Assembly: GCA_016926875.1 (NCBI GenBank)
Contig: JAFGNU010000069.1
Span: forward strand, 1-64,000
From: Anaerolineae bacterium
Lineage (GTDB): Bacteria; Chloroflexota; Anaerolineae; Aggregatilineales; Aggregatilineaceae
Direction of reading: 5' to 3'
DNA: 64,000 bases
Part shown: positions 1-64,000 of the stretch, piece by piece
How positions within the stretch are numbered: the first letter of the stretch is position 1
Layout: the number at the start of each line of letters is the position of its first letter
Made by a program: the position numbers and the translations under genes
Notes under the pieces: model-generated
Database searches by the model: none
Told to the model about the DNA's origin: nothing
What the model saw: the letters and a program-made list of their open reading frames with translations, nothing else

Positions 1-2
1 AG

Positions 3-68
3 CTCGTCCGCCGCCTCGAAAAACTGGGGTTCAAAGTCGCTTTGGAACCCCTTGAGACGGCGGCTTAA
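3..68 (+). CDS. C-terminal tail of an ORF entering from the left (…LVRRLEKLGFKVALEPLETAA*), possibly a transposase
   Basis: Open frame from window edge to TAA at 66-68; tail resembles endings of some IS transposases from memory only; body is outside the window. Confidence 0.3.
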   Translation, partial: LVRRLEKLGFKVALEPLETAA

Positions 69-78
69 ACGTTATTTT

Positions 79-557
79 CAGAGGAGATTTCTTGTCCAGG
101 CCAGATATGCCACTGGTGTAACAATGGCAATCGGAGACAGGTTTCCAAACGGTATCAAGTTCATCGGCAGTGAGGGCTGGATATTCGTTTCTCGCGGCCC
201 GGTAACCGTTACAGCATCAGACCCCGGCGCTCAAGACACGCCGATGAAGGCATTAGAAGCCAGCGATCCGAAAATTCTGGAATCAACCATCGGGCCGGGG
301 GAGGTACAGATTTATAAAAGCCAAGAACAACATGCAAACTGGCTGGATAGTATTCGCTCGCGCAAGCCCTCCATTTCGCCAGTCGAAATTGCGCACCGCG
401 CTTGTTCGGTAGCCTTGTGAGCCAGATCGCCATGCACCTGCCAAGAAAATTGTGTTGGGACCCGGATGCGGAACAGTTCAAAAACGATGATGCGGCAAAC
501 AGCATGTTGTCAAGACATCAACGGTTTCCCTATGGGACAGACTATATAGTATATTGA
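79..557 (+). pseudogene. Truncated, frameshifted Gfo/Idh/MocA-family oxidoreductase (C-terminal remnant)
   Basis: RYATGVTMAIGDRFPNGIKFIGSEGWIFVSRG in one frame ending at TGA 418-420; continuation SQIAMHLPRKLCWDPDAEQFKNDDAANSMLSRHQRFPYGTDYIVY* in another frame (420-557), matching the usual C-terminus of this family; N-terminal Rossmann part missing. Confidence 0.65.
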
Positions 558-592
558 TTGTCCGTTCTTACTGAGGATATACACCTGTAACG

Positions 593-2395
593 TTATCTGC
601 TCGCCAGCCAAACGGAAAAAACCGCTCCCTGGCTTTCCTTGCCCTCGCTATGGACTTCAATACTTCCCTCGTGACGTTCGATAATCTCTTTCGCTATAGA
701 AAGGCCAAGGCCAGTGCCTGGTATATTGGAGTCGCGCCCCGCTTTACCCCGGAAAAACCGATCAAAAAGGTGCACCTGCTCATCGTCGGAAATGCCCGGT
801 CCGGTGTCACTGACACTGAAACCTACCCACTGCCGGTTATTTGAGACGCGATTCAGTGTACGCACCGTTACGCAACCGCCCGCAGGGGTATAGGCCAATG
901 CATTGGTTAGTAGAATACTCAAGACTTGTTCAAGTAGGCGCTGGTCTGCTTCAACGATCGCTGTTTCTGTATTCGCCTCCAATACCAACGAGATCCCCTT
1001 AGTTGCGGCCAGCGCCTTACGGTCGGCCACAAACTGTTTCAGCAGCATATTGAGGTCAGTGCGCACAAACGAAAACTGCTCGCGATCCTGCTCCAGGCGT
1101 GAGAGCATCAGTAGTGCCTCAATCAGGCTTTCGAGACGGTTAATTTCACGTCGCAGGATAGCTGTGTAGTGGTCGCGTTTGTCGGGGCGCCTGTCCAACA
1201 GATCATGATACAGTTTCATATTCGTGATGGGAGTACGCAGCTCGTGCGAAACATTCGATACAAAGTCGTCCTTCATGCGGCTGAGAACCCGAAGACGATC
1301 ATTGGCAGTTTGCAGGGCTGCCGTGCGCTCGGCTACGCGCTTTTCAAGCTCGGCTGCATGGCGTTGTATCTGCTCATGCAACCGGGATTGTCTGATCGCA
1401 ATCGCCAGTTGATTGCCCACATCACGAGCGGTTTCGATCTGTGTTTCTCCAAACGCGTCCGGTCCAGTTGCAGTCAGCGCCAGCACGCCGACCAGCTCTT
1501 GTTGGAACATAAGCGGCATATTGAGAGCTGCTCGCACATCCTCCGCAACCAAACCACGAGCCATCAGCACCCTGTAGAACGGCATACTGTCTTCAATCAG
1601 GATCATTTTGTCTTGCAAGAACATCTCTACAATATGCTCGGCGTCCTCCCCAAAGGGCGCCAGCGAGAAGCGTTGGCCCTCCTGTGCTACAGATGCATCC
1701 TCGGCGTCAATGACCCAGAGATAGAACTCACGGGTATCCAGGTCGAGCAAGACAACACTGGCCGATTGACAGGCCACCAGCTTGCGAACGTGATGCAATG
1801 CAGCTCGGGCGACTCCTTCGGAAAACTGCGTTTCCAGGATAGTCCGATCAAGCTCTCGTAGAATATTCAGGCGCTCAGTGTATTCGCGCAGCGCTCGTTC
1901 AACTTGCTTACGCTCGTTAATTTCCTGCACAAGCTGCTGGTTCGTCCTGGCTAATTCGGCTGTACGCTCCTCAACCAACTCTTCTAGATGCTCGCGGTAC
2001 TGGGCCAATTCGTTTTCGGCACGGCGGCGGGCAATGGTATTTTCAACAACGACGGGCAGAGTCTTCAAATAGTTGCCTTGAGCATCTTTGACCAGATAAT
2101 CCAGGGCGCCTGCTTTCATTGCCTTTACAGCGATCTCTTCGTCGCCCCTTCCGGTGATAATGATGATAGGCACGTCCTCGATGTCTTCGATCAAGTCAAA
2201 CGCCGTTTGGTTCCCGATCAGGTAGTCAACAAGTGCAATGTCAAATTCCTGTTCACTCAGCACTGCTCTGGCTTCTGACACTGTTTCGGCAAATACAACA
2301 TCATATGATAGTTGCTCATGGTCGATAAGGCGCTTGAAAGCCATCTGGTCAACAACATCGTCTTCGACTAACAAAACTCTGACCCTGTTTTCCAT
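593..2395 (-). CDS. Hybrid REC-GAF-histidine kinase
   Basis: N-terminal receiver (RVLLVEDDVVDQMAFKRL…ALVDY…), GAF-like middle, H-box VSNVSHELRTPITNMK, HATPase motifs SDTGPGIS and GTGLGLSIAKEI; start taken at MENRVRVLL. Confidence 0.9.
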   Translation of the reverse strand: MENRVRVLLVEDDVVDQMAFKRLIDHEQLSYDVVFAETVSEARAVLSEQEFDIALVDYLIGNQTAFDLIEDIEDVPIIIITGRGDEEIAVKAMKAGALDYLVKDAQGNYLKTLPVVVENTIARRRAENELAQYREHLEELVEERTAELARTNQQLVQEINERKQVERALREYTERLNILRELDRTILETQFSEGVARAALHHVRKLVACQSASVVLLDLDTREFYLWVIDAEDASVAQEGQRFSLAPFGEDAEHIVEMFLQDKMILIEDSMPFYRVLMARGLVAEDVRAALNMPLMFQQELVGVLALTATGPDAFGETQIETARDVGNQLAIAIRQSRLHEQIQRHAAELEKRVAERTAALQTANDRLRVLSRMKDDFVSNVSHELRTPITNMKLYHDLLDRRPDKRDHYTAILRREINRLESLIEALLMLSRLEQDREQFSFVRTDLNMLLKQFVADRKALAATKGISLVLEANTETAIVEADQRLLEQVLSILLTNALAYTPAGGCVTVRTLNRVSNNRQWVGFSVSDTGPGISDDEQVHLFDRFFRGKAGRDSNIPGTGLGLSIAKEIIERHEGSIEVHSEGKESQGAVFSVWLASR

Positions 2396-2396
2396 C

Positions 2397-2816
2397 TCAA
2401 ATCTCCGGCGGTAGTTCGCACAAGGTCCAGTATAAATCAATGGTTCTCACTGCCTCGACAAATTTTAAGTAATCTACGGGTTTGACGATGTAGCCCGCTA
2501 CCCCCAGGTCATACGCATCGATTCTATCGCGCTCTTCGCTGGATGTTGTCAAGATCACGACTGGCACTCTTCTGAGTATTACATCTCGTTTGACGATTTT
2601 CAAGAACTCGATGCCCCCCATCCGGGGCATGTTCAAGTCCAGCAGGATCAAACCGGGTAGCCTGTTGCCGGGGTCCCGCAGGTATGCCAGGGCCTGCTCC
2701 CCATTTTCGACCACATCCAACGGGTTGGTCACTTTGATATCCATCATGGCCCGCCTGACGGTCATGGCATCAACCTGATCATCTTCCACCAATAATATCG
2801 GTTTATTGTTTTGCAT
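2397..2816 (-). CDS. Single-domain response regulator (Rcp1-like)
   Basis: ILLVEDDQVDAMTVRRAM…LILLDLNMPRMGGIEFLK…VVILTTSSEERD…GYIVKPVD; start taken at MQNNKPILL. Confidence 0.9.
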   Translation of the reverse strand: MQNNKPILLVEDDQVDAMTVRRAMMDIKVTNPLDVVENGEQALAYLRDPGNRLPGLILLDLNMPRMGGIEFLKIVKRDVILRRVPVVILTTSSEERDRIDAYDLGVAGYIVKPVDYLKFVEAVRTIDLYWTLCELPPEI

Positions 2817-5800
2817 CAGATTGTTCCTGTGGTATGGTAAAAAGGAATGTACACCCCTGACCGACGGCAGATTCAACCCAGATTCTGCCGCCCCACCGTT
2901 CCACGATCTTCTTGACCAGCGTCAGGCCGATGCCCGTGCCTTCGTACTTATCGTGTGAGTCTAGGGTTTGGAAGATTTGAAAAATCTTGTCATGATACCT
3001 GGGATCGATACCTGGGCCGTTGTCGGAGACACTGAAGCGCCATTGTTGCCCTTCATCGTAACAATCAACGATCACCCATCCCTCTGTTTTGTCCATGAAT
3101 TTGATGCTGTTACCAATCAGATTCTGGAACACCTGCTCCAGGCGGATTCTATCACCGGTCACTGTAGGAAGTTCAGATTCAATACGCACCCGAATGTGTG
3201 GCGGCGGATCCAACCCATCGACAACATTTTGCACCAGCCGGTTCAGATCTACGCTGTACTTCTGTTCTTTGACGCGCCCGATCCTCGAATACTGCAAAAT
3301 ACCATCGATAAGATCGTGCATACGCCGCGTTCTCGTTGTTAACAGGTCAAGCATCTGCCGACCGTTATCGTCAAAGGCCGCTGCATAATCCGAGCCCAGC
3401 CAACTGGCCAATTGGCTGATTGCGCGGAGGGGGGCTTTTAAATCGTGAGAAACCACATAAGCAAAGGATTCGAGTTCCTGGTTGGATGCTTTTAGCTGGG
3501 ACGTGCGCTCAATAACGCGTTGCTCCAGTTCGTCATTGAGCCTGCGGATTGCGGCTTCCGCCCGCTTGCGTGTCACCAGGTGCCCCACCGTCAGACCATA
3601 GAGCTTAAGCAACTCAACCTGATACGGGATCAGTGGTTTCTGCTCAAAAAAATTATCCGCTGCCATCCAGCCAATGCTTGTATCGCCGTCCCATATTCCG
3701 GTGATCACATTCCAACCACGCCCGACAACGCTCTCGAAGTCGCTTAAGTCGATATCTTCACTGACAAAGACAGACTCTCGATTCGTCAACATAGGCGCTA
3801 CCACCCGGTCAGTTTCAATGCTGTAATCCATGCCGTGCTCAACGCGCAGCTCTCCTGTCGATTCGATCCCGAACCGGCTAACCTTTGATTGTTCTTCATT
3901 CTCGAACAACAGGATGCCAATGCGGTCGTAACCCAGGGCATTGTGCCCCAGTTCAATCGCCCTGCTGCAAAGCTTTTCAATCGACTGTGTGGCCACCAGT
4001 TCAAGACTTACCTCTTGCAGCGTTTTTAATTTCTCCTGGAACTCACGCGCGTATTCTTCGCTCTTGCGCAGCGCCTCTTCGGACGCCTTGCGCTGGGTGA
4101 TATCGCGCGCGAAGGCGCAGTTGAGTTCTCGTCCACCAAACTCGACATAATTTGCCACGATTTCAACAGGAATAGTCCGGCCTTTTTTGCTTTTATGCAG
4201 CGTTTCAAGCGTCAGCGTTCCTTCTTTTCTGAGCTTTCTCCAGGTTTCAGGCCAGCTGTTGAGCAGAAGCATCGGGTCAATATCTTCGAGCGACATCCCC
4301 ACCAGTTCCTCGTGCTTGTAACCGAGGGTGCGGCAGGCGGCTTCATTTACATCCACAATCTGCCCATCCGGATCAATCCAGTACACAGCATCCGATACCC
4401 GTTCTATCGCAAAACTGATCAGACGCAGCGATTCCTCTGCCCGGTGGCGTTCGGCAACTTCTGACTGCAATTGCTCGACGGTCTGCGTTAACTCCTCTGT
4501 GCGCTCAGCGACCCGCTGCTCCAGTTGCGCAGCATGATTCTGTACCTGTCGAAGAAGTCGCGAGCCTTGCAATGCACTGCTGACCTGTGCACGGATGTTC
4601 TCATATACCGCACCCTCGGTCGGGCCAACTTCAAGGACCAGAATACCCAGTTGTTCATCTCTGAAGAAAAGAGGTTCTACGGTCAATGAATCGGTGCGCC
4701 GTGAGGCTGGCAAGGATTCGGGGATCAACTGGCGAGTTGGAAACCGCAGCCCATCAGGCGGAAGGCTAAGGCGTTGGTTGTCCTCATATGCAAGTATGAG
4801 GCGCGACCACGCCGCCGGTTGTTCGGGATCATCATACAGCGACAGGTAAAAACTTGGAAAGCCAAGTTCAGGTAGTAGATCGCACAATGTATCCATGAGC
4901 AACTGTTTTCCGAACGAGGTGATAAGTGTATCCGAAACTCGGCGCAGATTCTCGATCTGCTGCTCGACTCTAAGCCGGTGCCTGATGTGTGCTCGCTGGT
5001 TCATCTCTGCTACTAATACACGGGCCTGGTTGAATAGGGTTTCTCCCAACAACCCTATCTCGCCATTTGAGATCGATAATATGTACCTTCTGAGCACAGA
5101 AATGACATCTTGCCAGGCTGTCCCGTCTAGGTGCGATTCCATGGCATCGGCTAGATGTAGTCTCAAAGCAGAAAGAAATTGATGTGATGTTCCCGAACTC
5201 AGGTCTCTCTGGAAACAATCGACCAGGTTTTCTACATGCTCCGGCAGAATCTTCAAACCCTGTGTACTACGTACCAACGTGCGTGGGGGACTCCGGTATG
5301 AGGGGAGAAGCGAATCCAGGTCAAGGGACAAGTTACCATCGATCATGACATTCGCCAGCGGTAACGATCTGGTTACACAGCCGCACGACTCGCGCACAAC
5401 CAACTGGACGGGCATGATGGACCTGGCGGGCACACTCTGTCCGTCCAGTAGAGCCAGCAGCATTTCTGTGGCCTGATAGCCCAGATCATAGAATGGCTGC
5501 CGAACCGTTGTTAGCGACGGGATGCTGGCCTGAGCATCATCCACGTCGTCAAATCCCACCACCGAAATATCGTCAGGGACACGCAGTCCAGCCGCTTGAA
5601 TAGCCCTGATGGCAGGAAGTGCTATGTAATCGGAACCGGTTACGACGGCATCAAGTTTCTGTGTCGAGTCCTGAAGCCATCTGGTAATCGCTGCTTCTGT
5701 CACTGTCGCGGCAGTTTGAAACTCGAATAAGGTTTCTGCCACATGATCTGGGTTAGCACGAAGACCATGCATCTGTAGCGTTTCGATGTAGCCTCTATAG

Positions 5801-6282
5801 CGCTCGTCTGCATCGGGGTGACCAACCGGTCCGCGAATAATGCCTATATGTTGGCGGTGATGAACCTCAATGAGATGCTCAACGGCTGTGCGTACACCGT
5901 GATAGTTATCAATTGACAGGTCTGGGTAGTTCGCCAGTTGGCCGCCAATTGTGACTACTGGCAATGCTTCATAACGGTCTAGGAATTGTGCTGCATGGGC
6001 CAAACCGATCCCTTCCGCAATCCCGATCCCTTCCGCAATCCCGGCGTACCATACCAGCAACCCATCCACACGATCGGGGTCCACAAAGTCAAAAAGCACT
6101 TTAGTGTGAGGATTGAAAGGGGGAGAAGAACTCAGACTAATTGTTGGATGAAATACCAGGCGCGCGCCATGTTCGTGCGCGGCGCTCATAGCCCCCTGCC
6201 ATAGCTGGTTCTGCATAAGCGTAACTAGCCCGGTTCCCAAAAACACCAAGGTTTTTTGCTTGGAATATTGCTTGACAGTCAT
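2803..6282 (-). CDS. Histidine kinase with N-terminal LacI/GalR-type ligand-binding domain, GAF, PAS and second GAF domains
   Basis: TLVFLGTGLVTLMQNQLWQGAMSAAHEHGARLV…VDGLLVWYAG…RQHIGIIRGP…DAVVTGSDYIALPAIRAIQAAGLRVPDDISVVGFDDVDDA…TTVRQPFYDLGYQATEMLL; PAS (SDAVYWIDPDGQIVDVNEAA); H-box FAYVVSHDLKAPLRAI; GTGIGLTLVKKIVERWGG. ATG with GAGGAG SD at 6282. Confidence 0.9.
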   Translation of the reverse strand: MTVKQYSKQKTLVFLGTGLVTLMQNQLWQGAMSAAHEHGARLVFHPTISLSSSPPFNPHTKVLFDFVDPDRVDGLLVWYAGIAEGIGIAEGIGLAHAAQFLDRYEALPVVTIGGQLANYPDLSIDNYHGVRTAVEHLIEVHHRQHIGIIRGPVGHPDADERYRGYIETLQMHGLRANPDHVAETLFEFQTAATVTEAAITRWLQDSTQKLDAVVTGSDYIALPAIRAIQAAGLRVPDDISVVGFDDVDDAQASIPSLTTVRQPFYDLGYQATEMLLALLDGQSVPARSIMPVQLVVRESCGCVTRSLPLANVMIDGNLSLDLDSLLPSYRSPPRTLVRSTQGLKILPEHVENLVDCFQRDLSSGTSHQFLSALRLHLADAMESHLDGTAWQDVISVLRRYILSISNGEIGLLGETLFNQARVLVAEMNQRAHIRHRLRVEQQIENLRRVSDTLITSFGKQLLMDTLCDLLPELGFPSFYLSLYDDPEQPAAWSRLILAYEDNQRLSLPPDGLRFPTRQLIPESLPASRRTDSLTVEPLFFRDEQLGILVLEVGPTEGAVYENIRAQVSSALQGSRLLRQVQNHAAQLEQRVAERTEELTQTVEQLQSEVAERHRAEESLRLISFAIERVSDAVYWIDPDGQIVDVNEAACRTLGYKHEELVGMSLEDIDPMLLLNSWPETWRKLRKEGTLTLETLHKSKKGRTIPVEIVANYVEFGGRELNCAFARDITQRKASEEALRKSEEYAREFQEKLKTLQEVSLELVATQSIEKLCSRAIELGHNALGYDRIGILLFENEEQSKVSRFGIESTGELRVEHGMDYSIETDRVVAPMLTNRESVFVSEDIDLSDFESVVGRGWNVITGIWDGDTSIGWMAADNFFEQKPLIPYQVELLKLYGLTVGHLVTRKRAEAAIRRLNDELEQRVIERTSQLKASNQELESFAYVVSHDLKAPLRAISQLASWLGSDYAAAFDDNGRQMLDLLTTRTRRMHDLIDGILQYSRIGRVKEQKYSVDLNRLVQNVVDGLDPPPHIRVRIESELPTVTGDRIRLEQVFQNLIGNSIKFMDKTEGWVIVDCYDEGQQWRFSVSDNGPGIDPRYHDKIFQIFQTLDSHDKYEGTGIGLTLVKKIVERWGGRIWVESAVGQGCTFLFTIPQEQSDAKQ
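6007..6042 (-). repeat. Perfect 2x18-bp in-frame tandem repeat (adds GIAEGI) in the ligand-binding domain
   Basis: gatcccttccgcaatccc repeated twice head-to-tail. Confidence 0.95.
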
Positions 6283-6422
6283 GTGCAATTCTCCTCGAAG
6301 GGAAGTCCGGGCTGCCCGTGTCGTTCGAGAACTAACCTACAGAGAACATGGTTGTCACGCTGCCTCGCGCTAGGAACCACAGATGGTTCTGTGTATGGTG
6401 AACCGGACAGGTAAACCACAGT

Positions 6423-7685
6423 CTAGACGTTGATAGAAACCACAGTCTCACCTTTATCCTCCAAAAAGAATGTAGCTTTCTGGTGATCCAATGACAGTTC
6501 GTATTCACCCAAAAACCCTGTAAAGGAAAACTGGCCGCCAGCATCCGTTGTCATCTTTGTCGGTGCCAGCCACCAATCGCCTTTTACCAGTCCCAACAAC
6601 TGGTCATAGGCAGGCTTGCGCGAATGATCCTGTCGCAGCAGCCCGGCAGGCGCATTGAGCCAGCCGCCATCGGTCAGGCCCCACCAGGTGATCGCCTGCA
6701 CTGCCGGGTGAGCCAACAGAGTCTTGTAGTGCAAAATCACTTCCTGGGCCTGGCGTTCTTCTCCCTCTGGCGTGCTTGGCCAATCGCGCACCTGGTAGTC
6801 GTTCAAATCAACGATCTCCGGCGGCATGAGATGCCCTGAGACAAGGGTGCTTTCGGTAAAGTGAATCGGTAGATTGAACCGTGCGAACCGCTCAAGTATG
6901 CTTTGTGTTCGCTCAACGCCCCAATACCCCTGGTGCATGTGCGACTGAATGCCAATGACATCTATCTGGATGCCTGCCGCCAGGCAGCCCTCGATGAGGA
7001 TGTCATAGGCAGGCGAAACGTCGAAATCATTCAACAGCAGCACAACCCCAGGATTGACAGCGCGCGCTGCGTCGAACATCGTGCGGATCAGCTCGATGCG
7101 TCCCAGTTCTTTACACAGGCGCGTGATCCCATTGTCATACCGGTCGAAAATGGACATGATAACCGCTTCGTTGACGACATCCCAGAGATCAATCACTCCG
7201 GCAAAATCAGACACATCCCGCTGGATGCGCGCTACCTGGGCCTCAAGAATCTCCTCGTTGCTCATTGTGAGCAGCCAGTCCGCCGTTAGCGTATGCCAGC
7301 ACAACGGATGTCCTTTGACGGCACAGCCCTGATCCCGGTACCAGCGCGCTGCGTTGAGAATGCGTTCCGTTTGTGGCCGTCCTTGTTGCGGCTCAAACTG
7401 TGCCCAGTAGAACGGAAGCGTTACCAGATTGAAGAGTTGTATAAACCGTTCAACCTCCAGTAGCGCCAGCTCTTTCTCTGCTCCCGTTAGCTCACCATTG
7501 GCCAACGCGATACTGCCCTCGTTCCATATGTTCCCGAAAAGGAACTGGTGTTTCTTCTGTTCTACCAGGACGTCCCGGTTGGCAAGGGGCGATCCATTAT
7601 GGCACAGAGTAACCGTGTTCTTTGCCGTTCGATGCTGGCGGATAGCAAGGTCGAGACTGTTTGTGGTGGCGGCAGAGGTTTCCAT
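6423..7685 (-). CDS. Glycoside hydrolase family 10 protein (endo-1,4-beta-xylanase-like), no obvious signal peptide
   Basis: HPLCWHT, WDVVNEA (acid/base), IDVIGIQSHMH, LPIHFTEST (nucleophile), AITWWGLTD motifs. Confidence 0.9.
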   Translation of the reverse strand: METSAATTNSLDLAIRQHRTAKNTVTLCHNGSPLANRDVLVEQKKHQFLFGNIWNEGSIALANGELTGAEKELALLEVERFIQLFNLVTLPFYWAQFEPQQGRPQTERILNAARWYRDQGCAVKGHPLCWHTLTADWLLTMSNEEILEAQVARIQRDVSDFAGVIDLWDVVNEAVIMSIFDRYDNGITRLCKELGRIELIRTMFDAARAVNPGVVLLLNDFDVSPAYDILIEGCLAAGIQIDVIGIQSHMHQGYWGVERTQSILERFARFNLPIHFTESTLVSGHLMPPEIVDLNDYQVRDWPSTPEGEERQAQEVILHYKTLLAHPAVQAITWWGLTDGGWLNAPAGLLRQDHSRKPAYDQLLGLVKGDWWLAPTKMTTDAGGQFSFTGFLGEYELSLDHQKATFFLEDKGETVVSINV

Positions 7686-8002
7686 ACAAGCTCCTGTTTT
7701 ACTCTTTTCCTTAGCTGCGTTAAGCAGTTAAACTCAAGGTGCTCGTGGGCTACGCGAGACAGGCTTGCATAGCGTCACGAATGATCGGGTGTTTTTAACA
7801 GGATACACCAGTTTGTAAACGATGGCTTCCAAACAGATATTTTTTGGATGAGTTCATGTCCCCCATTCAAGTCTAGCATGTCTCACTCAACTGCGTAAAT
7901 GCTGTCGGTTTAGGGCCGCCAGATGTGTTCAGGGCAAGGGAGAAATCCGAAAAGTGGGTGGGCAGCGTCCGACAAAATAGCGGTGATCTCTCATGGGAAT
8001 GT

Positions 8003-8031
8003 TTGCTTAAATAATCACGATTGAGTATAAT
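8003..8031 (+). promoter_or_regulatory. Putative sigma70-type promoter upstream of herA-like gene
   Basis: TTGCTT (8003-8008) - 17 nt - TATAAT (8026-8031), 45 bp before the ATG at 8076. Confidence 0.6.
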
Positions 8032-8075
8032 ACATGCAATTCATAGAACACAGGTTCTAATTCGAGGATACATTA

Positions 8076-9773
8076 ATGCCCCCTCGCGGTGATTCTTCTG
8101 ATTCTGATAACCTGGATGACTGGTTCCCGCGCGACACAACCACCGGTGATCTCGTCCCGCGCGTACCGGGGCGGCGGCTGGGCGTGATCGTTGGCGGCTC
8201 GTTAAGCAAGGGCCTTGACGTCAAGCTCGACCCGCAAACCCTGATCGAAGACCTGGCAGTGGGGCGTTACGTGGTCGTGCGCGGTTATTACAAGCGCTTC
8301 TTTTGCATGATCACCGACATTTTGCTCGAAACAACCAACCCCGCCATCCGCAGCGATCCGCCCGATCTATCCGATCCGTTTCTGGCAGAGATTTATACCG
8401 GGACGGCGGCGTTCGGCACGATTCACGTTGCGCCGATGCTGTCGATTGACGTCGACGAAGGCGAACCGAAGCCGGTCAAGACGATCCCCGGCCACTTTAT
8501 GCCGGTCGAGATCGCGTCGGCGGAAGACGTGAACGACGTGTTCGGCCAGGAAGACCGGACGCACTTCAACGTCGGCGCACCGTTGGAACTCGAAGAAACA
8601 CAGATCAACCTGGACCTGCGGCGGCTGGTCGAGCGGTCGGTAGGTGTATTTGGCAAGAGCGGCACGGGTAAAAGCTTCCTGACACGTATCTTGCTGGCGG
8701 GCATTATCCAGCGCGACACGGCGGTCAACCTGATCTTTGATATGCACAACGATTACGGATGGGAAGTCGTGGACGAGCGTGGCCCGCGCGTCAAAGGATT
8801 GAAGCAGTTGTTCGGCAGCCAGTTGGCGATCTTTACGCTGGACGAGGAATCGTCGCGGCGGCGCAACGCCAAGTACGATCACGTGGTGACCATCGGCTAT
8901 GGCGACATCGAGCCGGAAGACCTGGCCATGCTCAAAACCACGATGGACCTGTCCGATTCGATGATCGACGCAGCCTACGAATTACATAAAGTCTGGGGCC
9001 GGGAGTGGATCGCACGCCTGATCGACGCTACCGGCGAAGAACTGGACATGCTCAAGGAATCGCTGGCGGCCAACATGGCGTCGGTGATGGCGCTCAAACG
9101 GCGCGTGACGCGTTTCAAACGTTTTGACTTTCTTGTGCCGGAAGCGCTCGACGATTCCGCGCAGAAGATACTCGAATACATCGACCGGCGTAAAAGCGTG
9201 GTGCTGGAATTTGGACGCTACGGGAACGCGCTGGAAGCGTATATCCTGGTGGCCAACTACTTAACGCGGCGCATCCACGCACGGTATGTCGAGATGGTCG
9301 AGCGAGCGCTGGGCGACGAAAGCATGGAACCGCCGCCGCTGCTGATCACCATTGAAGAGGCGCACAAGTTCCTGGACCCGGCCATCGCGCGGCAGACGAT
9401 CTTTGGCACTATCGCTCGCGAACTGCGCAAATACAACGTCACGCTGTTGATCGTGGATCAGCGTCCCAGCGGCATCGACGAAGAGGTGATGAGCCAGGTC
9501 GGGACGCGCGTGACCGCGCTGCTTGACAACGAGCGCGACATCAACGCCGTGCTGATGGGCATCAGCGGGGCGGGCGGGCTGCGCGAAGTCCTGTCCCGGC
9601 TGGATACCAAGCAGCAAGCGATCATCATGGGGCACGCCGTGCCAATGCCGGTTGTGGTCAGGACGCGCTCGTATGACACCGATTTCTACAAGAGCCTGAG
9701 CATCGAACCCGCCGAAGACGGCAGGCAAATCGCAAAGCGAACCGATGACCGCGCCTCGCGCCGCATCCGGTAG
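8076..9773 (+). CDS. herA: HerA-like (DUF87) hexameric ATPase
   Basis: VGVFGKSGTGKSFLTRILLAGII (Walker A), NLIFDMHNDYGW, LLITIEEAHKFLDP (Walker B), LLIVDQRPSGIDEEVMSQVGTRVTALLDNERD. Confidence 0.85.
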   Translation: MPPRGDSSDSDNLDDWFPRDTTTGDLVPRVPGRRLGVIVGGSLSKGLDVKLDPQTLIEDLAVGRYVVVRGYYKRFFCMITDILLETTNPAIRSDPPDLSDPFLAEIYTGTAAFGTIHVAPMLSIDVDEGEPKPVKTIPGHFMPVEIASAEDVNDVFGQEDRTHFNVGAPLELEETQINLDLRRLVERSVGVFGKSGTGKSFLTRILLAGIIQRDTAVNLIFDMHNDYGWEVVDERGPRVKGLKQLFGSQLAIFTLDEESSRRRNAKYDHVVTIGYGDIEPEDLAMLKTTMDLSDSMIDAAYELHKVWGREWIARLIDATGEELDMLKESLAANMASVMALKRRVTRFKRFDFLVPEALDDSAQKILEYIDRRKSVVLEFGRYGNALEAYILVANYLTRRIHARYVEMVERALGDESMEPPPLLITIEEAHKFLDPAIARQTIFGTIARELRKYNVTLLIVDQRPSGIDEEVMSQVGTRVTALLDNERDINAVLMGISGAGGLREVLSRLDTKQQAIIMGHAVPMPVVVRTRSYDTDFYKSLSIEPAEDGRQIAKRTDDRASRRIR

Positions 9774-9870
9774 GGTTTAGACACAGAGGCTAATCTACAA
9801 TGCTGGTGATCTCCCTGACGAGTGTTGTTGGTAAAATAGAGCCAGCAAAAGCATGATATTGGGGGGAAAC

Positions 9871-10188
9871 GTGGCGAACGAACCGGCTCAAGTGGGGCAG
9901 TTTTGCCCGAACGAAGCGTGTGAGTTATACGGGATATAACTAAAAAACATGAGGGATGGGCTGAGTCGTTTGCAGGGAGAGTCACTTGCTGCACAGCAAA
10001 CCACCGCTGTACAACAAGCAACTCTCGAAGAATTGGCTGACCTGACGCTTGAGAAGTTCTGACTCCAGGACAGCCGTGTGATCAATCAGATGCTACACCG
10101 CATTATGGGCAATCGCCGACTTGTTATCCTCAACAAAGAGGTGATAGGTGTAGCTATATCTCACCGCACTCAACAGCGGCGCAACTAG
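9871..10188 (+). pseudogene. Short decayed coding region with internal stops
   Basis: VANEPAQVGQFCPNEACELYGI* (9871-9939), then MRDGLSRLQGESLAAQQTTAVQQATLEELADLTLEKF-TGA-LQDSRVINQMLHRIMGNRRLVILNKEVIGVAISHRTQQRRN* in one frame (9949-10188, TGA at 10060). Confidence 0.35.
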
Positions 10189-10192
10189 CGAT

Positions 10193-11101
10193 CTACCACC
10201 CGCGCTTGCCAAGAATTATCTGGTCTGGTCCTACATTGATGCCCACCATTGCTTCACCCAGTCCGCGGCTGACATCGGCAATAATCTGCGGATCGTTGAA
10301 GTGCGTCGTTGCTTCAACAATGGCTTTCGCACGCCGGGCCGGATCACCGCTCTTGAAGATACCCGATCCGACAAAGACGCCGTCTACGCCAAGCTGCATC
10401 ATCAACGCCGCATCGGCAGGCGTGGCGATGCCACCCGCCGCGAAATTCACCACCGGCATACGGCCCAATTCGGCAGTTTCCTTGACCAGTTCATACGGCG
10501 CGCCGATCTCCTTAGCATAGGTCATCCACTCGTCGGGACGCATCGTCTGCAAGCGGCGAATGTCGCCCAGCACAGCGCGCGCGTGGCGCACCGCCTCGAC
10601 TACGTCGCCCGTTCCGGCTTCGCCTTTGGTGCGGATCATGGCCGCGCCCTCGCCAATGCGGCGCAGCGCTTCGCCCAGGTTGCGGCAGCCACATACAAAC
10701 GGCACATTGAACGGGTGCTTGTCGATGTGATACTGCTCGTCGGCAGGCGTCAGGACTTCGCTTTCGTCAATGTAGTCCACGCCAAGTGCTTCCAAGACCT
10801 GCGCTTCGACAAAGTGTCCGATGCGGCATTTTGCCATGACAGGGATGGTAACCGCCTCGATGATCGATTGGATCAGGTCCGGATCGCTCATCCGGGCCAC
10901 CCCGCCCTGCGCACGGATGTCCGCCGGGACGCGCTCCAGTGCCATGACGGCAACAGCGCCCGCCTCTTCCGCGATCTGGGCGTGTTCGGGCGTGACGACA
11001 TCCATAATCACGCCGCCCTTCAGCATTTGAGCCAACCCGCGTTTGAGGGTACCGGTGCCCTTCTGCGCGCCGTTGTCGGATGTGTTGGGATTATTGGTCA
11101 T
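10193..11101 (-). CDS. pdxS: Pyridoxal 5'-phosphate synthase lyase subunit PdxS
   Basis: [45 protein letters not shown]…GGVARMSDP…[16 protein letters not shown]…[18 protein letters not shown]. Confidence 0.97.
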
Positions 11102-11171
11102 CAGAATCTCTCCTTAGTTTTCGCGCGTGAGGTGCCCTCAAGGCGGAGTCACGTGCTTTAGAACCACGATG

Positions 11172-12497
11172 CTAATTCGCCTGAATCCAGGCGATAATAT
11201 CCTCGATGACAGCCTGACTGACATTGCCGGGCACGGCGTATTCCGCTGGGCTGCCGGGTTCCTGCCCGCTGACAAAATGATGATTCAGGGTAGGGTATGT
11301 GATCAACGTCACATCTTCACGCGTTGCCAGCCCGTCCTGCCAGCCTGCAAAATCGGTCATGGTCACCTGGTAATCGCGCTCGCCTTGCAGGATCAGTATG
11401 GGCACGGCGAGTGCCTGCGCGGTGCCGACCGGATCGTAGGCATTCAGATCGAGCCAGTATGCAGGCGGTGCACCCAGCAGGAGGGCGGCGGCTTCATCTT
11501 CGGGCTTCAAGTTCTGGATCGCCTCAACCTGCTGCGCGATGGCATCGCTCTGCACCTGGTCGTCGTCCGATAGATCGCCGTCCAGTCCCAACAGGTATGT
11601 CGTTTGTTCCAGGATCAGGTTTCCCAGGGGGCGGGAATTGCCTGCCAGGATGATGATCCCGGCAATGTCGGGAGCCTGCGCGGCAATGCGCGGCGCCAGG
11701 TAACCGCCCAGGCTGTGGCCCAACACATACACACGCGCCGGGTCGATACCGTCGATTGTTCGCAGCAAGTCCACCGCTGCCAGCGCGTCGTCGATGGTTT
11801 CATCTTGCACGGTCAGATCGGGCTGCGCGGCCATCTTTTCGCCGTAAACCAGGGTACGCTTATCGTAGCGCAGTACGGCGATCCCATTGGTTGCCAATCC
11901 CCAGGCCAGGTCTTGAAACGGCCTGTGTGGACCGAGCGCTTCGTTGCGATCCTGCGGTCCTGAACCATGCACCAGCACCACCGCCGGGAACGGACCGTCA
12001 CCTGTGGGCAGCGTCAGCGTGCCCGGCAGCGCCCAATCGTCGCCGCCAACGGTGACTTCCTGCTCGGTAAAAGCGCCTGTGTCAGCGTAGACGGGCGGCT
12101 GGTATTCCTGCGGCGTCTGCGAAAAGTACAGCCCGCCGACCTGCCCCGCGTCGTCAATTGACACCTGGACGTCAATCGACATCTTCTCAAATTGGAGCGT
12201 GATGATCACGACCGTGTATTGCCCGGCAGGCTGGGACCGGGTAGCCAACTGTTCTTGAAAGGGGCCTACCTGCGCCAGAAGCGATTCCCATGTCTGCTGG
12301 AGTGTCTCCGGCGGCAGCGCCACCTGAATAACCGCGTCGAAGTTTTCGACCGCACCGGCAAAGTCACCTGCCAGCAGATTCTCAACCACCGCCTGCGCGA
12401 TGGTTTCGGGGTCGCCGTTGTCCTGCGCCAGTGTCGTGAGCGGAGCCACCAGCAGCAGCACCAGAATCACTATTGTCCAGTATGAAGCGCGTTGCAT
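11172..12497 (-). CDS. Secreted/membrane-anchored alpha/beta hydrolase with N-terminal DUF3887-like domain
   Basis: Hydrophobic N-terminus MQRASYWTIVILVLLLVAPLTTLA; PAVVLVHGSGPQDRNE; VYVLGHSLGGYLAP; LILQGERDYQVT; LNHHFV. Start chosen by SD at 12497. Confidence 0.85.
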   Translation of the reverse strand: MQRASYWTIVILVLLLVAPLTTLAQDNGDPETIAQAVVENLLAGDFAGAVENFDAVIQVALPPETLQQTWESLLAQVGPFQEQLATRSQPAGQYTVVIITLQFEKMSIDVQVSIDDAGQVGGLYFSQTPQEYQPPVYADTGAFTEQEVTVGGDDWALPGTLTLPTGDGPFPAVVLVHGSGPQDRNEALGPHRPFQDLAWGLATNGIAVLRYDKRTLVYGEKMAAQPDLTVQDETIDDALAAVDLLRTIDGIDPARVYVLGHSLGGYLAPRIAAQAPDIAGIIILAGNSRPLGNLILEQTTYLLGLDGDLSDDDQVQSDAIAQQVEAIQNLKPEDEAAALLLGAPPAYWLDLNAYDPVGTAQALAVPILILQGERDYQVTMTDFAGWQDGLATREDVTLITYPTLNHHFVSGQEPGSPAEYAVPGNVSQAVIEDIIAWIQAN

Positions 12498-12560
12498 TAA
12501 ATGTTTTCCTCCGGTCATGATGATTATGGAGTCATTCGGGCCGGTTATCACCGTGAAAAT

Positions 12561-14033
12561 TCACAAAATCGGCGTGCGGCGGATAGCCGGGGCGTATGTC
12601 TGCTGCCAGGCGTCCCATGCCTCGCCCAGCCGCTTGAATCCTTCCTGGATACGCGTCGGGGGATGGGCGGCGAAATTCAGGCGGATGTGACGCCCTCCGC
12701 TGCCATCGGTGTGAAACAGCGTCCCGATTGCGTAGGCGACGCCGTGCTGTATTGCCGTCACGTACAGTTCAGCCGCGGTTGGGCCGTTGTCCGGGAGCTG
12801 CACCCACAGGTACAGCCCACCGCTCGGTTCCACCCACTTTGAGCCGGGCGGCAGGTAGCGCCGGGCGGCGTCAACTGCCGTTTCACACCGGGCGTGAAGT
12901 TCAGCGCGAATGCGGTTGAGATGTCCTGCCAACGCGCCGCTGGAAAGATACACATGCATCGCGCGTTGGTTTAGGCCAGGGGTGCATACATCGGCGGCCT
13001 GCTTGACCTGTGCCAGCCGGTCCTGCAGCGCGCCCCCGGCAATCAGGTAGCCGATCCGCGTGCCGGGCAGCAAAATCTTAGAGTAGCCGCTGGCGTGCAG
13101 CACCAGCCCGTTTTCATCCAGCGCTTTGAGCGGGGGGGGGGGCGCGTCATGATAACCCAACTCGTGATACACTGCGTCTTCCAGGATGGGGATGTCGTAC
13201 TGCTTCGCCAACCCCAACAACTGCCGACGCCGGTGCAGAGGCATGACCGTGCCGGTCGGGTTGTGGTAGGTAGGCGCGATGTAGATCAGGCGGGGCCGGT
13301 GATCCTCGATGGTCGCTTCGAGCGCATCCAACCGCATTCCCTGCGCATCAAACGGCACGCCGATCGGGATCACACGCCGCACATGCGCAATATCGAGCAG
13401 GCCGAGATAGGTCGGGTTGCCGGTGATCAGCGTATCACCGTTGCTCAACACGGTCTGGACAACCAGGTCGAGTGCCTGCTGCGCGCCGCCCGTGATCAGC
13501 ACGTCATCGGCGTGGCACCGGATGCCAAGCGACGAGACATATTCCGATACCGCCTGTCGCAGCGGCGGGTAGCCCTCGGCTTCTTCGTAGTCCACCGCGC
13601 CCGCGCCGTCCCGGTCCAGCACGGTGTTGATCGCATGGCGCAGCGCCTCGACCGGCAGGAATTCTTCGGATGACGTCCCGCCGCTGAACGCGATCACACC
13701 CGGCTGGCGTGCCAAGCGGGTCATTTCGCGCATACTGATGTTGAGCGCGTGGCGCAGCGGCCACTGGGACCCAGGCCCGCCGGTTTGGGCGCGCGTCCCG
13801 GTGACAAATGTCCCCCGCCCAGGGTGCGCGGCGATCAGCCCGGCTTCCTGAAGCTGGGTGTATGCGTTTACCACGCTGATACGCGCGATGCCCAACTGCC
13901 GGGCCAACTCGCGCGTAGGCGGCAGGCGATCACCGGGCAGCAGGCGACCGCCTTCGATTTGCAGCCGAAAATAGCGAGCCAACTGCCGGTATATCGGCTC
14001 AACCGCGTCTTTATACAGCGGAATATCCATCAT
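12561..14033 (-). CDS. MocR/PdxR-like GntR-family regulator with aminotransferase domain
   Basis: wHTH: PIYRQLARYFRLQIEGGRLLPGDRLPPTRELARQLGIARISVVNAYTQLQEAGLI; PLP fold: TGGAQQALDLV, APTYHNPTG, SGYSKILLPGTRIGYL. Confidence 0.92.
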   Translation of the reverse strand: MMDIPLYKDAVEPIYRQLARYFRLQIEGGRLLPGDRLPPTRELARQLGIARISVVNAYTQLQEAGLIAAHPGRGTFVTGTRAQTGGPGSQWPLRHALNISMREMTRLARQPGVIAFSGGTSSEEFLPVEALRHAINTVLDRDGAGAVDYEEAEGYPPLRQAVSEYVSSLGIRCHADDVLITGGAQQALDLVVQTVLSNGDTLITGNPTYLGLLDIAHVRRVIPIGVPFDAQGMRLDALEATIEDHRPRLIYIAPTYHNPTGTVMPLHRRRQLLGLAKQYDIPILEDAVYHELGYHDAPPPPLKALDENGLVLHASGYSKILLPGTRIGYLIAGGALQDRLAQVKQAADVCTPGLNQRAMHVYLSSGALAGHLNRIRAELHARCETAVDAARRYLPPGSKWVEPSGGLYLWVQLPDNGPTAAELYVTAIQHGVAYAIGTLFHTDGSGGRHIRLNFAAHPPTRIQEGFKRLGEAWDAWQQTYAPAIRRTPIL

Positions 14034-14114
14034 GACGTGTCCCATATCTCGATGGTAGCAGGACTATGAGACCATGCACAGGTCCAATTAGAACCAATAG
14101 ATACCTGTTGAGAA

Positions 14115-15341
14115 TTATGAAGGTATCGCCAACGCCCGGTCGCGGTGTTCGTCGATCACCTGGCGGTACATGTCTTCATACATGTCTGCCACACGCTGCC
14201 AGGTGAACTGCTGCTCGATCAACTGTCGCCCGTTATGCGCAATCTGCCGCCGCAGTTCGCTGTCCTTCAGCAGCAGAAATACATTCCGGATCAGGTCGTC
14301 ATCGCTGATGCCGAGCAGGGCGTGCTGTCCCTGCAACACCGGGATGCCATCGCAGCTCAGTGGCGTGCCGACAACCGGTGTTTGCATGGCCATTGCTTCC
14401 AGAATCTTGTTTTTGATGCCCGCACCCAGCCGCAGCGGGCTGATGTAGATCAGCGCGTACTCAAAGTAGGGCCGCAGGTCCGGCACGCGCCCAGGGATTT
14501 CGATATCGTCGGACGCGCAGGCGAGCAGTTCCGGGGGCGGGTTGCCACCGACGAGGTACAGACGTGCTTTGGGCACGGCTCGCTTGATTCGCGGGAAAAT
14601 ATCACGCGCCAGCCGCAGCGCCGCGTCCAGGTTGGGGGGGTAATTATAGTTGCCGGTGAACAGCAGCGCCGGTTCGGACGGCTCATAGCCGGTTGGGGAA
14701 AAGTAATCGACGTCAACGCCGTTCGGGATGACGATAGTCGGCGTCTGGGGATTCAGGGCTTTCAAAGCGTGGGCGTCACGGTCGGTCAGCACAATGGCAC
14801 GGTCGTACTGGTCAAACATCCAGCTTTCATAACTGCGTGCCATGCGCAGCCGGAGATGTTTGTACCAGTGATGCAAGCGGCGCGTCTCTTCATTCACCGC
14901 CCGTTCCAGCCACAGGCTGTAGGACTCGTAAGGAACGATGACATTTGCCATTTGCCGCACCAGGTGGAAATACTCGTATACGTGCACCCCGCCGAACAGG
15001 TGCGCCACATGGTAGGGCTGTTCCAGGATCGCATTTTCGATAGCCTGCCACATCTCCGGCGACCAGCAGTCCTCTGCCCGCCGGGGAAAGCGGGCGCTTT
15101 TGATCTGGTTTCGCATCCAATAGCCGACCGGTGAGCGGCGCGGTTCACGGATCAGCGTGACGCTGTTAAAAAACCGCTCGTAGCGCGGCACTTCGGCCAG
15201 GTCTTCCGGCTGCTGGTAGAAGGCTAGCAGGTCGATGTGATGCTGCCGCGCGGACAGCTCACGTGCCAGATGGTACGGTATCAGGCGGTCGCCCTGGTGC
15301 GGCGGGAACGGTGGGCAGCGGGAAATCAGTAACAGGTCCAT
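14115..15341 (-). CDS. Glycosyltransferase, GT4-like
   Basis: LLISRCPPFPPHQGDRLIPYHLARELSARHHI…; VIPNGVDVDYF; LLFTGNYNYPPN; LGAGIKNKILEAMAMQTPVVGT. Confidence 0.88.
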   Translation of the reverse strand: MDLLLISRCPPFPPHQGDRLIPYHLARELSARQHHIDLLAFYQQPEDLAEVPRYERFFNSVTLIREPRRSPVGYWMRNQIKSARFPRRAEDCWSPEMWQAIENAILEQPYHVAHLFGGVHVYEYFHLVRQMANVIVPYESYSLWLERAVNEETRRLHHWYKHLRLRMARSYESWMFDQYDRAIVLTDRDAHALKALNPQTPTIVIPNGVDVDYFSPTGYEPSEPALLFTGNYNYPPNLDAALRLARDIFPRIKRAVPKARLYLVGGNPPPELLACASDDIEIPGRVPDLRPYFEYALIYISPLRLGAGIKNKILEAMAMQTPVVGTPLSCDGIPVLQGQHALLGISDDDLIRNVFLLLKDSELRRQIAHNGRQLIEQQFTWQRVADMYEDMYRQVIDEHRDRALAIPS

Positions 15342-15385
15342 ACAGGTTTTTTCCAGAGAAACGATCCCAACAGATCACCTGCATT

Positions 15386-16540
15386 TTACAGCAGGTTTTC
15401 AACCAATTGCGAAAACTGTTCGGCGTAGCCCGCCGCCGTGAAGCGCGCCAGCACATGCACCCGCCCGGCCTGAGCCATGCGCGCCCGCAGCGATGGATCG
15501 CACAGCAGCGCCAGCACGCGGGCTGCCAGCGCATCGGGGTCTTCTGGCGGGACCAGGTAGCCGGTTTCGCCGTCTAACACGGTTTCCGCCGGGCCGCCGT
15601 TATTCATGCTGACGACCGGGCAGCCCATTGCCATGCTTTCCAGGTGGACCATGCCCAGCGACTCAAAGCGCGACGGGCAGACGATCACATCCGAGGCCGC
15701 AATCACATCGCGCGCGTCGTCCCAAAAGCCGAGGTAGGTCAGGCGTTCTTTCAGGATCGGGTCTTCACGGGCAGCAGCCAGAATGTCGTTTTTGTATGCT
15801 TCGTCCTTCGACATACCAAACACGTTTTCACCCGCAACGGCAAAGCGAACCTCCGGCAGTTGGGCGTGCACCAGCCTGATCATCTCCTGAAAGATGTCGT
15901 GCCCCTTGACATGCTGGAAGCGCGCGATCATGCTCACCAGCGGAATCTCTGGCCCGATGCCCAGCCGTTCGCGCACGGTCGAACCATCAACGGCAGCCGG
16001 GCGGTAATAGTCCGGGTCCACGCCGGGCACCAGCACTTTGATGCGCTCCGGCAGCAGCAGGGGCGGATCGCCCAGCCAGCGGTTGCGCACGGCCTGCGTG
16101 ATGGCGATGATCTGCGTGATGCCCTCGCGGAAAAATACCCGCTGCCAGGAATGCACCGGGAACCACCAGCCCATCGCGTTCCAGATAACCGGCACACCGC
16201 CCGCCTGTCGCCCGGCTGCGACGGCAAACGGCAGCGAGTGGTAATCGCTGTGCACGGCGTGGATATTCAGATCGCGCATCAAGGCTGCGATCCGGCGGCT
16301 GATCGGGAAGCGCTGCCAGATGGCGGGCACAAACCAGGTCGTAACGCCGCGATAGGGCAGCAGGTGGACCGTCACGCCGCGCTGGCGGGCCGCATCAGGA
16401 AGTTGGCCCTCGCGCGGGCAGACCAGATGCAGCGTGTAGCGACCGGGGTCCAGCGCGCCCATCAGGTTAAGCTGGACGCTCTCGCCGCCGCCCAGCCCTG
16501 TGTAGGCCGAGATAAACAACAGGTTGCGTTTGGATGTCAT
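15386..16540 (-). CDS. Glycosyltransferase, GT4
   Basis: NLLFISAYTGLGGGESVQLNLM; PGVDPDYYRP; VSMIARFQHVKGHDIF; VCPSRFESLGMVHLESMAMGCPVVSMNNGGPAETV. Confidence 0.92.
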   Translation of the reverse strand: MTSKRNLLFISAYTGLGGGESVQLNLMGALDPGRYTLHLVCPREGQLPDAARQRGVTVHLLPYRGVTTWFVPAIWQRFPISRRIAALMRDLNIHAVHSDYHSLPFAVAAGRQAGGVPVIWNAMGWWFPVHSWQRVFFREGITQIIAITQAVRNRWLGDPPLLLPERIKVLVPGVDPDYYRPAAVDGSTVRERLGIGPEIPLVSMIARFQHVKGHDIFQEMIRLVHAQLPEVRFAVAGENVFGMSKDEAYKNDILAAAREDPILKERLTYLGFWDDARDVIAASDVIVCPSRFESLGMVHLESMAMGCPVVSMNNGGPAETVLDGETGYLVPPEDPDALAARVLALLCDPSLRARMAQAGRVHVLARFTAAGYAEQFSQLVENLL

Positions 16541-16558
16541 AATCGGCTGTCGTACCAC

Positions 16559-17542
16559 TTAAAAAGCATAACGCTCCGGGTCGAACAGGTCCAGGTGATC
16601 CGCGATCCAGTCGATAGTTTTTTGCAAGCCCTCTTCGAGCGATACCTGCGGCTCCCAGCCCATCAGGTCTTTGGCCTGCCGGTTGTTGGCGCGCAGGCGG
16701 GTTACTTCGCTTTTCTGCGGGCGAAGACGCCGGGCATCAGCAACCAGTTCAACATCCCGCCCGGTGAGTTGAATCGCCAGCCGCGCCAGGTCGCCAATGG
16801 TGATCGACCGCCCGGTGCCCAGGTTGGTAGGCTGCCCGATGATCGCGTCGTTCTCTGCTGCCAGCAAAAAGCCGCGCACCGTGTCGGAGGCGTAGGTCAG
16901 GTCGCGGGTGGGATGCAGCGCGCCCAGCTTGACCACGTTGCGGGTGAGTGCCTGCGAAATAATGGTCGGGATCACGGCGCGAGCGCTCTGGCGCGGGCCA
17001 AAGGTGTTAAACGGGCGAATGATGCGCACCGGCATATCATAGGACGTGTAGAAGCTCATCGCCATCGCGTCGGCGGCCACTTTCGACGCGGCATAGGGTG
17101 ACTGGGGATGCAGCGGGTGTTTCTCATCAATCGGTTCGTACTGCGCCGTGCCGTAGACTTCGCTGGTAGACGTGATCATGACATGCGGCGCGTTTTGATC
17201 GCGGGCTGCCGTCAGGATGTTGAGCGTCCCGGTCACGTTCACGTCGAAGACCTCGCGCGGGTGCTGGTACGAATACGGGATCGTGATCACGGCGCCCAGG
17301 TGGTAAATCTGGTCCATGCCCCGCACTGCCTGCGCGACGGCTTCCGCATCTCGCAGATCGCCAAAGTAGACATCAACCGCGCTGCGTATCTCCGGCGGCA
17401 GCAACCCTAGATTACCCGCCCAGTGCGCCGAGTTGTAGCGCACAAAGGCCCGGACATGCGATCCCTGCCGGACCAGCATCTCAACCAGGTGGCTGCCGAT
17501 GAACCCGGCAGCGCCGGTGACCAGCGCTTTTTTTCCTGCCAT
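16559..17542 (-). CDS. NAD-dependent epimerase/dehydratase (SDR; GDP-mannose 4,6-dehydratase-like)
   Basis: KALVTGAAGFIGSHLVEML, TSTSEVYGTA, YAASKVAAD; start at MAGKKALV. Confidence 0.9.
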   Translation of the reverse strand: MAGKKALVTGAAGFIGSHLVEMLVRQGSHVRAFVRYNSAHWAGNLGLLPPEIRSAVDVYFGDLRDAEAVAQAVRGMDQIYHLGAVITIPYSYQHPREVFDVNVTGTLNILTAARDQNAPHVMITSTSEVYGTAQYEPIDEKHPLHPQSPYAASKVAADAMAMSFYTSYDMPVRIIRPFNTFGPRQSARAVIPTIISQALTRNVVKLGALHPTRDLTYASDTVRGFLLAAENDAIIGQPTNLGTGRSITIGDLARLAIQLTGRDVELVADARRLRPQKSEVTRLRANNRQAKDLMGWEPQVSLEEGLQKTIDWIADHLDLFDPERYAF

Positions 17543-17573
17543 ACGTGTGAGTCCTTCTATCAATTGGTGTGCG

Positions 17574-18431
17574 TCACCGGCTCAGGCGGTGTTTTATGTT
17601 CATCGCGGCCCGCGTGGGCAGCACCAACGCCGCCAACAGCACGGCTGCCGGGCGTCCGAAGTGTTTGCGCGTGTAGCTGATCAGGTCATTAAAGTAAACC
17701 TGCGTTGCCAAGCGCTGCACCTGGCTGACGCTGGCGTGTTCGTCATGGATGATGGTTGCCCCGGCGACATAGTGGATCGCGTGCCCGGCCCGGATGATCC
17801 GCAGGCAAATGTCGTCTTCGGTGAAGTACAGCTTAAGCTGCTCGTCGAAGTAATCGATCTGCTCCAGGATCGGGCGGCGGACCATCAGGTTTGAGTCCGG
17901 TGCTACCTCAACGGCGCGGTTCGATGCGCGGTCCCAGTCCGCGTACCACATGACCTGCCGCCGCCGGTCGCGCCAGGGTTTCAGGATCAGCCCCAGGAAC
18001 GTATACCCCAGCAGCAGGTCCGTATAGCTGGCAAAGCGCGAGCAGTTACGCTGTAAGGTGCCGTCACTGAAGAACATCCGCGACGTGATCGCGCCCGCTG
18101 CGGGGTGCGCATCCAGGTAAGCGATCATCGTTTGCAGCGCGCCGGATTGGATCACCGTGTCCGGGTTGAGGATCAGCACGTACTCGCCCTGCGCCTGCCG
18201 CATACCCAGGTTGTTCCCGCCTGTGAACCACAGGTTCGCCCCGGACTCGATCAGCGTGACGGACGGGTAGCGCTCGCGGACCATGTCGGCGCTGCCATCG
18301 TGTGACGCATTGTCCACCACGATGATCTCGTGCGCTATATCGCCGGTGGTATCCAGCAAAGATTGCAGGGCGCGGGCCAACTCATCGCGGGTGTTGTAAT
18401 TGCAGATGACGGTCGTCAGCTTCATGCTCAC
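17574..18431 (-). CDS. Glycosyltransferase, GT2
   Basis: LTTVICNYNTRDELARALQSLLD; IIVVDNASHDGSADMV; GGNNLGMRQAQGEYVLILNPDTVI. Confidence 0.93.
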   Translation of the reverse strand: MSMKLTTVICNYNTRDELARALQSLLDTTGDIAHEIIVVDNASHDGSADMVRERYPSVTLIESGANLWFTGGNNLGMRQAQGEYVLILNPDTVIQSGALQTMIAYLDAHPAAGAITSRMFFSDGTLQRNCSRFASYTDLLLGYTFLGLILKPWRDRRRQVMWYADWDRASNRAVEVAPDSNLMVRRPILEQIDYFDEQLKLYFTEDDICLRIIRAGHAIHYVAGATIIHDEHASVSQVQRLATQVYFNDLISYTRKHFGRPAAVLLAALVLPTRAAMNIKHRLSR

Positions 18432-19537
18432 CCGCCCCGGTAAAACGCGCGCACGTTGTCGATCACCGTCTCCAACTGGTCGCTGGTCAGCAAGGGGTAG
18501 ATCGGCAGCGTGATCAAGCGCTGCCAGACAGCCTCGGTGACCGGTACGTCGGCGGGATAGTCACGGTACAGCTTGAACAGGTGATTCGGGTAGTAGTGCA
18601 CGCTGGTGCCGATGCCCCGCTCCCGCAGGAAATCCATCAGGTCGTCGCGGCGGTCGGTTTTGAGCACGTAGATCAGGTAGGTAGTAGTCACGTCGTCATA
18701 CACTACCGGTAGATCAGCCGGCAGGTCGGCAAACGCGGTGTTGTAAGCCTCCCAAATCCGGCGGCGGGCCTGGTTGTGGTACTCAGCTTTGCGGAGCTGC
18801 ACCAGCCCAATCGCGGCGGCAATGTCGCTGAGGTGATACTTGTAACCCAGTTCATCGACATCATACTGCCATGAGTACGACTTGCCGCGTGCGCGCTCCC
18901 ACGTGCTCTTCGAGATACCGCACCAGCGCAGGCGCATCGCCCGGTCGTATTCGTCCTTGTGTTTGACCACCAGCGCGCCGCCCTCGCCCATCGTCACGTT
19001 TTTGACCGCGTGAAAGCTGAAGCAGCCCGCGTCCCCGAACGTGCCGACTGGCTGCCCGTGATAGGTAGACCCGGCGGCGTGGGCGCAGTCCTCGATCAGT
19101 TTCAAGTTATGCTCGCGGGCAATGTCCACCAGTGCGTCCATCTCGCACGGGTGCCCGGCGTAATGTACAACCATGATCGCGCGCGTGCGCGGCGTGATCT
19201 TGTGCCGCACGTCGTCCGGATCGATGTTCAGCGTGTCGGGCTGCACGTCTGCAAAAACGGGCGTTGCATTGTTGTACAGGATCGCGTGATTGGTCGAGAC
19301 AAACGTCAGCGAGGGTGTGATCACCTCGCCGCCGGTGATGTCCAGCACCTTGAGCGCCATGTCCAGCGCGGACGAGCACGAATTCATGCCGACCACGTAT
19401 TCTACGCCGATGAACTGCCCAAACGTTTTTTCAAACTCGGCGGTCTTAGGTCCCAGCCCGATCCAACCGGTATCGAGGCATTCTTTGATCGCCGCCAACT
19501 CTTCATCACCTACCGCAGGTCGAAAAACCGGGATCAT
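18428..19537 (-). CDS. DegT/DnrJ/EryC1 family sugar aminotransferase
   Basis: MIPVFRPAVGDEELAAIKECLDTGWIGLGP; EDCAHAAGSTYHGQPVGTFGDAGCFSFHAVKNVTMGEGGALV. Confidence 0.95.
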   Translation of the reverse strand: MIPVFRPAVGDEELAAIKECLDTGWIGLGPKTAEFEKTFGQFIGVEYVVGMNSCSSALDMALKVLDITGGEVITPSLTFVSTNHAILYNNATPVFADVQPDTLNIDPDDVRHKITPRTRAIMVVHYAGHPCEMDALVDIAREHNLKLIEDCAHAAGSTYHGQPVGTFGDAGCFSFHAVKNVTMGEGGALVVKHKDEYDRAMRLRWCGISKSTWERARGKSYSWQYDVDELGYKYHLSDIAAAIGLVQLRKAEYHNQARRRIWEAYNTAFADLPADLPVVYDDVTTTYLIYVLKTDRRDDLMDFLRERGIGTSVHYYPNHLFKLYRDYPADVPVTEAVWQRLITLPIYPLLTSDQLETVIDNVRAFYRGG

Positions 19538-19707
19538 TGCGTAATAAACCCTCAGCAAGTTAAACAAACCGGAAACGGCGCGAGTATAGCGCAAAACCGC
19601 CGGTGTGTTAAATGCCGTTTACCGGGTGCTCTCCTGATACGGCTCAATCGGAGTAAACTTGTTGTTGTGTTTGTGTTGTACATACCGCCGAAATTTACGC
19701 TCTTTAC

Positions 19708-19736
19708 TTGCGCCTAAAAAACTGAGATGATATGAT
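19708..19736 (+). promoter_or_regulatory. Putative extended -10 sigma70-type promoter for the 19913 ORF
   Basis: TTGCGC (19708-19713) - 17 nt - TATGAT (19731-19736) with TGA immediately 5' of TATGAT; predicts a ~170-nt 5' leader. Confidence 0.5.
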
Positions 19737-19746
19737 GCAGTTAATC

Positions 19747-19860
19747 AAACCATGAAGGAACCTGCGGGTTAGGGCTGTTATTGCCCTATTTGGTTTCGGG
19801 ACGCCTGTTTCATCTACCAACTATCGACGGTCAGGGAAAAAACGATAACCCTGGGTTATC
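19747..19860 (+). promoter_or_regulatory. Candidate structured 5' leader / operator
   Basis: AAACCA 19747-19752 pairs with TGGTTT 19791-19796 enclosing AACC/GGTT (19759-19762/19767-19770) and AGGGC/GCCCT (19771-19775/19783-19787); downstream perfect inverted repeat GATAACCC-T-GGGTTATC at 19844-19860. Confidence 0.4.
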
Positions 19861-19912
19861 TATAAACCTACTGCCCATTATCACCCTTCTTAACTAACGG
19901 GATGGTTTAGCT

Positions 19913-22900
19913 ATGAATTTCTTAGCTTATACCCAAATTCTATGGAGACGGAAGTGGGTTATCTTCCTCACAGCACTGGTAACGGTGGCTGTGGCTGCCG
20001 TTGGCAGCACGCTGGCGACACCCACTTACACAGCAACAGCTACGCTGCGGATTCTAACGTCCAGTTCCGGGATTGGCGCATACCAGGACTACGATGTCCA
20101 GTACGCCGAACGGCTGATGCGTACGTATGCTGAGATCGCAACCAGCGCCCCGGTCCTTGACGAGTTGAAGCAGACGCTCGATCTGGATTATACGCCTGAT
20201 GTACAAACGGAAGCCCTGGCATCGACCGAGTTGATGTCGATCACCGCGCAGGATGAAAACGCGGTCCGCGCAGCGCAGATCGCCAATACACTGTCTGAGA
20301 TTCTGATTGGGCGCAGTCAGAGTTTGTATACCGGGGATGCCCAGGAAACGACGGCGAGCTTGATCGCGCGCCTGGACCAGATTGAGCAGGAACTCAACGA
20401 TGCGCAGCTCCAGTATGAAAGTCTGTTGGACGAGCTGCCAGAGGGCGATGAGCGCATAGCGGCTCTCAGCCGATCTATCGAGATGCGAGAGCAGGTATAT
20501 GCCGCCCTGTTAACCCAGTACGAAGAAATTCGCACGGCAGATGCCATGCGCGCCAACGCGGTGTCGCTGATCGAACCGGCCAGCCCGCCCAAATCACCGT
20601 CCAGTCCTAACAAGCCGCTGAATATTGTGCTGGGGGCGCTGGTTGGATTGGCAGGCGGGACGGCGCTGGCGTTTCTCTTTGAAAACATGGATACCCGGTT
20701 GTACACGGTGGAGCAGATATGTGAAACGGCAGGACTGCCTGTCCTGGGACGTATTCCCAGCGCTAGGAGAACGTCAAGACCGGTGCTTTATGCCGATGGA
20801 TCGCTACAGGCCGAAGCTTTCCGGCGCCTGCGTACCAACCTCATCTCACACTCACGCGCTGACCCGCTGCACAAGCTGCTAATCGCCAGCGCCCTGCCCG
20901 GTGAAGGCAAATCGACTGTTGCCGCCAATCTTGCTGTGGCGATGGCGCAGACCGGCCAACGAGTAGTCGTGGTTGATGCCGACCTGCGGCGCCCGGTCCT
21001 GCATACCGTTTTTGATCTGCCCAACGAAACAGGGGTGAGCCTTGTTTTGCAGGGAGAAGCAGATTTATCGGACGCGGTGCAGGACAGCGGTATTCTCGAC
21101 GTGCACGTGCTATCCAGCGGCCCGCCGCTTCCTAACCCGGTAGAGATGCTCGATTCTGACGAGATGGCATCGCTGCTGGATCACCTGGCGGAGCAGTATG
21201 ATGTAGTACTGGTTGATACGCCCGCCTTTCTGCCAGTAACAGATGCAGCAGTGCTCGTGCCCAATGTGGATGGCGTGATGCTGGTTGCCGGGCGTACGCA
21301 GGCACGGAAGGAAACGGTGTCGGCGGCCAGTGACCAGTTGGATGATCTCGGCGCCAGGATGATAGGGCTGGTCGTGACCCGGAGCGATCACCACAGCGGC
21401 TACTACCACCACTACCACCCTGAGGACAAAGACAGCCGTGTAGCCAGAGCCAGATCGGACACTCCCGGCGCACTGCTGTCCCAGGCGCGCGCGGCGGTCC
21501 AGATGCCTCAGTTCTCACTCCGGAGGTGGGTTCGAGGCTTGAGTTTTTCCGGGGCGGCAGCGTGGCTTAAGCGCACAGCCCCGGCTGTTTTATCCGGGTG
21601 GGATGTGGCAGCAGTGATAGTACTGCTAGGTTGGATTTTAGCCTACGCTCATCTCCAGCAAGCCTACCAAAACTTCGTGGGGACCGATGCTGTCATCCAT
21701 TACTTCCCCGCCGCCCAGGCTGTACTGGATGGCGAGGGTTACAGGGCGTTTGAGGCTGATGTGCATCGCGGTCCCGGCTACCCGCTCATGCTGGCAGCAG
21801 CGTCGCACCTGCTGGATATTGAACTGTTCGCGGCCAGCGAGGTTGTCGGCGGGATCAACGCGGCGCTGTTTCTGCTGTTCACTTACCTGCTGATCCGTCG
21901 AGTCTTCAACGCGCCCACGGCGCTGGCAGGTGTGCTGGTGATCGTGGCAACCAATATGTTTGTCTGGAATGCCAATACGAGCAACACGGATGTGCCGTTT
22001 GCATGGCTGGCTGTGGCGTCTGTTTATTTTTTAATGCGCTGCGACCGGCCGGGCTATGTGGGTGCTGTATCGTCTGGTATCCTGGCCGGGTTGGCGCTGA
22101 TCGTGCGTTGGACCGGGTTAATCCTGCCGGTGTGCGGGCTGATCTGGATCGCGCTCGTTTCGGCACGAGCGCTCGATCTGCGCGGCAAGGCGCGGATCGT
22201 GGTTGTCTACCTGCTGGCATTCCTGGCAGCCTGCGGCCCCTGGTTGTACGCCAACTACCTGCTGCACGACAATCCGCTGTACAACCGCAATGCCACGAAT
22301 CTCGACCCGGAGATTTTCTCTAAACGCAGCGATAGTTTCGCCGATACAGTGATCGATTCGTTCAACGATAATCCACAGGATTTTGTCCGCAACGTATTTA
22401 ACAGACTGGTTACGGACTTCCCCGATACCATTCAGGGCTTCAACGATTACCCGCACCCTGGCGGCTGGGTGATGGCTGGCTTGTGCTGGGTGTTGATCCT
22501 GGTTGGGGGTGCGCTGCTGCTGATACGAATCAACCGGGTGCAAATCGGGTTTCTGCTGATTTCCGCTATCTGGTGGGGACCGATCGCGCTGACGCACTAC
22601 GAAGCGCGCTACTATATCCCCTTGCTGCCGCTCCTGGCAGCGCTGGGTGTGTACATTGTCACCGGAGACGTTTTGCCGGACATTAAGCTGAACCTTGGTG
22701 AGCGGAAGATCAGCTTATCGCGGGGGCACCTGCTGGACCGGCTGGCGGGATCGCGCCTGCCCGGCTGGCTGGCGGCGAATCCATCCGGCGCTGGCCTGAC
22801 CGGCGTGGTCGCTGCGTGCGTATTGGTATTTGCTGTCTCTTCAGCGTTGGATCGTGCCCAAAACAGCTTTGAGTGGACCGCCGAGCGTGACGAATTTTAT

Positions 22901-24556
22901 CACGAGCTGACCGGGGCTGTGCGCGAGCTGCCGGATGTTGAACACCTGCGCCCGATCGGGGTGCGGCAGTGGTCGCAAGCACAGTACTGGCTGCCTACTG
23001 AAGCAGGTGCTCCGACAGCGCTGCTGCCCAGGGAACAGAATATCGAGGCGGTTTTGCCGAATTTCTCATACGTGTTGTATGACCAGATCAATCCCGAAGA
23101 CAGCCTTGTAGATTGGTGGGATAATCCAGGGTTGGCGGCGCTGATGAATCCCCTGCGCGCGCCTGCCTCCCTGGAAATAGCCTATTTCAAGCCAACAGCC
23201 TACCGTGCCGTCCTGTACCGCGTGCTGGATGAGAACGTGGTCGCGAACATCGAAGCAATCACTACCACGTCTGCCGAACCGGAGGGCGCAGAAGCGCTGG
23301 TTATGGACAGAGACATTCAGACGTGGTGGTCCTCACGGCTGCGCAACGCGCCGAATGCCGACGAGTCGATCGTGTTTGACCTGGGCCGCCGGACGACCGT
23401 GAACCGCGTCTGGCTGCTGCCGCGTCCCGACGGCGCAGAATACCCCCTTGGTTTGCATATTGACGTTAGCGTCGACGGTGTGACATGGGAAGCTGTCGCG
23501 CGTGTCTGGGGCATCCCGACCCCACTGTGGCAAAGCCCGCAGGTATACACGTTCGACGACATCGAGGCGCGGTTTGTGCGGATCACGTCGCTTGAGCTGC
23601 CCTACAGCCCGGATCAAGACGGCTATGTGATGAGCTTTGCGGAAGCACGAATTAGCCGGGCGGTTGAGCAGTCGCCAGTCTACCCCGTCTTTGCTATCGA
23701 GCCTGCTGACGTGTATGTTGATGCGCTGGACAATGAACTGGTCGCCCGGATCGAGAACCAGGGCACTACACCGGGACAGATTGATGTGGCGTTTTACGAG
23801 GGCTGGTCGGCAGACAGTGCCGTGCTTCTGGCGACGGTCGAGTCGGAAGTAATTGGACCAGGCGAGACAGGCTTCGCGCGCCTGCCGTCTGACCGGTGGA
23901 GCATGCCCGACCCCGGCCAATGCCGACCGATCTGGGTCACATTGGAGCCGCCGTCCTATGCAAACCTGACACTGCGAACCTATGGTGTTACACTGCCGGA
24001 GCCGCAGCGCGTGTTTGCGGACCAGGTCTGTACACCTGAAGAAGTTGTAGTAGATGATTTTAGTTACCCAGACTCGCCGCTGGATCATAGCTGGCGCGTG
24101 CCGGAGGATCAGGTAGCCACCGGCGAGGTATTCACAACCTATGACTCGGAGATGGACCGGCGGGTGATGCAGATCAGCAGCGACGCAGAGGAAGGGTACA
24201 TGCTGTACAGCCATGCGGTTGAGTCGCAGACCTGGCAGGAACTGGCGCTGTGGATCAAATCGACCACCCGGTTTATCGTGTATGTGCGCGTGCGCGACAC
24301 GGATGGCGATTTTTACTATCTCCAGTATATGCCCTTTGCCCGTGAATCGTATGCTGACGAATACCCTGACGGCAATTACATCTACTATGCGTTAGGATCG
24401 CGCTTTGCCGATGGACGCTGGCACCGCATCCACCGCGATATTTACAAAGACTTTTACGTCAAAACAGGACTGGAAGTGGACCAAATCCAAGGTATATTCA
24501 TTCGGGCGTATGGTGATGTCCGGGTGACCGATCTCAGCCTGGCAATGCGCAGGTAA
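19913..24556 (+). CDS. Wzz - BY-kinase (CpsD/CapB-like) - GT-C/PMT-like membrane glycosyltransferase - discoidin (F5/8C) multidomain protein
   Basis: N-term YTQILWRRKWVIFLTALVTVAVAAVGSTLATPTYTATATLRI and EPASPPKSPSSPNKPLNIVLGALVGLAGGTALAFLFE (Wzz TM1/TM2); SALPGEGKSTVAANLAVAMAQTGQRVVVVDADLRRPVLH, YDVVLVDTPAF (BY-kinase Walker A/A'/B); SGYYHHYH; many TM segments with FVGTDAVIHYFPAAQAVLDGEGY…HRGPGYPLMLA; VMDRDIQTWWSSRL…ESIVFDLGRRTTVNRVWLLPRPDG…LHIDVSVDGVTWEAVARV…RFVRITS (discoidin). Confidence 0.85.
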   Translation: MNFLAYTQILWRRKWVIFLTALVTVAVAAVGSTLATPTYTATATLRILTSSSGIGAYQDYDVQYAERLMRTYAEIATSAPVLDELKQTLDLDYTPDVQTEALASTELMSITAQDENAVRAAQIANTLSEILIGRSQSLYTGDAQETTASLIARLDQIEQELNDAQLQYESLLDELPEGDERIAALSRSIEMREQVYAALLTQYEEIRTADAMRANAVSLIEPASPPKSPSSPNKPLNIVLGALVGLAGGTALAFLFENMDTRLYTVEQICETAGLPVLGRIPSARRTSRPVLYADGSLQAEAFRRLRTNLISHSRADPLHKLLIASALPGEGKSTVAANLAVAMAQTGQRVVVVDADLRRPVLHTVFDLPNETGVSLVLQGEADLSDAVQDSGILDVHVLSSGPPLPNPVEMLDSDEMASLLDHLAEQYDVVLVDTPAFLPVTDAAVLVPNVDGVMLVAGRTQARKETVSAASDQLDDLGARMIGLVVTRSDHHSGYYHHYHPEDKDSRVARARSDTPGALLSQARAAVQMPQFSLRRWVRGLSFSGAAAWLKRTAPAVLSGWDVAAVIVLLGWILAYAHLQQAYQNFVGTDAVIHYFPAAQAVLDGEGYRAFEADVHRGPGYPLMLAAASHLLDIELFAASEVVGGINAALFLLFTYLLIRRVFNAPTALAGVLVIVATNMFVWNANTSNTDVPFAWLAVASVYFLMRCDRPGYVGAVSSGILAGLALIVRWTGLILPVCGLIWIALVSARALDLRGKARIVVVYLLAFLAACGPWLYANYLLHDNPLYNRNATNLDPEIFSKRSDSFADTVIDSFNDNPQDFVRNVFNRLVTDFPDTIQGFNDYPHPGGWVMAGLCWVLILVGGALLLIRINRVQIGFLLISAIWWGPIALTHYEARYYIPLLPLLAALGVYIVTGDVLPDIKLNLGERKISLSRGHLLDRLAGSRLPGWLAANPSGAGLTGVVAACVLVFAVSSALDRAQNSFEWTAERDEFYHELTGAVRELPDVEHLRPIGVRQWSQAQYWLPTEAGAPTALLPREQNIEAVLPNFSYVLYDQINPEDSLVDWWDNPGLAALMNPLRAPASLEIAYFKPTAYRAVLYRVLDENVVANIEAITTTSAEPEGAEALVMDRDIQTWWSSRLRNAPNADESIVFDLGRRTTVNRVWLLPRPDGAEYPLGLHIDVSVDGVTWEAVARVWGIPTPLWQSPQVYTFDDIEARFVRITSLELPYSPDQDGYVMSFAEARISRAVEQSPVYPVFAIEPADVYVDALDNELVARIENQGTTPGQIDVAFYEGWSADSAVLLATVESEVIGPGETGFARLPSDRWSMPDPGQCRPIWVTLEPPSYANLTLRTYGVTLPEPQRVFADQVCTPEEVVVDDFSYPDSPLDHSWRVPEDQVATGEVFTTYDSEMDRRVMQISSDAEEGYMLYSHAVESQTWQELALWIKSTTRFIVYVRVRDTDGDFYYLQYMPFARESYADEYPDGNYIYYALGSRFADGRWHRIHRDIYKDFYVKTGLEVDQIQGIFIRAYGDVRVTDLSLAMRR

Positions 24557-24593
24557 GCCCGACTAGCAAAACCGGTTTTTGTAGGAGCATCAC

Positions 24594-26129
24594 ATGCTAT
24601 CCCAACGAGCGGGATTGTTTCCCAGCGTATACAACGGCTGGGTACAGTTAGCAGCAGCAGGCGGTGTTGGCCTGTTGTTGGGTGCTGCCTCTGTGGTGTT
24701 GTCGCCGCTGTGGGTCCTGCTAGCGCTGGCGGGCGGATTGATCGCGCTGGTGGCGCTCAAACGCCCGGAGCTGGCGCTGCTGGGTATCCTGGTTGCTACG
24801 TCGAGCATCATCTATGAGAATGAACTACCTCTGATCCCGATTGGAGTCGGCAGTCTGCACGTGCCTGATGCGATCCTGCTGGCTTTTTTAGGGCTGATAT
24901 TCGTACGTGCACTGGCGGAACCGGACTTTCGGATTATACACACACCGCTGGATACGCCGTTACTGGCGTTCTACGGCGTGACGCTGCTGTCCACGATCAT
25001 TGCGATCTTGCAGTCACGCCTGGAATTCACGCCCGCGCTGCGTACCATCCGGATCGTATCTTACTATCTGACGTTTTTTATCGTCACCAACCTGCTGCGC
25101 GACGAACGCCAGCTCAGCCTGCTGATCCGTGGCTTGATCATGCTGTCAATCGTCATCGCGGGGGCAATGGTCGCCCAGTTTGCGCTGGGTAAGTCCACGC
25201 CCATCATGCCGGGCCGTGTTGAGGAACTGGTCACGCAGGAAACCAGCTACGAGACGATCACCCGCATTCTGCCGCCGGGGCAGTCGCTGGTGCTGGTGGG
25301 ATTTGTCGTCACGACGGTCACACTGACGCTGGAGCGCGTCCGGGCGAGCAGTGTGATTCAGCTTGCACTGGTTGGGCTGTTAGGATTGGCGGTTGTGCTG
25401 ACATTCAACCGGAATTTTTGGGGAGTCGTGATCATCGCGTTGGCCCTGCTGGTCTGGCTGGCACGGAACCAGGATCGCCAGCGGTTGATGTCCTGGGGGA
25501 TGGTGATCGTATGCGCGCTGTTGGTGATCGGGCTGCTGCTCAGTCTCCATTCAGACTCGCAGACTAAAACACTGATCGATGCGTCCATCCAGCGTCTGAG
25601 CACGTTTACGGGTAGCCAGGTAACGGAAGACGAGAGCTTCCGCTGGCGGTATGTTGAGTACGACTACGCGATTCCGCAGATTACGGCACACCCGCTAATC
25701 GGGCTGGGCGCAGGGGCCAGGTATCGACCGCTGGATCGCAGGCTCGACCGCCCGGCACGAGATGACATCCCGGAGTTTGATGGTAGAGACTACGTGCACA
25801 ACGGGCACCTGTGGATTATGCTGCAATCCGGGCTGCTGGGCTACGGTTGCCTGGTGTGGTTGTCAGTGGTGTTTATCAGACGCGGGCTAAGGTATTGGCG
25901 TCAGGTATCTCATCGAGGGCTGCGGGGTGTGGTGTTAGCCTTCACGCTGGTGTACCTGGGCGTGTTGGTTGGCTGTATCGTCTCGCCTATGTTTATGCAG
26001 TGGTTCTGGACACCTGTATTTGGCCTGATGATGGGCGTTAACGAAACGGTGATCCGTCTGTTCGTACCGTACCCCGATCCGGCAGGCGCCAACGTAGCAA
26101 CGCGCCCGGCTCTCGGTTCAGCGGTTTGA
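24594..26129 (+). CDS. O-antigen ligase/Wzy-like polytopic membrane protein
   Basis: Multiple TM helices; FRWRYVEYDYAIPQITAHPLIGLGAGARY…YVHNGHLWIMLQSGLLGYGCLVWLSV typical of the O-antigen ligase family. Confidence 0.85.
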   Translation: MLSQRAGLFPSVYNGWVQLAAAGGVGLLLGAASVVLSPLWVLLALAGGLIALVALKRPELALLGILVATSSIIYENELPLIPIGVGSLHVPDAILLAFLGLIFVRALAEPDFRIIHTPLDTPLLAFYGVTLLSTIIAILQSRLEFTPALRTIRIVSYYLTFFIVTNLLRDERQLSLLIRGLIMLSIVIAGAMVAQFALGKSTPIMPGRVEELVTQETSYETITRILPPGQSLVLVGFVVTTVTLTLERVRASSVIQLALVGLLGLAVVLTFNRNFWGVVIIALALLVWLARNQDRQRLMSWGMVIVCALLVIGLLLSLHSDSQTKTLIDASIQRLSTFTGSQVTEDESFRWRYVEYDYAIPQITAHPLIGLGAGARYRPLDRRLDRPARDDIPEFDGRDYVHNGHLWIMLQSGLLGYGCLVWLSVVFIRRGLRYWRQVSHRGLRGVVLAFTLVYLGVLVGCIVSPMFMQWFWTPVFGLMMGVNETVIRLFVPYPDPAGANVATRPALGSAV

Positions 26130-26148
26130 TTTTGTTGAGGGGGACACC

Positions 26149-27612
26149 TTGACCAACGGCAAAAGCCCTGATGTTTTACGCGGCATTATGTCTTTGGGGA
26201 GCGGCACCCTGCTGACACTCGTGTGCAGTTTCGTTAGCATCAGCATCTCTGCCAGGGCGCTTTCCGAGGATCAGTATGGCGTGTATTTCCTGCTGCTGAC
26301 GATTGTCTACCTGCTGGAGGTAATCTGCAACCTGGGGCTGCGCTCGTCGGCGGCCAAGTTCATTGCCAGCGCCCAAAACGATGACGAGCGGCAGGCTATT
26401 GTCAACAGTGTGTTGACTTTCCGGCTGCTGATGGCGGTAGGCGTGTCACTGCTGGCAGTCATCTGCAAACCACTGATCTTGCTGGCGTTTCCTTCCGACC
26501 TGTTATCCCGGCTGTTTTTATACGTACCCGTGTTGTTTTGCGTCCAGACTGCCGACCTGCTGCTTGACTGCCTGATGCAGGGTTTCCAGTTGTATCGCAA
26601 AATGGCGTTTGTCAAGGGAATGAGCGGGGTGCTGAATCTGGGGCTGGTAGTGTTGTTTTTGCTGCCTCTTGATCTCAGCCTGGAAGGACTGATCCTGGCG
26701 ACAGCGTTGTCGGTGGGGATCACGGCGCTGGTGCGTTACTGGATGATCCCAGGGCACAAAGCGCTCATGCTGGATACGCCTTTGCTGCGACGCATGATCC
26801 GGTTTGGACTGCCGCTGCAAAGCAACGATGTACTGACGTTCATCTCGCAGCGGTTGGACATACTGATCCTGGGCGCGATGGTCAGCCCGAAGTCGGTAGC
26901 ATACCTGGGCGTGGCGTCCAAGATACCGCAGAACTTGCAGCGCTTGTTCGCGTCATTGTATTCGGTGTATTTCCCGCACATGTCCAACCTGTTCGGTCAG
27001 GATCAGCGGGTCAAGGCAAAAAACGTGATGAACCGCTTTTTGCGCCTGACAGCTTTTATCACAGTCTCCGGCGCGTTGTTTACGGTGCTGTTCCAGGATG
27101 AGATCATCACCCTGGTCTTTTCTGAGAAATATCTGCCAAGCGCCCCGGCATTGGGCTTGCTCATGATCATTTTCACTCTCTCGGTGGCCAGCACGATCCT
27201 GGACCATACGCTGATTGCAGCGGATCACCCGGACTATCTGCCGGTGATCAGCCTGGCCGATACGGTGCCCAGCGTCATCGCCAACTTACTGCTGATCCCC
27301 CCGCTTGGGTTTATGGGCGCGGTCTATGCCAAGCTGATCGCCAACATCTGCACTAACCCGGTATCGGTGTGGGCGCTGCTCCGCGAGAAAATCAGCGTGC
27401 GGGTTGGCGCATACCTGAAGCCAATGCTGTTTATGGTGATCTGCCTGGGAATTTACTTTGGTTTGGGCTGGGATTCGCTGGTGATCAAAAGCGCCCTGCT
27501 GGCGTTGTTCGTGGTGCTGTCGATGGCGTTTTCGGTGATCACGCCTACCGACCTGCTGACCATGTTCGAAAACCTGAAGCCAGAGCGCAGACAGCCAGTT
27601 TTTGATAAGTGA
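26149..27612 (+). CDS. Oligosaccharide flippase (Wzx/MATE-like)
   Basis: RGIMSLGSGTLLTLVCSFVSISISARALSEDQYGVYFLLLTIVYLLEVICNLGLRSSAAKFI and ~12 TM pattern; TTG start assumed (alternative ATG at 26188). Confidence 0.88.
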   Translation: MTNGKSPDVLRGIMSLGSGTLLTLVCSFVSISISARALSEDQYGVYFLLLTIVYLLEVICNLGLRSSAAKFIASAQNDDERQAIVNSVLTFRLLMAVGVSLLAVICKPLILLAFPSDLLSRLFLYVPVLFCVQTADLLLDCLMQGFQLYRKMAFVKGMSGVLNLGLVVLFLLPLDLSLEGLILATALSVGITALVRYWMIPGHKALMLDTPLLRRMIRFGLPLQSNDVLTFISQRLDILILGAMVSPKSVAYLGVASKIPQNLQRLFASLYSVYFPHMSNLFGQDQRVKAKNVMNRFLRLTAFITVSGALFTVLFQDEIITLVFSEKYLPSAPALGLLMIIFTLSVASTILDHTLIAADHPDYLPVISLADTVPSVIANLLLIPPLGFMGAVYAKLIANICTNPVSVWALLREKISVRVGAYLKPMLFMVICLGIYFGLGWDSLVIKSALLALFVVLSMAFSVITPTDLLTMFENLKPERRQPVFDK

Positions 27613-28895
27613 TGGCCGACGTTACGGTATTGTTCGGTGGATTGGTAGTAGGGGCGGTGTCTTACCTGGTTTCGCGGCGGGCGGCGCAGACGTTTCGTGA
27701 TTTTGATTCGAAGCGCTACCCGGCGTTTGTTTACCGGGCCGTTAACCCCGGCGAGTTGGGTATCCCCGTGTTTACCTATCACTCCGTTGCGGGACCAGGT
27801 ACGCCCGATTCGGTTACGCCTGCCGCGTTTGAACGTCACATGTGCCACCTGTCCGCCAATGGGTATTACACTCTGAGCGCGGACGAGCTGCACGCTTATC
27901 TTGTGCGCGGCGAACCCGTGCCGCCCAAGTCGGTCGTCATCACCTTTGACGATGGGCGGGCAACGCTGTGGACGGCTGCCTACCCGATCCTGAAACGATA
28001 CGGCCTGCGCGCGGTGTGTTTCCTGGTGCCCGGTTTTATGTCCGAATCCGGCATGCGATCCGGGCCGGATGGTTCCACCGAAGCTGATCTGAGCGATGTT
28101 CCGGCCCTGACCTGGGACGAGGTGCGGGCGATGCACGACGATGGGCTGGTGGATTTCCAGTCACACACGCTGGATCACACGCGCATTTTCTACGGGCCGG
28201 AGATCAGGGACTTTATCCACCCGGCGTTTGTGTTCGGATACCATAACGTCAGTGTCCCGGTGATGCGTGTCCAGGGCACTGACCGGCTGCATGACAGGCC
28301 GCCGCTGGGGACACCGATCTACCGCAGCCAGCCGAGGATGAGTGCGGCGCGGCGCTTCTTTGATGATGAGGGTCTGCGGAATGCCTGCGTTGAATACGTC
28401 GCGGAACAGGGCGGCGCGGCGTTTTTCGCCCGGTCGGGCTGGCGCGCGGACCTGCGGCGTTATGTGGATGCATACCGCCGGGCGCATGATCTCAACGAGC
28501 GTTTCGAGACACCGGATGAACAGGCCGACGCAATCCAGCACAGCCTGGTCCGCAGCAAGCAGATCATCGAAGAACACCTGCCGGGGCATACGGTCCGGCA
28601 CCTGTGCTATCCCTGGCACCGTTACAGTGTATTGGCCGCCAGCCTGACGAGGGAAGCAGGCTATATCAGCGCCTTCATCGACATCAACCCGCAGAAACCG
28701 CGCCCGAACCCCAACAACCCGTACAGCGTGCAGCGCGTGCTGCCGCTCAACGAGGTTGGCGACGACCCATACCAGATCACGCGTATCGACGCCAGGGACG
28801 ACGTGGTTATGAGCCTGCCGGGTGCGGGGCGGCTGTCCTATGGGCGGCGCGTGGCGGCGCGCTTCCTGCGAGCACCGGGCTTCCTGAAGGACTGA
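27612..28895 (+). CDS. Polysaccharide deacetylase family protein (NodB domain)
   Basis: PVFTYHSVAG; KSVVITFDDGRATLWTAAYPILKRYGLRAVCFLVPGF; DFQSHTLDH; HLCYPWHRYS. Confidence 0.88.
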   Translation: MADVTVLFGGLVVGAVSYLVSRRAAQTFRDFDSKRYPAFVYRAVNPGELGIPVFTYHSVAGPGTPDSVTPAAFERHMCHLSANGYYTLSADELHAYLVRGEPVPPKSVVITFDDGRATLWTAAYPILKRYGLRAVCFLVPGFMSESGMRSGPDGSTEADLSDVPALTWDEVRAMHDDGLVDFQSHTLDHTRIFYGPEIRDFIHPAFVFGYHNVSVPVMRVQGTDRLHDRPPLGTPIYRSQPRMSAARRFFDDEGLRNACVEYVAEQGGAAFFARSGWRADLRRYVDAYRRAHDLNERFETPDEQADAIQHSLVRSKQIIEEHLPGHTVRHLCYPWHRYSVLAASLTREAGYISAFIDINPQKPRPNPNNPYSVQRVLPLNEVGDDPYQITRIDARDDVVMSLPGAGRLSYGRRVAARFLRAPGFLKD

Positions 28896-28897
28896 GC

Positions 28898-30106
28898 GTG
28901 CGTATTCTCGTGCTGTCCGACCGCTACCCGCCCTATTACGAGGGCGCGTATGAGCTGAACTGCCAGCAGGTAACCGACGGGCTGCGTGCGCGTGGGCATT
29001 CGCTGACGGTCCTGACCACGACATTCGGATTGAAGCATAAGCGGGTAGACGAGCATATACACCGCGTCCTGCGCTTTCATAACTTCGGCTACCGGAACAA
29101 GCTGCACCGCCGGATACAACATGCACGGCTGTTTTTCCAGTCACGGGCAAACTACCGGCTGGTGCAGCGCCTGGCTGAACAAAGCCAGCCGGACGTGGTA
29201 TTTGTCTGGCACATGCTAGCGACAACGATTTTACCGATCCTGGCCGTGCAGGATATGGGGCTGCCAACGGTTCACCGTGTTGGGAGCCACTGGCTGAACC
29301 ACCTGCGCCGCGAATATGTTGATGATCCGATCCGCTTCAAACGCGGCTACCGGTCGGCGCTCATCGGTTTTCGTCAGTTTGACGAACTGCGGCTCGACAC
29401 GGCGATTTTTGTTGCGCAGGCACTCAAAGACAGTTATCAACATGCAGGCTTTGATCTGGCACAGGCTGTTGTGATTCCTACCGGTATCCCGGCAGAGTGG
29501 ATCGCCGCGCAGCCTCCGCACCGATCACCGGATGGCGCGCTTCGACTGCTGACCGTCGGGCGCGTGGAAGCGCAAAAAGGGCCGGATGTAGTCGTGCAGG
29601 CGGTTGAGCGGCTGGTCAGGGCAAATTACCACGTTCGCCTGGACATGATCGGGCCCGGTCAGCCGGAGTATGTCGCGGCAGTCAAGCAGTTGATCACTGC
29701 GCGCGGCCTGGATACGCATGTACGGTTGGTAGGCTTCCTGCCCCGCCAGGAGCTTTTGCAGCGCTACGCAGACTACGACGCGCTGCTGTTCCCAACGCTG
29801 CGCTGGGAGGGGTTGCCAACCACTATCATCGAGGCGATGGCGAACGGGCTGGCGGTGATCGCCAGTGACATTGGCGGGCCAAAAGACATCATCCGGCACG
29901 ATCAAAATGGGTTGCTTGTACCATCCGGCGATCCGGCTGCCCTGGCGGATGCCGTCGAGCGCCTGGCTGTAACGCCGGGACGAATTGCCGAGATCGGCGC
30001 GGCTGCCATACGTACCATCCGTGAAGGGTTTACATTTGAACGAATGCTGGACCAGTACGAAACGTATCTGAAGGCGCATTGTTCTACGAGGGAGAACCAA
30101 CGATGA
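28898..30106 (+). CDS. Glycosyltransferase, GT4
   Basis: GTG start: MRILVLSDRYPPYYEGAYELNCQQVTDGLRARGHSLTVLT; IPTGIPAEWI; LLTVGRVEAQKGPDVVV; LRWEGLPTTIIEAMANGLAVIASDIGGPKDII. Confidence 0.92.
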   Translation: MRILVLSDRYPPYYEGAYELNCQQVTDGLRARGHSLTVLTTTFGLKHKRVDEHIHRVLRFHNFGYRNKLHRRIQHARLFFQSRANYRLVQRLAEQSQPDVVFVWHMLATTILPILAVQDMGLPTVHRVGSHWLNHLRREYVDDPIRFKRGYRSALIGFRQFDELRLDTAIFVAQALKDSYQHAGFDLAQAVVIPTGIPAEWIAAQPPHRSPDGALRLLTVGRVEAQKGPDVVVQAVERLVRANYHVRLDMIGPGQPEYVAAVKQLITARGLDTHVRLVGFLPRQELLQRYADYDALLFPTLRWEGLPTTIIEAMANGLAVIASDIGGPKDIIRHDQNGLLVPSGDPAALADAVERLAVTPGRIAEIGAAAIRTIREGFTFERMLDQYETYLKAHCSTRENQR

Positions 30107-32001
30107 GCGGAATATGTGGCATTGTTCACCGCCAGGCAGACCGCCCGGTCGATCAAACGCTGTTGCAAACTATCAACAACACCATGATTCACCGTGGCCC
30201 GGACGGGGAAGATTATCACCTCGAACCCGGTACCGGGCTGGCTGCGCGCCACCTGACGATAGGTGGATATGTCACATCTCAGCCTGCCAGCGATGCCAGT
30301 GGATCGATCTGGGCGCTGGTAAACGGCGCGATTTTGAACCATGCCGAGTTGCGCGGACGCCTGCTGGCAGATGGGCACACCCTGCAAATGGCCAGCGACG
30401 CCGAAGTAATAGCAACCCTGTACCGCACCGGGGGCGACAGCTTCCCCGAACGGTTGGAAGGCGAGTTTGCCATCGCGTTATGGGATAGCGCTCAACGCCG
30501 TTTGCTGCTGGTCCGGGACCGGTTGGGTGTGAAGCCGCTCTATTTCGCACACATCGACGGATCGCTGGTTTTTGCGTCCGAGCTGCGGGCTGTGATGCAG
30601 CACCCGGCAGTCAGCCGCGAGCTCGACATGCTGGCATATTCGGAATACCTGACGTTCCAGCATTCGCTTGCGCCGCGCACGCTGCTAAAGGATATCCAGA
30701 AGCTGCCGCCGGGCTGTATGGTCGAGTATCACGACGGCAAGCTAAGCACATCGCAATACTGGGATCTGCGCTTCCCGGATGCGGCGGACAATGAGTTCAG
30801 TGTAGATCAACATGTCGAGCGCTTTCGCGAAGTGTTCGCGCTGGCGGTCCGGCAGCGGCTGCCCGATGGCCCGATAGGGTGCTTTCTTTCCGGCGGTATG
30901 GATACCAGCTCGATTGTCGGGATGCTGTCGCACCTGGGCGTGCCGGAGATACGCACCTATTCTGGCGGCTACCGGCTGGATGAGTCGGGTGGAGAGTTGA
31001 GCCGCGCGAAAATCGTCGCGGATCACTTCAACACCCTTCATCATGAGTTGGGCTTTTCCGCGCAGGACTACGCCGATGCCCTGCCCCACTTCATTCGCTA
31101 CATGGATGACCCGGTTGCAGATGAGGCTTCGTTGATCCGGATGCTGCTCACCGGGCGGGCGCGGGATGATGTGCGCGTGCTGCTCGGCGGCGAAGGGGGC
31201 GACGATGTGACGGCTGGCTACCATTGTGATGATTTCTGCAAACGCTTTGATCGCTTGCGCCGGTTCCAACGGCTGCCGCGCTGGCTGCGCTGTGATGTAC
31301 CTGCGCTGCTCAGTCCGTTTTTGCCCGGCAGGCTGCGCGCCTGGCTGGCACGGGGCAACCGCGATCCCTCGACGATCCCCGCCGAGGAGCACTATTCGAT
31401 GGTATGGGCATTCGAGGCTGACGAAAAACGCCGCTACTTCCCGGCGCTGCGTGATATGGACGACCACTGCCACGACCTGGCACGCGAGATATACGCGCGC
31501 AGTAATACAGCCGATCCGCTGTCCCAGTTGTTATACTTCTATACCAAGGTTTGGGCTGCTGAAAACCTGATGATGAGTGCTGACAAGATGACCATGTCGC
31601 ACAGCGTCGAGTTCCGTGCGCCGTTTCTGGATCACCGGTTGGCGGAGTTGTGCGCTGCCATGCCGTCCGCCAACAAGGTGCACCGCGAGCCGGACGGCAG
31701 CTATACGACCAAATACATTCTCAAGCGAGCAATGCATGGTATCCTGCCGGACAACGTGATCAAGATGCCCAAGTCGCCCTTCCAGGTGCCCACTCAGGAA
31801 TGGTTCCAGAGTTCGCTGGCGGGACGCTGCCGGGATGTGTTGTTTTCAGAGAGCGCGCGGACATCCGGCCTGTACGATATTGAACAGGTGCGAGCGCTGT
31901 TTGAGCGACACAGCCAGGCGCCCACCTTACAAACCATGATCCAGATACGCAACGTGTTGTTTTTTGAAATGTGGCGGCAGCTTGTTTTGAATGCTACGTA
32001 A
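30103..32001 (+). CDS. asnB: Asparagine synthase (glutamine-hydrolysing) family protein
   Basis: MSGICGIVHRQ (class II GATase, Cys at position 5 with the initiator Met counted); TMIHRGPDGEDYH; LVRDRLGVKPLYFA; CFLSGGMDTSSIVGM; LLGGEGGDDVTAGY. Confidence 0.93.
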   Translation: MSGICGIVHRQADRPVDQTLLQTINNTMIHRGPDGEDYHLEPGTGLAARHLTIGGYVTSQPASDASGSIWALVNGAILNHAELRGRLLADGHTLQMASDAEVIATLYRTGGDSFPERLEGEFAIALWDSAQRRLLLVRDRLGVKPLYFAHIDGSLVFASELRAVMQHPAVSRELDMLAYSEYLTFQHSLAPRTLLKDIQKLPPGCMVEYHDGKLSTSQYWDLRFPDAADNEFSVDQHVERFREVFALAVRQRLPDGPIGCFLSGGMDTSSIVGMLSHLGVPEIRTYSGGYRLDESGGELSRAKIVADHFNTLHHELGFSAQDYADALPHFIRYMDDPVADEASLIRMLLTGRARDDVRVLLGGEGGDDVTAGYHCDDFCKRFDRLRRFQRLPRWLRCDVPALLSPFLPGRLRAWLARGNRDPSTIPAEEHYSMVWAFEADEKRRYFPALRDMDDHCHDLAREIYARSNTADPLSQLLYFYTKVWAAENLMMSADKMTMSHSVEFRAPFLDHRLAELCAAMPSANKVHREPDGSYTTKYILKRAMHGILPDNVIKMPKSPFQVPTQEWFQSSLAGRCRDVLFSESARTSGLYDIEQVRALFERHSQAPTLQTMIQIRNVLFFEMWRQLVLNAT

Positions 32002-32017
32002 AATCGGAGGCTGAACT

Positions 32018-33145
32018 GTGCGGCACGAGCAGGTCAAGGAACGGCTGAAACAGTTTAAGGAGTATTTTCCACCCCGGCTGCAAGAGTTAGGGGTGCAAAC
32101 CTGGCACGCTATCGAGCTTCCGTTAGGCGCCATGCTGGAACGCCGCTCGATTGTAGAAGTGCACCGTGTGCTATACCCTGCGGCAGAAGTGGCCGACTTT
32201 GCGCAGGAAAGAATACTCGGCCCCACTGCCGATCAGGTGCTGGTTGAAGTCACGTATTCGGTTATGAGTCCTGGCACGGAGCGGGCGCAGTTGCTCGGCC
32301 TGCCGGGTGTCTACAAGCACGTGCGTGGCGCAGCGTTCTATCCGGGCTATTCCGGGGCGGGCACTGTGATCGACGTAGGTCGCCGGGTAACAACCTTTAA
32401 AGTAGGCGACCGGGTTGCAGGGCGCATCAAGCACAGCTCACGCTACGCGGTGCTGCCGGACTTTTTGTTCCATGTTCCCGACAGCGTCTCGCTGGAGCAC
32501 GCCGCGTTTATCGAGCTGGGCATCATCGTCTTGCAGGGGATTCGCAAGGCGCGCATCAAGCCCGGTGAATCGGTGCTGGTGTTGGGCCAGGGCTTGATCG
32601 GACAGATGGCCGACCGCCTGGCCCGTATGTCGGGGGGTGCCCCGGTGGTGGCGGTGGCGCGCTCGAAGGCCAAAGCGCCGGAAGCTACGACTGCCGGTGC
32701 GGCGGATCGCTTCCTGACCGTCGAAGAACTCGAACGAGCAGGGGTTGGCGATGGCTACGACGTGGTCATCGAGGCGACCGGCTCTGCGCACATCCTGCCG
32801 TTTGCGTTCAGCCTGGCGCGGGCAGGTGGGCGTGTGATCGGCCTGGGCACGCCAAAAGGGCGCGGTGAAGTGAACCTGGGCCAAGCCGATGCCCGATCAG
32901 GTGTTACGTTTATCGGCGCGCATATCAGCGGTATGCCGCTTCATGAGCAGTCTGACGGGTTGTGGACCTACCAGGGCGAAGGTGAGTTGTTCATCGATCT
33001 GCTGGCACGCGGTGCGCTGTCGCTGGATGCCCTGATCACGCAGCGCCGCGATCCGGCAGAGGCGGGCAAAGTCTATGAGGCGCTGCGCACCGGCGATTCA
33101 CGTGTGATCGGCATTATGTTTGATTGGCGCAGTTATGCGAAATAA
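32018..33145 (+). CDS. Zinc-type medium-chain dehydrogenase (MDR)
   Basis: ADQVLVEVTYSVMSPGTERAQLLGL…YPGYSGAGTVIDVGRRVTTFKVGDRVAG; VLVLGQGLIGQMADRLARMSGGAPVVAVARS. Confidence 0.88.
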   Translation: MRHEQVKERLKQFKEYFPPRLQELGVQTWHAIELPLGAMLERRSIVEVHRVLYPAAEVADFAQERILGPTADQVLVEVTYSVMSPGTERAQLLGLPGVYKHVRGAAFYPGYSGAGTVIDVGRRVTTFKVGDRVAGRIKHSSRYAVLPDFLFHVPDSVSLEHAAFIELGIIVLQGIRKARIKPGESVLVLGQGLIGQMADRLARMSGGAPVVAVARSKAKAPEATTAGAADRFLTVEELERAGVGDGYDVVIEATGSAHILPFAFSLARAGGRVIGLGTPKGRGEVNLGQADARSGVTFIGAHISGMPLHEQSDGLWTYQGEGELFIDLLARGALSLDALITQRRDPAEAGKVYEALRTGDSRVIGIMFDWRSYAK

Positions 33146-33161
33146 TAAGGGGGATTCACCC

Positions 33162-34319
33162 ATGGAACAGGCAGCAACGTCACCGTTTCAACTATCGCGG
33201 CGGTGGTTCAAGTGGAAGATCGATTTTGACGCGGGTATGTTGGCAGATTCCCTGTCGCCGGAAAAGCGGCTGCGGGTCGGGATCGTGGGCGGTGGCGATA
33301 TCGGGCTGCGCAATGCGAACAGCGTGCACGCCGCGCCTGCCGCTGTGGTGGCTGCCGTGTGCGATAAAAACCCTGGTGTCCTGCGCGAATTGGCGAAGCG
33401 CTTCAAGGTGCCTGGCGTGCCGGAGTATGAAGACCTGTTGAAACGCTCAGACGTGGATGCGGTTATACTCTCTCTGCCACATAAACTACACGCACCATTG
33501 GCCGTGCAGGCTGCACAGGCGGGTAAGCATGTGCTGCTCGAAAAACCGATGGGCGTGGACCTGCCAGCCGCCACCGAGATTGTGGAAGCCTGTCAGAAAG
33601 CAGGCGTCCGGCTGACGGTGAACTTCAGCTTTCGCTACCGACCGGCCATCGAGCTGGCCCGCCAACTAATTCAAGATGAACTGTTAGGCGACATTTGCGG
33701 CATCCAGATCAACATGCTGATGTTCAAAGGGGCGAGCTACTGGGCGGGTGGCTTTACCGCGCGTGCTTCCGGCGACTGGCGCGCCTCGAAAGAGCAGGCG
33801 GGCGGCGGCATCCTGATCTTGCAGGTCTGCCATGCCATCGACTTCCTGCGCTATATCACCGGGCTGGAAGTCAAACGGGTATACAGCGAGTACGGCACGT
33901 TTGGCTCGCCGGTGGAGGTTGAAGACGCTATCGGCGTGTGCCTGTTGTACGACAACGGCGCCATCGGATCGATCACGGCCAGCAGCCACTGGCGCGCCGA
34001 GCGGCTCGACGAGGTGCGCATCTGGGGCACGCATGGCGCGCTGCGAATAGAGACTAACGACCGGCTGGAACTCTGGTCTGCCCGGCGCTGGGGGCAGTTG
34101 TCGCCCGGCAAGGAGCACCACCTGGACAACCTGCCGGACATTGACTACACGGCCAAGTGGATTCACTGCTTTGGGCTGGCCATCGCCAACGATCAGCCGC
34201 ACGACATCACCGGTAAGGACGGCTGGATCAACAACGCCGTGATAGAGGCGGCCTATAACTCGCGCGATTCAGGCCGGGCAGAAGATATGCCAGCCTATCG
34301 CTGGGAGGATGCTACATGA
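33162..34319 (+). CDS. Gfo/Idh/MocA family oxidoreductase
   Basis: LRVGIVGGGDIGLRNANSVHAAPAAVVAAVCDKNPGVLRELAKRFKVPGVPEYEDLLKRSDVDAVILSLPHKLHAPLAVQAAQAGKHVLLEKPMG. Confidence 0.93.
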   Translation: MEQAATSPFQLSRRWFKWKIDFDAGMLADSLSPEKRLRVGIVGGGDIGLRNANSVHAAPAAVVAAVCDKNPGVLRELAKRFKVPGVPEYEDLLKRSDVDAVILSLPHKLHAPLAVQAAQAGKHVLLEKPMGVDLPAATEIVEACQKAGVRLTVNFSFRYRPAIELARQLIQDELLGDICGIQINMLMFKGASYWAGGFTARASGDWRASKEQAGGGILILQVCHAIDFLRYITGLEVKRVYSEYGTFGSPVEVEDAIGVCLLYDNGAIGSITASSHWRAERLDEVRIWGTHGALRIETNDRLELWSARRWGQLSPGKEHHLDNLPDIDYTAKWIHCFGLAIANDQPHDITGKDGWINNAVIEAAYNSRDSGRAEDMPAYRWEDAT

Positions 34320-35098
34320 CGACGCTGGATCACGGTATCGTAGACTGCACCGGATTCGAGATCGTCGCACGCCTGCCCTGGGAAGCTGGAGCAGCGAAAG
34401 GGTGGGGCTTTCTAGTGTGCAAATCCGGATCAGGCGCAGAAAATGAGGCGCTGTACGGTGTGATTGGCCCGGTAAACGGCGAGCAGATCAAGGGGCCGGG
34501 CCTGGGTATTCCCTTGCGCGATGCGCCCGATCCGAACAGCGCGCTGCTCCAGTTTGCGCTGGCGTGCAGCCTGTCGGTGATCGACAAAACTGGCATCGAA
34601 TTGGGCGATGCGCTGGTAGTAGCAGGGGCGAACCCGCTGGGTTTGACCGCACTGGCCGCAGCCAGGCAGCAGGGCGTGCGGACCGCCTGCCTAGTGACGG
34701 GGGCGGACACAGCAGCCAACCGGGAAGCGGCGGAAAAGCTGGCCGATGCTGTCATCGCGTATGATGACGTTGATACCTTCGATGATCAGCTTGATACTTT
34801 CGCCGCAGGGTGCCAGGGCAAGATCGCCTATGCCGACGCTGCCGGATCGCCGGAACCGGTCTTTATCATGGCCGGGCGATTGGAACGCTTTGGGACGCTC
34901 GTGTTTTGCCGCCCGGATTCGATTGTGTCGGTGTTGTTGGCTCTACGCGAAGTCCATCACCTGAGGTCAGCGCGCTATGCGTTCTGGTCCCGGCCCGAAA
35001 CACTGGAACAGGCACTGACGCTCAGCGAGTATTACCGCCGCGCTGTCCGGCTGCTCCAATGGGAACGGGTCGACCTGCCGCTGCCCGATACGCGGTAA
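34316..35098 (+). CDS. Short MDR-like/Rossmann protein
   Basis: GIELGDALVVAGANPLGLTALAAARQQGVRTACLVTG resembles an MDR cofactor domain; overlaps preceding stop (ATGA). Confidence 0.6.
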   Translation: MTTLDHGIVDCTGFEIVARLPWEAGAAKGWGFLVCKSGSGAENEALYGVIGPVNGEQIKGPGLGIPLRDAPDPNSALLQFALACSLSVIDKTGIELGDALVVAGANPLGLTALAAARQQGVRTACLVTGADTAANREAAEKLADAVIAYDDVDTFDDQLDTFAAGCQGKIAYADAAGSPEPVFIMAGRLERFGTLVFCRPDSIVSVLLALREVHHLRSARYAFWSRPETLEQALTLSEYYRRAVRLLQWERVDLPLPDTR

Positions 35099-35167
35099 TG
35101 GGATAGCGAGCACTGTCCATCACCAACCGCCAGGGTATGAGCGTATCGCAAGGGCTGCGAGATTACT

Positions 35168-36373
35168 ATGCGTATTTTGATGATCACCAACCTGATTCCG
35201 TACCCGCCAACGTCCGGGGGACAGCTTCGCGCCTACCACCTGCTGCGGCGAATCGCTGAACAGCACGAGGTCTGGCTGGCGGCGCACTTGTTTTCGCCTG
35301 ATGATGCCAAAGGAATCCCTCACCTGGAGACGTTTTGCCATCGTGTGATCACCGGGCGGATGCAGCGGCGGCACCCGGTCGCTCACCTGCCGGGCCTGCT
35401 GCGGTTTGCGCTGGCGGGCTGGCCGCTGGAGCTAAAGTTTCCCCGCTCCACCGAGCTGATAGACAAGCTCCGGCATCTGCTGGCCGATACGAGCTTTGAC
35501 ATCGTGCAGATCGAAGAATCGCGGCTGGCGCTGTACCGGGAACTGCTGCCCAAAAACACGCAGAGCCGGTGCGTTCTGGCGTTTTATGATATTGGCTTCC
35601 ACCAGATGGATCGCATCGCTCGCGTAACGCCAATGGGAATCATGAAAGCGCGTATGTGGCTGCAAAGCCGCCAGATGCGCCGCTGGGAACCGCGCTACGC
35701 CGCACGCTTTGATTACTGTATTACCGTATCCGAGGGGGATCGCAACCTGTTGATCGGAGCCAACCCCCGCTTGCAGGTCGAGGTAATCCCGAACGGGGTT
35801 GATACAAAGGCACTGCAACCACTGCCGGACGCTGACGGCCCGCCCGCGCTGCTGTTTGTTGGCGCGATGCATTACACGCCCAGCCGCGACGCTGCGCTGT
35901 ACTTGTGTGATGAAGTGCTGCCGCGCGTCTGGCAGCGTGTCCCGGCGGCGGAAGCGTGGATCGTCGGCGCGGACCCGCCGGAGCGACTGAAACACGTTGA
36001 CGCCAATCGGGTGCATGTCGCCGGTTGGGTGGATGATGTGCAGCCGTATTACCGCCGCTGCCGGGTGTGCGTTACGCCGCTGCGGGCGGGTGGTGGCACG
36101 CGGTTAAAGATCCTCGAAGCGATGGCGCTGGGGCGGCCTGTTGTCTCAACGGCATTGGGCCGCGAGGGGTTGGACGTGATCGACGGCGAGCACCTGCTGG
36201 TAGCCGACGATCCCGATCAGATTGCCGAACAGATCGCGCGCCTGCTAAACGATCCGGCGCTGGTCGAACGTATCACGACCAAAGGGCGGCGGCTGGTGGA
36301 AGATCATTACGATTGGGATGCCATTGCCGCCCAGCAGATGGAACTATATGAACGTGTATCCCGTACCGGATGA
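35168..36373 (+). CDS. Glycosyltransferase, GT4-like
   Basis: MRILMITNLIPYPPTSGGQLRAYHLLRRIAEQHEV; VIPNGVDTKAL; LLFVGAMHYTPSRDAALYL; RAGGGTRLKILEAMALGRPVVSTALGREGLDV. Confidence 0.92.
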   Translation: MRILMITNLIPYPPTSGGQLRAYHLLRRIAEQHEVWLAAHLFSPDDAKGIPHLETFCHRVITGRMQRRHPVAHLPGLLRFALAGWPLELKFPRSTELIDKLRHLLADTSFDIVQIEESRLALYRELLPKNTQSRCVLAFYDIGFHQMDRIARVTPMGIMKARMWLQSRQMRRWEPRYAARFDYCITVSEGDRNLLIGANPRLQVEVIPNGVDTKALQPLPDADGPPALLFVGAMHYTPSRDAALYLCDEVLPRVWQRVPAAEAWIVGADPPERLKHVDANRVHVAGWVDDVQPYYRRCRVCVTPLRAGGGTRLKILEAMALGRPVVSTALGREGLDVIDGEHLLVADDPDQIAEQIARLLNDPALVERITTKGRRLVEDHYDWDAIAAQQMELYERVSRTG

Positions 36374-36389
36374 ATTACAAGGAGACATT

Positions 36390-37421
36390 ATGCCCGAACA
36401 TCTATCGACGAAACCGCCAACTATCGCCTGCATCGGCTGCGGCGCGATTGCCGAGCGGTATTACCTGCCCGCACTGGCCCGGCATCCCTCTGTGCTGGAA
36501 AAACTGATCCTGGTAGACCGGGACGACGCGCGGGCGCGTGCGATGGCCGACCAGTTTAACGTTAAGCGCTGGGTGCCCGACTATCACGCTGCGCTGGACG
36601 AGATCGACGCAGCTATTGTCGCGCTGCCCACCAATCTGCACCACCCGGTATCAATGGACCTGCTGACGCGGGGCGTGCATGTGCTGTGCGAAAAACCGCT
36701 GGCCGAGTCGGCGGACAAGGCGCGCGAGATGGTCGAAGCGGCAGGCAAGGCAGGGGTGGTGCTGGCAGCCAATTACCAGCAGCGGTTGTTCGCCTCGTTT
36801 ATCAAGGTCAAGCAGTTGCTGGACGACGGGACGCTGGGCAAACCACGCGCCATCACCTACCGGGTGGGCGAAGTATTTGCATGGCCGACTGTTTCCGGGT
36901 TTTACTTCAATGCGCAGACAAGCGCCAGGGGCATCTTACGCGACCGGGGCGCGCACGTGCTGGACATCATTTGCTGGTGGTTGGGTGGCAAACCCACGCT
37001 GATCGTATCACAGAACGATTCCTTCGGGGGCAGCGAGGCCGTTGCATGTGTGCAGTTTGAACACGACGGCTGCACCGGGGAGGTAAAGCTTAGCTGGCTG
37101 AGCAAGTTCCCCTGCTGGTACGAAGTGGCATGTGAGCGCGGCGCAGTTGAGGGTGATGTATATGACTACCGGAGCATCCTGCTGCAAACCGGGTCGGGCC
37201 GCCAGCGGCGGTTGGCGCTCCCCACGCGCGAGAAATTGTACACCGACATCGCTTACCGGATAGTGGGGAACTTTGTCCGGGCTGTTGCCGGGCAGGAAGC
37301 GCCCATTGTCCCCGGTGCGGACGTACTCAACTCGATTGAGTTCACCGACGAGTGTTATGCCGCCGCCACCCGGTTTGACCTGCCCTGGTACGACATCCCA
37401 GAGGTGCAGCATGGCCGCTAA
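36390..37421 (+). CDS. Gfo/Idh/MocA family oxidoreductase
   Basis: PTIACIGCGAIAERYYLPALARHPSVLEKLILVDRD…IDAAIVALPTNLHHPVSMDLLTRGVHVLCEKPLAE. Confidence 0.93.
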   Translation: MPEHLSTKPPTIACIGCGAIAERYYLPALARHPSVLEKLILVDRDDARARAMADQFNVKRWVPDYHAALDEIDAAIVALPTNLHHPVSMDLLTRGVHVLCEKPLAESADKAREMVEAAGKAGVVLAANYQQRLFASFIKVKQLLDDGTLGKPRAITYRVGEVFAWPTVSGFYFNAQTSARGILRDRGAHVLDIICWWLGGKPTLIVSQNDSFGGSEAVACVQFEHDGCTGEVKLSWLSKFPCWYEVACERGAVEGDVYDYRSILLQTGSGRQRRLALPTREKLYTDIAYRIVGNFVRAVAGQEAPIVPGADVLNSIEFTDECYAAATRFDLPWYDIPEVQHGR

Positions 37422-38490
37422 CGAGACGTTTTTGATCACCGGCGCGAGTGGGTTTATCGGCGGGTGGCTGGTCGAGACGCTGCGCCTGAGTGGTGCGGCG
37501 GACGTGCGGGCGGGGATACGGCGCTGGTCGAGCGCGGTGCGGCTGGCACGTTTTCCGGTGGACATCGTCGCGTGCGATGTGCTGGACCCGGAACAGATCG
37601 CGCAGGCAATGGACGGCGTCACTCACGTGATTCATTGTGTCTCCGGCTCACCTGAGGCTATTGTGCAGGGGACGGCCAATGCGTTGGAGGTTGCACACAA
37701 GCTGGGCATCCGGCGCTTTATACACCTGAGCACAACGGAAGTTTACGGTGAGCCGAGCGGGGAAGTGGATGAAACGTATACCTTACAAAGCTTTGGCAAT
37801 CCCTACGGCGACGCCAAGATCGAAGCGGAAAAACTGTGCTGGCAGTACCACGACAAGGGCTTGCCGGTAACCGTAATCAGGCCGACGATTGTCTACGGAC
37901 CATTCAGCGGCACCTGGACGGTGTACCTGGCGCGCAGGCTGCAATCCGGCCAGTGGAGCATCTTCGAAGGGCGGGGCGAAGGCGTCTGCAACCTGGTATA
38001 CGTTGCCGACCTGGTAACCGGCATCCTGCTGGCGGCGCGCAGCGATCAGGCTGTCGGAGAAGCGTTTAACCTCAGCGGGCCGGAAACACTCAGTTGGAAC
38101 GACTATTTCCGGCGCTTTAATGCCGCGCTGGGGCTGCCGGAGCTGGCGACAAAACCCCCGTCGCGCGCCCGGCTGCGTTCGACGGTTATGGTGCCGGTTC
38201 GGATGACGGCGCGGGTTGTACGGGACAACTTTGAAGCGCCCGTCAAGCGCGTGGCGCAGCGCTTCCGGCCTGCTAAGAAACTGATGCAGGTGCTCGAACA
38301 GTTTATTGTCACCACGCCGCGCCTGTCGGAACTGAGCCTGTATAATCGCCAGGCGACATATGTCACGCACAAGGCGCAGGATGTGCTGGGCTACCGGCCT
38401 CGCTATGATGTCGACGCCGGGCTGGACCTGACCGTCCAGTGGCTGCGGCATGTTGGCCTGGCGGACGAACACAACCAACCGGAGCAGTGA
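37411..38490 (+). CDS. NAD-dependent epimerase/dehydratase (SDR)
   Basis: ETFLITGASGFIGGWLVETLRL; FIHLSTTEVYGEPSG; NPYGDAKIEAEKL; overlaps previous gene end. Confidence 0.9.
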   Translation: MAANETFLITGASGFIGGWLVETLRLSGAADVRAGIRRWSSAVRLARFPVDIVACDVLDPEQIAQAMDGVTHVIHCVSGSPEAIVQGTANALEVAHKLGIRRFIHLSTTEVYGEPSGEVDETYTLQSFGNPYGDAKIEAEKLCWQYHDKGLPVTVIRPTIVYGPFSGTWTVYLARRLQSGQWSIFEGRGEGVCNLVYVADLVTGILLAARSDQAVGEAFNLSGPETLSWNDYFRRFNAALGLPELATKPPSRARLRSTVMVPVRMTARVVRDNFEAPVKRVAQRFRPAKKLMQVLEQFIVTTPRLSELSLYNRQATYVTHKAQDVLGYRPRYDVDAGLDLTVQWLRHVGLADEHNQPEQ

Positions 38491-39689
38491 TGCAAGGCGA
38501 AACCATTGTATGCGTTGCCACACGTGACTGGGACTCGATGTGGCGCAATAACCAGCAGATCATGTCGCGTTTAGCGGCGCAGAACCGCGTGTTGTACTTT
38601 GAGCCAGGCCGCACGCCAACCGAACCGGTGCTGGCCGAGATGCGGCGGAACCTGCCGAACTTTGTTAGGCTGCGCCCGCAAAAACTGCACGACAACCTGA
38701 TCTTGATTCCGACGCCGTCTTGTTTGCCACTCGCGCGCCGCCGGTTGCCGCGCGCCGTGCTGCGGGTTATGGTGCCGCTGGTTGGCTGGATCAACGCTCG
38801 CATTCTGATCCGGCAGATTCGGTGGGCGATGCGTCGACTGGACGTGCACGCGCCGATCCTGTGGTTGTATGAGCCGGGGCATGCACACCTGATCGGCAAG
38901 TTCGGTGAAAAGCTGGTATGCTACACCAACTATGACGAGTACGCGCACATTCTGTCTAACCAGCGTATCAAGGCATTGGTTCAGCGCTCAGACGATCAAC
39001 TATCCCGCCGTGCCGATGTGATCTTTGCTACCGGGCGGGCGCAGTGGGAGCGGCGGCGCAAGTTGAATCCGAACGCTCATTTTGTCCCAAACGGCGTGGA
39101 CTTCGACCTGTTTCATACGGCGCTCGATCCCGGTACGCCTGTGCCGCCGGATATTGCCGACCTGCCCAGGCCCGTGATCGGCTATGCCGGCTGGCTGGCG
39201 CATCAGATCGACATCGATTTGCTGCTGCGTACCGCCGAAGCCTATGCCGGTGGATCGCTGGTGCTGGTAGGACCGGACGAAATGCCAAAGGATGAGCGCT
39301 ATCACCGGCTGCGATCGCTGCCAAATGCACACCTGTTGGGACGCAAGCCGCGCGCCGATTTACCGGCTTACCTGAAAGCGTTCGACGTGGCGCTGATCCC
39401 CTATGTGCTGGCCGGGTATACGCTGACGGCGTATCCGCTCAAGCTGCACGAATACCTGGCTGCCGGGCGGGCGGTAGTGTCAACTGCGCTGCCGGAAGTG
39501 CGACCGTTCGAGCATATCGTTCGCCTGGCCGAGACGCCCGACGAGTTCATCCACCAGATCGGCGCGGCCCTGTGTGATGATGCGCCGGAAGCCTTCCAGG
39601 CGCGCGTGGACGTTGCGCGGCAGAATACGTGGGATCAGCGGGTGGCAGAGATCTACCGGATTCTTGAGCCGTTCGTGAGGGAATCATGA
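38490..39689 (+). CDS. Glycosyltransferase (GT1/GT4-like)
   Basis: MQGETIVCVATRDWDSMWRNNQQIMSRLAAQNRVLYFEP; FVPNGVDFDLF; VIGYAGWLAHQIDIDLL; YPLKLHEYLAAGRAVVSTALPEVRPF. Confidence 0.88.
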   Translation: MQGETIVCVATRDWDSMWRNNQQIMSRLAAQNRVLYFEPGRTPTEPVLAEMRRNLPNFVRLRPQKLHDNLILIPTPSCLPLARRRLPRAVLRVMVPLVGWINARILIRQIRWAMRRLDVHAPILWLYEPGHAHLIGKFGEKLVCYTNYDEYAHILSNQRIKALVQRSDDQLSRRADVIFATGRAQWERRRKLNPNAHFVPNGVDFDLFHTALDPGTPVPPDIADLPRPVIGYAGWLAHQIDIDLLLRTAEAYAGGSLVLVGPDEMPKDERYHRLRSLPNAHLLGRKPRADLPAYLKAFDVALIPYVLAGYTLTAYPLKLHEYLAAGRAVVSTALPEVRPFEHIVRLAETPDEFIHQIGAALCDDAPEAFQARVDVARQNTWDQRVAEIYRILEPFVRES

Positions 39690-40663
39690 AAACGTCGTTC
39701 ATCGTCTGGCTTGGTTATCACCGGCGCAGCGAACTGCTGGCGGAGCATTTGGGCGCATCGCTGCACTTTGTGCGCTGGGGCCGGTCGGGCAGCGTGATCC
39801 AGGCCCCGTTCCGCTACGTGGTGCAGACCTGGAAAACATGGCGCATTTTACGCCAGGAGCGTCCCGACGTTGTGGTCGTTCAAAACCCGCCGATCTTCTG
39901 CGCGCTGGCCGTTTACCTCTACACCCGGTGGTATGGGGGCGGGTTCGCTATTGATTCGCATACCGGGGCGTTCACGTCACGCAAGTGGCGCTGGTCCCGG
40001 TGGCTGCACCGCGCGCTGTCACGCCGGGCGCTGGCGACCATCGTGCACAATACTGGCCAGGAGCAGATCGTCAAGCGCTGGGAGTGCCCCTACTGCGTGA
40101 TGGGGTTTACACCGGGCGATTACTCGTTTGCGGAACCATTCCCGCTGGACGGACAGTTTAATGTGGCGGTGGTATGCGCGTTCATGTCGGATGAGCCGCT
40201 CAACGTGGTTTTTGAAGCTGCCAGGCAAACGCCCGATGTCGATTTCTATTTCTCCGGCGATTCCAGCCGCCTCCCGGCGCACCTGTTGGCCCGCAAGCCG
40301 GACAACTGCCACCTGACCGGCTATCTGCCCTACGCACAGTATATTGGTCTGCTGCGCGATGCCGATGTCGTGATGGACTTGACCGACGCGAATCACACGC
40401 TGTTGATGGGCGGATTCGAGGCGGTATCGCTGGGTACGCCCCTGATCACGTCCGACTGGCCGGTTCTGCGTGATTACTTTTCCCTGGGGACGGTGCATGT
40501 CCCCAACACCGTACAGGGCATCCGTGAAGGCGTGGACCGTGCCCGGCATGAGCAGGCGGACTTGAAGCGGGATATCGTGCGCCTGCGGGAGCAGTTGATA
40601 GCCGAGTGGGAACAAGAACTCGCCGCACTTGAGGCGCTGTTGAGAAAACAGGAAGCGACATGA
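39686..40663 (+). CDS. Glycosyltransferase (GT4-like)
   Basis: RILRQERPDVVVVQNPPIFCALAVYLYTRWYGGGFAIDSHTGAF; DADVVMDLTDANHTLLMGGFEAVSLGTPLITSDWPVLRDYF. Confidence 0.85.
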   Translation: MKTSFIVWLGYHRRSELLAEHLGASLHFVRWGRSGSVIQAPFRYVVQTWKTWRILRQERPDVVVVQNPPIFCALAVYLYTRWYGGGFAIDSHTGAFTSRKWRWSRWLHRALSRRALATIVHNTGQEQIVKRWECPYCVMGFTPGDYSFAEPFPLDGQFNVAVVCAFMSDEPLNVVFEAARQTPDVDFYFSGDSSRLPAHLLARKPDNCHLTGYLPYAQYIGLLRDADVVMDLTDANHTLLMGGFEAVSLGTPLITSDWPVLRDYFSLGTVHVPNTVQGIREGVDRARHEQADLKRDIVRLREQLIAEWEQELAALEALLRKQEAT

Positions 40664-41901
40664 CAAATCGCAAACGGGCCTTGATCGTTGAGGAAAACAG
40701 CTATGTCCCAGTTGATATTCGTGTCTGGTACGAGGCGATGGCGCTGCGTGACGCCGGGTGGGATGTGGCTGTGATCTGTCCCTTTATTGACAGTCCTGGG
40801 AAGCAGCAGGCAGCCCGCACCAAAGAACCCGAAACCATCGATGGTGTGCAGGTATACCGCTTCCCACTGACCTTTGCCGAGCAAGGCATGCTGCATTATC
40901 TGAGCGAGTATATGCGGGCGTTTGTGTCGATCGCACGGCTGACACGGCGTGTCTGGCGGGATGGACGTTTTGATGTTATCCAATTCTGCAACCCGCCGGA
41001 TATTTTTTTCCCGATCGCCTTGACTTTCCGGCTGCGCGGCGCAGGGGTGGTGTTTGATCATCATGACTTGTTCCCAGAGATGGTGCTGTCGCGGTTTGGT
41101 GGGCTGGGCGGCAGGCTGCTGTACGGTATCGCCCGGCTGACGGAACGCCTCACATTTCGCTGCGCCCATGTCGTGATGTCTACCAACCAGTCCTACCGCC
41201 GCATTGCTATCGAGCGGGGAAGAATTTCGCCGGAGCGGGTGGTTGTGGTGCGCAACGGCCCTCAGCTCGACAGGTTGGTACCCATCGAGCCTGATCCGGC
41301 ATTAAAGCGCGGGATGCGCTACATGGCGTGTTATGTCGGCGTGATGGGCTACCAGGACGGCGTGCTGGAGATGCTCGATTCGATCCGGCACATTGTGCAA
41401 ACCCTGGGACGGCGGGATGTATTTTTCGCCCTGCTAGGCGATGGCGCCATCCGCGAACAGGCGCTGGCAAAGATCACGGCCTGGGGACTGGAAGAAGTTG
41501 TCGATATGCCGGGTATGGTGCGGGACGACCAACGGCTGCGCCGCTACCTGTCAACGGCTGATGTATGCCTGGCGCCCGAACCGCTGAGTCCGCTCAACGC
41601 CCATTCGACGTTTATTAAAGTGGGCGAATATATGGCAATGGGCAAACCGGTCGTGGCCTACGATCTGACCGAAACACGCTACACGGCCCAGGAAGCTGCC
41701 GTGTATGTTACTCCGGGCGATGTACAGGGTTTTGGGCAAGCCGTACTCGACTTGCTGGAAGACCCTGAACGGCGGAAGCAAATGGGAGAATTAGGGCGCC
41801 AACGGGTGCTGAGTGAATTAAGCTGGAAACACCAGGAACCGCAGTTATTACGTGCCTATGCGCTCGCACTGGGGCAAAGCGCGGAATCGGCAGAGCAATA
41901 G
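40660..41901 (+). CDS. Glycosyltransferase, GT4
   Basis: RALIVEENSYVPVDIRVWYEAMALRDAGWDVAVICP; DHHDLFPEMVLSRFGG; STFIKVGEYMAMGKPVVAYDLTETRYTAQEAAVYV. Confidence 0.92.
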   Translation: MTNRKRALIVEENSYVPVDIRVWYEAMALRDAGWDVAVICPFIDSPGKQQAARTKEPETIDGVQVYRFPLTFAEQGMLHYLSEYMRAFVSIARLTRRVWRDGRFDVIQFCNPPDIFFPIALTFRLRGAGVVFDHHDLFPEMVLSRFGGLGGRLLYGIARLTERLTFRCAHVVMSTNQSYRRIAIERGRISPERVVVVRNGPQLDRLVPIEPDPALKRGMRYMACYVGVMGYQDGVLEMLDSIRHIVQTLGRRDVFFALLGDGAIREQALAKITAWGLEEVVDMPGMVRDDQRLRRYLSTADVCLAPEPLSPLNAHSTFIKVGEYMAMGKPVVAYDLTETRYTAQEAAVYVTPGDVQGFGQAVLDLLEDPERRKQMGELGRQRVLSELSWKHQEPQLLRAYALALGQSAESAEQ

Positions 41902-41983
41902 CCCCCCGCGCAGGCCGAGGAGAAAATAACCAGGAAAGGATGCATTGCCTCTAACTTGACCAACAGATAACGGAGAACCAGCA

Positions 41984-42508
41984 ATGAGACCACGATGCCA
42001 ACTCTATTGCTTACCGAAAGTGGCCGATGAGAATGTTGAGGCCAGGGCGCAATCAATTCGCAGGCGTATTAAGCTGATGCTCAAAAGGCACTTAAGCCCT
42101 TATACCAAGCGAAATCTGAAAAAAATCGTTGCGCGTTGGGTGGTCCGGTTTAGCAACCTGTTCAGGCGGAGCGCTAGCCCGCCTGCCAGGTCGGCGGCTG
42201 TTACAGACTTTCAGGCCGGGGACTTGGTTCGCATACGGTCGAGAGAAGAAATAGAAGCCACGCTCAACTGCTGGCACGAATTTAGAGGTTGTGCATTCAT
42301 GGATGAGATGTGGCAATACTGTGGAACAACGCAGCGCGTTTTCAAGCCGGTACGATACTTTTTGGATGAACGTGACTACCGGCTGAAAAAATGCAAAGGG
42401 CTTGTGATTCTGGAAGGCGTTATCTGCGAGGGGATGAAAGAATATGGGCCCTGTGACCGTTCGTGTTTTTTCTTTTGGCGGGATGAGTGGTTGGAAAAAA
42501 TCGATTAA
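41984..42508 (+). CDS. Conserved-looking Cys-rich hypothetical protein (174 aa)
   Basis: FQAGDLVRIRSREEIEATLNCWHEFRGCAFMDEMWQYCGTTQRVFKPVRYFLDERDYRLKKCKGLVILEGVICEGMKEYGPCDRSCFFFWRDEWLEKI; 7 Cys in the C-terminal ~95 residues; tightly positioned in the operon. Confidence 0.7.
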   Translation: MRPRCQLYCLPKVADENVEARAQSIRRRIKLMLKRHLSPYTKRNLKKIVARWVVRFSNLFRRSASPPARSAAVTDFQAGDLVRIRSREEIEATLNCWHEFRGCAFMDEMWQYCGTTQRVFKPVRYFLDERDYRLKKCKGLVILEGVICEGMKEYGPCDRSCFFFWRDEWLEKID

Positions 42509-42560
42509 AACGTGCCGCTTGTTTACCGGGAGTTTGTATGCCAGCATACCGTGATATGCC

Positions 42561-43592
42561 ATGTCTGACTGTGTGCTGTTGAAGCCTTCTGAGGATCGCT
42601 GGATAACGTTTATCTCGTCCGCGCCCCAGGCTACTATCTTCCATCACCCGGCCTGGATCAATTTGCTGGCTGAGTGCTATAGGTACCGCCCGTTTGTCAT
42701 TGGCGTATGCGACGCGAACGGTGACCTGTGCGCCGGACTGCCTGTGGTCGAGGTAAACAGCATCCTGGCCAGACGGCGTTGGGGAGCGCTGCCGTTCAGC
42801 GATCACTGTATGCCACTGGCTCGTGATGAAGCCGCGCTCGACTGTCTTACCGACGCGCTGGTAGATATCTCCCAGCATGAGGGCGCGCCCCGTTTTCAAG
42901 TCCGCTGGTCGCTGCCACCTCGTCCGGCGATCCGCCCGTATTCGTTGTATGTGCTGCATACTCTGAAGCTTGACCCGGACGCTGCCGCTATAGGCCGCCG
43001 GTTCGACCGCACAAATCGCCAGAATGTCCGGACCGCACGAAAACGGGAGGTGCGCATCGAGTTTGGAACAGAACATGCCCACATGCGACAGTTTTATGAT
43101 CTCCAGCTTCAGACACGGCATCGAAAAGGCGTGCCCGTACAGCCGCGACGTTTTTTTGACCGGCTGGCAGAAGATGTGATCGGGCGCGGGTTGGGATTTG
43201 TGCTGTTAGCGTATAATAGCGATCAGTGTATCGCTGCCATGGTATACCTGCACTGGGGAAAAACGCTTGTCGCCAAGTATGCAGCGTCCAGGGAAGACGC
43301 GCTGCAACTGCGGCCTAACAACCTGTTGTTCTGGGAGGGTATTCGTTGGGGCTGCGAGCATGGCTATACGCTGTTTGATATGGGACGAACGGATTTATCC
43401 AACGAGGGCTTACGGCGGTTCAAGGTAGGGTGGGGCGCAGACGAAGTCCCGCTGACGTATTCTGTCCTGTATGCGTCGGTCCCGCAGTTGGCGGATGGAC
43501 GGCTGACAGGTGCGGTTCAAGCAATTATCCGACGTTCCCCCGTCTGGGTTTGCCGGGCGGCGGGTGAGCTATTATACCGGTATTTTGCCTAA
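42561..43592 (+). CDS. FemAB-like GNAT acyl/aminoacyltransferase
   Basis: ATIFHHPAWINLLAECYRYRPFVIGVCDANGDLCAGLPVVEV…SDHCMPL…NNLLFWEGIRWGCEHGYTLFDMGRTDLSNEGLRRFKVGWG. Confidence 0.85.
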   Translation: MSDCVLLKPSEDRWITFISSAPQATIFHHPAWINLLAECYRYRPFVIGVCDANGDLCAGLPVVEVNSILARRRWGALPFSDHCMPLARDEAALDCLTDALVDISQHEGAPRFQVRWSLPPRPAIRPYSLYVLHTLKLDPDAAAIGRRFDRTNRQNVRTARKREVRIEFGTEHAHMRQFYDLQLQTRHRKGVPVQPRRFFDRLAEDVIGRGLGFVLLAYNSDQCIAAMVYLHWGKTLVAKYAASREDALQLRPNNLLFWEGIRWGCEHGYTLFDMGRTDLSNEGLRRFKVGWGADEVPLTYSVLYASVPQLADGRLTGAVQAIIRRSPVWVCRAAGELLYRYFA

Positions 43593-44776
43593 TGACGAAC
43601 CTGTGGAGTTCGAATACCCCGGCAGCATTCTGGCAGTGCGATCCGCCGTTGCCGGATCACGTGTGGCAAACAGCGATCCAGCAGGCGGCGCCCTTGCTTG
43701 GACTGCCGTTGCAGCCAGACACGATCGACGATCTGCTAGAACTCGTACTGGGTGAGGGACAGTTCGGCTCGAATCGCTGGCGCTTGACCCGGCTCAAATG
43801 TTTGTACTATACACTCAAACCGCTGCTGACCCGTAGAGTCGTGGTTATGCTGCGGCGGGCCTACAGCCGCAGGGCACAGGCACATTTTCGCCTCAACTGG
43901 CCGGTTGAAGATCGATATGCGTGTTTTTTGTGGACAGTTATGCATCAAGCTCTCTGCGCTGCGGGACGGTCGGAGGTGGCCTACCGGCGCTTCTGGCCGG
44001 ACGGAAAGCAGTTCGCCTTCGTAATCACGCACGATATCGAGACGGCGCACGGGCAGGCTTATGTCCGGACAATAGCCGACCTGGATGAGCGTTATGGGTT
44101 CCGCGCCACATTCAGTTTTGTACCAGAGTTGTACCCCCTCGATTACGATCTGCTGGACGAGCTGCGGGAACGGGGGTTTGAAGTCTGCGTGCATGGGCTT
44201 AAGCATGATGGCAAGCTCTTTCGTACATACGCGGAATTCTCCCGTCGGGCTGTACACATTAATCACTACCTGGAGACGTTTGGCGCAGTGGGATTTCGCT
44301 CGCCATGTACCATGCGCCAGCCGGAATGGATGCAAACACTCAACATCGAGTATGACCTGTCGTTCTTTGATACCGATCCCCACGAGCCGATGCCGGGCGG
44401 CGTGATGAGCATCTGGCCGTTTGTGATAGGGCAGTTCGTTGAACTGCCATACACACTGGCCCAGGATCATACGCTGATTTGTGTTCTAGGCGAAGATTCG
44501 GCGCGACTATGGAAGGACAAACTGGACTTTATCGAGCGCTATGGTGGGCTGGCGCTGGTTAACGCACACCCCGATTACCTGATCAAGGATACTCCCCGCC
44601 AGGTTTACACGGAATTGTTGCAGGCGGTCAAGGATAAGGGTAACTACTGGCATGCACTGCCGCGCGATGTGGCGCGCTGGTGGTGCTGCCGGACAAATGA
44701 TAAGCCCAGCGACGATCCATCAGGTATGCAGATGGGCCAGATTGTGTTGACGGATAACGGTATTGTACTGCGCTGA
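43592..44776 (+). CDS. Polysaccharide deacetylase-like protein
   Basis: FAFVITHDIETAHGQAYVRTIADLDERYGFRATFSFVPELYPLDYDLLDELRERGFEVCVHGLKHDGKLF; start overlaps preceding stop (TAATG). Confidence 0.85.
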   Translation: MTNLWSSNTPAAFWQCDPPLPDHVWQTAIQQAAPLLGLPLQPDTIDDLLELVLGEGQFGSNRWRLTRLKCLYYTLKPLLTRRVVVMLRRAYSRRAQAHFRLNWPVEDRYACFLWTVMHQALCAAGRSEVAYRRFWPDGKQFAFVITHDIETAHGQAYVRTIADLDERYGFRATFSFVPELYPLDYDLLDELRERGFEVCVHGLKHDGKLFRTYAEFSRRAVHINHYLETFGAVGFRSPCTMRQPEWMQTLNIEYDLSFFDTDPHEPMPGGVMSIWPFVIGQFVELPYTLAQDHTLICVLGEDSARLWKDKLDFIERYGGLALVNAHPDYLIKDTPRQVYTELLQAVKDKGNYWHALPRDVARWWCCRTNDKPSDDPSGMQMGQIVLTDNGIVLR

Positions 44777-44796
44777 AGCAGCGAATGTTCCTCAGC

Positions 44797-45459
44797 TTAC
44801 CGGTTCTGCTGTTGCGTCCTGACATCCATTCCATCAACATACGGGTGCTCGACAATTCCTTCGAAGCATTCCAACTCATGTATGGTTTTGTGCACACGGG
44901 CCGGATTGCCGTATGCCACCGCGTAGGATGGTATGTCTTGTGTGACCACGCTGCCCGCGCCGATTAGCGCGCTCTCGCCAATCGTGATGTGTGGCAAGAG
45001 CGTCACGTTGACGCCGATGCGCGCCCGGCGCTTGAGCGTTGGCCCGCGCAAACACTGCCCGCATAACGGGTGCGGGTCATTGGCAATAGTCACGCCCGGC
45101 GCAAGGAACACTTCATCCTCTAGGATGGTATACTGCGCCACATACACGTTGCAGTGAATTTTGACTCCACTGCCGATAGTGCAGCCGTAGTCAATGGTTG
45201 AGTTGTTCCAGATGTTCAGGTTGTCCCCGATTGTGTTCTCCTCACGGATCACGACATTGTGCCCAGTTTGCAACCCGGCACCAATGGTTGTCCCTGCGTA
45301 AATCACCGTGCCGGAGCGAATCCGCGCACCGGGACCGATGGTTAGCAGCGATTGCTCGATGCTGCGCCCGGTCAGGTAGCCCAGAAATACATTCGGATCA
45401 GCTTCGTGCCCGTCGCCGAGCGTAACCCAGGCGGGCAGATCAAGGGCATATGATGGCAT
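44797..45459 (-). CDS. Left-handed beta-helix (hexapeptide) acyltransferase
   Basis: IGPGARIRSGTVIYAGTTIGAGLQTGHNVVIREENTIGDNLNIWNNSTIDYGCTIGSGVKIHCNVYVAQYTILEDEVFLAPGVTIAND; start at MPSYALD. Confidence 0.9.
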   Translation of the reverse strand: MPSYALDLPAWVTLGDGHEADPNVFLGYLTGRSIEQSLLTIGPGARIRSGTVIYAGTTIGAGLQTGHNVVIREENTIGDNLNIWNNSTIDYGCTIGSGVKIHCNVYVAQYTILEDEVFLAPGVTIANDPHPLCGQCLRGPTLKRRARIGVNVTLLPHITIGESALIGAGSVVTQDIPSYAVAYGNPARVHKTIHELECFEGIVEHPYVDGMDVRTQQQNR

Positions 45460-45472
45460 AGTTAGTTTATCC

Positions 45473-46486
45473 CTATAGGATTTTTTCCTGCAAGCCGCCG
45501 TTATTGAGCGAACGCTCGGCAGCTTCAAGCGTTTTTACCACACTAAGCCCAACGCGTCCACAACTGCGCGGTTTTTGCCCGTTTATGATGCACTTGATGA
45601 AGTGCTCACACTCCAGATGCAGCGGCTCGATGAAGTGAATGTGAGGTGTCACAATATCGCCGTGGTGGTATTGAAGCTGAAACTCACCAAACGTATCGGT
45701 GTAGGGCATTGTTTCCACGCCCTTGTCGTAAATCCTGATCTTTTCGTTTAGCTCAACATCGTCATAGACGGCCATCTTTTTGCTGCCTACAACCGTCACA
45801 TGGCGCACTTTGCACGGGTCCAGCCAGCTAATGCGCGTATGGGCCAATACGTCACCGGGGAAGCGCATATACAGGAAAACGACATCGTACACTTTTTTGA
45901 AGATACACGCACCACCCGACGCGCCGACGCTGAGCGGTGCGCTGCCGAGCAGGTATTGAAGGATCGAAACATCATGCGGGGCCAGATCCCACAGGACGTT
46001 GGAGTCTGGCTGGAAAAGACCCAGGTTCAGCCGCATGGTGCTGATGTAATAAATGTCGCCCAGCTCACCGCTGTCCATAATGTCCTTGAGGGCCTGCACC
46101 GCCGGGTTGTACTCAAACGTGTGTCCGACCATCAACTGAAGGCCACGCGCATCAGCCAGCTCTATCAGCATACTTGCTTCCTGGCTGTCGAGGGTAAAGG
46201 GCTTCTCGATCAGAATGTGCAGGCCATGTTCCAGGCACTCTCTGGCAATGGGAAAATGCGTGGCGGGCGGTGTGGCAACTACAACTCCATCCAGCCCCAT
46301 GCTAAACAGGTCGCGGTAATTGTCTGTAACCGTGACCTGTGGATAACGCCGTTTGATATGTGCGCGTCGTTCTTCGCGTAGGTCGGCTGCGCCGACAACA
46401 GTTGCTGTCGGTAAGTCAACAAAGTTGCGGATCAGGTTTGGTCCCCAATATCCGCAACCAATCACGCCTATTCTGACGGTGTCCAT
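45473..46486 (-). CDS. Gfo/Idh/MocA family oxidoreductase
   Basis: VRIGVIGCGYWGPNLIRNFVDLPTATVVGAADLREER…GVVVATPPATHFPIARECLEHGLHILIEKPFTLD. Confidence 0.94.
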   Translation of the reverse strand: MDTVRIGVIGCGYWGPNLIRNFVDLPTATVVGAADLREERRAHIKRRYPQVTVTDNYRDLFSMGLDGVVVATPPATHFPIARECLEHGLHILIEKPFTLDSQEASMLIELADARGLQLMVGHTFEYNPAVQALKDIMDSGELGDIYYISTMRLNLGLFQPDSNVLWDLAPHDVSILQYLLGSAPLSVGASGGACIFKKVYDVVFLYMRFPGDVLAHTRISWLDPCKVRHVTVVGSKKMAVYDDVELNEKIRIYDKGVETMPYTDTFGEFQLQYHHGDIVTPHIHFIEPLHLECEHFIKCIINGQKPRSCGRVGLSVVKTLEAAERSLNNGGLQEKIL

Positions 46487-46500
46487 TGTGTGTCCCCTTG

Positions 46501-47214
46501 TTACACCGCGCCTTTGCCACGTAACACCACGATAGGTGTCTTGAATAAGATTTTCAGGTCCAGCCAGAGCGATTGGTGTTCGATGTACCAGATGTCAAGA
46601 TTCACCATCTGATCAAAGTCTGCCTCACTGCGGGCCGAGATCTGCCACACCCCGGTCAGCCCAGGGATAGTCTCCAACCGCCGGAGATGCCAGTTCCGGT
46701 ACATATCGACCTCGTAGGGGATCGGCGGTCTTGGCCCAACCAGACTCATATCGCCTCGCAGCACATTCAAAAGCTGCGGCAGTTCGTCCAGGCTGCTATT
46801 ACGCAACAGGCGGCCAACACGGGTAACACGCGGATCACGAACCAGTTTGCGTGTCTGCGTGTCTTCACCGTTCAGGGCGGCCATGCCTTCATCGTCGTCG
46901 TTGATGAAGGCCTGGATAAACGCACGATGCAAGCTAGAGTCAGCGTTATGCTGCATCGTGCGGAACTTGTAGCATGTGAAGGTGCAAAGCTCCCATTTGC
47001 CGCGCCTGCCATTTGTACGCTTCAGCCCAACCCTGTCCTGGGCAAAGATGACCGGCCCAGGCGAATCCAGTTTGATCAGCAGGGCAATGACTGACAACAG
47101 CGGGGCCAGGAATAACAGTAGCAGGACTGACGCGATGATGTCGATACCGCGCTTACATCGAAAGTAAACCGGCTTGTTTAAGTTTATCGTCCGTGAAATT
47201 GCAATCTGTTCCAT
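46501..47214 (-). CDS. Initiating undecaprenyl-phosphate sugar phosphotransferase (bacterial sugar transferase)
   Basis: KRGIDIIASVLLLLFLAPLLSVIALLIKLDSPGPVIFAQDRVG; YKFRTM; RVTRVGRLLRNSSLDELPQLLNVLRGDMSLVGPRPPIPYEV; PGLTGVWQISAR. Confidence 0.96.
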   Translation of the reverse strand: MEQIAISRTINLNKPVYFRCKRGIDIIASVLLLLFLAPLLSVIALLIKLDSPGPVIFAQDRVGLKRTNGRRGKWELCTFTCYKFRTMQHNADSSLHRAFIQAFINDDDEGMAALNGEDTQTRKLVRDPRVTRVGRLLRNSSLDELPQLLNVLRGDMSLVGPRPPIPYEVDMYRNWHLRRLETIPGLTGVWQISARSEADFDQMVNLDIWYIEHQSLWLDLKILFKTPIVVLRGKGAV

Positions 47215-47634
47215 CCTCTCCCCCTAAAGTCCCGCAAGCGCGCCAACATGCATATATCCAAGTCTTTTACGAGCAGGCTAGCACACATCATTGTATTGCA
47301 AGCGACGATCAGGCTTGCGTTGTTCTCTGTCTATCAGATAGTGCCGAGTTTGTTTTAAAGTGTAAGTTGGAATGGGGTGTATCGGCGTGGAAGAAAACGG
47401 ACCTTATATCTGGTGCCGATTTGTACCTGGGTATATGCCAGAGCCGTTGACTATCCCAGTCGCCGATACGGCTCTTACTATCGTGTGCATAACCCAGAGC
47501 CCCCACCCCAGGTTAGACTTCTCCTCTGCTGAGTGTTTTACGTTCCCCACATGGTATTCAAATTGTGTTTGTGCACATCCTTGCACGAATATCGTTATCT
47601 CAGCGTTATATGTTTCTATTCTCTATAATATTAC

Positions 47635-47648
47635 CTATGGTACCATAG
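47635..47648. repeat. 14-bp perfect palindrome CTATGGTACCATAG in an AT-rich intergenic region
   Basis: Direct reading; lies in the ~580-bp non-coding gap 47215-47797. Confidence 0.8.
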
Positions 47649-47797
47649 TACCACAAAATCTAGAAGCAAGGGTAAAAAAGGACATAAGGTTTAGCGCAAA
47701 CAGGATCGAGAATATCCTAAGATAGTAAAGGGACAGATTGCATTATCTTGCTGCCACCAACTGGTAAGCTATCACAAAATATCTCTGGAGGCGGCTA

Positions 47798-50383
47798 TTA
47801 ACGGTACGCTACCTGAAGTGTGATAGTATCGCCAGAACGATTGAACGACCAGGGAGCGTCATTGACCATCACCCGCTCAACCTGGGGAGCAGTAAGCGTG
47901 ATCTCGGACAGCAGATCGCCGGACACGGTAGCTGTCTCGTTATGGTATTGGACCTCGAACGAGGCAGTTGGAGTGAGTCCGCTGACCAGGTTGGTTGTTT
48001 CCTCTCCCACTTCAGCCAGAAACGTACCACCAAAAACAAATAGTTTTTGCAGTGCCCCATCCGGTCCTCGGCTCACGACGGCGACCCGGCCATCGAACAT
48101 ATAGGGACCGATCTGTGTCACCGCTGGTTGGGCATAGCTCAGCAAAATGTCGTCGACTCGCCCGCTGCCGTCATTCGACCGGACACGCACCGCGACCGCC
48201 TGCCCATTATCGCCCAGCATTTCAATGGCAGGCCGCTCATCCCAGGCAGAATCTTCTGTTGGATAGAGGATATGTATCAGCCGCACATTATCCACAGACG
48301 ATCCAGGGCGCGTATGGACAAAGGGATAGCCGTCATCGCTGCCTGTCACGGTTTCGAATGACTGCGGCGATACAACCGCCACGCCTAGTATCTGCCCATC
48401 ACCGGCATCCCCGCGTATCCAGTTGCCCTCAACCGAGACGCTTTCACTAAAATGGCTTACCCATTCAACCTGGTGGGGCGCGTTGGCGGCAAAAGCATCC
48501 AACATAACGAAATAATCCGGTCGAACGAAGACCACGTAGCGCGTAATATCTTGCACTCCTGCGACATCATAACGCTGTGTCGTGTCGGCGGCGAGATAGT
48601 CGAAACTTAGGCTGTCGGCAACTGCTTCGATGAAGCTGCTGCGGCCAACGTATTCTTCAGCGTACATGCCATAGTGGTTATCCGGCGGCCTGTATTGATC
48701 CTTACCATCGATCAACAGTGTATTGTGCAGCGCAGTCCCGGTTTTTGTTACGCCGACTGCCTCAGGGGCCAGCCAGTGCCCTGAATTGTAGAGGTAAAAG
48801 CTGTTCGCGTCGTTATGTTCATGGCCTATGTTGAGCGAGCAGCCTGTTTCGATACACGGCGGCTCCCAGGGATACAGGCCGCTGGTGAACGTATCGAAGG
48901 CAAATCGCCCGCCCAGTCCGCCTGTTTTTAGCCCGAAGACCAGCGCGTTCTCGTCCCAACCAGTACGCCAGATAACTGCTTCCAGGTCCTCAAACGTCCG
49001 CGCGCCGGGCAGATCGCGGGGCGACTGCGGGGTGATGGTCGGGTCGTAATACAGGAACTCGAATACGTACCACGGCGCGGCCCATACTTCTCGCAGCCTG
49101 CCATCGGCAGCAATGATCTCCCGTGCCATCCATTCGGCGCGCCCGTCGTCATACTCGCTGGCAACAAAGCGCAGCACGTTTTGGGGCTTGAATGAATTAC
49201 TGGATGACCACTGGAAGTCGCCGTAGGGGAGGGCTACCTGTGTGCTGCCCGGCAGGTAGTTGTAGATACGCCAATACACGTAGTTTTGCAGGTAGATGTG
49301 TGGGAGGATGTCGGTTTTCTGCAACTTCCTCAGGTTGGTCATAAAGGGCAGCGACATGGCTAAGAAGTAATTTTGATAGTGGGTGCTTTCGTGCCAGGTG
49401 CCATCCCTGATCCCGTTTAGAATATCCCGCCCGATGGATAGCTTGTTCCGGGCCTGGTCGATCCACGCCTGGGCATCAGAGGTCAGGATTTCGCAGCCCG
49501 CCGATTCGCTGACCACGTCCGAGCGAACCCACGTGCCATCTACCAACTGCCACCAGATGAAACCTTCGGCGTCGACCGTCTGCCCGCTGACTTCGGCGCT
49601 TTGCCCGGCTTGCAGCGTACCGGTGACATCATGCTCAATGCCCGGACCCGCGCGTTGGTTGACGTTGTTGTCGGCGCGAACCGTGCAGATTCCCGGTAGT
49701 TCTTCCTCTCCCCACAACGCCAGCCCGGCTGTTCCCAATGCGCTGTTAGCGATCCAGTAGTGATTTTGCAGATAGGATTTGACCCACCAGTTTGCCCACT
49801 CTGAATTAAACGGCTGCGAACTGGCTTCGTACATCCGTTGTGCCCAGATCGCCAGGCTCTGGCGCGCAACCTGCTGTTCCTCAGGCGTCAGGCGGTTATA
49901 GAGCCAGTCATATGCCAGTGCGCTGCCAGACAGCATGTGAGCGTGTCCCAGGCCGCGAAGATTGTCTGTATTCCACTGGGTCCAATTGGCAAAGGTCAGC
50001 AGGTATGTTTTAGCCAGATCGCAGATTTTGTCCTCGTTGGAGATCACACAGGCGAACGCCAGCGGGATGATCTGGTTGCCGTAGTTGACGTATGTTGATT
50101 CATCTGCGCCGACCGGAGTCGCCACAGGTGGCACAGTCCCGATAAGGGATGCCGCGTACTCATAGATCGGCGTCCAGATAGCTTGGTGTGTGGTAGCGGC
50201 CTGCGCTTGCAGGGTAGCAATCTGGCTCTCGTCAAAAAAGAGGCGCGGGTGAGTTCCATCAAACGCGCTGGTGTTTGGTATCACACTGCCGGGGGGAAAC
50301 ATGATTGATGCGATCAGAACACCAAGCAGCGCCCAGAAGATGATCAGCGAACGCGTAGTGAACCGGGTCTTGCTGATGAACAT
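47798..50383 (-). CDS. Heparinase II/III-like (polysaccharide lyase-type) protein with inserted bacterial SH3 domain
   Basis: N-terminal hydrophobic segment; HPRLFFDESQIATLQAQ; LGHAHMLSGSALAYDWLYNRLTPEEQQVARQSL; GHEHNDANSFYLYNSGHWLAPEAVG; SH3b-like CTVRADNNVNQRAGPGIEHDVTGTLQAGQSAEVSGQTVDAEGFIWWQLVDGTWVRSDVV. Confidence 0.85.
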   Translation of the reverse strand: MFISKTRFTTRSLIIFWALLGVLIASIMFPPGSVIPNTSAFDGTHPRLFFDESQIATLQAQAATTHQAIWTPIYEYAASLIGTVPPVATPVGADESTYVNYGNQIIPLAFACVISNEDKICDLAKTYLLTFANWTQWNTDNLRGLGHAHMLSGSALAYDWLYNRLTPEEQQVARQSLAIWAQRMYEASSQPFNSEWANWWVKSYLQNHYWIANSALGTAGLALWGEEELPGICTVRADNNVNQRAGPGIEHDVTGTLQAGQSAEVSGQTVDAEGFIWWQLVDGTWVRSDVVSESAGCEILTSDAQAWIDQARNKLSIGRDILNGIRDGTWHESTHYQNYFLAMSLPFMTNLRKLQKTDILPHIYLQNYVYWRIYNYLPGSTQVALPYGDFQWSSSNSFKPQNVLRFVASEYDDGRAEWMAREIIAADGRLREVWAAPWYVFEFLYYDPTITPQSPRDLPGARTFEDLEAVIWRTGWDENALVFGLKTGGLGGRFAFDTFTSGLYPWEPPCIETGCSLNIGHEHNDANSFYLYNSGHWLAPEAVGVTKTGTALHNTLLIDGKDQYRPPDNHYGMYAEEYVGRSSFIEAVADSLSFDYLAADTTQRYDVAGVQDITRYVVFVRPDYFVMLDAFAANAPHQVEWVSHFSESVSVEGNWIRGDAGDGQILGVAVVSPQSFETVTGSDDGYPFVHTRPGSSVDNVRLIHILYPTEDSAWDERPAIEMLGDNGQAVAVRVRSNDGSGRVDDILLSYAQPAVTQIGPYMFDGRVAVVSRGPDGALQKLFVFGGTFLAEVGEETTNLVSGLTPTASFEVQYHNETATVSGDLLSEITLTAPQVERVMVNDAPWSFNRSGDTITLQVAYR

Positions 50384-50676
50384 GGCCCTGCCCCTATCCT
50401 TTACTCTGTTGCCGGGATTCGCCCACAGGCGGACGTTGGATTACCGATCTGGTTCGGGCGTGGGCTATAGCCCAGGGTGGTGTTAGCAGCCAACCGGGAA
50501 ACAGTATACTCCAGAACCCAGCATTTGCCAGCATCACGCCCCGTTGAGTTTATACAACTTTTGAATACATACCTGTCAGGTTTTTAATTCTGTTTAAGTG
50601 TCCATTCTGCTATATTTATATTGACTATCATAAATATCGAGGTCTGAGCTTCAAAAACTCAAGGAAGGAGAATCCC

Positions 50677-52254
50677 GTGGAGCTAACTATCGGTTTGGCA
50701 TTCCTCGCCGGGATCGTGTCTTTCATATCGCCATGTGTGCTGCCGCTTGTCCCGGCTTATGTTGGCTATATGGGTGGGCGTTTAACCAACACGGTGGCGG
50801 CAAGCGTGCGATCCGGCGAAAAGAATGCGTCACGCAGCGCACGGTACAGCACGGCACTGCACGGGCTGTTTTTTGTAGCCGGATTTACGTTTGTGTTCGT
50901 AACTATTGGTTTGCTGTCAACTGCTTTTATCCAGCAGATCGGCGGCCAGAATATCAACCTGGTTACGGGCATTATCGGGCGTGTCGGCGGCGTGATCATC
51001 GTGTTCTTTGGGCTGCACTTCATGGGCGCGATCCCGGCGCTGTTCGCCCGGCTGCGCGCCAACCACGCGCTGCTGGATAACGTGTTATTCAGCGCCCTGG
51101 TAACGTTTGCGGGCACTGTGTTGGTCGTGTGGGGTTTCACCGGCACGATAGCGCTGTGGGACTCGCCGCTGTGGAATACCGCAAGCTGGATACCGGCGGT
51201 TGCGGTGGCGCTGCTGGCGATATTCGCGGTCTGGCTGGTGTTGGGTGGGGCATTCACCCGTCCAGGGGCTTTCTGGAACGGCACGATCAACACCGTCGAG
51301 AATGCGCTCTACAGCGATACGCGGCGGCAGATGACCGCATCAGGCCGGCAGGGATACGGTGGTTCGGTGATCATGGGCGTAGTGTTTTCGGCAGGTTGGA
51401 CGCCCTGCATCGGTCCGGTGTATGGGGCGGTGCTGACGCTGGCAGCCAGCGGTGGCGATGTTGGACAGGCTGGCAGCTTGCTAGCAGCATATTCGCTGGG
51501 CCTGGGTATGCCGTTTGTGATCACAGCCTTGATGCTGGACAGCGCCCAGGGCGTGCTGCGCCGTCTCCAGCGGCGGATGCGGATGATCGAGCTTGTAAGC
51601 GGGGCATTCCTGATCCTGATCGGGTTCACTATTGCCGGGGGGCAGTTGCAGCGCCTCAGCGAGCGATTCGCCGGTGATTTCGCGGAGTTTTCCGCCAACC
51701 TGGAAGAGTCGGTTGTGGAGCTGGCAACTGGTGATGACGACAGCGAAAGTGGCAGCGAAATCGAAGCGGCGGGCGAGCCATCGGAAGGCACGGCAAGCAC
51801 CGCTGTAGCATTGGAAGACCTGGAAGTTGGGTTGGAGATCGGCGACCTTGCACCCGACTTTAGCACCGTGACCGATAAGGGCGAAGCGATCGCGCTCTCT
51901 GAACTGCGCGGGCAGGTCGTGCTGCTCAACTTTTGGGCGACGTGGTGTGGGCCATGCCGGGTTGAGATGCCCGCTTTCCAGGCGCAGTTTGAGCAGCAAG
52001 GCGCGGGAGATTTCACTATCCTGGCGGTGAACAACGCCGAAAGCGCCGAGGATGTGATGCGCTTTCGCGAAGAACTCGATCTGACGTTCCCGCTGGCACT
52101 GGACCAGACGGGTACCATTCAGACGTTATACGGCGTGTTTAGCTACCCCAGCACCCTGCTGCTAGATCAAAACGGGGTGATTGTCGCGCGGCACTTCGGC
52201 GTGCTGACAGATGACCAGATCGATAAGCTGGTGGATCAGGCATTGGTATCGTAA
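50677..52254 (+). CDS. CcdA-type thiol-disulfide membrane transporter fused to TlpA/ResA-like thioredoxin domain
   Basis: GIVSFISPCVLPLVPAYVGYMGG; FSAGWTPCIGPVYGAVLTLA; C-term GDLAPDFSTVTDKGEAIALSELRGQVVLLNFWATWCGPCRVEMPAFQ; GTG start. Confidence 0.93.
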   Translation: MELTIGLAFLAGIVSFISPCVLPLVPAYVGYMGGRLTNTVAASVRSGEKNASRSARYSTALHGLFFVAGFTFVFVTIGLLSTAFIQQIGGQNINLVTGIIGRVGGVIIVFFGLHFMGAIPALFARLRANHALLDNVLFSALVTFAGTVLVVWGFTGTIALWDSPLWNTASWIPAVAVALLAIFAVWLVLGGAFTRPGAFWNGTINTVENALYSDTRRQMTASGRQGYGGSVIMGVVFSAGWTPCIGPVYGAVLTLAASGGDVGQAGSLLAAYSLGLGMPFVITALMLDSAQGVLRRLQRRMRMIELVSGAFLILIGFTIAGGQLQRLSERFAGDFAEFSANLEESVVELATGDDDSESGSEIEAAGEPSEGTASTAVALEDLEVGLEIGDLAPDFSTVTDKGEAIALSELRGQVVLLNFWATWCGPCRVEMPAFQAQFEQQGAGDFTILAVNNAESAEDVMRFREELDLTFPLALDQTGTIQTLYGVFSYPSTLLLDQNGVIVARHFGVLTDDQIDKLVDQALVS

Positions 52255-52384
52255 TGTGATGGGATTGTATGGACAGGCTGGCGGGTGAGTGGATAAATAC
52301 AGGTGCCGCGCGGTTAACCAAACATAGGGCTTGCGCGGCTGAACGGCCTGCATGGTGCATGGTCAACAACTGCGTAAGCCGGTA

Positions 52385-53977
52385 TCAGAACTCCAGGTTT
52401 TCCGGCGCCATCGGCAAAATCACCGGTATGCCGGTTGCTTCCTCAATCTCGCTCGTTAGGGTACGCATAGCTTCTTGCTGGAACAAGCTGGCTTGCCCGG
52501 CAGGGCTACCCAGGACAATCGAGCTGACCTTTTCCTCTTTGGCTACCGTCTTTAGCTGTTCGCGCAGTCTGCCAGTGCGAACAATAACTGTGGCCTTTAC
52601 GCCTGCTTGCTGCGCCTGCACTTGGGCGGTTGTTTCCAGGAACGCCAGCATATGCTCGATCTGCGCCTTCACGTTGATCACGATCGGCGTGGCAACACCT
52701 TCCAATACATGCTGATCAAACACGTATAGAAAAACAACCTCGCTGCCTTGTTCTTTGGCGAACCGGATGGCGTGCTCGTGTGTGAGTTGGCTGTCCTTGC
52801 CGCCGCGCGTGGCGCACAGGATTTTGCCCCGGCATTCCGCGCGGGCGCTGGCTGCGGCGCGGCTGTGCTGCCACAGGCAGAATCCGGCAAACGCCAAGGC
52901 CAGCAGCGCGACTGGCACGCTGAACAGCAGCCAGTCCTTAAATGTTCCCCCGGCGGCCTCTACAACTTGGTGGCTGATGAACCCGACATACGTCGCCGCA
53001 AGGTAAGCCCCTACCGGGCGGTTGATAGCGCGGGCTTTGGCAATCCAGCCAAAATCCAGCAGCAGCAATGCTACCAGTGACAGGTTGATGATGTCCATGA
53101 AGGTAAAACCCAGGATTGCTGCGTCATCGATAGGCAGTGGTACGACAAGCGCAGGCAGTCCTAGCCCAAACAGCAGGTTAAAAAGATTGCTGCCGAATGC
53201 CATGCCGATCACCAGTTCTGCCTGCTTCTGGCGCACGGCCTGGATTGCTGATGCGATTTCCGGCAGTGATGTGCCCGGCCCGATGATCACCAGCCCGATG
53301 ATAAACTCTGGGATAGCCAGTTCTTCGGCTACGGCTGCCGTGTTAAAAATAAGCAGGCGTGAGGCGATCACCAGCGCGGCCAGTCCTCCGAACAAGGCGA
53401 TCAGGGCCTGGCGGCGTGTAAGCTGGTAGGCCGTGGGATGCGCGATAGCCTCGATTTCGCTCATTTCAACCAGCAGCACGCTGGATTGCGTTTTGGCCCT
53501 GGCATATTGGATGATCAGTCCGATGGTAGCTACAAACATGGCCAGCATCAGCACGGCCTCAAAACGGCTGATCTCCCCATTATGAACAAAAGCAGTTAGC
53601 AGCCCGGTTGCTGCCAGATACAACGGGATATCGCGTTCCAGCGCATCACGCGGGATAACGACCAACCCGGCTATCAGCGCCGGGACGCCGAGGCCGATGC
53701 CAAAATTCACCAGGTTCGAGCCGAGGATATTGCCAACTACTGCCGCTGTATCGCCATCGCCCAACACAACGGCCATGTTGATTGCCAGTTCGGCGGATGA
53801 TGTGCCGACTGCTACAACCGTGGCGCCGATCACCAATGAGCTGACATCAAATTCGTGTGCCATATGGACCGCTCCATCGACCAGATAGTGCGAGGCGCGT
53901 GTCACGCCGTACAGCGATCCAAACACGAACACCAGGTTAATAACCAGCGGCAGGTCAAAGAAGAACTTTTCAAGCAT
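52385..53977 (-). CDS. Na+/Ca2+ exchanger (YrbG/CaCA-like) with C-terminal universal stress protein-like domain
   Basis: VIGATVVAVGTSSAELAINMAVVLG and IIGPGTSLPEIASAIQAVRQKQAELVIGMAFGSNLFNLLFGLG (alpha repeats); KILCATRGGKDSQLTHEHAIRFAKEQGSEVVFLYVFD…VSSIVLGSPAGQ. Confidence 0.9.
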   Translation of the reverse strand: MLEKFFFDLPLVINLVFVFGSLYGVTRASHYLVDGAVHMAHEFDVSSLVIGATVVAVGTSSAELAINMAVVLGDGDTAAVVGNILGSNLVNFGIGLGVPALIAGLVVIPRDALERDIPLYLAATGLLTAFVHNGEISRFEAVLMLAMFVATIGLIIQYARAKTQSSVLLVEMSEIEAIAHPTAYQLTRRQALIALFGGLAALVIASRLLIFNTAAVAEELAIPEFIIGLVIIGPGTSLPEIASAIQAVRQKQAELVIGMAFGSNLFNLLFGLGLPALVVPLPIDDAAILGFTFMDIINLSLVALLLLDFGWIAKARAINRPVGAYLAATYVGFISHQVVEAAGGTFKDWLLFSVPVALLALAFAGFCLWQHSRAAASARAECRGKILCATRGGKDSQLTHEHAIRFAKEQGSEVVFLYVFDQHVLEGVATPIVINVKAQIEHMLAFLETTAQVQAQQAGVKATVIVRTGRLREQLKTVAKEEKVSSIVLGSPAGQASLFQQEAMRTLTSEIEEATGIPVILPMAPENLEF

Positions 53978-54067
53978 AAGAGTATTGTTCCGTTGTATAG
54001 TGATTTCAAGTGCAGACGATTGGCAGTGAAAATACGATAGGGCCGACGGTAATCCATCTATTTTTCG

Positions 54068-54775
54068 TTACTCAAAGTTGGCAATAATGCCGCGCGGACG
54101 GACCGGCAGGCGCGCTTCGTACAGGTGCGACACATCGCCCAACCCCAGGCAGCGTGGCACCGCCCATTTGGCGCTGCGCTCGTCGAACAGGACGGTTGTT
54201 ACCGAACTAGGCGCCAGCCAGAACCCGGCCCAGAACAGCGTCACTGGGATTTGCAGCAGGTGCGCCAGCCACGTTAAGCCCAGTCCATTATGGCAAAAAA
54301 CGGCGATCTGGTCGTTGTTAGGCCGCACCCGCCGGTAGCGCCCGCCTTCGCGCGTGTAGCCGTGCCGTTTTAGGAAATCGTCCGAATGCCGGATCAGCAC
54401 TTCAAAGTTCTCGTGGAAGTCAAGATTGTTGCGCTGGTACCAGGTGGTGTAATTGGGATACACCTCGCACGCGCGCACGATCTCGCCGTGCACATCCCAC
54501 GCGACAATCCGTTCTCGCCCAAAGGATGCGTCGGGTGCATCGATCCGCCAGTCCGACAGTTCGCGCAGCCAGTCTTCCGTGATCGGCTCGATCTTGAGCA
54601 AATCGGCAGTGTACTGCATGGTGTGCTGCGCCCGGTCGAGCGGTGAACAGTAGATGTGCGTCAAGCCAACACCGGCCAGCCGCCGGGCGAGTGCCTGGGC
54701 TTCCAGGTGCCCTGCCGGGGTGATGGTGTGATTGTCATAGTCCGGGTCGGCGTGCCGGATGATGTACAATCGCAT
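54068..54775 (-). CDS. Histidine phosphatase (phosphoglycerate mutase-like) family protein
   Basis: MRLYIIRHADPDYDNHTITPAGHLEAQALARRLAGVGLTHIYCSPLDRAQHTM; FCHNG. Confidence 0.9.
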   Translation of the reverse strand: MRLYIIRHADPDYDNHTITPAGHLEAQALARRLAGVGLTHIYCSPLDRAQHTMQYTADLLKIEPITEDWLRELSDWRIDAPDASFGRERIVAWDVHGEIVRACEVYPNYTTWYQRNNLDFHENFEVLIRHSDDFLKRHGYTREGGRYRRVRPNNDQIAVFCHNGLGLTWLAHLLQIPVTLFWAGFWLAPSSVTTVLFDERSAKWAVPRCLGLGDVSHLYEARLPVRPRGIIANFE

Positions 54776-54915
54776 AACGGATATGTTCTCCAGGATACGG
54801 TTAAAGGCCCACCTATTATGCAAGAGAATCGCCGGATGTTAAACGGTATAATGTCACAATAATTGTCCGATCTTGAACAGCAATTGTTACAAGTATCCGA
54901 GTTAAAACACAGTCG

Positions 54916-56244
54916 ATGAACGACACTATTCGATCTCACAGCCCGCGCGCGTTCCATATCATGGTCAAACCGAGCGGCGCTGTGTGCAACCTAGATTGCA
55001 AATACTGCTATTTTCTTTCAAAAGAACGCCTGTATCCCGGCAGCGCGTTCCGTATGCCGGATGATGTGCTGGAAGACTTCACGCGCCAGTATATTGCAGC
55101 GCAGCGCGTCCCGGTCGTCACCTTTGGCTGGCAGGGCGGCGAGCCAACGCTGATGGGCGTGGACTTTTTCCGTAAAGCAGTCGAGTACCAGGAACAGTAC
55201 CGCCGTTCCGGTATGCGCATGGTCAATACCCTGCAAACCAACGGGACGCTGCTGGATGATGAATGGTGCGCGTTTTTCCGGGAGCACAACTTTTTGATCG
55301 GGGTCAGCATCGACGGCCCGCCCACGCTGCATGATGCCTACCGCGTCGACAAAGGCGGGCACCCCACGCTGGACCGTGTATTAGCCGGGGTGAACCTGTT
55401 AAAAAAACACGGCGTGGAATTTAACACGCTGACGACGGTGCACGCTGCCAACGTGGATCACCCGTTGGCGGTGTATCGTTTTTTGCGGGACCAGGTCGAA
55501 TCGCGGTTCATGCAGTTCATCCCGATTATCGAGCGCGACAACGATACCGGCTACCAGGAAGGCGAACAGCTCACCGACCGCTCCGTGACAGGTGAGCAGT
55601 ACGGGCGGTTTTTGATCGATATCTTTGACGAATGGGTGTACCGGGATGTGGCGCATGTGTCGGTGCAGCTATTTGAAGTGGCGCTGGCGGCCTGGTTGGG
55701 ACGCCGTCCAGGGCTGTGTGTGTTCGAAAAAACCTGTGGTGCTGCGATGGTGCTGGAGCACAACGGAGACCTGTATACTTGCGATCACTTTGTCGAACCG
55801 CGCTGTTTCCTGGGCAATATCGCGGAGACACCGCTGGCTGATCTGGCCGGATCGGAGCAGCAGCAGCAGTTCGGCCACGCCAAGCGCGACACACTGCCGC
55901 GCATGTGCCGGGAATGCGAAGTTCGCTTTGTGTGCAACGGCGGCTGCCCCAAAAACCGCGTACTGCATACGCCCGAAGGCGAACCGGGCCTGAATGCCCT
56001 GTGCGCGGGGTACAAAGCGTTCTTTACGCATATCGACCGCCCGATGCAACTGATGGCTAATATGCTCCGGGCAGAACAGTCTCCGGCGGACATTATGCTG
56101 TTTCTGGCACAAGAACAGGTTGAGCTAGAGCGCCAGTTCAAGATGGTAGGGCGTAACGATCCGTGCCCATGTGGCAGCGGCTTGAAGTTTAAACACTGTC
56201 ACGGGCGTCGCCAGAACTACAAGCCACCGCGGAAATCTCGCTGA
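54916..56244 (+). CDS. Anaerobic sulfatase-maturase-like radical SAM/SPASM protein with C-terminal SEC-C motif
   Basis: FHIMVKPSGAVCNLDCKYCYFLSKERLYPG (CxxxCxxC); GWQGGEPTLMG; CGAAMVLEHNGDLYTCDHFV; CRECEVRFVCNGGCPKNR; GRNDPCPCGSGLKFKHCHGR. Confidence 0.95.
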   Translation: MNDTIRSHSPRAFHIMVKPSGAVCNLDCKYCYFLSKERLYPGSAFRMPDDVLEDFTRQYIAAQRVPVVTFGWQGGEPTLMGVDFFRKAVEYQEQYRRSGMRMVNTLQTNGTLLDDEWCAFFREHNFLIGVSIDGPPTLHDAYRVDKGGHPTLDRVLAGVNLLKKHGVEFNTLTTVHAANVDHPLAVYRFLRDQVESRFMQFIPIIERDNDTGYQEGEQLTDRSVTGEQYGRFLIDIFDEWVYRDVAHVSVQLFEVALAAWLGRRPGLCVFEKTCGAAMVLEHNGDLYTCDHFVEPRCFLGNIAETPLADLAGSEQQQQFGHAKRDTLPRMCRECEVRFVCNGGCPKNRVLHTPEGEPGLNALCAGYKAFFTHIDRPMQLMANMLRAEQSPADIMLFLAQEQVELERQFKMVGRNDPCPCGSGLKFKHCHGRRQNYKPPRKSR

Positions 56245-56262
56245 GCACGACCGCAGTCGTGC
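56245..56262 (+). repeat. Inverted repeat GCACGAC-cgca-GTCGTGC immediately after the anSME stop codon
   Basis: 7-bp perfect arms, 4-nt loop; no T-tract. Confidence 0.6.
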
Positions 56263-56389
56263 CAATCGGTTTGCCAGTTGGGAGCAGCGTTCAAGCGTAG
56301 GTTGACAAGATAAGCCAAAGTCGGGTTTAATAGATTACGTGTCATCAGCCGAATTGATTGGCTGTTGCGACGCGCGTCATCCCTGGGGA

Positions 56390-56420
56390 CCCCGCCACAT
56401 TATTCACCGGCGGGGTTTTT
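56390..56420 (+). terminator. Rho-independent terminator
   Basis: CCCCGCC-acattattcacc-GGCGGGG followed by TTTTT. Confidence 0.75.
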
Positions 56421-58318
56421 CATTGTGGGACCCCGGCGCGTTCGTCCAAGGGGATCAACTCGTAGACCTGCGCGCCATCCTGCTCATACACCAGCCGCAG
56501 GTAGGGCGCAGCGCTGACCGGTGTTTGCAAGTATTCCTCTGCGCCAGGAACAGGCCGCCGCCAGCGGATCGCCTCGTCAAAGCTGCTGGGATCGCCGATG
56601 ATCTGCGGCACCAGCACATAGCGCACCTTGTATTGATCCAGCAGCGCGGCATGATCGGCATCGGCAGGATTCTGCCAGAAAACGAGCAGTGCATTTTGTT
56701 CAGCTTCGGCGTGGTCGGTGTGGCGGAAAAACGGCTGGGGACGGAAATACACCGTGTCCCGCTCACTGATGACCGGCGCCCAGTCGCCTTCATGTGGCCC
56801 CGGATGGTTCAGGACGCGCGCATCTGCCGGGGCATTGTCGCGCAGCCAGGCCATCGCGTCCACGTCTGCCGCCGACGAAAACGCCCCGTAAAAATCAATC
56901 GCCGCCACATCTTTACTGGCGTCCAGCAGCGGCTCAAAGAACACCACGCCCGCGATCAGTACAATCACGGCCAATCCCAGTACAGGGAACGCCAGCCGCC
57001 GCACCGTTGAATCTGCGCGCAGCCGGTCGGCCAGCCAGACCAGCGCCGTCCCGCCCAGCACGATATGGGGGATGATCGGGCCGTGCCACGCCAGGCTGAA
57101 GGGATAGTCGTACTTGAGCAGCGGGTCCATCAGGCCGGGGAATGTCTCTTCGAGCAGGCCCAGCGTGGAAAACTCAACGATACCCACCAACCAGACGATC
57201 ATCCAAAGCTGTTCCGGTTTGCGCTGCCGCAGCCCGATCAACGCGCCGCCCGCTGCCAGCAGGACAACCAGCCCGCCATGCGTGAGCACCATCGTGCGCC
57301 AGTGCTCCGCGTCAACGGCAAACGGCGATTCGATGCTCGATCCCAGCAGGTTATCCAGGCTGATCAGCCAGGGAGCGACGATCCCCAGCGCGACCAGCGG
57401 GATCACAGCGGCCATGACTAACCACGCGCCGAAGGTGGGGCGCGGTTTGCAAAGTGCAATCACCACCAGCCAGGGCAAATAGCCGATCATCAGTGCGATG
57501 GTGGTGTCCGGCTGGCTGAGCGGTACCGCCGCCAGGCAGATCGCCGCAAACAGCGCGCTCGACCAGCGCCAGGTGGTCAAAAAGTTGAGCACAAACGTGA
57601 TGAACGCCAGCGAGAAAACCAGCGCCAGCAGGGCGGTGTAATGCGAATCCATGAAGGCCGTGATCAGCCCGGTGCCGATCACGGCTGCCAGCATCAGGCC
57701 GCGCCCGGTGCGCGGGCCTTCCAGTTCGCAGCCCAGGTCATAAGCCATCCAGACGAACAGCGCTGCCATCGCCGCGCCGACGACCAGTTCCAACGTATGG
57801 ATGCCCACGTCAAAGCGGGCGCCCAGGTGCGCGATCAGGCCGAGGTAGCCGGGCGAATAGAGTGTGTCGATCTCCGGGTGCCAGGGAGCGAGTGTGGTGT
57901 AGTCCTCGCCGTCACGCAGCGTCAGCGCCAGGTAACCGAATCCCTGCGCATCGGTATCGAGCGGCACCGGCAGCAGGAAAACAACCGCGCCAAACAGCAG
58001 AATCACCACCAGCAGGAACGCGACATCCCGCTGCCCCGGCCACGTCCAAACGGGTTGATCGGCGGCACGCCGGAAGTGCAGCGCCGACGCCAGCGCGCCG
58101 AGTGCTATCAGCGCAAACACGCTAAGCCAGACGGTATCCGCCAGCGCAGGTGACCAGTCGGTCAGGGGAGCCATAAACCAGGTGCCGTCCACGATCACGG
58201 CCAGGAACAACGCCGCACCCAGTCCGATCCGCGTGCCGCGCGTCGGCAGGGTGGATGCGCTCAGCGTACCCATACCCAACAGAACAACGAGCAGCAGCAG
58301 GTATGCCAGAATGCTCAT
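56420..58318 (-). CDS. Polytopic membrane protein, GT-C/GT39-like glycosyltransferase candidate
   Basis: ~12 predicted TM segments, LDTDAQGFGYLALTLRDGEDYTTLAPWHPEIDTLYSPGYLGLIAHLG; soluble C-terminus. Confidence 0.65.
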   Translation of the reverse strand: MSILAYLLLLVVLLGMGTLSASTLPTRGTRIGLGAALFLAVIVDGTWFMAPLTDWSPALADTVWLSVFALIALGALASALHFRRAADQPVWTWPGQRDVAFLLVVILLFGAVVFLLPVPLDTDAQGFGYLALTLRDGEDYTTLAPWHPEIDTLYSPGYLGLIAHLGARFDVGIHTLELVVGAAMAALFVWMAYDLGCELEGPRTGRGLMLAAVIGTGLITAFMDSHYTALLALVFSLAFITFVLNFLTTWRWSSALFAAICLAAVPLSQPDTTIALMIGYLPWLVVIALCKPRPTFGAWLVMAAVIPLVALGIVAPWLISLDNLLGSSIESPFAVDAEHWRTMVLTHGGLVVLLAAGGALIGLRQRKPEQLWMIVWLVGIVEFSTLGLLEETFPGLMDPLLKYDYPFSLAWHGPIIPHIVLGGTALVWLADRLRADSTVRRLAFPVLGLAVIVLIAGVVFFEPLLDASKDVAAIDFYGAFSSAADVDAMAWLRDNAPADARVLNHPGPHEGDWAPVISERDTVYFRPQPFFRHTDHAEAEQNALLVFWQNPADADHAALLDQYKVRYVLVPQIIGDPSSFDEAIRWRRPVPGAEEYLQTPVSAAPYLRLVYEQDGAQVYELIPLDERAGVPQ

Positions 58319-58399
58319 GTACGCTCCACCCCTTAGACTCTGTGGGTGCGCGGCGTATCCGACCGGCGAATCGCGCCGCGCGCCCGGCTGACGTTTCTG

Positions 58400-60145
58400 T
58401 TATTTGTCCTTGACGACCAGGAAGTTACCCACTGCCAGCGCATCCATCCTGGTACGCAGGAAACAGTCCACTGCTTCTTCCGGCGTGCACACAATCGGCT
58501 CGTTCTCGTTGAACGAGGTGTTGAGCACAAGCGGCGTGCCGGTTAGCTCGCCAAAAGTATTGATCAGCGCCCAGTACAGCGGTGAATTCTGCCTGTCAAC
58601 CGTTTGCAAACGCCCGGTGCCGTCCACGTGGGTGATGGCCGGGACTTCGGCCTGTTTGTCCGGCAGCACGCCATATACCTTGAGCATAAACGGGTCGGGA
58701 TAGGTCTGGTCGAAGTAATCCCCGACCGCTTCCAGCAGCACGGACGGCGCAAAAGGCCGGAACTTTTCGCGGTGCTTGATCCGGGCGTTGAGAATGTCTT
58801 TCATATCGGCGCGGCGTGGGTTGGCGATGATGCTGCGGTTGCCCAGCGCGCGCGGCCCCCATTCCATCCGGCCCTGGAACCAGCCCAGCACGTCACCGCC
58901 TGCCACGATCTCGGCGGAGCGCTTGACCAGGGTATCTTCGTCCAGCTCTTCGTAGCGCAGGCCCTGCGCGTCCAGCACGCTTTTGATGGTGCCGTTGGTG
59001 AAGCGTGGCCCGGTGTAGGCGTCGTGCATCACAAAGGTGCGCGGCTGGTCGAGCAGTTGGTGATAGATATAGTAACACACGCCCAGCGATGTGCCCGCAT
59101 CGCCTGCTGCCGGGTGGATGAAGATGTCGTCAAAGCCGGTGTTGGGCAGGATTTTACCGTTGAACGCGCTGTTGAGCGCCACTCCGCCCGCCATACACAG
59201 CGCGCTCTGCCCGGTTTCGGCCTGGAGTTTGCGCACGATGGCAAATTCGGCTTCTTCGAGCATGGCCTGCATCGAGGCGGCCACATCCATGTGGCGCTGT
59301 GTGATCTCGGTGCGCGGCTCGCGCGGCTCTCCAAAGACTTCGACAAATCTGGATGAATACAGCGTGCCTAGCGAAGGCGCGCCGCCATCCCAGGTCATCG
59401 TGGCGCCTTCGGCGTGGTGGACAAAAAAATCGAGTTCCAGTTCAAATGTGCCGTCACCCTGGACACGCACCACGCGGCGCATCTGGTCCATGTATGCTGG
59501 CTCGCCGTAGGGAGCCAGGCCCATCGTCTTGCCGTCATCGCCGTATTTAGGGAAGCCGAGCCACTGCGTCACCGCCGCGTAGAAAATACCCAACGAATGC
59601 GGGAACGGAATCTCGTCCATCACGTCCAGCTTGTTGCCCCGGCCCGTGCCCCACATCGTCGTGATAAAGTCGCCTGCCCCGTCCACCGACAGCACCGCCG
59701 CCTCGTCAAACGGTGAGACGAAAAACGCGCTCGCCATGTGGGCGCGGTGGTGCTCGATGTTGTGGAACTTCGCCGGCAGGCTCTTGGGGTCCAGCTCAAG
59801 TGCGTCACAAAAGGCCGATTTTAGCGTGCTGGTTTTCATGCTGTGCATCAGCCGGTCGCGCACGAAGTCCAGGGTGGGCCGCTGCCGGAAGGCGAACAGC
59901 GCCTTTTGCATCAGGTTAGCTTTGGGATTGATCGAGATGCCGACATGATCCAGGTCGTGCGGGGTGATGTTCGCCTCGCGCAGCACGTACCGGATCGCCT
60001 GGGTCGGAAACCCGGCCCAGTACTTGACGCGGCTGAAGCGCTCCTCTTCGGCAGCCGCGATCAGCCGCCCATCTTCGATCAGGCAGGCGGACGCGCCGCC
60101 ATGGTAGGCATTGATTCCCAGGATATACAACAGGTCCTCCTTCAA
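58400..60145 (-). CDS. Carbamoyltransferase (NodU/CmcH family)
   Basis: YILGINAYHGGASACLIEDGRLIAAAEEERFSRVKYWAGFPTQAI; HHRAHMASAFFVSPFDEAAVLSVDGAGD; CMAGGVALNSAFNGKI; GRMEWGPRALGNRSIIANPR. Confidence 0.96.
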   Translation of the reverse strand: MKEDLLYILGINAYHGGASACLIEDGRLIAAAEEERFSRVKYWAGFPTQAIRYVLREANITPHDLDHVGISINPKANLMQKALFAFRQRPTLDFVRDRLMHSMKTSTLKSAFCDALELDPKSLPAKFHNIEHHRAHMASAFFVSPFDEAAVLSVDGAGDFITTMWGTGRGNKLDVMDEIPFPHSLGIFYAAVTQWLGFPKYGDDGKTMGLAPYGEPAYMDQMRRVVRVQGDGTFELELDFFVHHAEGATMTWDGGAPSLGTLYSSRFVEVFGEPREPRTEITQRHMDVAASMQAMLEEAEFAIVRKLQAETGQSALCMAGGVALNSAFNGKILPNTGFDDIFIHPAAGDAGTSLGVCYYIYHQLLDQPRTFVMHDAYTGPRFTNGTIKSVLDAQGLRYEELDEDTLVKRSAEIVAGGDVLGWFQGRMEWGPRALGNRSIIANPRRADMKDILNARIKHREKFRPFAPSVLLEAVGDYFDQTYPDPFMLKVYGVLPDKQAEVPAITHVDGTGRLQTVDRQNSPLYWALINTFGELTGTPLVLNTSFNENEPIVCTPEEAVDCFLRTRMDALAVGNFLVVKDK

Positions 60146-60207
60146 CTGGCGGTCTGCCGGGTGGTGGGCCGACCGCCGGGTATGCTATCAACTACGGGTC
60201 GCGCGAT

Positions 60208-61398
60208 CTACAGGTAACCGCCGATCACATCGGCCAGTTGCCGGGCGCGGTGGCGGAAGGTGTGCTCTTTGAGCAGCCGCGCGCGCGCCGCCCGGCCAAT
60301 AGTACGCCGTGCGTCGTCGTGGCGCAATAGCCAATCGTATCGTTCGACCGCTTCGTCGGCGCTGTTGACCAGAATCAGTTCTTTCTCCGGCTCAAACCAG
60401 GTGTTTATTCCCTGGTAGGGACTGCACACCATGCACGCGCCCAGCGCGGCCAGCTCAAACGGGCGCGAGCTGGACGAGGCGTTTACCGAGGCGTGCGCCT
60501 TGCGCGTGATCACCAGGTTTAGCTTGCTGCGGCAGGCATATTCGCGCAGCTTGCTAAATGACAGGTAGGGCAGCATCTCAACGCGCCCCAGGTCGCCCAA
60601 TTGGGTGCCGCGCACGGCGAACCGCGCCTCCGGCAGTGCGCGGCTGGCATCACGCAGCAGGGCGTCGATCCACTCCGCGCGGTATTCGCGCCCGTGCCCG
60701 TAGAAGAATACATCCAGGTCTTGCGCCACGTCCAGCGGTGCGAACAGGTCCGGGTCGGCGCCGTAATATAGCGGGTGGACGTCACGTGCCCCCAGTTCGC
60801 GCAGTCCTTCTATCCCGCCCAGGCTGTTCGAAAAAAACGCCGTGTATTCGGACGGGTCCGCGCCCTGGTAGATGCGAAAGCCCGACGCAAAACCGCGAAA
60901 GTTCGGCAGGCTGGCGGGTACGTCGCCATCGTAAAAAAAGACGGGCCGCTGATGCCGGTCGGTGATATGCTCTGCCAGCCCGGCAATGTGATTCAACGGT
61001 ACACTGATCACCAGCACGGCGTCGATGTCCGGTTGAGCAGCCAACAGGCGGTCCACGTGCCGCCGCCAGCGCGGGGCGATGAGCATGTGCGCCGCACGCC
61101 GCACCAGTTTATCCGATAATCCTTCGCGTTCCACCTGCGTACCGAGGGCCTGCGTTTGCTGCCTGCCGCCACCAAGCCGCCGCCAGGTGTCGCGCAGCGC
61201 TTTGAACAGGTCGCCTTCGCGCCGGGCAGGATTCCGTGCAGCCCGCCACCAGGGCGCCTCGATGGCCGGGCCTTGATACGGCGCGGCGATCACATCCACG
61301 CCGATTTCGTACAGGCCCTTGAACAACTGCCACCAGGCGGGCGTGGCGCTGAAAGGCTGCGTCAGGTCCAGCGACGAGACGATTACCAGCAGCTTCAT
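60208..61398 (-). CDS. Glycosyltransferase, CgeB-like
   Basis: DVFFYGHGREYRAEWIDALLRDA; SKLNLVITRKAHASVNASSSSRPFELAALGACMVCSPYQGINTWFEPEKEL. Confidence 0.8.
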   Translation of the reverse strand: MKLLVIVSSLDLTQPFSATPAWWQLFKGLYEIGVDVIAAPYQGPAIEAPWWRAARNPARREGDLFKALRDTWRRLGGGRQQTQALGTQVEREGLSDKLVRRAAHMLIAPRWRRHVDRLLAAQPDIDAVLVISVPLNHIAGLAEHITDRHQRPVFFYDGDVPASLPNFRGFASGFRIYQGADPSEYTAFFSNSLGGIEGLRELGARDVHPLYYGADPDLFAPLDVAQDLDVFFYGHGREYRAEWIDALLRDASRALPEARFAVRGTQLGDLGRVEMLPYLSFSKLREYACRSKLNLVITRKAHASVNASSSSRPFELAALGACMVCSPYQGINTWFEPEKELILVNSADEAVERYDWLLRHDDARRTIGRAARARLLKEHTFRHRARQLADVIGGYL

Positions 61399-62606
61399 GG
61401 TTCTGCCGCGCCTGCGATCAAGCCGGATTCACGCAGCCACCCGGCCAGCAGTTCCGCCGTGAGCGTGTGACCTGCCGCGTTGAAATGCCCATCGATCTCA
61501 AAATACAGGCGCTCGTCCGCCGCCCGGAACGGTTCCAGCAAATCCAGCGCGGGGATGTTCTGTGCTGCCAGCAGGTCCAGCGCGGTCTGTGTAGGGCGTT
61601 CACAGTCCAGCGCGGCAGGATCAAGATCGGGCAGGCGGTCGAGCAGTGCCTGCCAGTCGGCATCATACACCTGTCGCCGGTCCGGGATCAGGAAAACGGC
61701 GAACTGCCCGCCGTCCTGCTCAACGGCGGTTTTCAGTTCGGCCAGCGCGTGATCGGTCACTGCCCACGCAGCCCGCCATGTGACATCGGGCGGCAAATAC
61801 ACACCCGCCGGTACGCGCAGCGCCCGCTCAGCAACAGTGTTCGGATCACCTACTTCGACGCGATCAACGTCGCCCGTTCCGGCCAGCACATTCGATGCAA
61901 CGTTTACCAGATAGATATTCTGCCGCAGCCAGCTTAGCGCCCGCCGTCCGGTCGCTAAACCGGGCTGGTGCAGCGTGCCGTCCGGGGTGAAATAGGGAAA
62001 ATCAACCGTATCAGTGTTGTTCCACGCTTTGACCAGCGGCGCGTGGTTGTCTACCACGTCGTTACCCACATAAAAGCCGAGCAGCACCAGGTCGGGATCG
62101 TAACGCCAACCTTCGACGGTGTAATACAGGTATTCCTGCGTGGTGCCCAGTCCAAAATGCCCGGCGTTGATCACCTCAAACGTCATGGCCTGGGGCGCGG
62201 AGTCGTTCAGCAAACCGTCAAGCTGGCGGGTGAAGCTCACTTCAAGCGGCACTTCGCGCGCCTGCCCGTAAGAATCCGACAGCACCAGGATACGGAACGT
62301 GCCTGCCGGTTTGCTCAGCGTATGCTCAACGTCGTGCAGACCCCGGCTGTTGTGGTGCACCAGGATATTGAATTCGCCGCTTTTGCTGGCGTAGGTGTAT
62401 TCGTCATACGGGCGCAGTTCGAAGCCCACCCGGCTGTTGAAATCCTGCGCCCAACCCGGCAGCGGTTCAAAGCCGAGCGCCAGCCGCCCGCCGATTTCGA
62501 CCAGCGCCAGCGCCAGGACCAGACCCAGGATCAGCGCCAGCACGCGCCCGGCAAAGTCGATCCGGCGGGATGGCGCCTGCGGGGCAGTATGGATGGCTTC
62601 GCTCAT
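61395..62606 (-). CDS. Membrane-anchored SGNH/GDSL hydrolase-like protein
   Basis: N-terminal TM; RILVLSDSYGQAREVPLEVSFTRQL (GDS-like block); C-term DGHFNAAGHTLTAELLAGWL (DxxH). Confidence 0.8.
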   Translation of the reverse strand: MSEAIHTAPQAPSRRIDFAGRVLALILGLVLALALVEIGGRLALGFEPLPGWAQDFNSRVGFELRPYDEYTYASKSGEFNILVHHNSRGLHDVEHTLSKPAGTFRILVLSDSYGQAREVPLEVSFTRQLDGLLNDSAPQAMTFEVINAGHFGLGTTQEYLYYTVEGWRYDPDLVLLGFYVGNDVVDNHAPLVKAWNNTDTVDFPYFTPDGTLHQPGLATGRRALSWLRQNIYLVNVASNVLAGTGDVDRVEVGDPNTVAERALRVPAGVYLPPDVTWRAAWAVTDHALAELKTAVEQDGGQFAVFLIPDRRQVYDADWQALLDRLPDLDPAALDCERPTQTALDLLAAQNIPALDLLEPFRAADERLYFEIDGHFNAAGHTLTAELLAGWLRESGLIAGAAEP

Positions 62607-62640
62607 GGTTACCTGTCTTTACCGGAGAAACCCGCGCTGT

Positions 62641-63903
62641 TTAGTGCGCTTGCTTGCGCCGTTTGGCGAGGGCGCGTTCATAAACGGCCAGCATGGCCTG
62701 CGTCTGGTGCTCTAGCGTGAACTGCTGCCGCATCCGTTGGCGCCCGGCGTCGGCCAAACGCGCCCGCAGTGTCTCGTCGGTCAGCAGGTGGGCCAGGCGG
62801 TCGGCCAGCGCGTTAATGTCATACGGATTGACCACAAAGCCGGTTTGACCGTCGATCACCGCTTCTCGCGCGCCGCCAAAGCAGGTGGTCACCGGGACCG
62901 CGCCCGCTGCCATACCTTCGATGTTGACCGTCGGGAACGAGTCAAAACATATCGACGGGGACGCGACCACATCCGACAGGTGGTAGGCGCTTGCCAGTTC
63001 GGCGCCTTGCAGCCAGCCGCCGATCACGATCTGTTCGGCCAGGTCAGGGTTATCCCGCAGCAGCGCATCGGTGTAACCTGACGAGCGCGACAGCACCAGC
63101 AGCGCTACGCTGGGCACCTGCTCTTTCACCCGCCGCAGCGCCGCGAGCAACTGCTGATCGCCTTTGTGGTGGTTCAGCCGCCCGCCAAACAAGATCACGC
63201 GCCGCCCGTCCAGCTTCAGTCGTCGGCGCAGCACGTCGATCCCTGCTTCCGACACATCAAATGTTTCGGGCGGCACACCGTTATGTACCACTTCAAATCC
63301 GGGCAGGTGGTTTGCCGCCAGCGCATCGCTCAGCGCCCCACTGACCGCCACCCGCGCGTCCACGTAGTAGCGCATCGTGTGCCGGATCGACAGGTTGCGC
63401 GTTGGGTTCCAGCGAAAACGCATCTGGCGCCAATTGTAACCAAACGGCAGGTGGTAGTTCCAGCCGTCCAGCCGATCGGGCCGGTTCGGATCGATGAAGC
63501 GTGTCAGCTTAGCATAGGCGAACGGCATCACGTCATGCGACGTGAAAACCGCCGCTGCCCCGGCGTAGCGCGCGATCACCAGGCTGTGATAGCTGAGATG
63601 TACATGTACCGCGTGCGCGTTGACCACGTCCGGCTTCAGGTCGCGTAACAGCCGGTTGAGCGGCATGACCGTCTGCAGGTTAAGCAGGCCAAACCAGGGA
63701 GTCCAGCGCTCGGCGTAGTGCGAATGCAGCGCGTGCACCCGGATGCCCTGCCGGTTTTTGACGTGCGACGGGCCGGGCGTGCTGGTGATAAACGTGACGC
63801 GCTGCCCGGCAGCGATCAAGCCCTGGCCGAGCTGCCAGGCAATTTTACCCGCGCCGCCGGGATTGTCGGGCGGTAGATTGTCGCTCAGGATGACGATATG
63901 CAT
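62641..63903 (-). CDS. Glycosyltransferase, GT4
   Basis: MHIVILSDNLPPDNPGGAGKIAWQLGQGLIAAGQRVTFIT; VVHNGVPPETF; ILFGGRLNHHKGDQQLLAAL; SICFDSFPTVNIEGMAAGAVPVTTCFGGAREAVIDGQTGFVV. Confidence 0.93.
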   Translation of the reverse strand: MHIVILSDNLPPDNPGGAGKIAWQLGQGLIAAGQRVTFITSTPGPSHVKNRQGIRVHALHSHYAERWTPWFGLLNLQTVMPLNRLLRDLKPDVVNAHAVHVHLSYHSLVIARYAGAAAVFTSHDVMPFAYAKLTRFIDPNRPDRLDGWNYHLPFGYNWRQMRFRWNPTRNLSIRHTMRYYVDARVAVSGALSDALAANHLPGFEVVHNGVPPETFDVSEAGIDVLRRRLKLDGRRVILFGGRLNHHKGDQQLLAALRRVKEQVPSVALLVLSRSSGYTDALLRDNPDLAEQIVIGGWLQGAELASAYHLSDVVASPSICFDSFPTVNIEGMAAGAVPVTTCFGGAREAVIDGQTGFVVNPYDINALADRLAHLLTDETLRARLADAGRQRMRQQFTLEHQTQAMLAVYERALAKRRKQAH

Positions 63904-63969
63904 ATCGCAAGCTGTCCGTGATGGTTAGTGTGCAACACCCGCCAAGCATAACACACCCTGTGGCGCATG

Positions 63970-63999
63970 TCAGGCCAGAATCCGCTCGTACAGCGCGAT
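63970..63999 (-). CDS. C-terminal end of a further minus-strand CDS (…IALYERILA*), perhaps another glycosyltransferase
   Basis: Open minus frame from window edge ending in TGA (complement of TCA at 63970-63972). Confidence 0.3.
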   Translation of the reverse strand: MALYERILA

Positions 64000-64000
64000 C

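Follow-up and report, generated by a model that had tools for sequence, protein, structure and literature searches.

Control of chain length and glycosylation after polymerisation are regarded as distinct steps. In BY-kinases, the Tyr tail is autophosphorylated in trans, and the ratchet model of Wzc relies on this tail being free. Wzc forms octamers regulated by their own Tyr tail; the rings assemble and disassemble with Tyr-tail phosphorylation and presumably surround Wzy (PMC11986026). Also known are GT-C enzymes whose C-terminal CBM binds the polysaccharide acceptor (PMC3044687, PMC11127046): the CBM of EmbC binds the acceptor and matters for activity (PMC3044687), and GT136 acts on the finished polymer, which is modified outside the membrane after polymerisation, with a CBM that binds the polymer and was non-essential in that study (PMC11127046).

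We describe here an ORF, located in a 64,000-nucleotide stretch of Anaerolineae DNA (the window), in which these two types of protein occur in one open frame. Wzc and CapAB, as PCP-2 BY-kinases, share with this ORF the Wzz-GNVR-kinase order, the Walker motifs and adjoining wzy and wzx genes, and the ORF has a Tyr cluster that may correspond to their Tyr-rich tail; however, their known members stop after the Tyr tail, whereas the ORF runs on for another ~1045 residues. Likewise, EmbC, AftD and GT136 ORF12 of Citrobacter youngae resemble the ORF in that a beta-rich, extracytoplasmic module comes after a GT-C core of many helices, but these proteins stand alone, and the module in the ORF comprises an F5/8C domain plus another sandwich.

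Results

The ORF spans 19913..24556 on the + strand (as do all its features and the cluster genes below) and constitutes, in the assembly sequence, a single open frame of 1547 residues; its source is one draft Chloroflexota genome, a MAG that is 86% complete. All named-domain matches in this ORF are well beyond chance. It begins with a Wzz chain-length domain (residues 4-88; 19922..20176; PF02706, 39.2 bits) that contains TM1 (residues 16-34), followed by a GNVR domain running into TM2 (residues 184-256; 20462..20680; PF13807, 44.1 bits), both above the Pfam cut-off, with hydropathic helices 16-34 and 238-256 flanking the extracytoplasmic region of the Wzz part. The BY-kinase catalytic domain (residues 301-501; 20813..21415; TIGR01007, 168 bits vs. 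a cut-off of 108) carries, by motif reading, Walker A (GEGKST, residues 330-335; 20900-20917), Walker A' (VVVVDADLRRP, residues 351-361; 20963-20995) and Walker B (VVLVDTP, residues 431-437; 21203-21223), and this half matched CapAB and Wzc structures in the PDB, down to 1e-41. A Tyr cluster (GYYHHYH, residues 496-502; 21398..21418), which is a putative autophosphorylation tail as judged by its motif and its same position in kinase relatives, is internal in the ORF and not C-terminal.

Beyond a linker, a membrane core of about 11 TM helices (residues 562-980; 21596..22852) was delineated by PF13231, Foldseek and hydropathy, with the PMT_2 profile (PF13231) matching residues 622-779 at 33.6 bits vs. 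a cut-off of 26.1. A phmmer search of the PDB with the GT-C half gave no match. An AlphaFold model of this half was confident in the membrane core only (mostly pLDDT 75-95), and the 29 best PDB matches to it in Foldseek were all GT-C enzymes or GT-C-containing complexes, including AglB, ArnT, OST, PMT and ALG12 (best E 9e-6). Large low-confidence parts of the model keep the TM-scores of these matches low, and we therefore claim the fold class alone; at that level, the modelled membrane part is of GT-C fold. Its first extracytoplasmic loop (residues 583-637; 21659..21823), placed by hydropathy and homolog alignment, harbors D592 and D616 as putative catalytic residues; 14 of 18 homologs have Asp in the alignment column of D616, and D592 lies near, yet outside, the main conserved Asp column.

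The remainder of the ORF includes an F5/8 type C (discoidin) domain (residues 1116-1228; 23258..23596; PF00754, 47.1 bits vs. a cut-off of 28.2) and, toward the C-terminus, a beta-sandwich resembling that of D-glucuronyl C5-epimerase (residues 1417-1514; 24161..24454; PF21174, 31.2 bits vs. a cut-off of 27 with the C-terminal end scanned alone). We surmise from these profiles that both modules may be sugar-binding and lectin-like. A single-sequence fold of the C-terminal 164 residues was poor (pLDDT 44), and the C-terminal 297 residues had no relative in 250 other genomes of the phylum. Hydropathy over the whole ORF gave 2 + 11 = 13 helices; most of the loops assigned to the inside are rich in K/R, and the one behind the first GT-C helix is acidic, which predicts an inside position for the kinase and an outside one for the acidic loop, the discoidin domain and the terminal sandwich.

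These results agree with a sequence-only reading of this DNA, which had proposed an uninterrupted 1547-aa ORF (we found no internal stop), a complete BY-kinase with Walker A, A' and B, many TM helices of GT-C/PMT character with an acidic first loop, and a discoidin domain followed by a further C-terminal region, which we find to include the PF21174-like sandwich; the identities and order of the domains stand as well, with Wzz, GNVR, TIGR01007, PMT_2 and F5/8C all above their cut-offs. The interpretation offered there is supported in part; the term phosphorelay is unfit, as BY-kinases autophosphorylate the Tyr tail in trans.

The gene directly following the ORF encodes a wzy-like polymerase (Wzy_C/O-antigen ligase; 24594..26129; PF04932), succeeded by a wzx-like flippase (26149..27612; PF13440), a polysaccharide deacetylase (27609..28895; PF01522), which is the best conserved neighbor (64% to L054), and GT4 genes. 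No dedicated polyprenyl-phosphate-sugar synthase was identified in the neighborhood of the fusion gene. Three orthologous clusters were found, namely L076/L054 (Anaerolineae Zod_Metabat.474), L077/L081 (J064) and L078 (CFX15); L076 and L078 keep the order kinase-wzy-wzx-deacetylase-GT4-GT4, and L077 keeps kinase-wzy-wzx-deacetylase. Given this conserved order, we take the fusion ORF to be the kinase gene within a polysaccharide cluster of the Wzx/Wzy type. In all three orthologous clusters, a stand-alone kinase of 448-542 aa adjoins wzy directly, without GT-C in between; the likeliest origin of the GT-C module is therefore a gain at the kinase/wzy boundary in the lineage of the window. Elsewhere in the window, an ORF of 861 aa at 47798-50383 (-) has heparinase II/III-like and SH3 domains, and a similar 810-aa ORF is found just upstream of the kinase at L077:2203-4635. 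The genome carrying the fusion also has a second, split system, with separate BY-kinase and Wzz-like ORFs at L052:9241-9906 and 10701-11402 (-).

The fusion is a singleton, present in one genome only among those searched. The architecture is absent among 101 relatives and 154 genomes of the order, and kinase relatives in 100 related genomes matched the query up to about residue 543 only and never in the GT-C half. Among the better-scoring BY-kinases listed for 301 genomes of the phylum and 396 of the class, of which the longest open frames were the ones read, none has the fusion architecture; the longest other open frame among those listed was 977 for the phylum and 695 for the class. The GT-C half gave weak matches only in the 153 other genomes of the order (best 33 bits) and partial, somewhat better ones elsewhere in the phylum (best 59 bits), none of them fused to a kinase. 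No relative emerged from a degenerate-pattern scan of genome contigs with the full protein, and tblastn of plasmids with the GT-C/discoidin half yielded no match. The view, already put forward in the sequence-only reading, that no characterised protein is known to have this domain order is in keeping with the genomes searched, and the titles and abstract openings of the literature searched point to no paper on such a fusion. Two long kinase ORFs were rejected as fusions: that of G011, listed as 1208, reads 794 aa, is cut by the contig end and has no GT-C, while that of L066 has its excess at the N-terminus and likewise no GT-C. Helix-hairpin-helix-like sequence was observed in the BY-kinases of two relatives, as a C-terminal stretch in that of G022 (L054:9611-11239; DUF4332/HHH_5, weak) and, by alignment, inserted before Walker A in that of G001 (L046:9340-11250).

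As a singleton, the ORF is compatible with a lineage-specific fusion as well as with an indel artefact. In the latter case, which is the main rival to the fusion reading, two adjacent genes, a BY-kinase ending right after the Tyr cluster and a GT-C/discoidin gene starting from near an ATG at 21503, would have been merged in the assembly through an indel of one base, be it a sequencing error or a real frameshift. The linker between kinase and GT-C (residues 503-561; 21419..21595) contains this ATG in frame, and a TGA is situated one frame away at 21421-21423, so that the gain or loss of one base there would terminate the kinase immediately after its Tyr cluster. The kinases of all relatives end near the junction, and by codon statistics residues 505-567 have scores typical of DNA read in a wrong frame (quantile 0.0004-0.004 among coding windows); however, this low score loses weight because residues 269-316, which are certain kinase sequence, score equally low. 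The two-gene arrangement is further weakened by the linker being open in the sole frame that joins both parts, which, by our estimate, chance alone would produce well under half of the time, and by the finding of no promoter- or terminator-like site in it. The linker had no Pfam match; in frame, its residues 508-540 show a weak likeness to the tail of the syntenic G022 kinase (shuffle p 0.001 to 0.004), which also speaks against two genes, but none to the related domain of G001. The sequence-only reading had envisaged homologs always split at this point as an argument against the fusion; each relative's kinase does end there, but the relatives have no GT-C gene at that place. On balance, we consider two genes joined by an indel to be unlikely, albeit a serious contender, and the ORF is probably made as one chain.

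Discussion

We propose that C-terminal GT-C and lectin-like modules were acquired by a co-polymerase/BY-kinase of PCP-2 type belonging to a Wzx/Wzy exopolysaccharide cluster, giving rise to a lineage-specific fusion with a tethered extracytoplasmic GT-C that decorates or caps the nascent polymer. By analogy with Wzc and with GT-C/CBM enzymes, the Wzz and kinase domains would assemble into the usual ring enclosing Wzy and set chain length by phosphorylating in trans the Tyr cluster, here an internal segment with the ~60-aa linker behind it. Outside the membrane, the GT-C part would draw a sugar from a polyprenyl-phosphate donor and attach it to, or use it to cap, the polymer leaving Wzy, while the discoidin and beta-sandwich modules would hold that polymer. 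This explanation is supported by the single open frame, by every named domain scoring over its curated cut-off, by the GT-C fold matches, the predicted topology and the conserved cluster order, by the linker having no promoter- or terminator-like site, and by the precedents of the extended kinases L067 and L068 and of the GT-C/CBM enzymes; counted against it are the singleton status, the non-coding-like linker, the indel of one base that would part the genes, the internal position of the Tyr tail, the search of the neighborhood that identified no dedicated polyprenyl-phosphate-sugar synthase, and F5/8C and beta-sandwich assignments that fall short of proving sugar binding, leaving us about evenly poised as to whether the proposal in full is right.

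Alternatively, a true fusion by stop-codon loss may have left the GT-C acting on another acceptor, such as a glycoprotein or cell-wall glycan, with the kinase link reflecting incidental co-expression or localisation. The GT-C part has distant relatives only, and the genome of the window (G000, a 3.7 Mb draft) contains about 40 PMT_2 (GT-C) matches, implying that GT-Cs serve many purposes in this organism; nevertheless, the location in a Wzx/Wzy cluster and the carbohydrate-binding-like modules favor the polymer as acceptor, and we regard another acceptor as improbable. A GT-C half devoid of catalytic activity that acts as an anchor, its discoidin and beta-sandwich modules keeping exported polymer close to the co-polymerase, would fit the offset of D592 and the predicted outside position of these modules, but D616, the acidic first loop and the PMT_2 and GT-C features of the core are retained, making this very improbable.

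Returning to the tethered GT-C, the coupling of kinase state to glycosylation, as raised in the sequence-only reading, is a plausible hypothesis. A further and rather doubtful extension is that the kinase ring carries extracytoplasmic glycosyltransferases, such that assembly and disassembly driven by Tyr phosphorylation would gate decoration or capping as well as length. If the fusion is true, it would show in nature that chain-length control and post-polymerisation glycosylation can share one site, and could tie polymer growth to polymer decoration; it would also provide a ready-made construct for asking whether BY-kinase cycling controls GT-C activity.

The tethering idea has a precedent within the phylum, as in two Chloroflexota BY-kinases (L067:2701-5352 and L068:3605-6358) the Tyr cluster is followed by a third membrane helix and an extracytoplasmic domain. 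Like the fusion, they extend beyond the Tyr cluster via a membrane helix into an outside domain; it is a weaker precedent for the architecture, with one helix and no enzyme domain detected vs. an 11-helix GT-C in the fusion. From the other side, PMT_2/GT39-like Chloroflexota proteins (L024-L038, L059-L064) have a homologous GT-C core (about 19-27% identity) but no kinase attached, the L024-type proteins having an N-terminal region of ~270 aa in place of the kinase. In L024-L038, which belong to other families of the phylum, this region ahead of the core appears beta-rich by eye. An additional long ORF of 1497 aa in the genome of the window (L094:2901-7394) joins PMT_2 to an NHL-repeat region.
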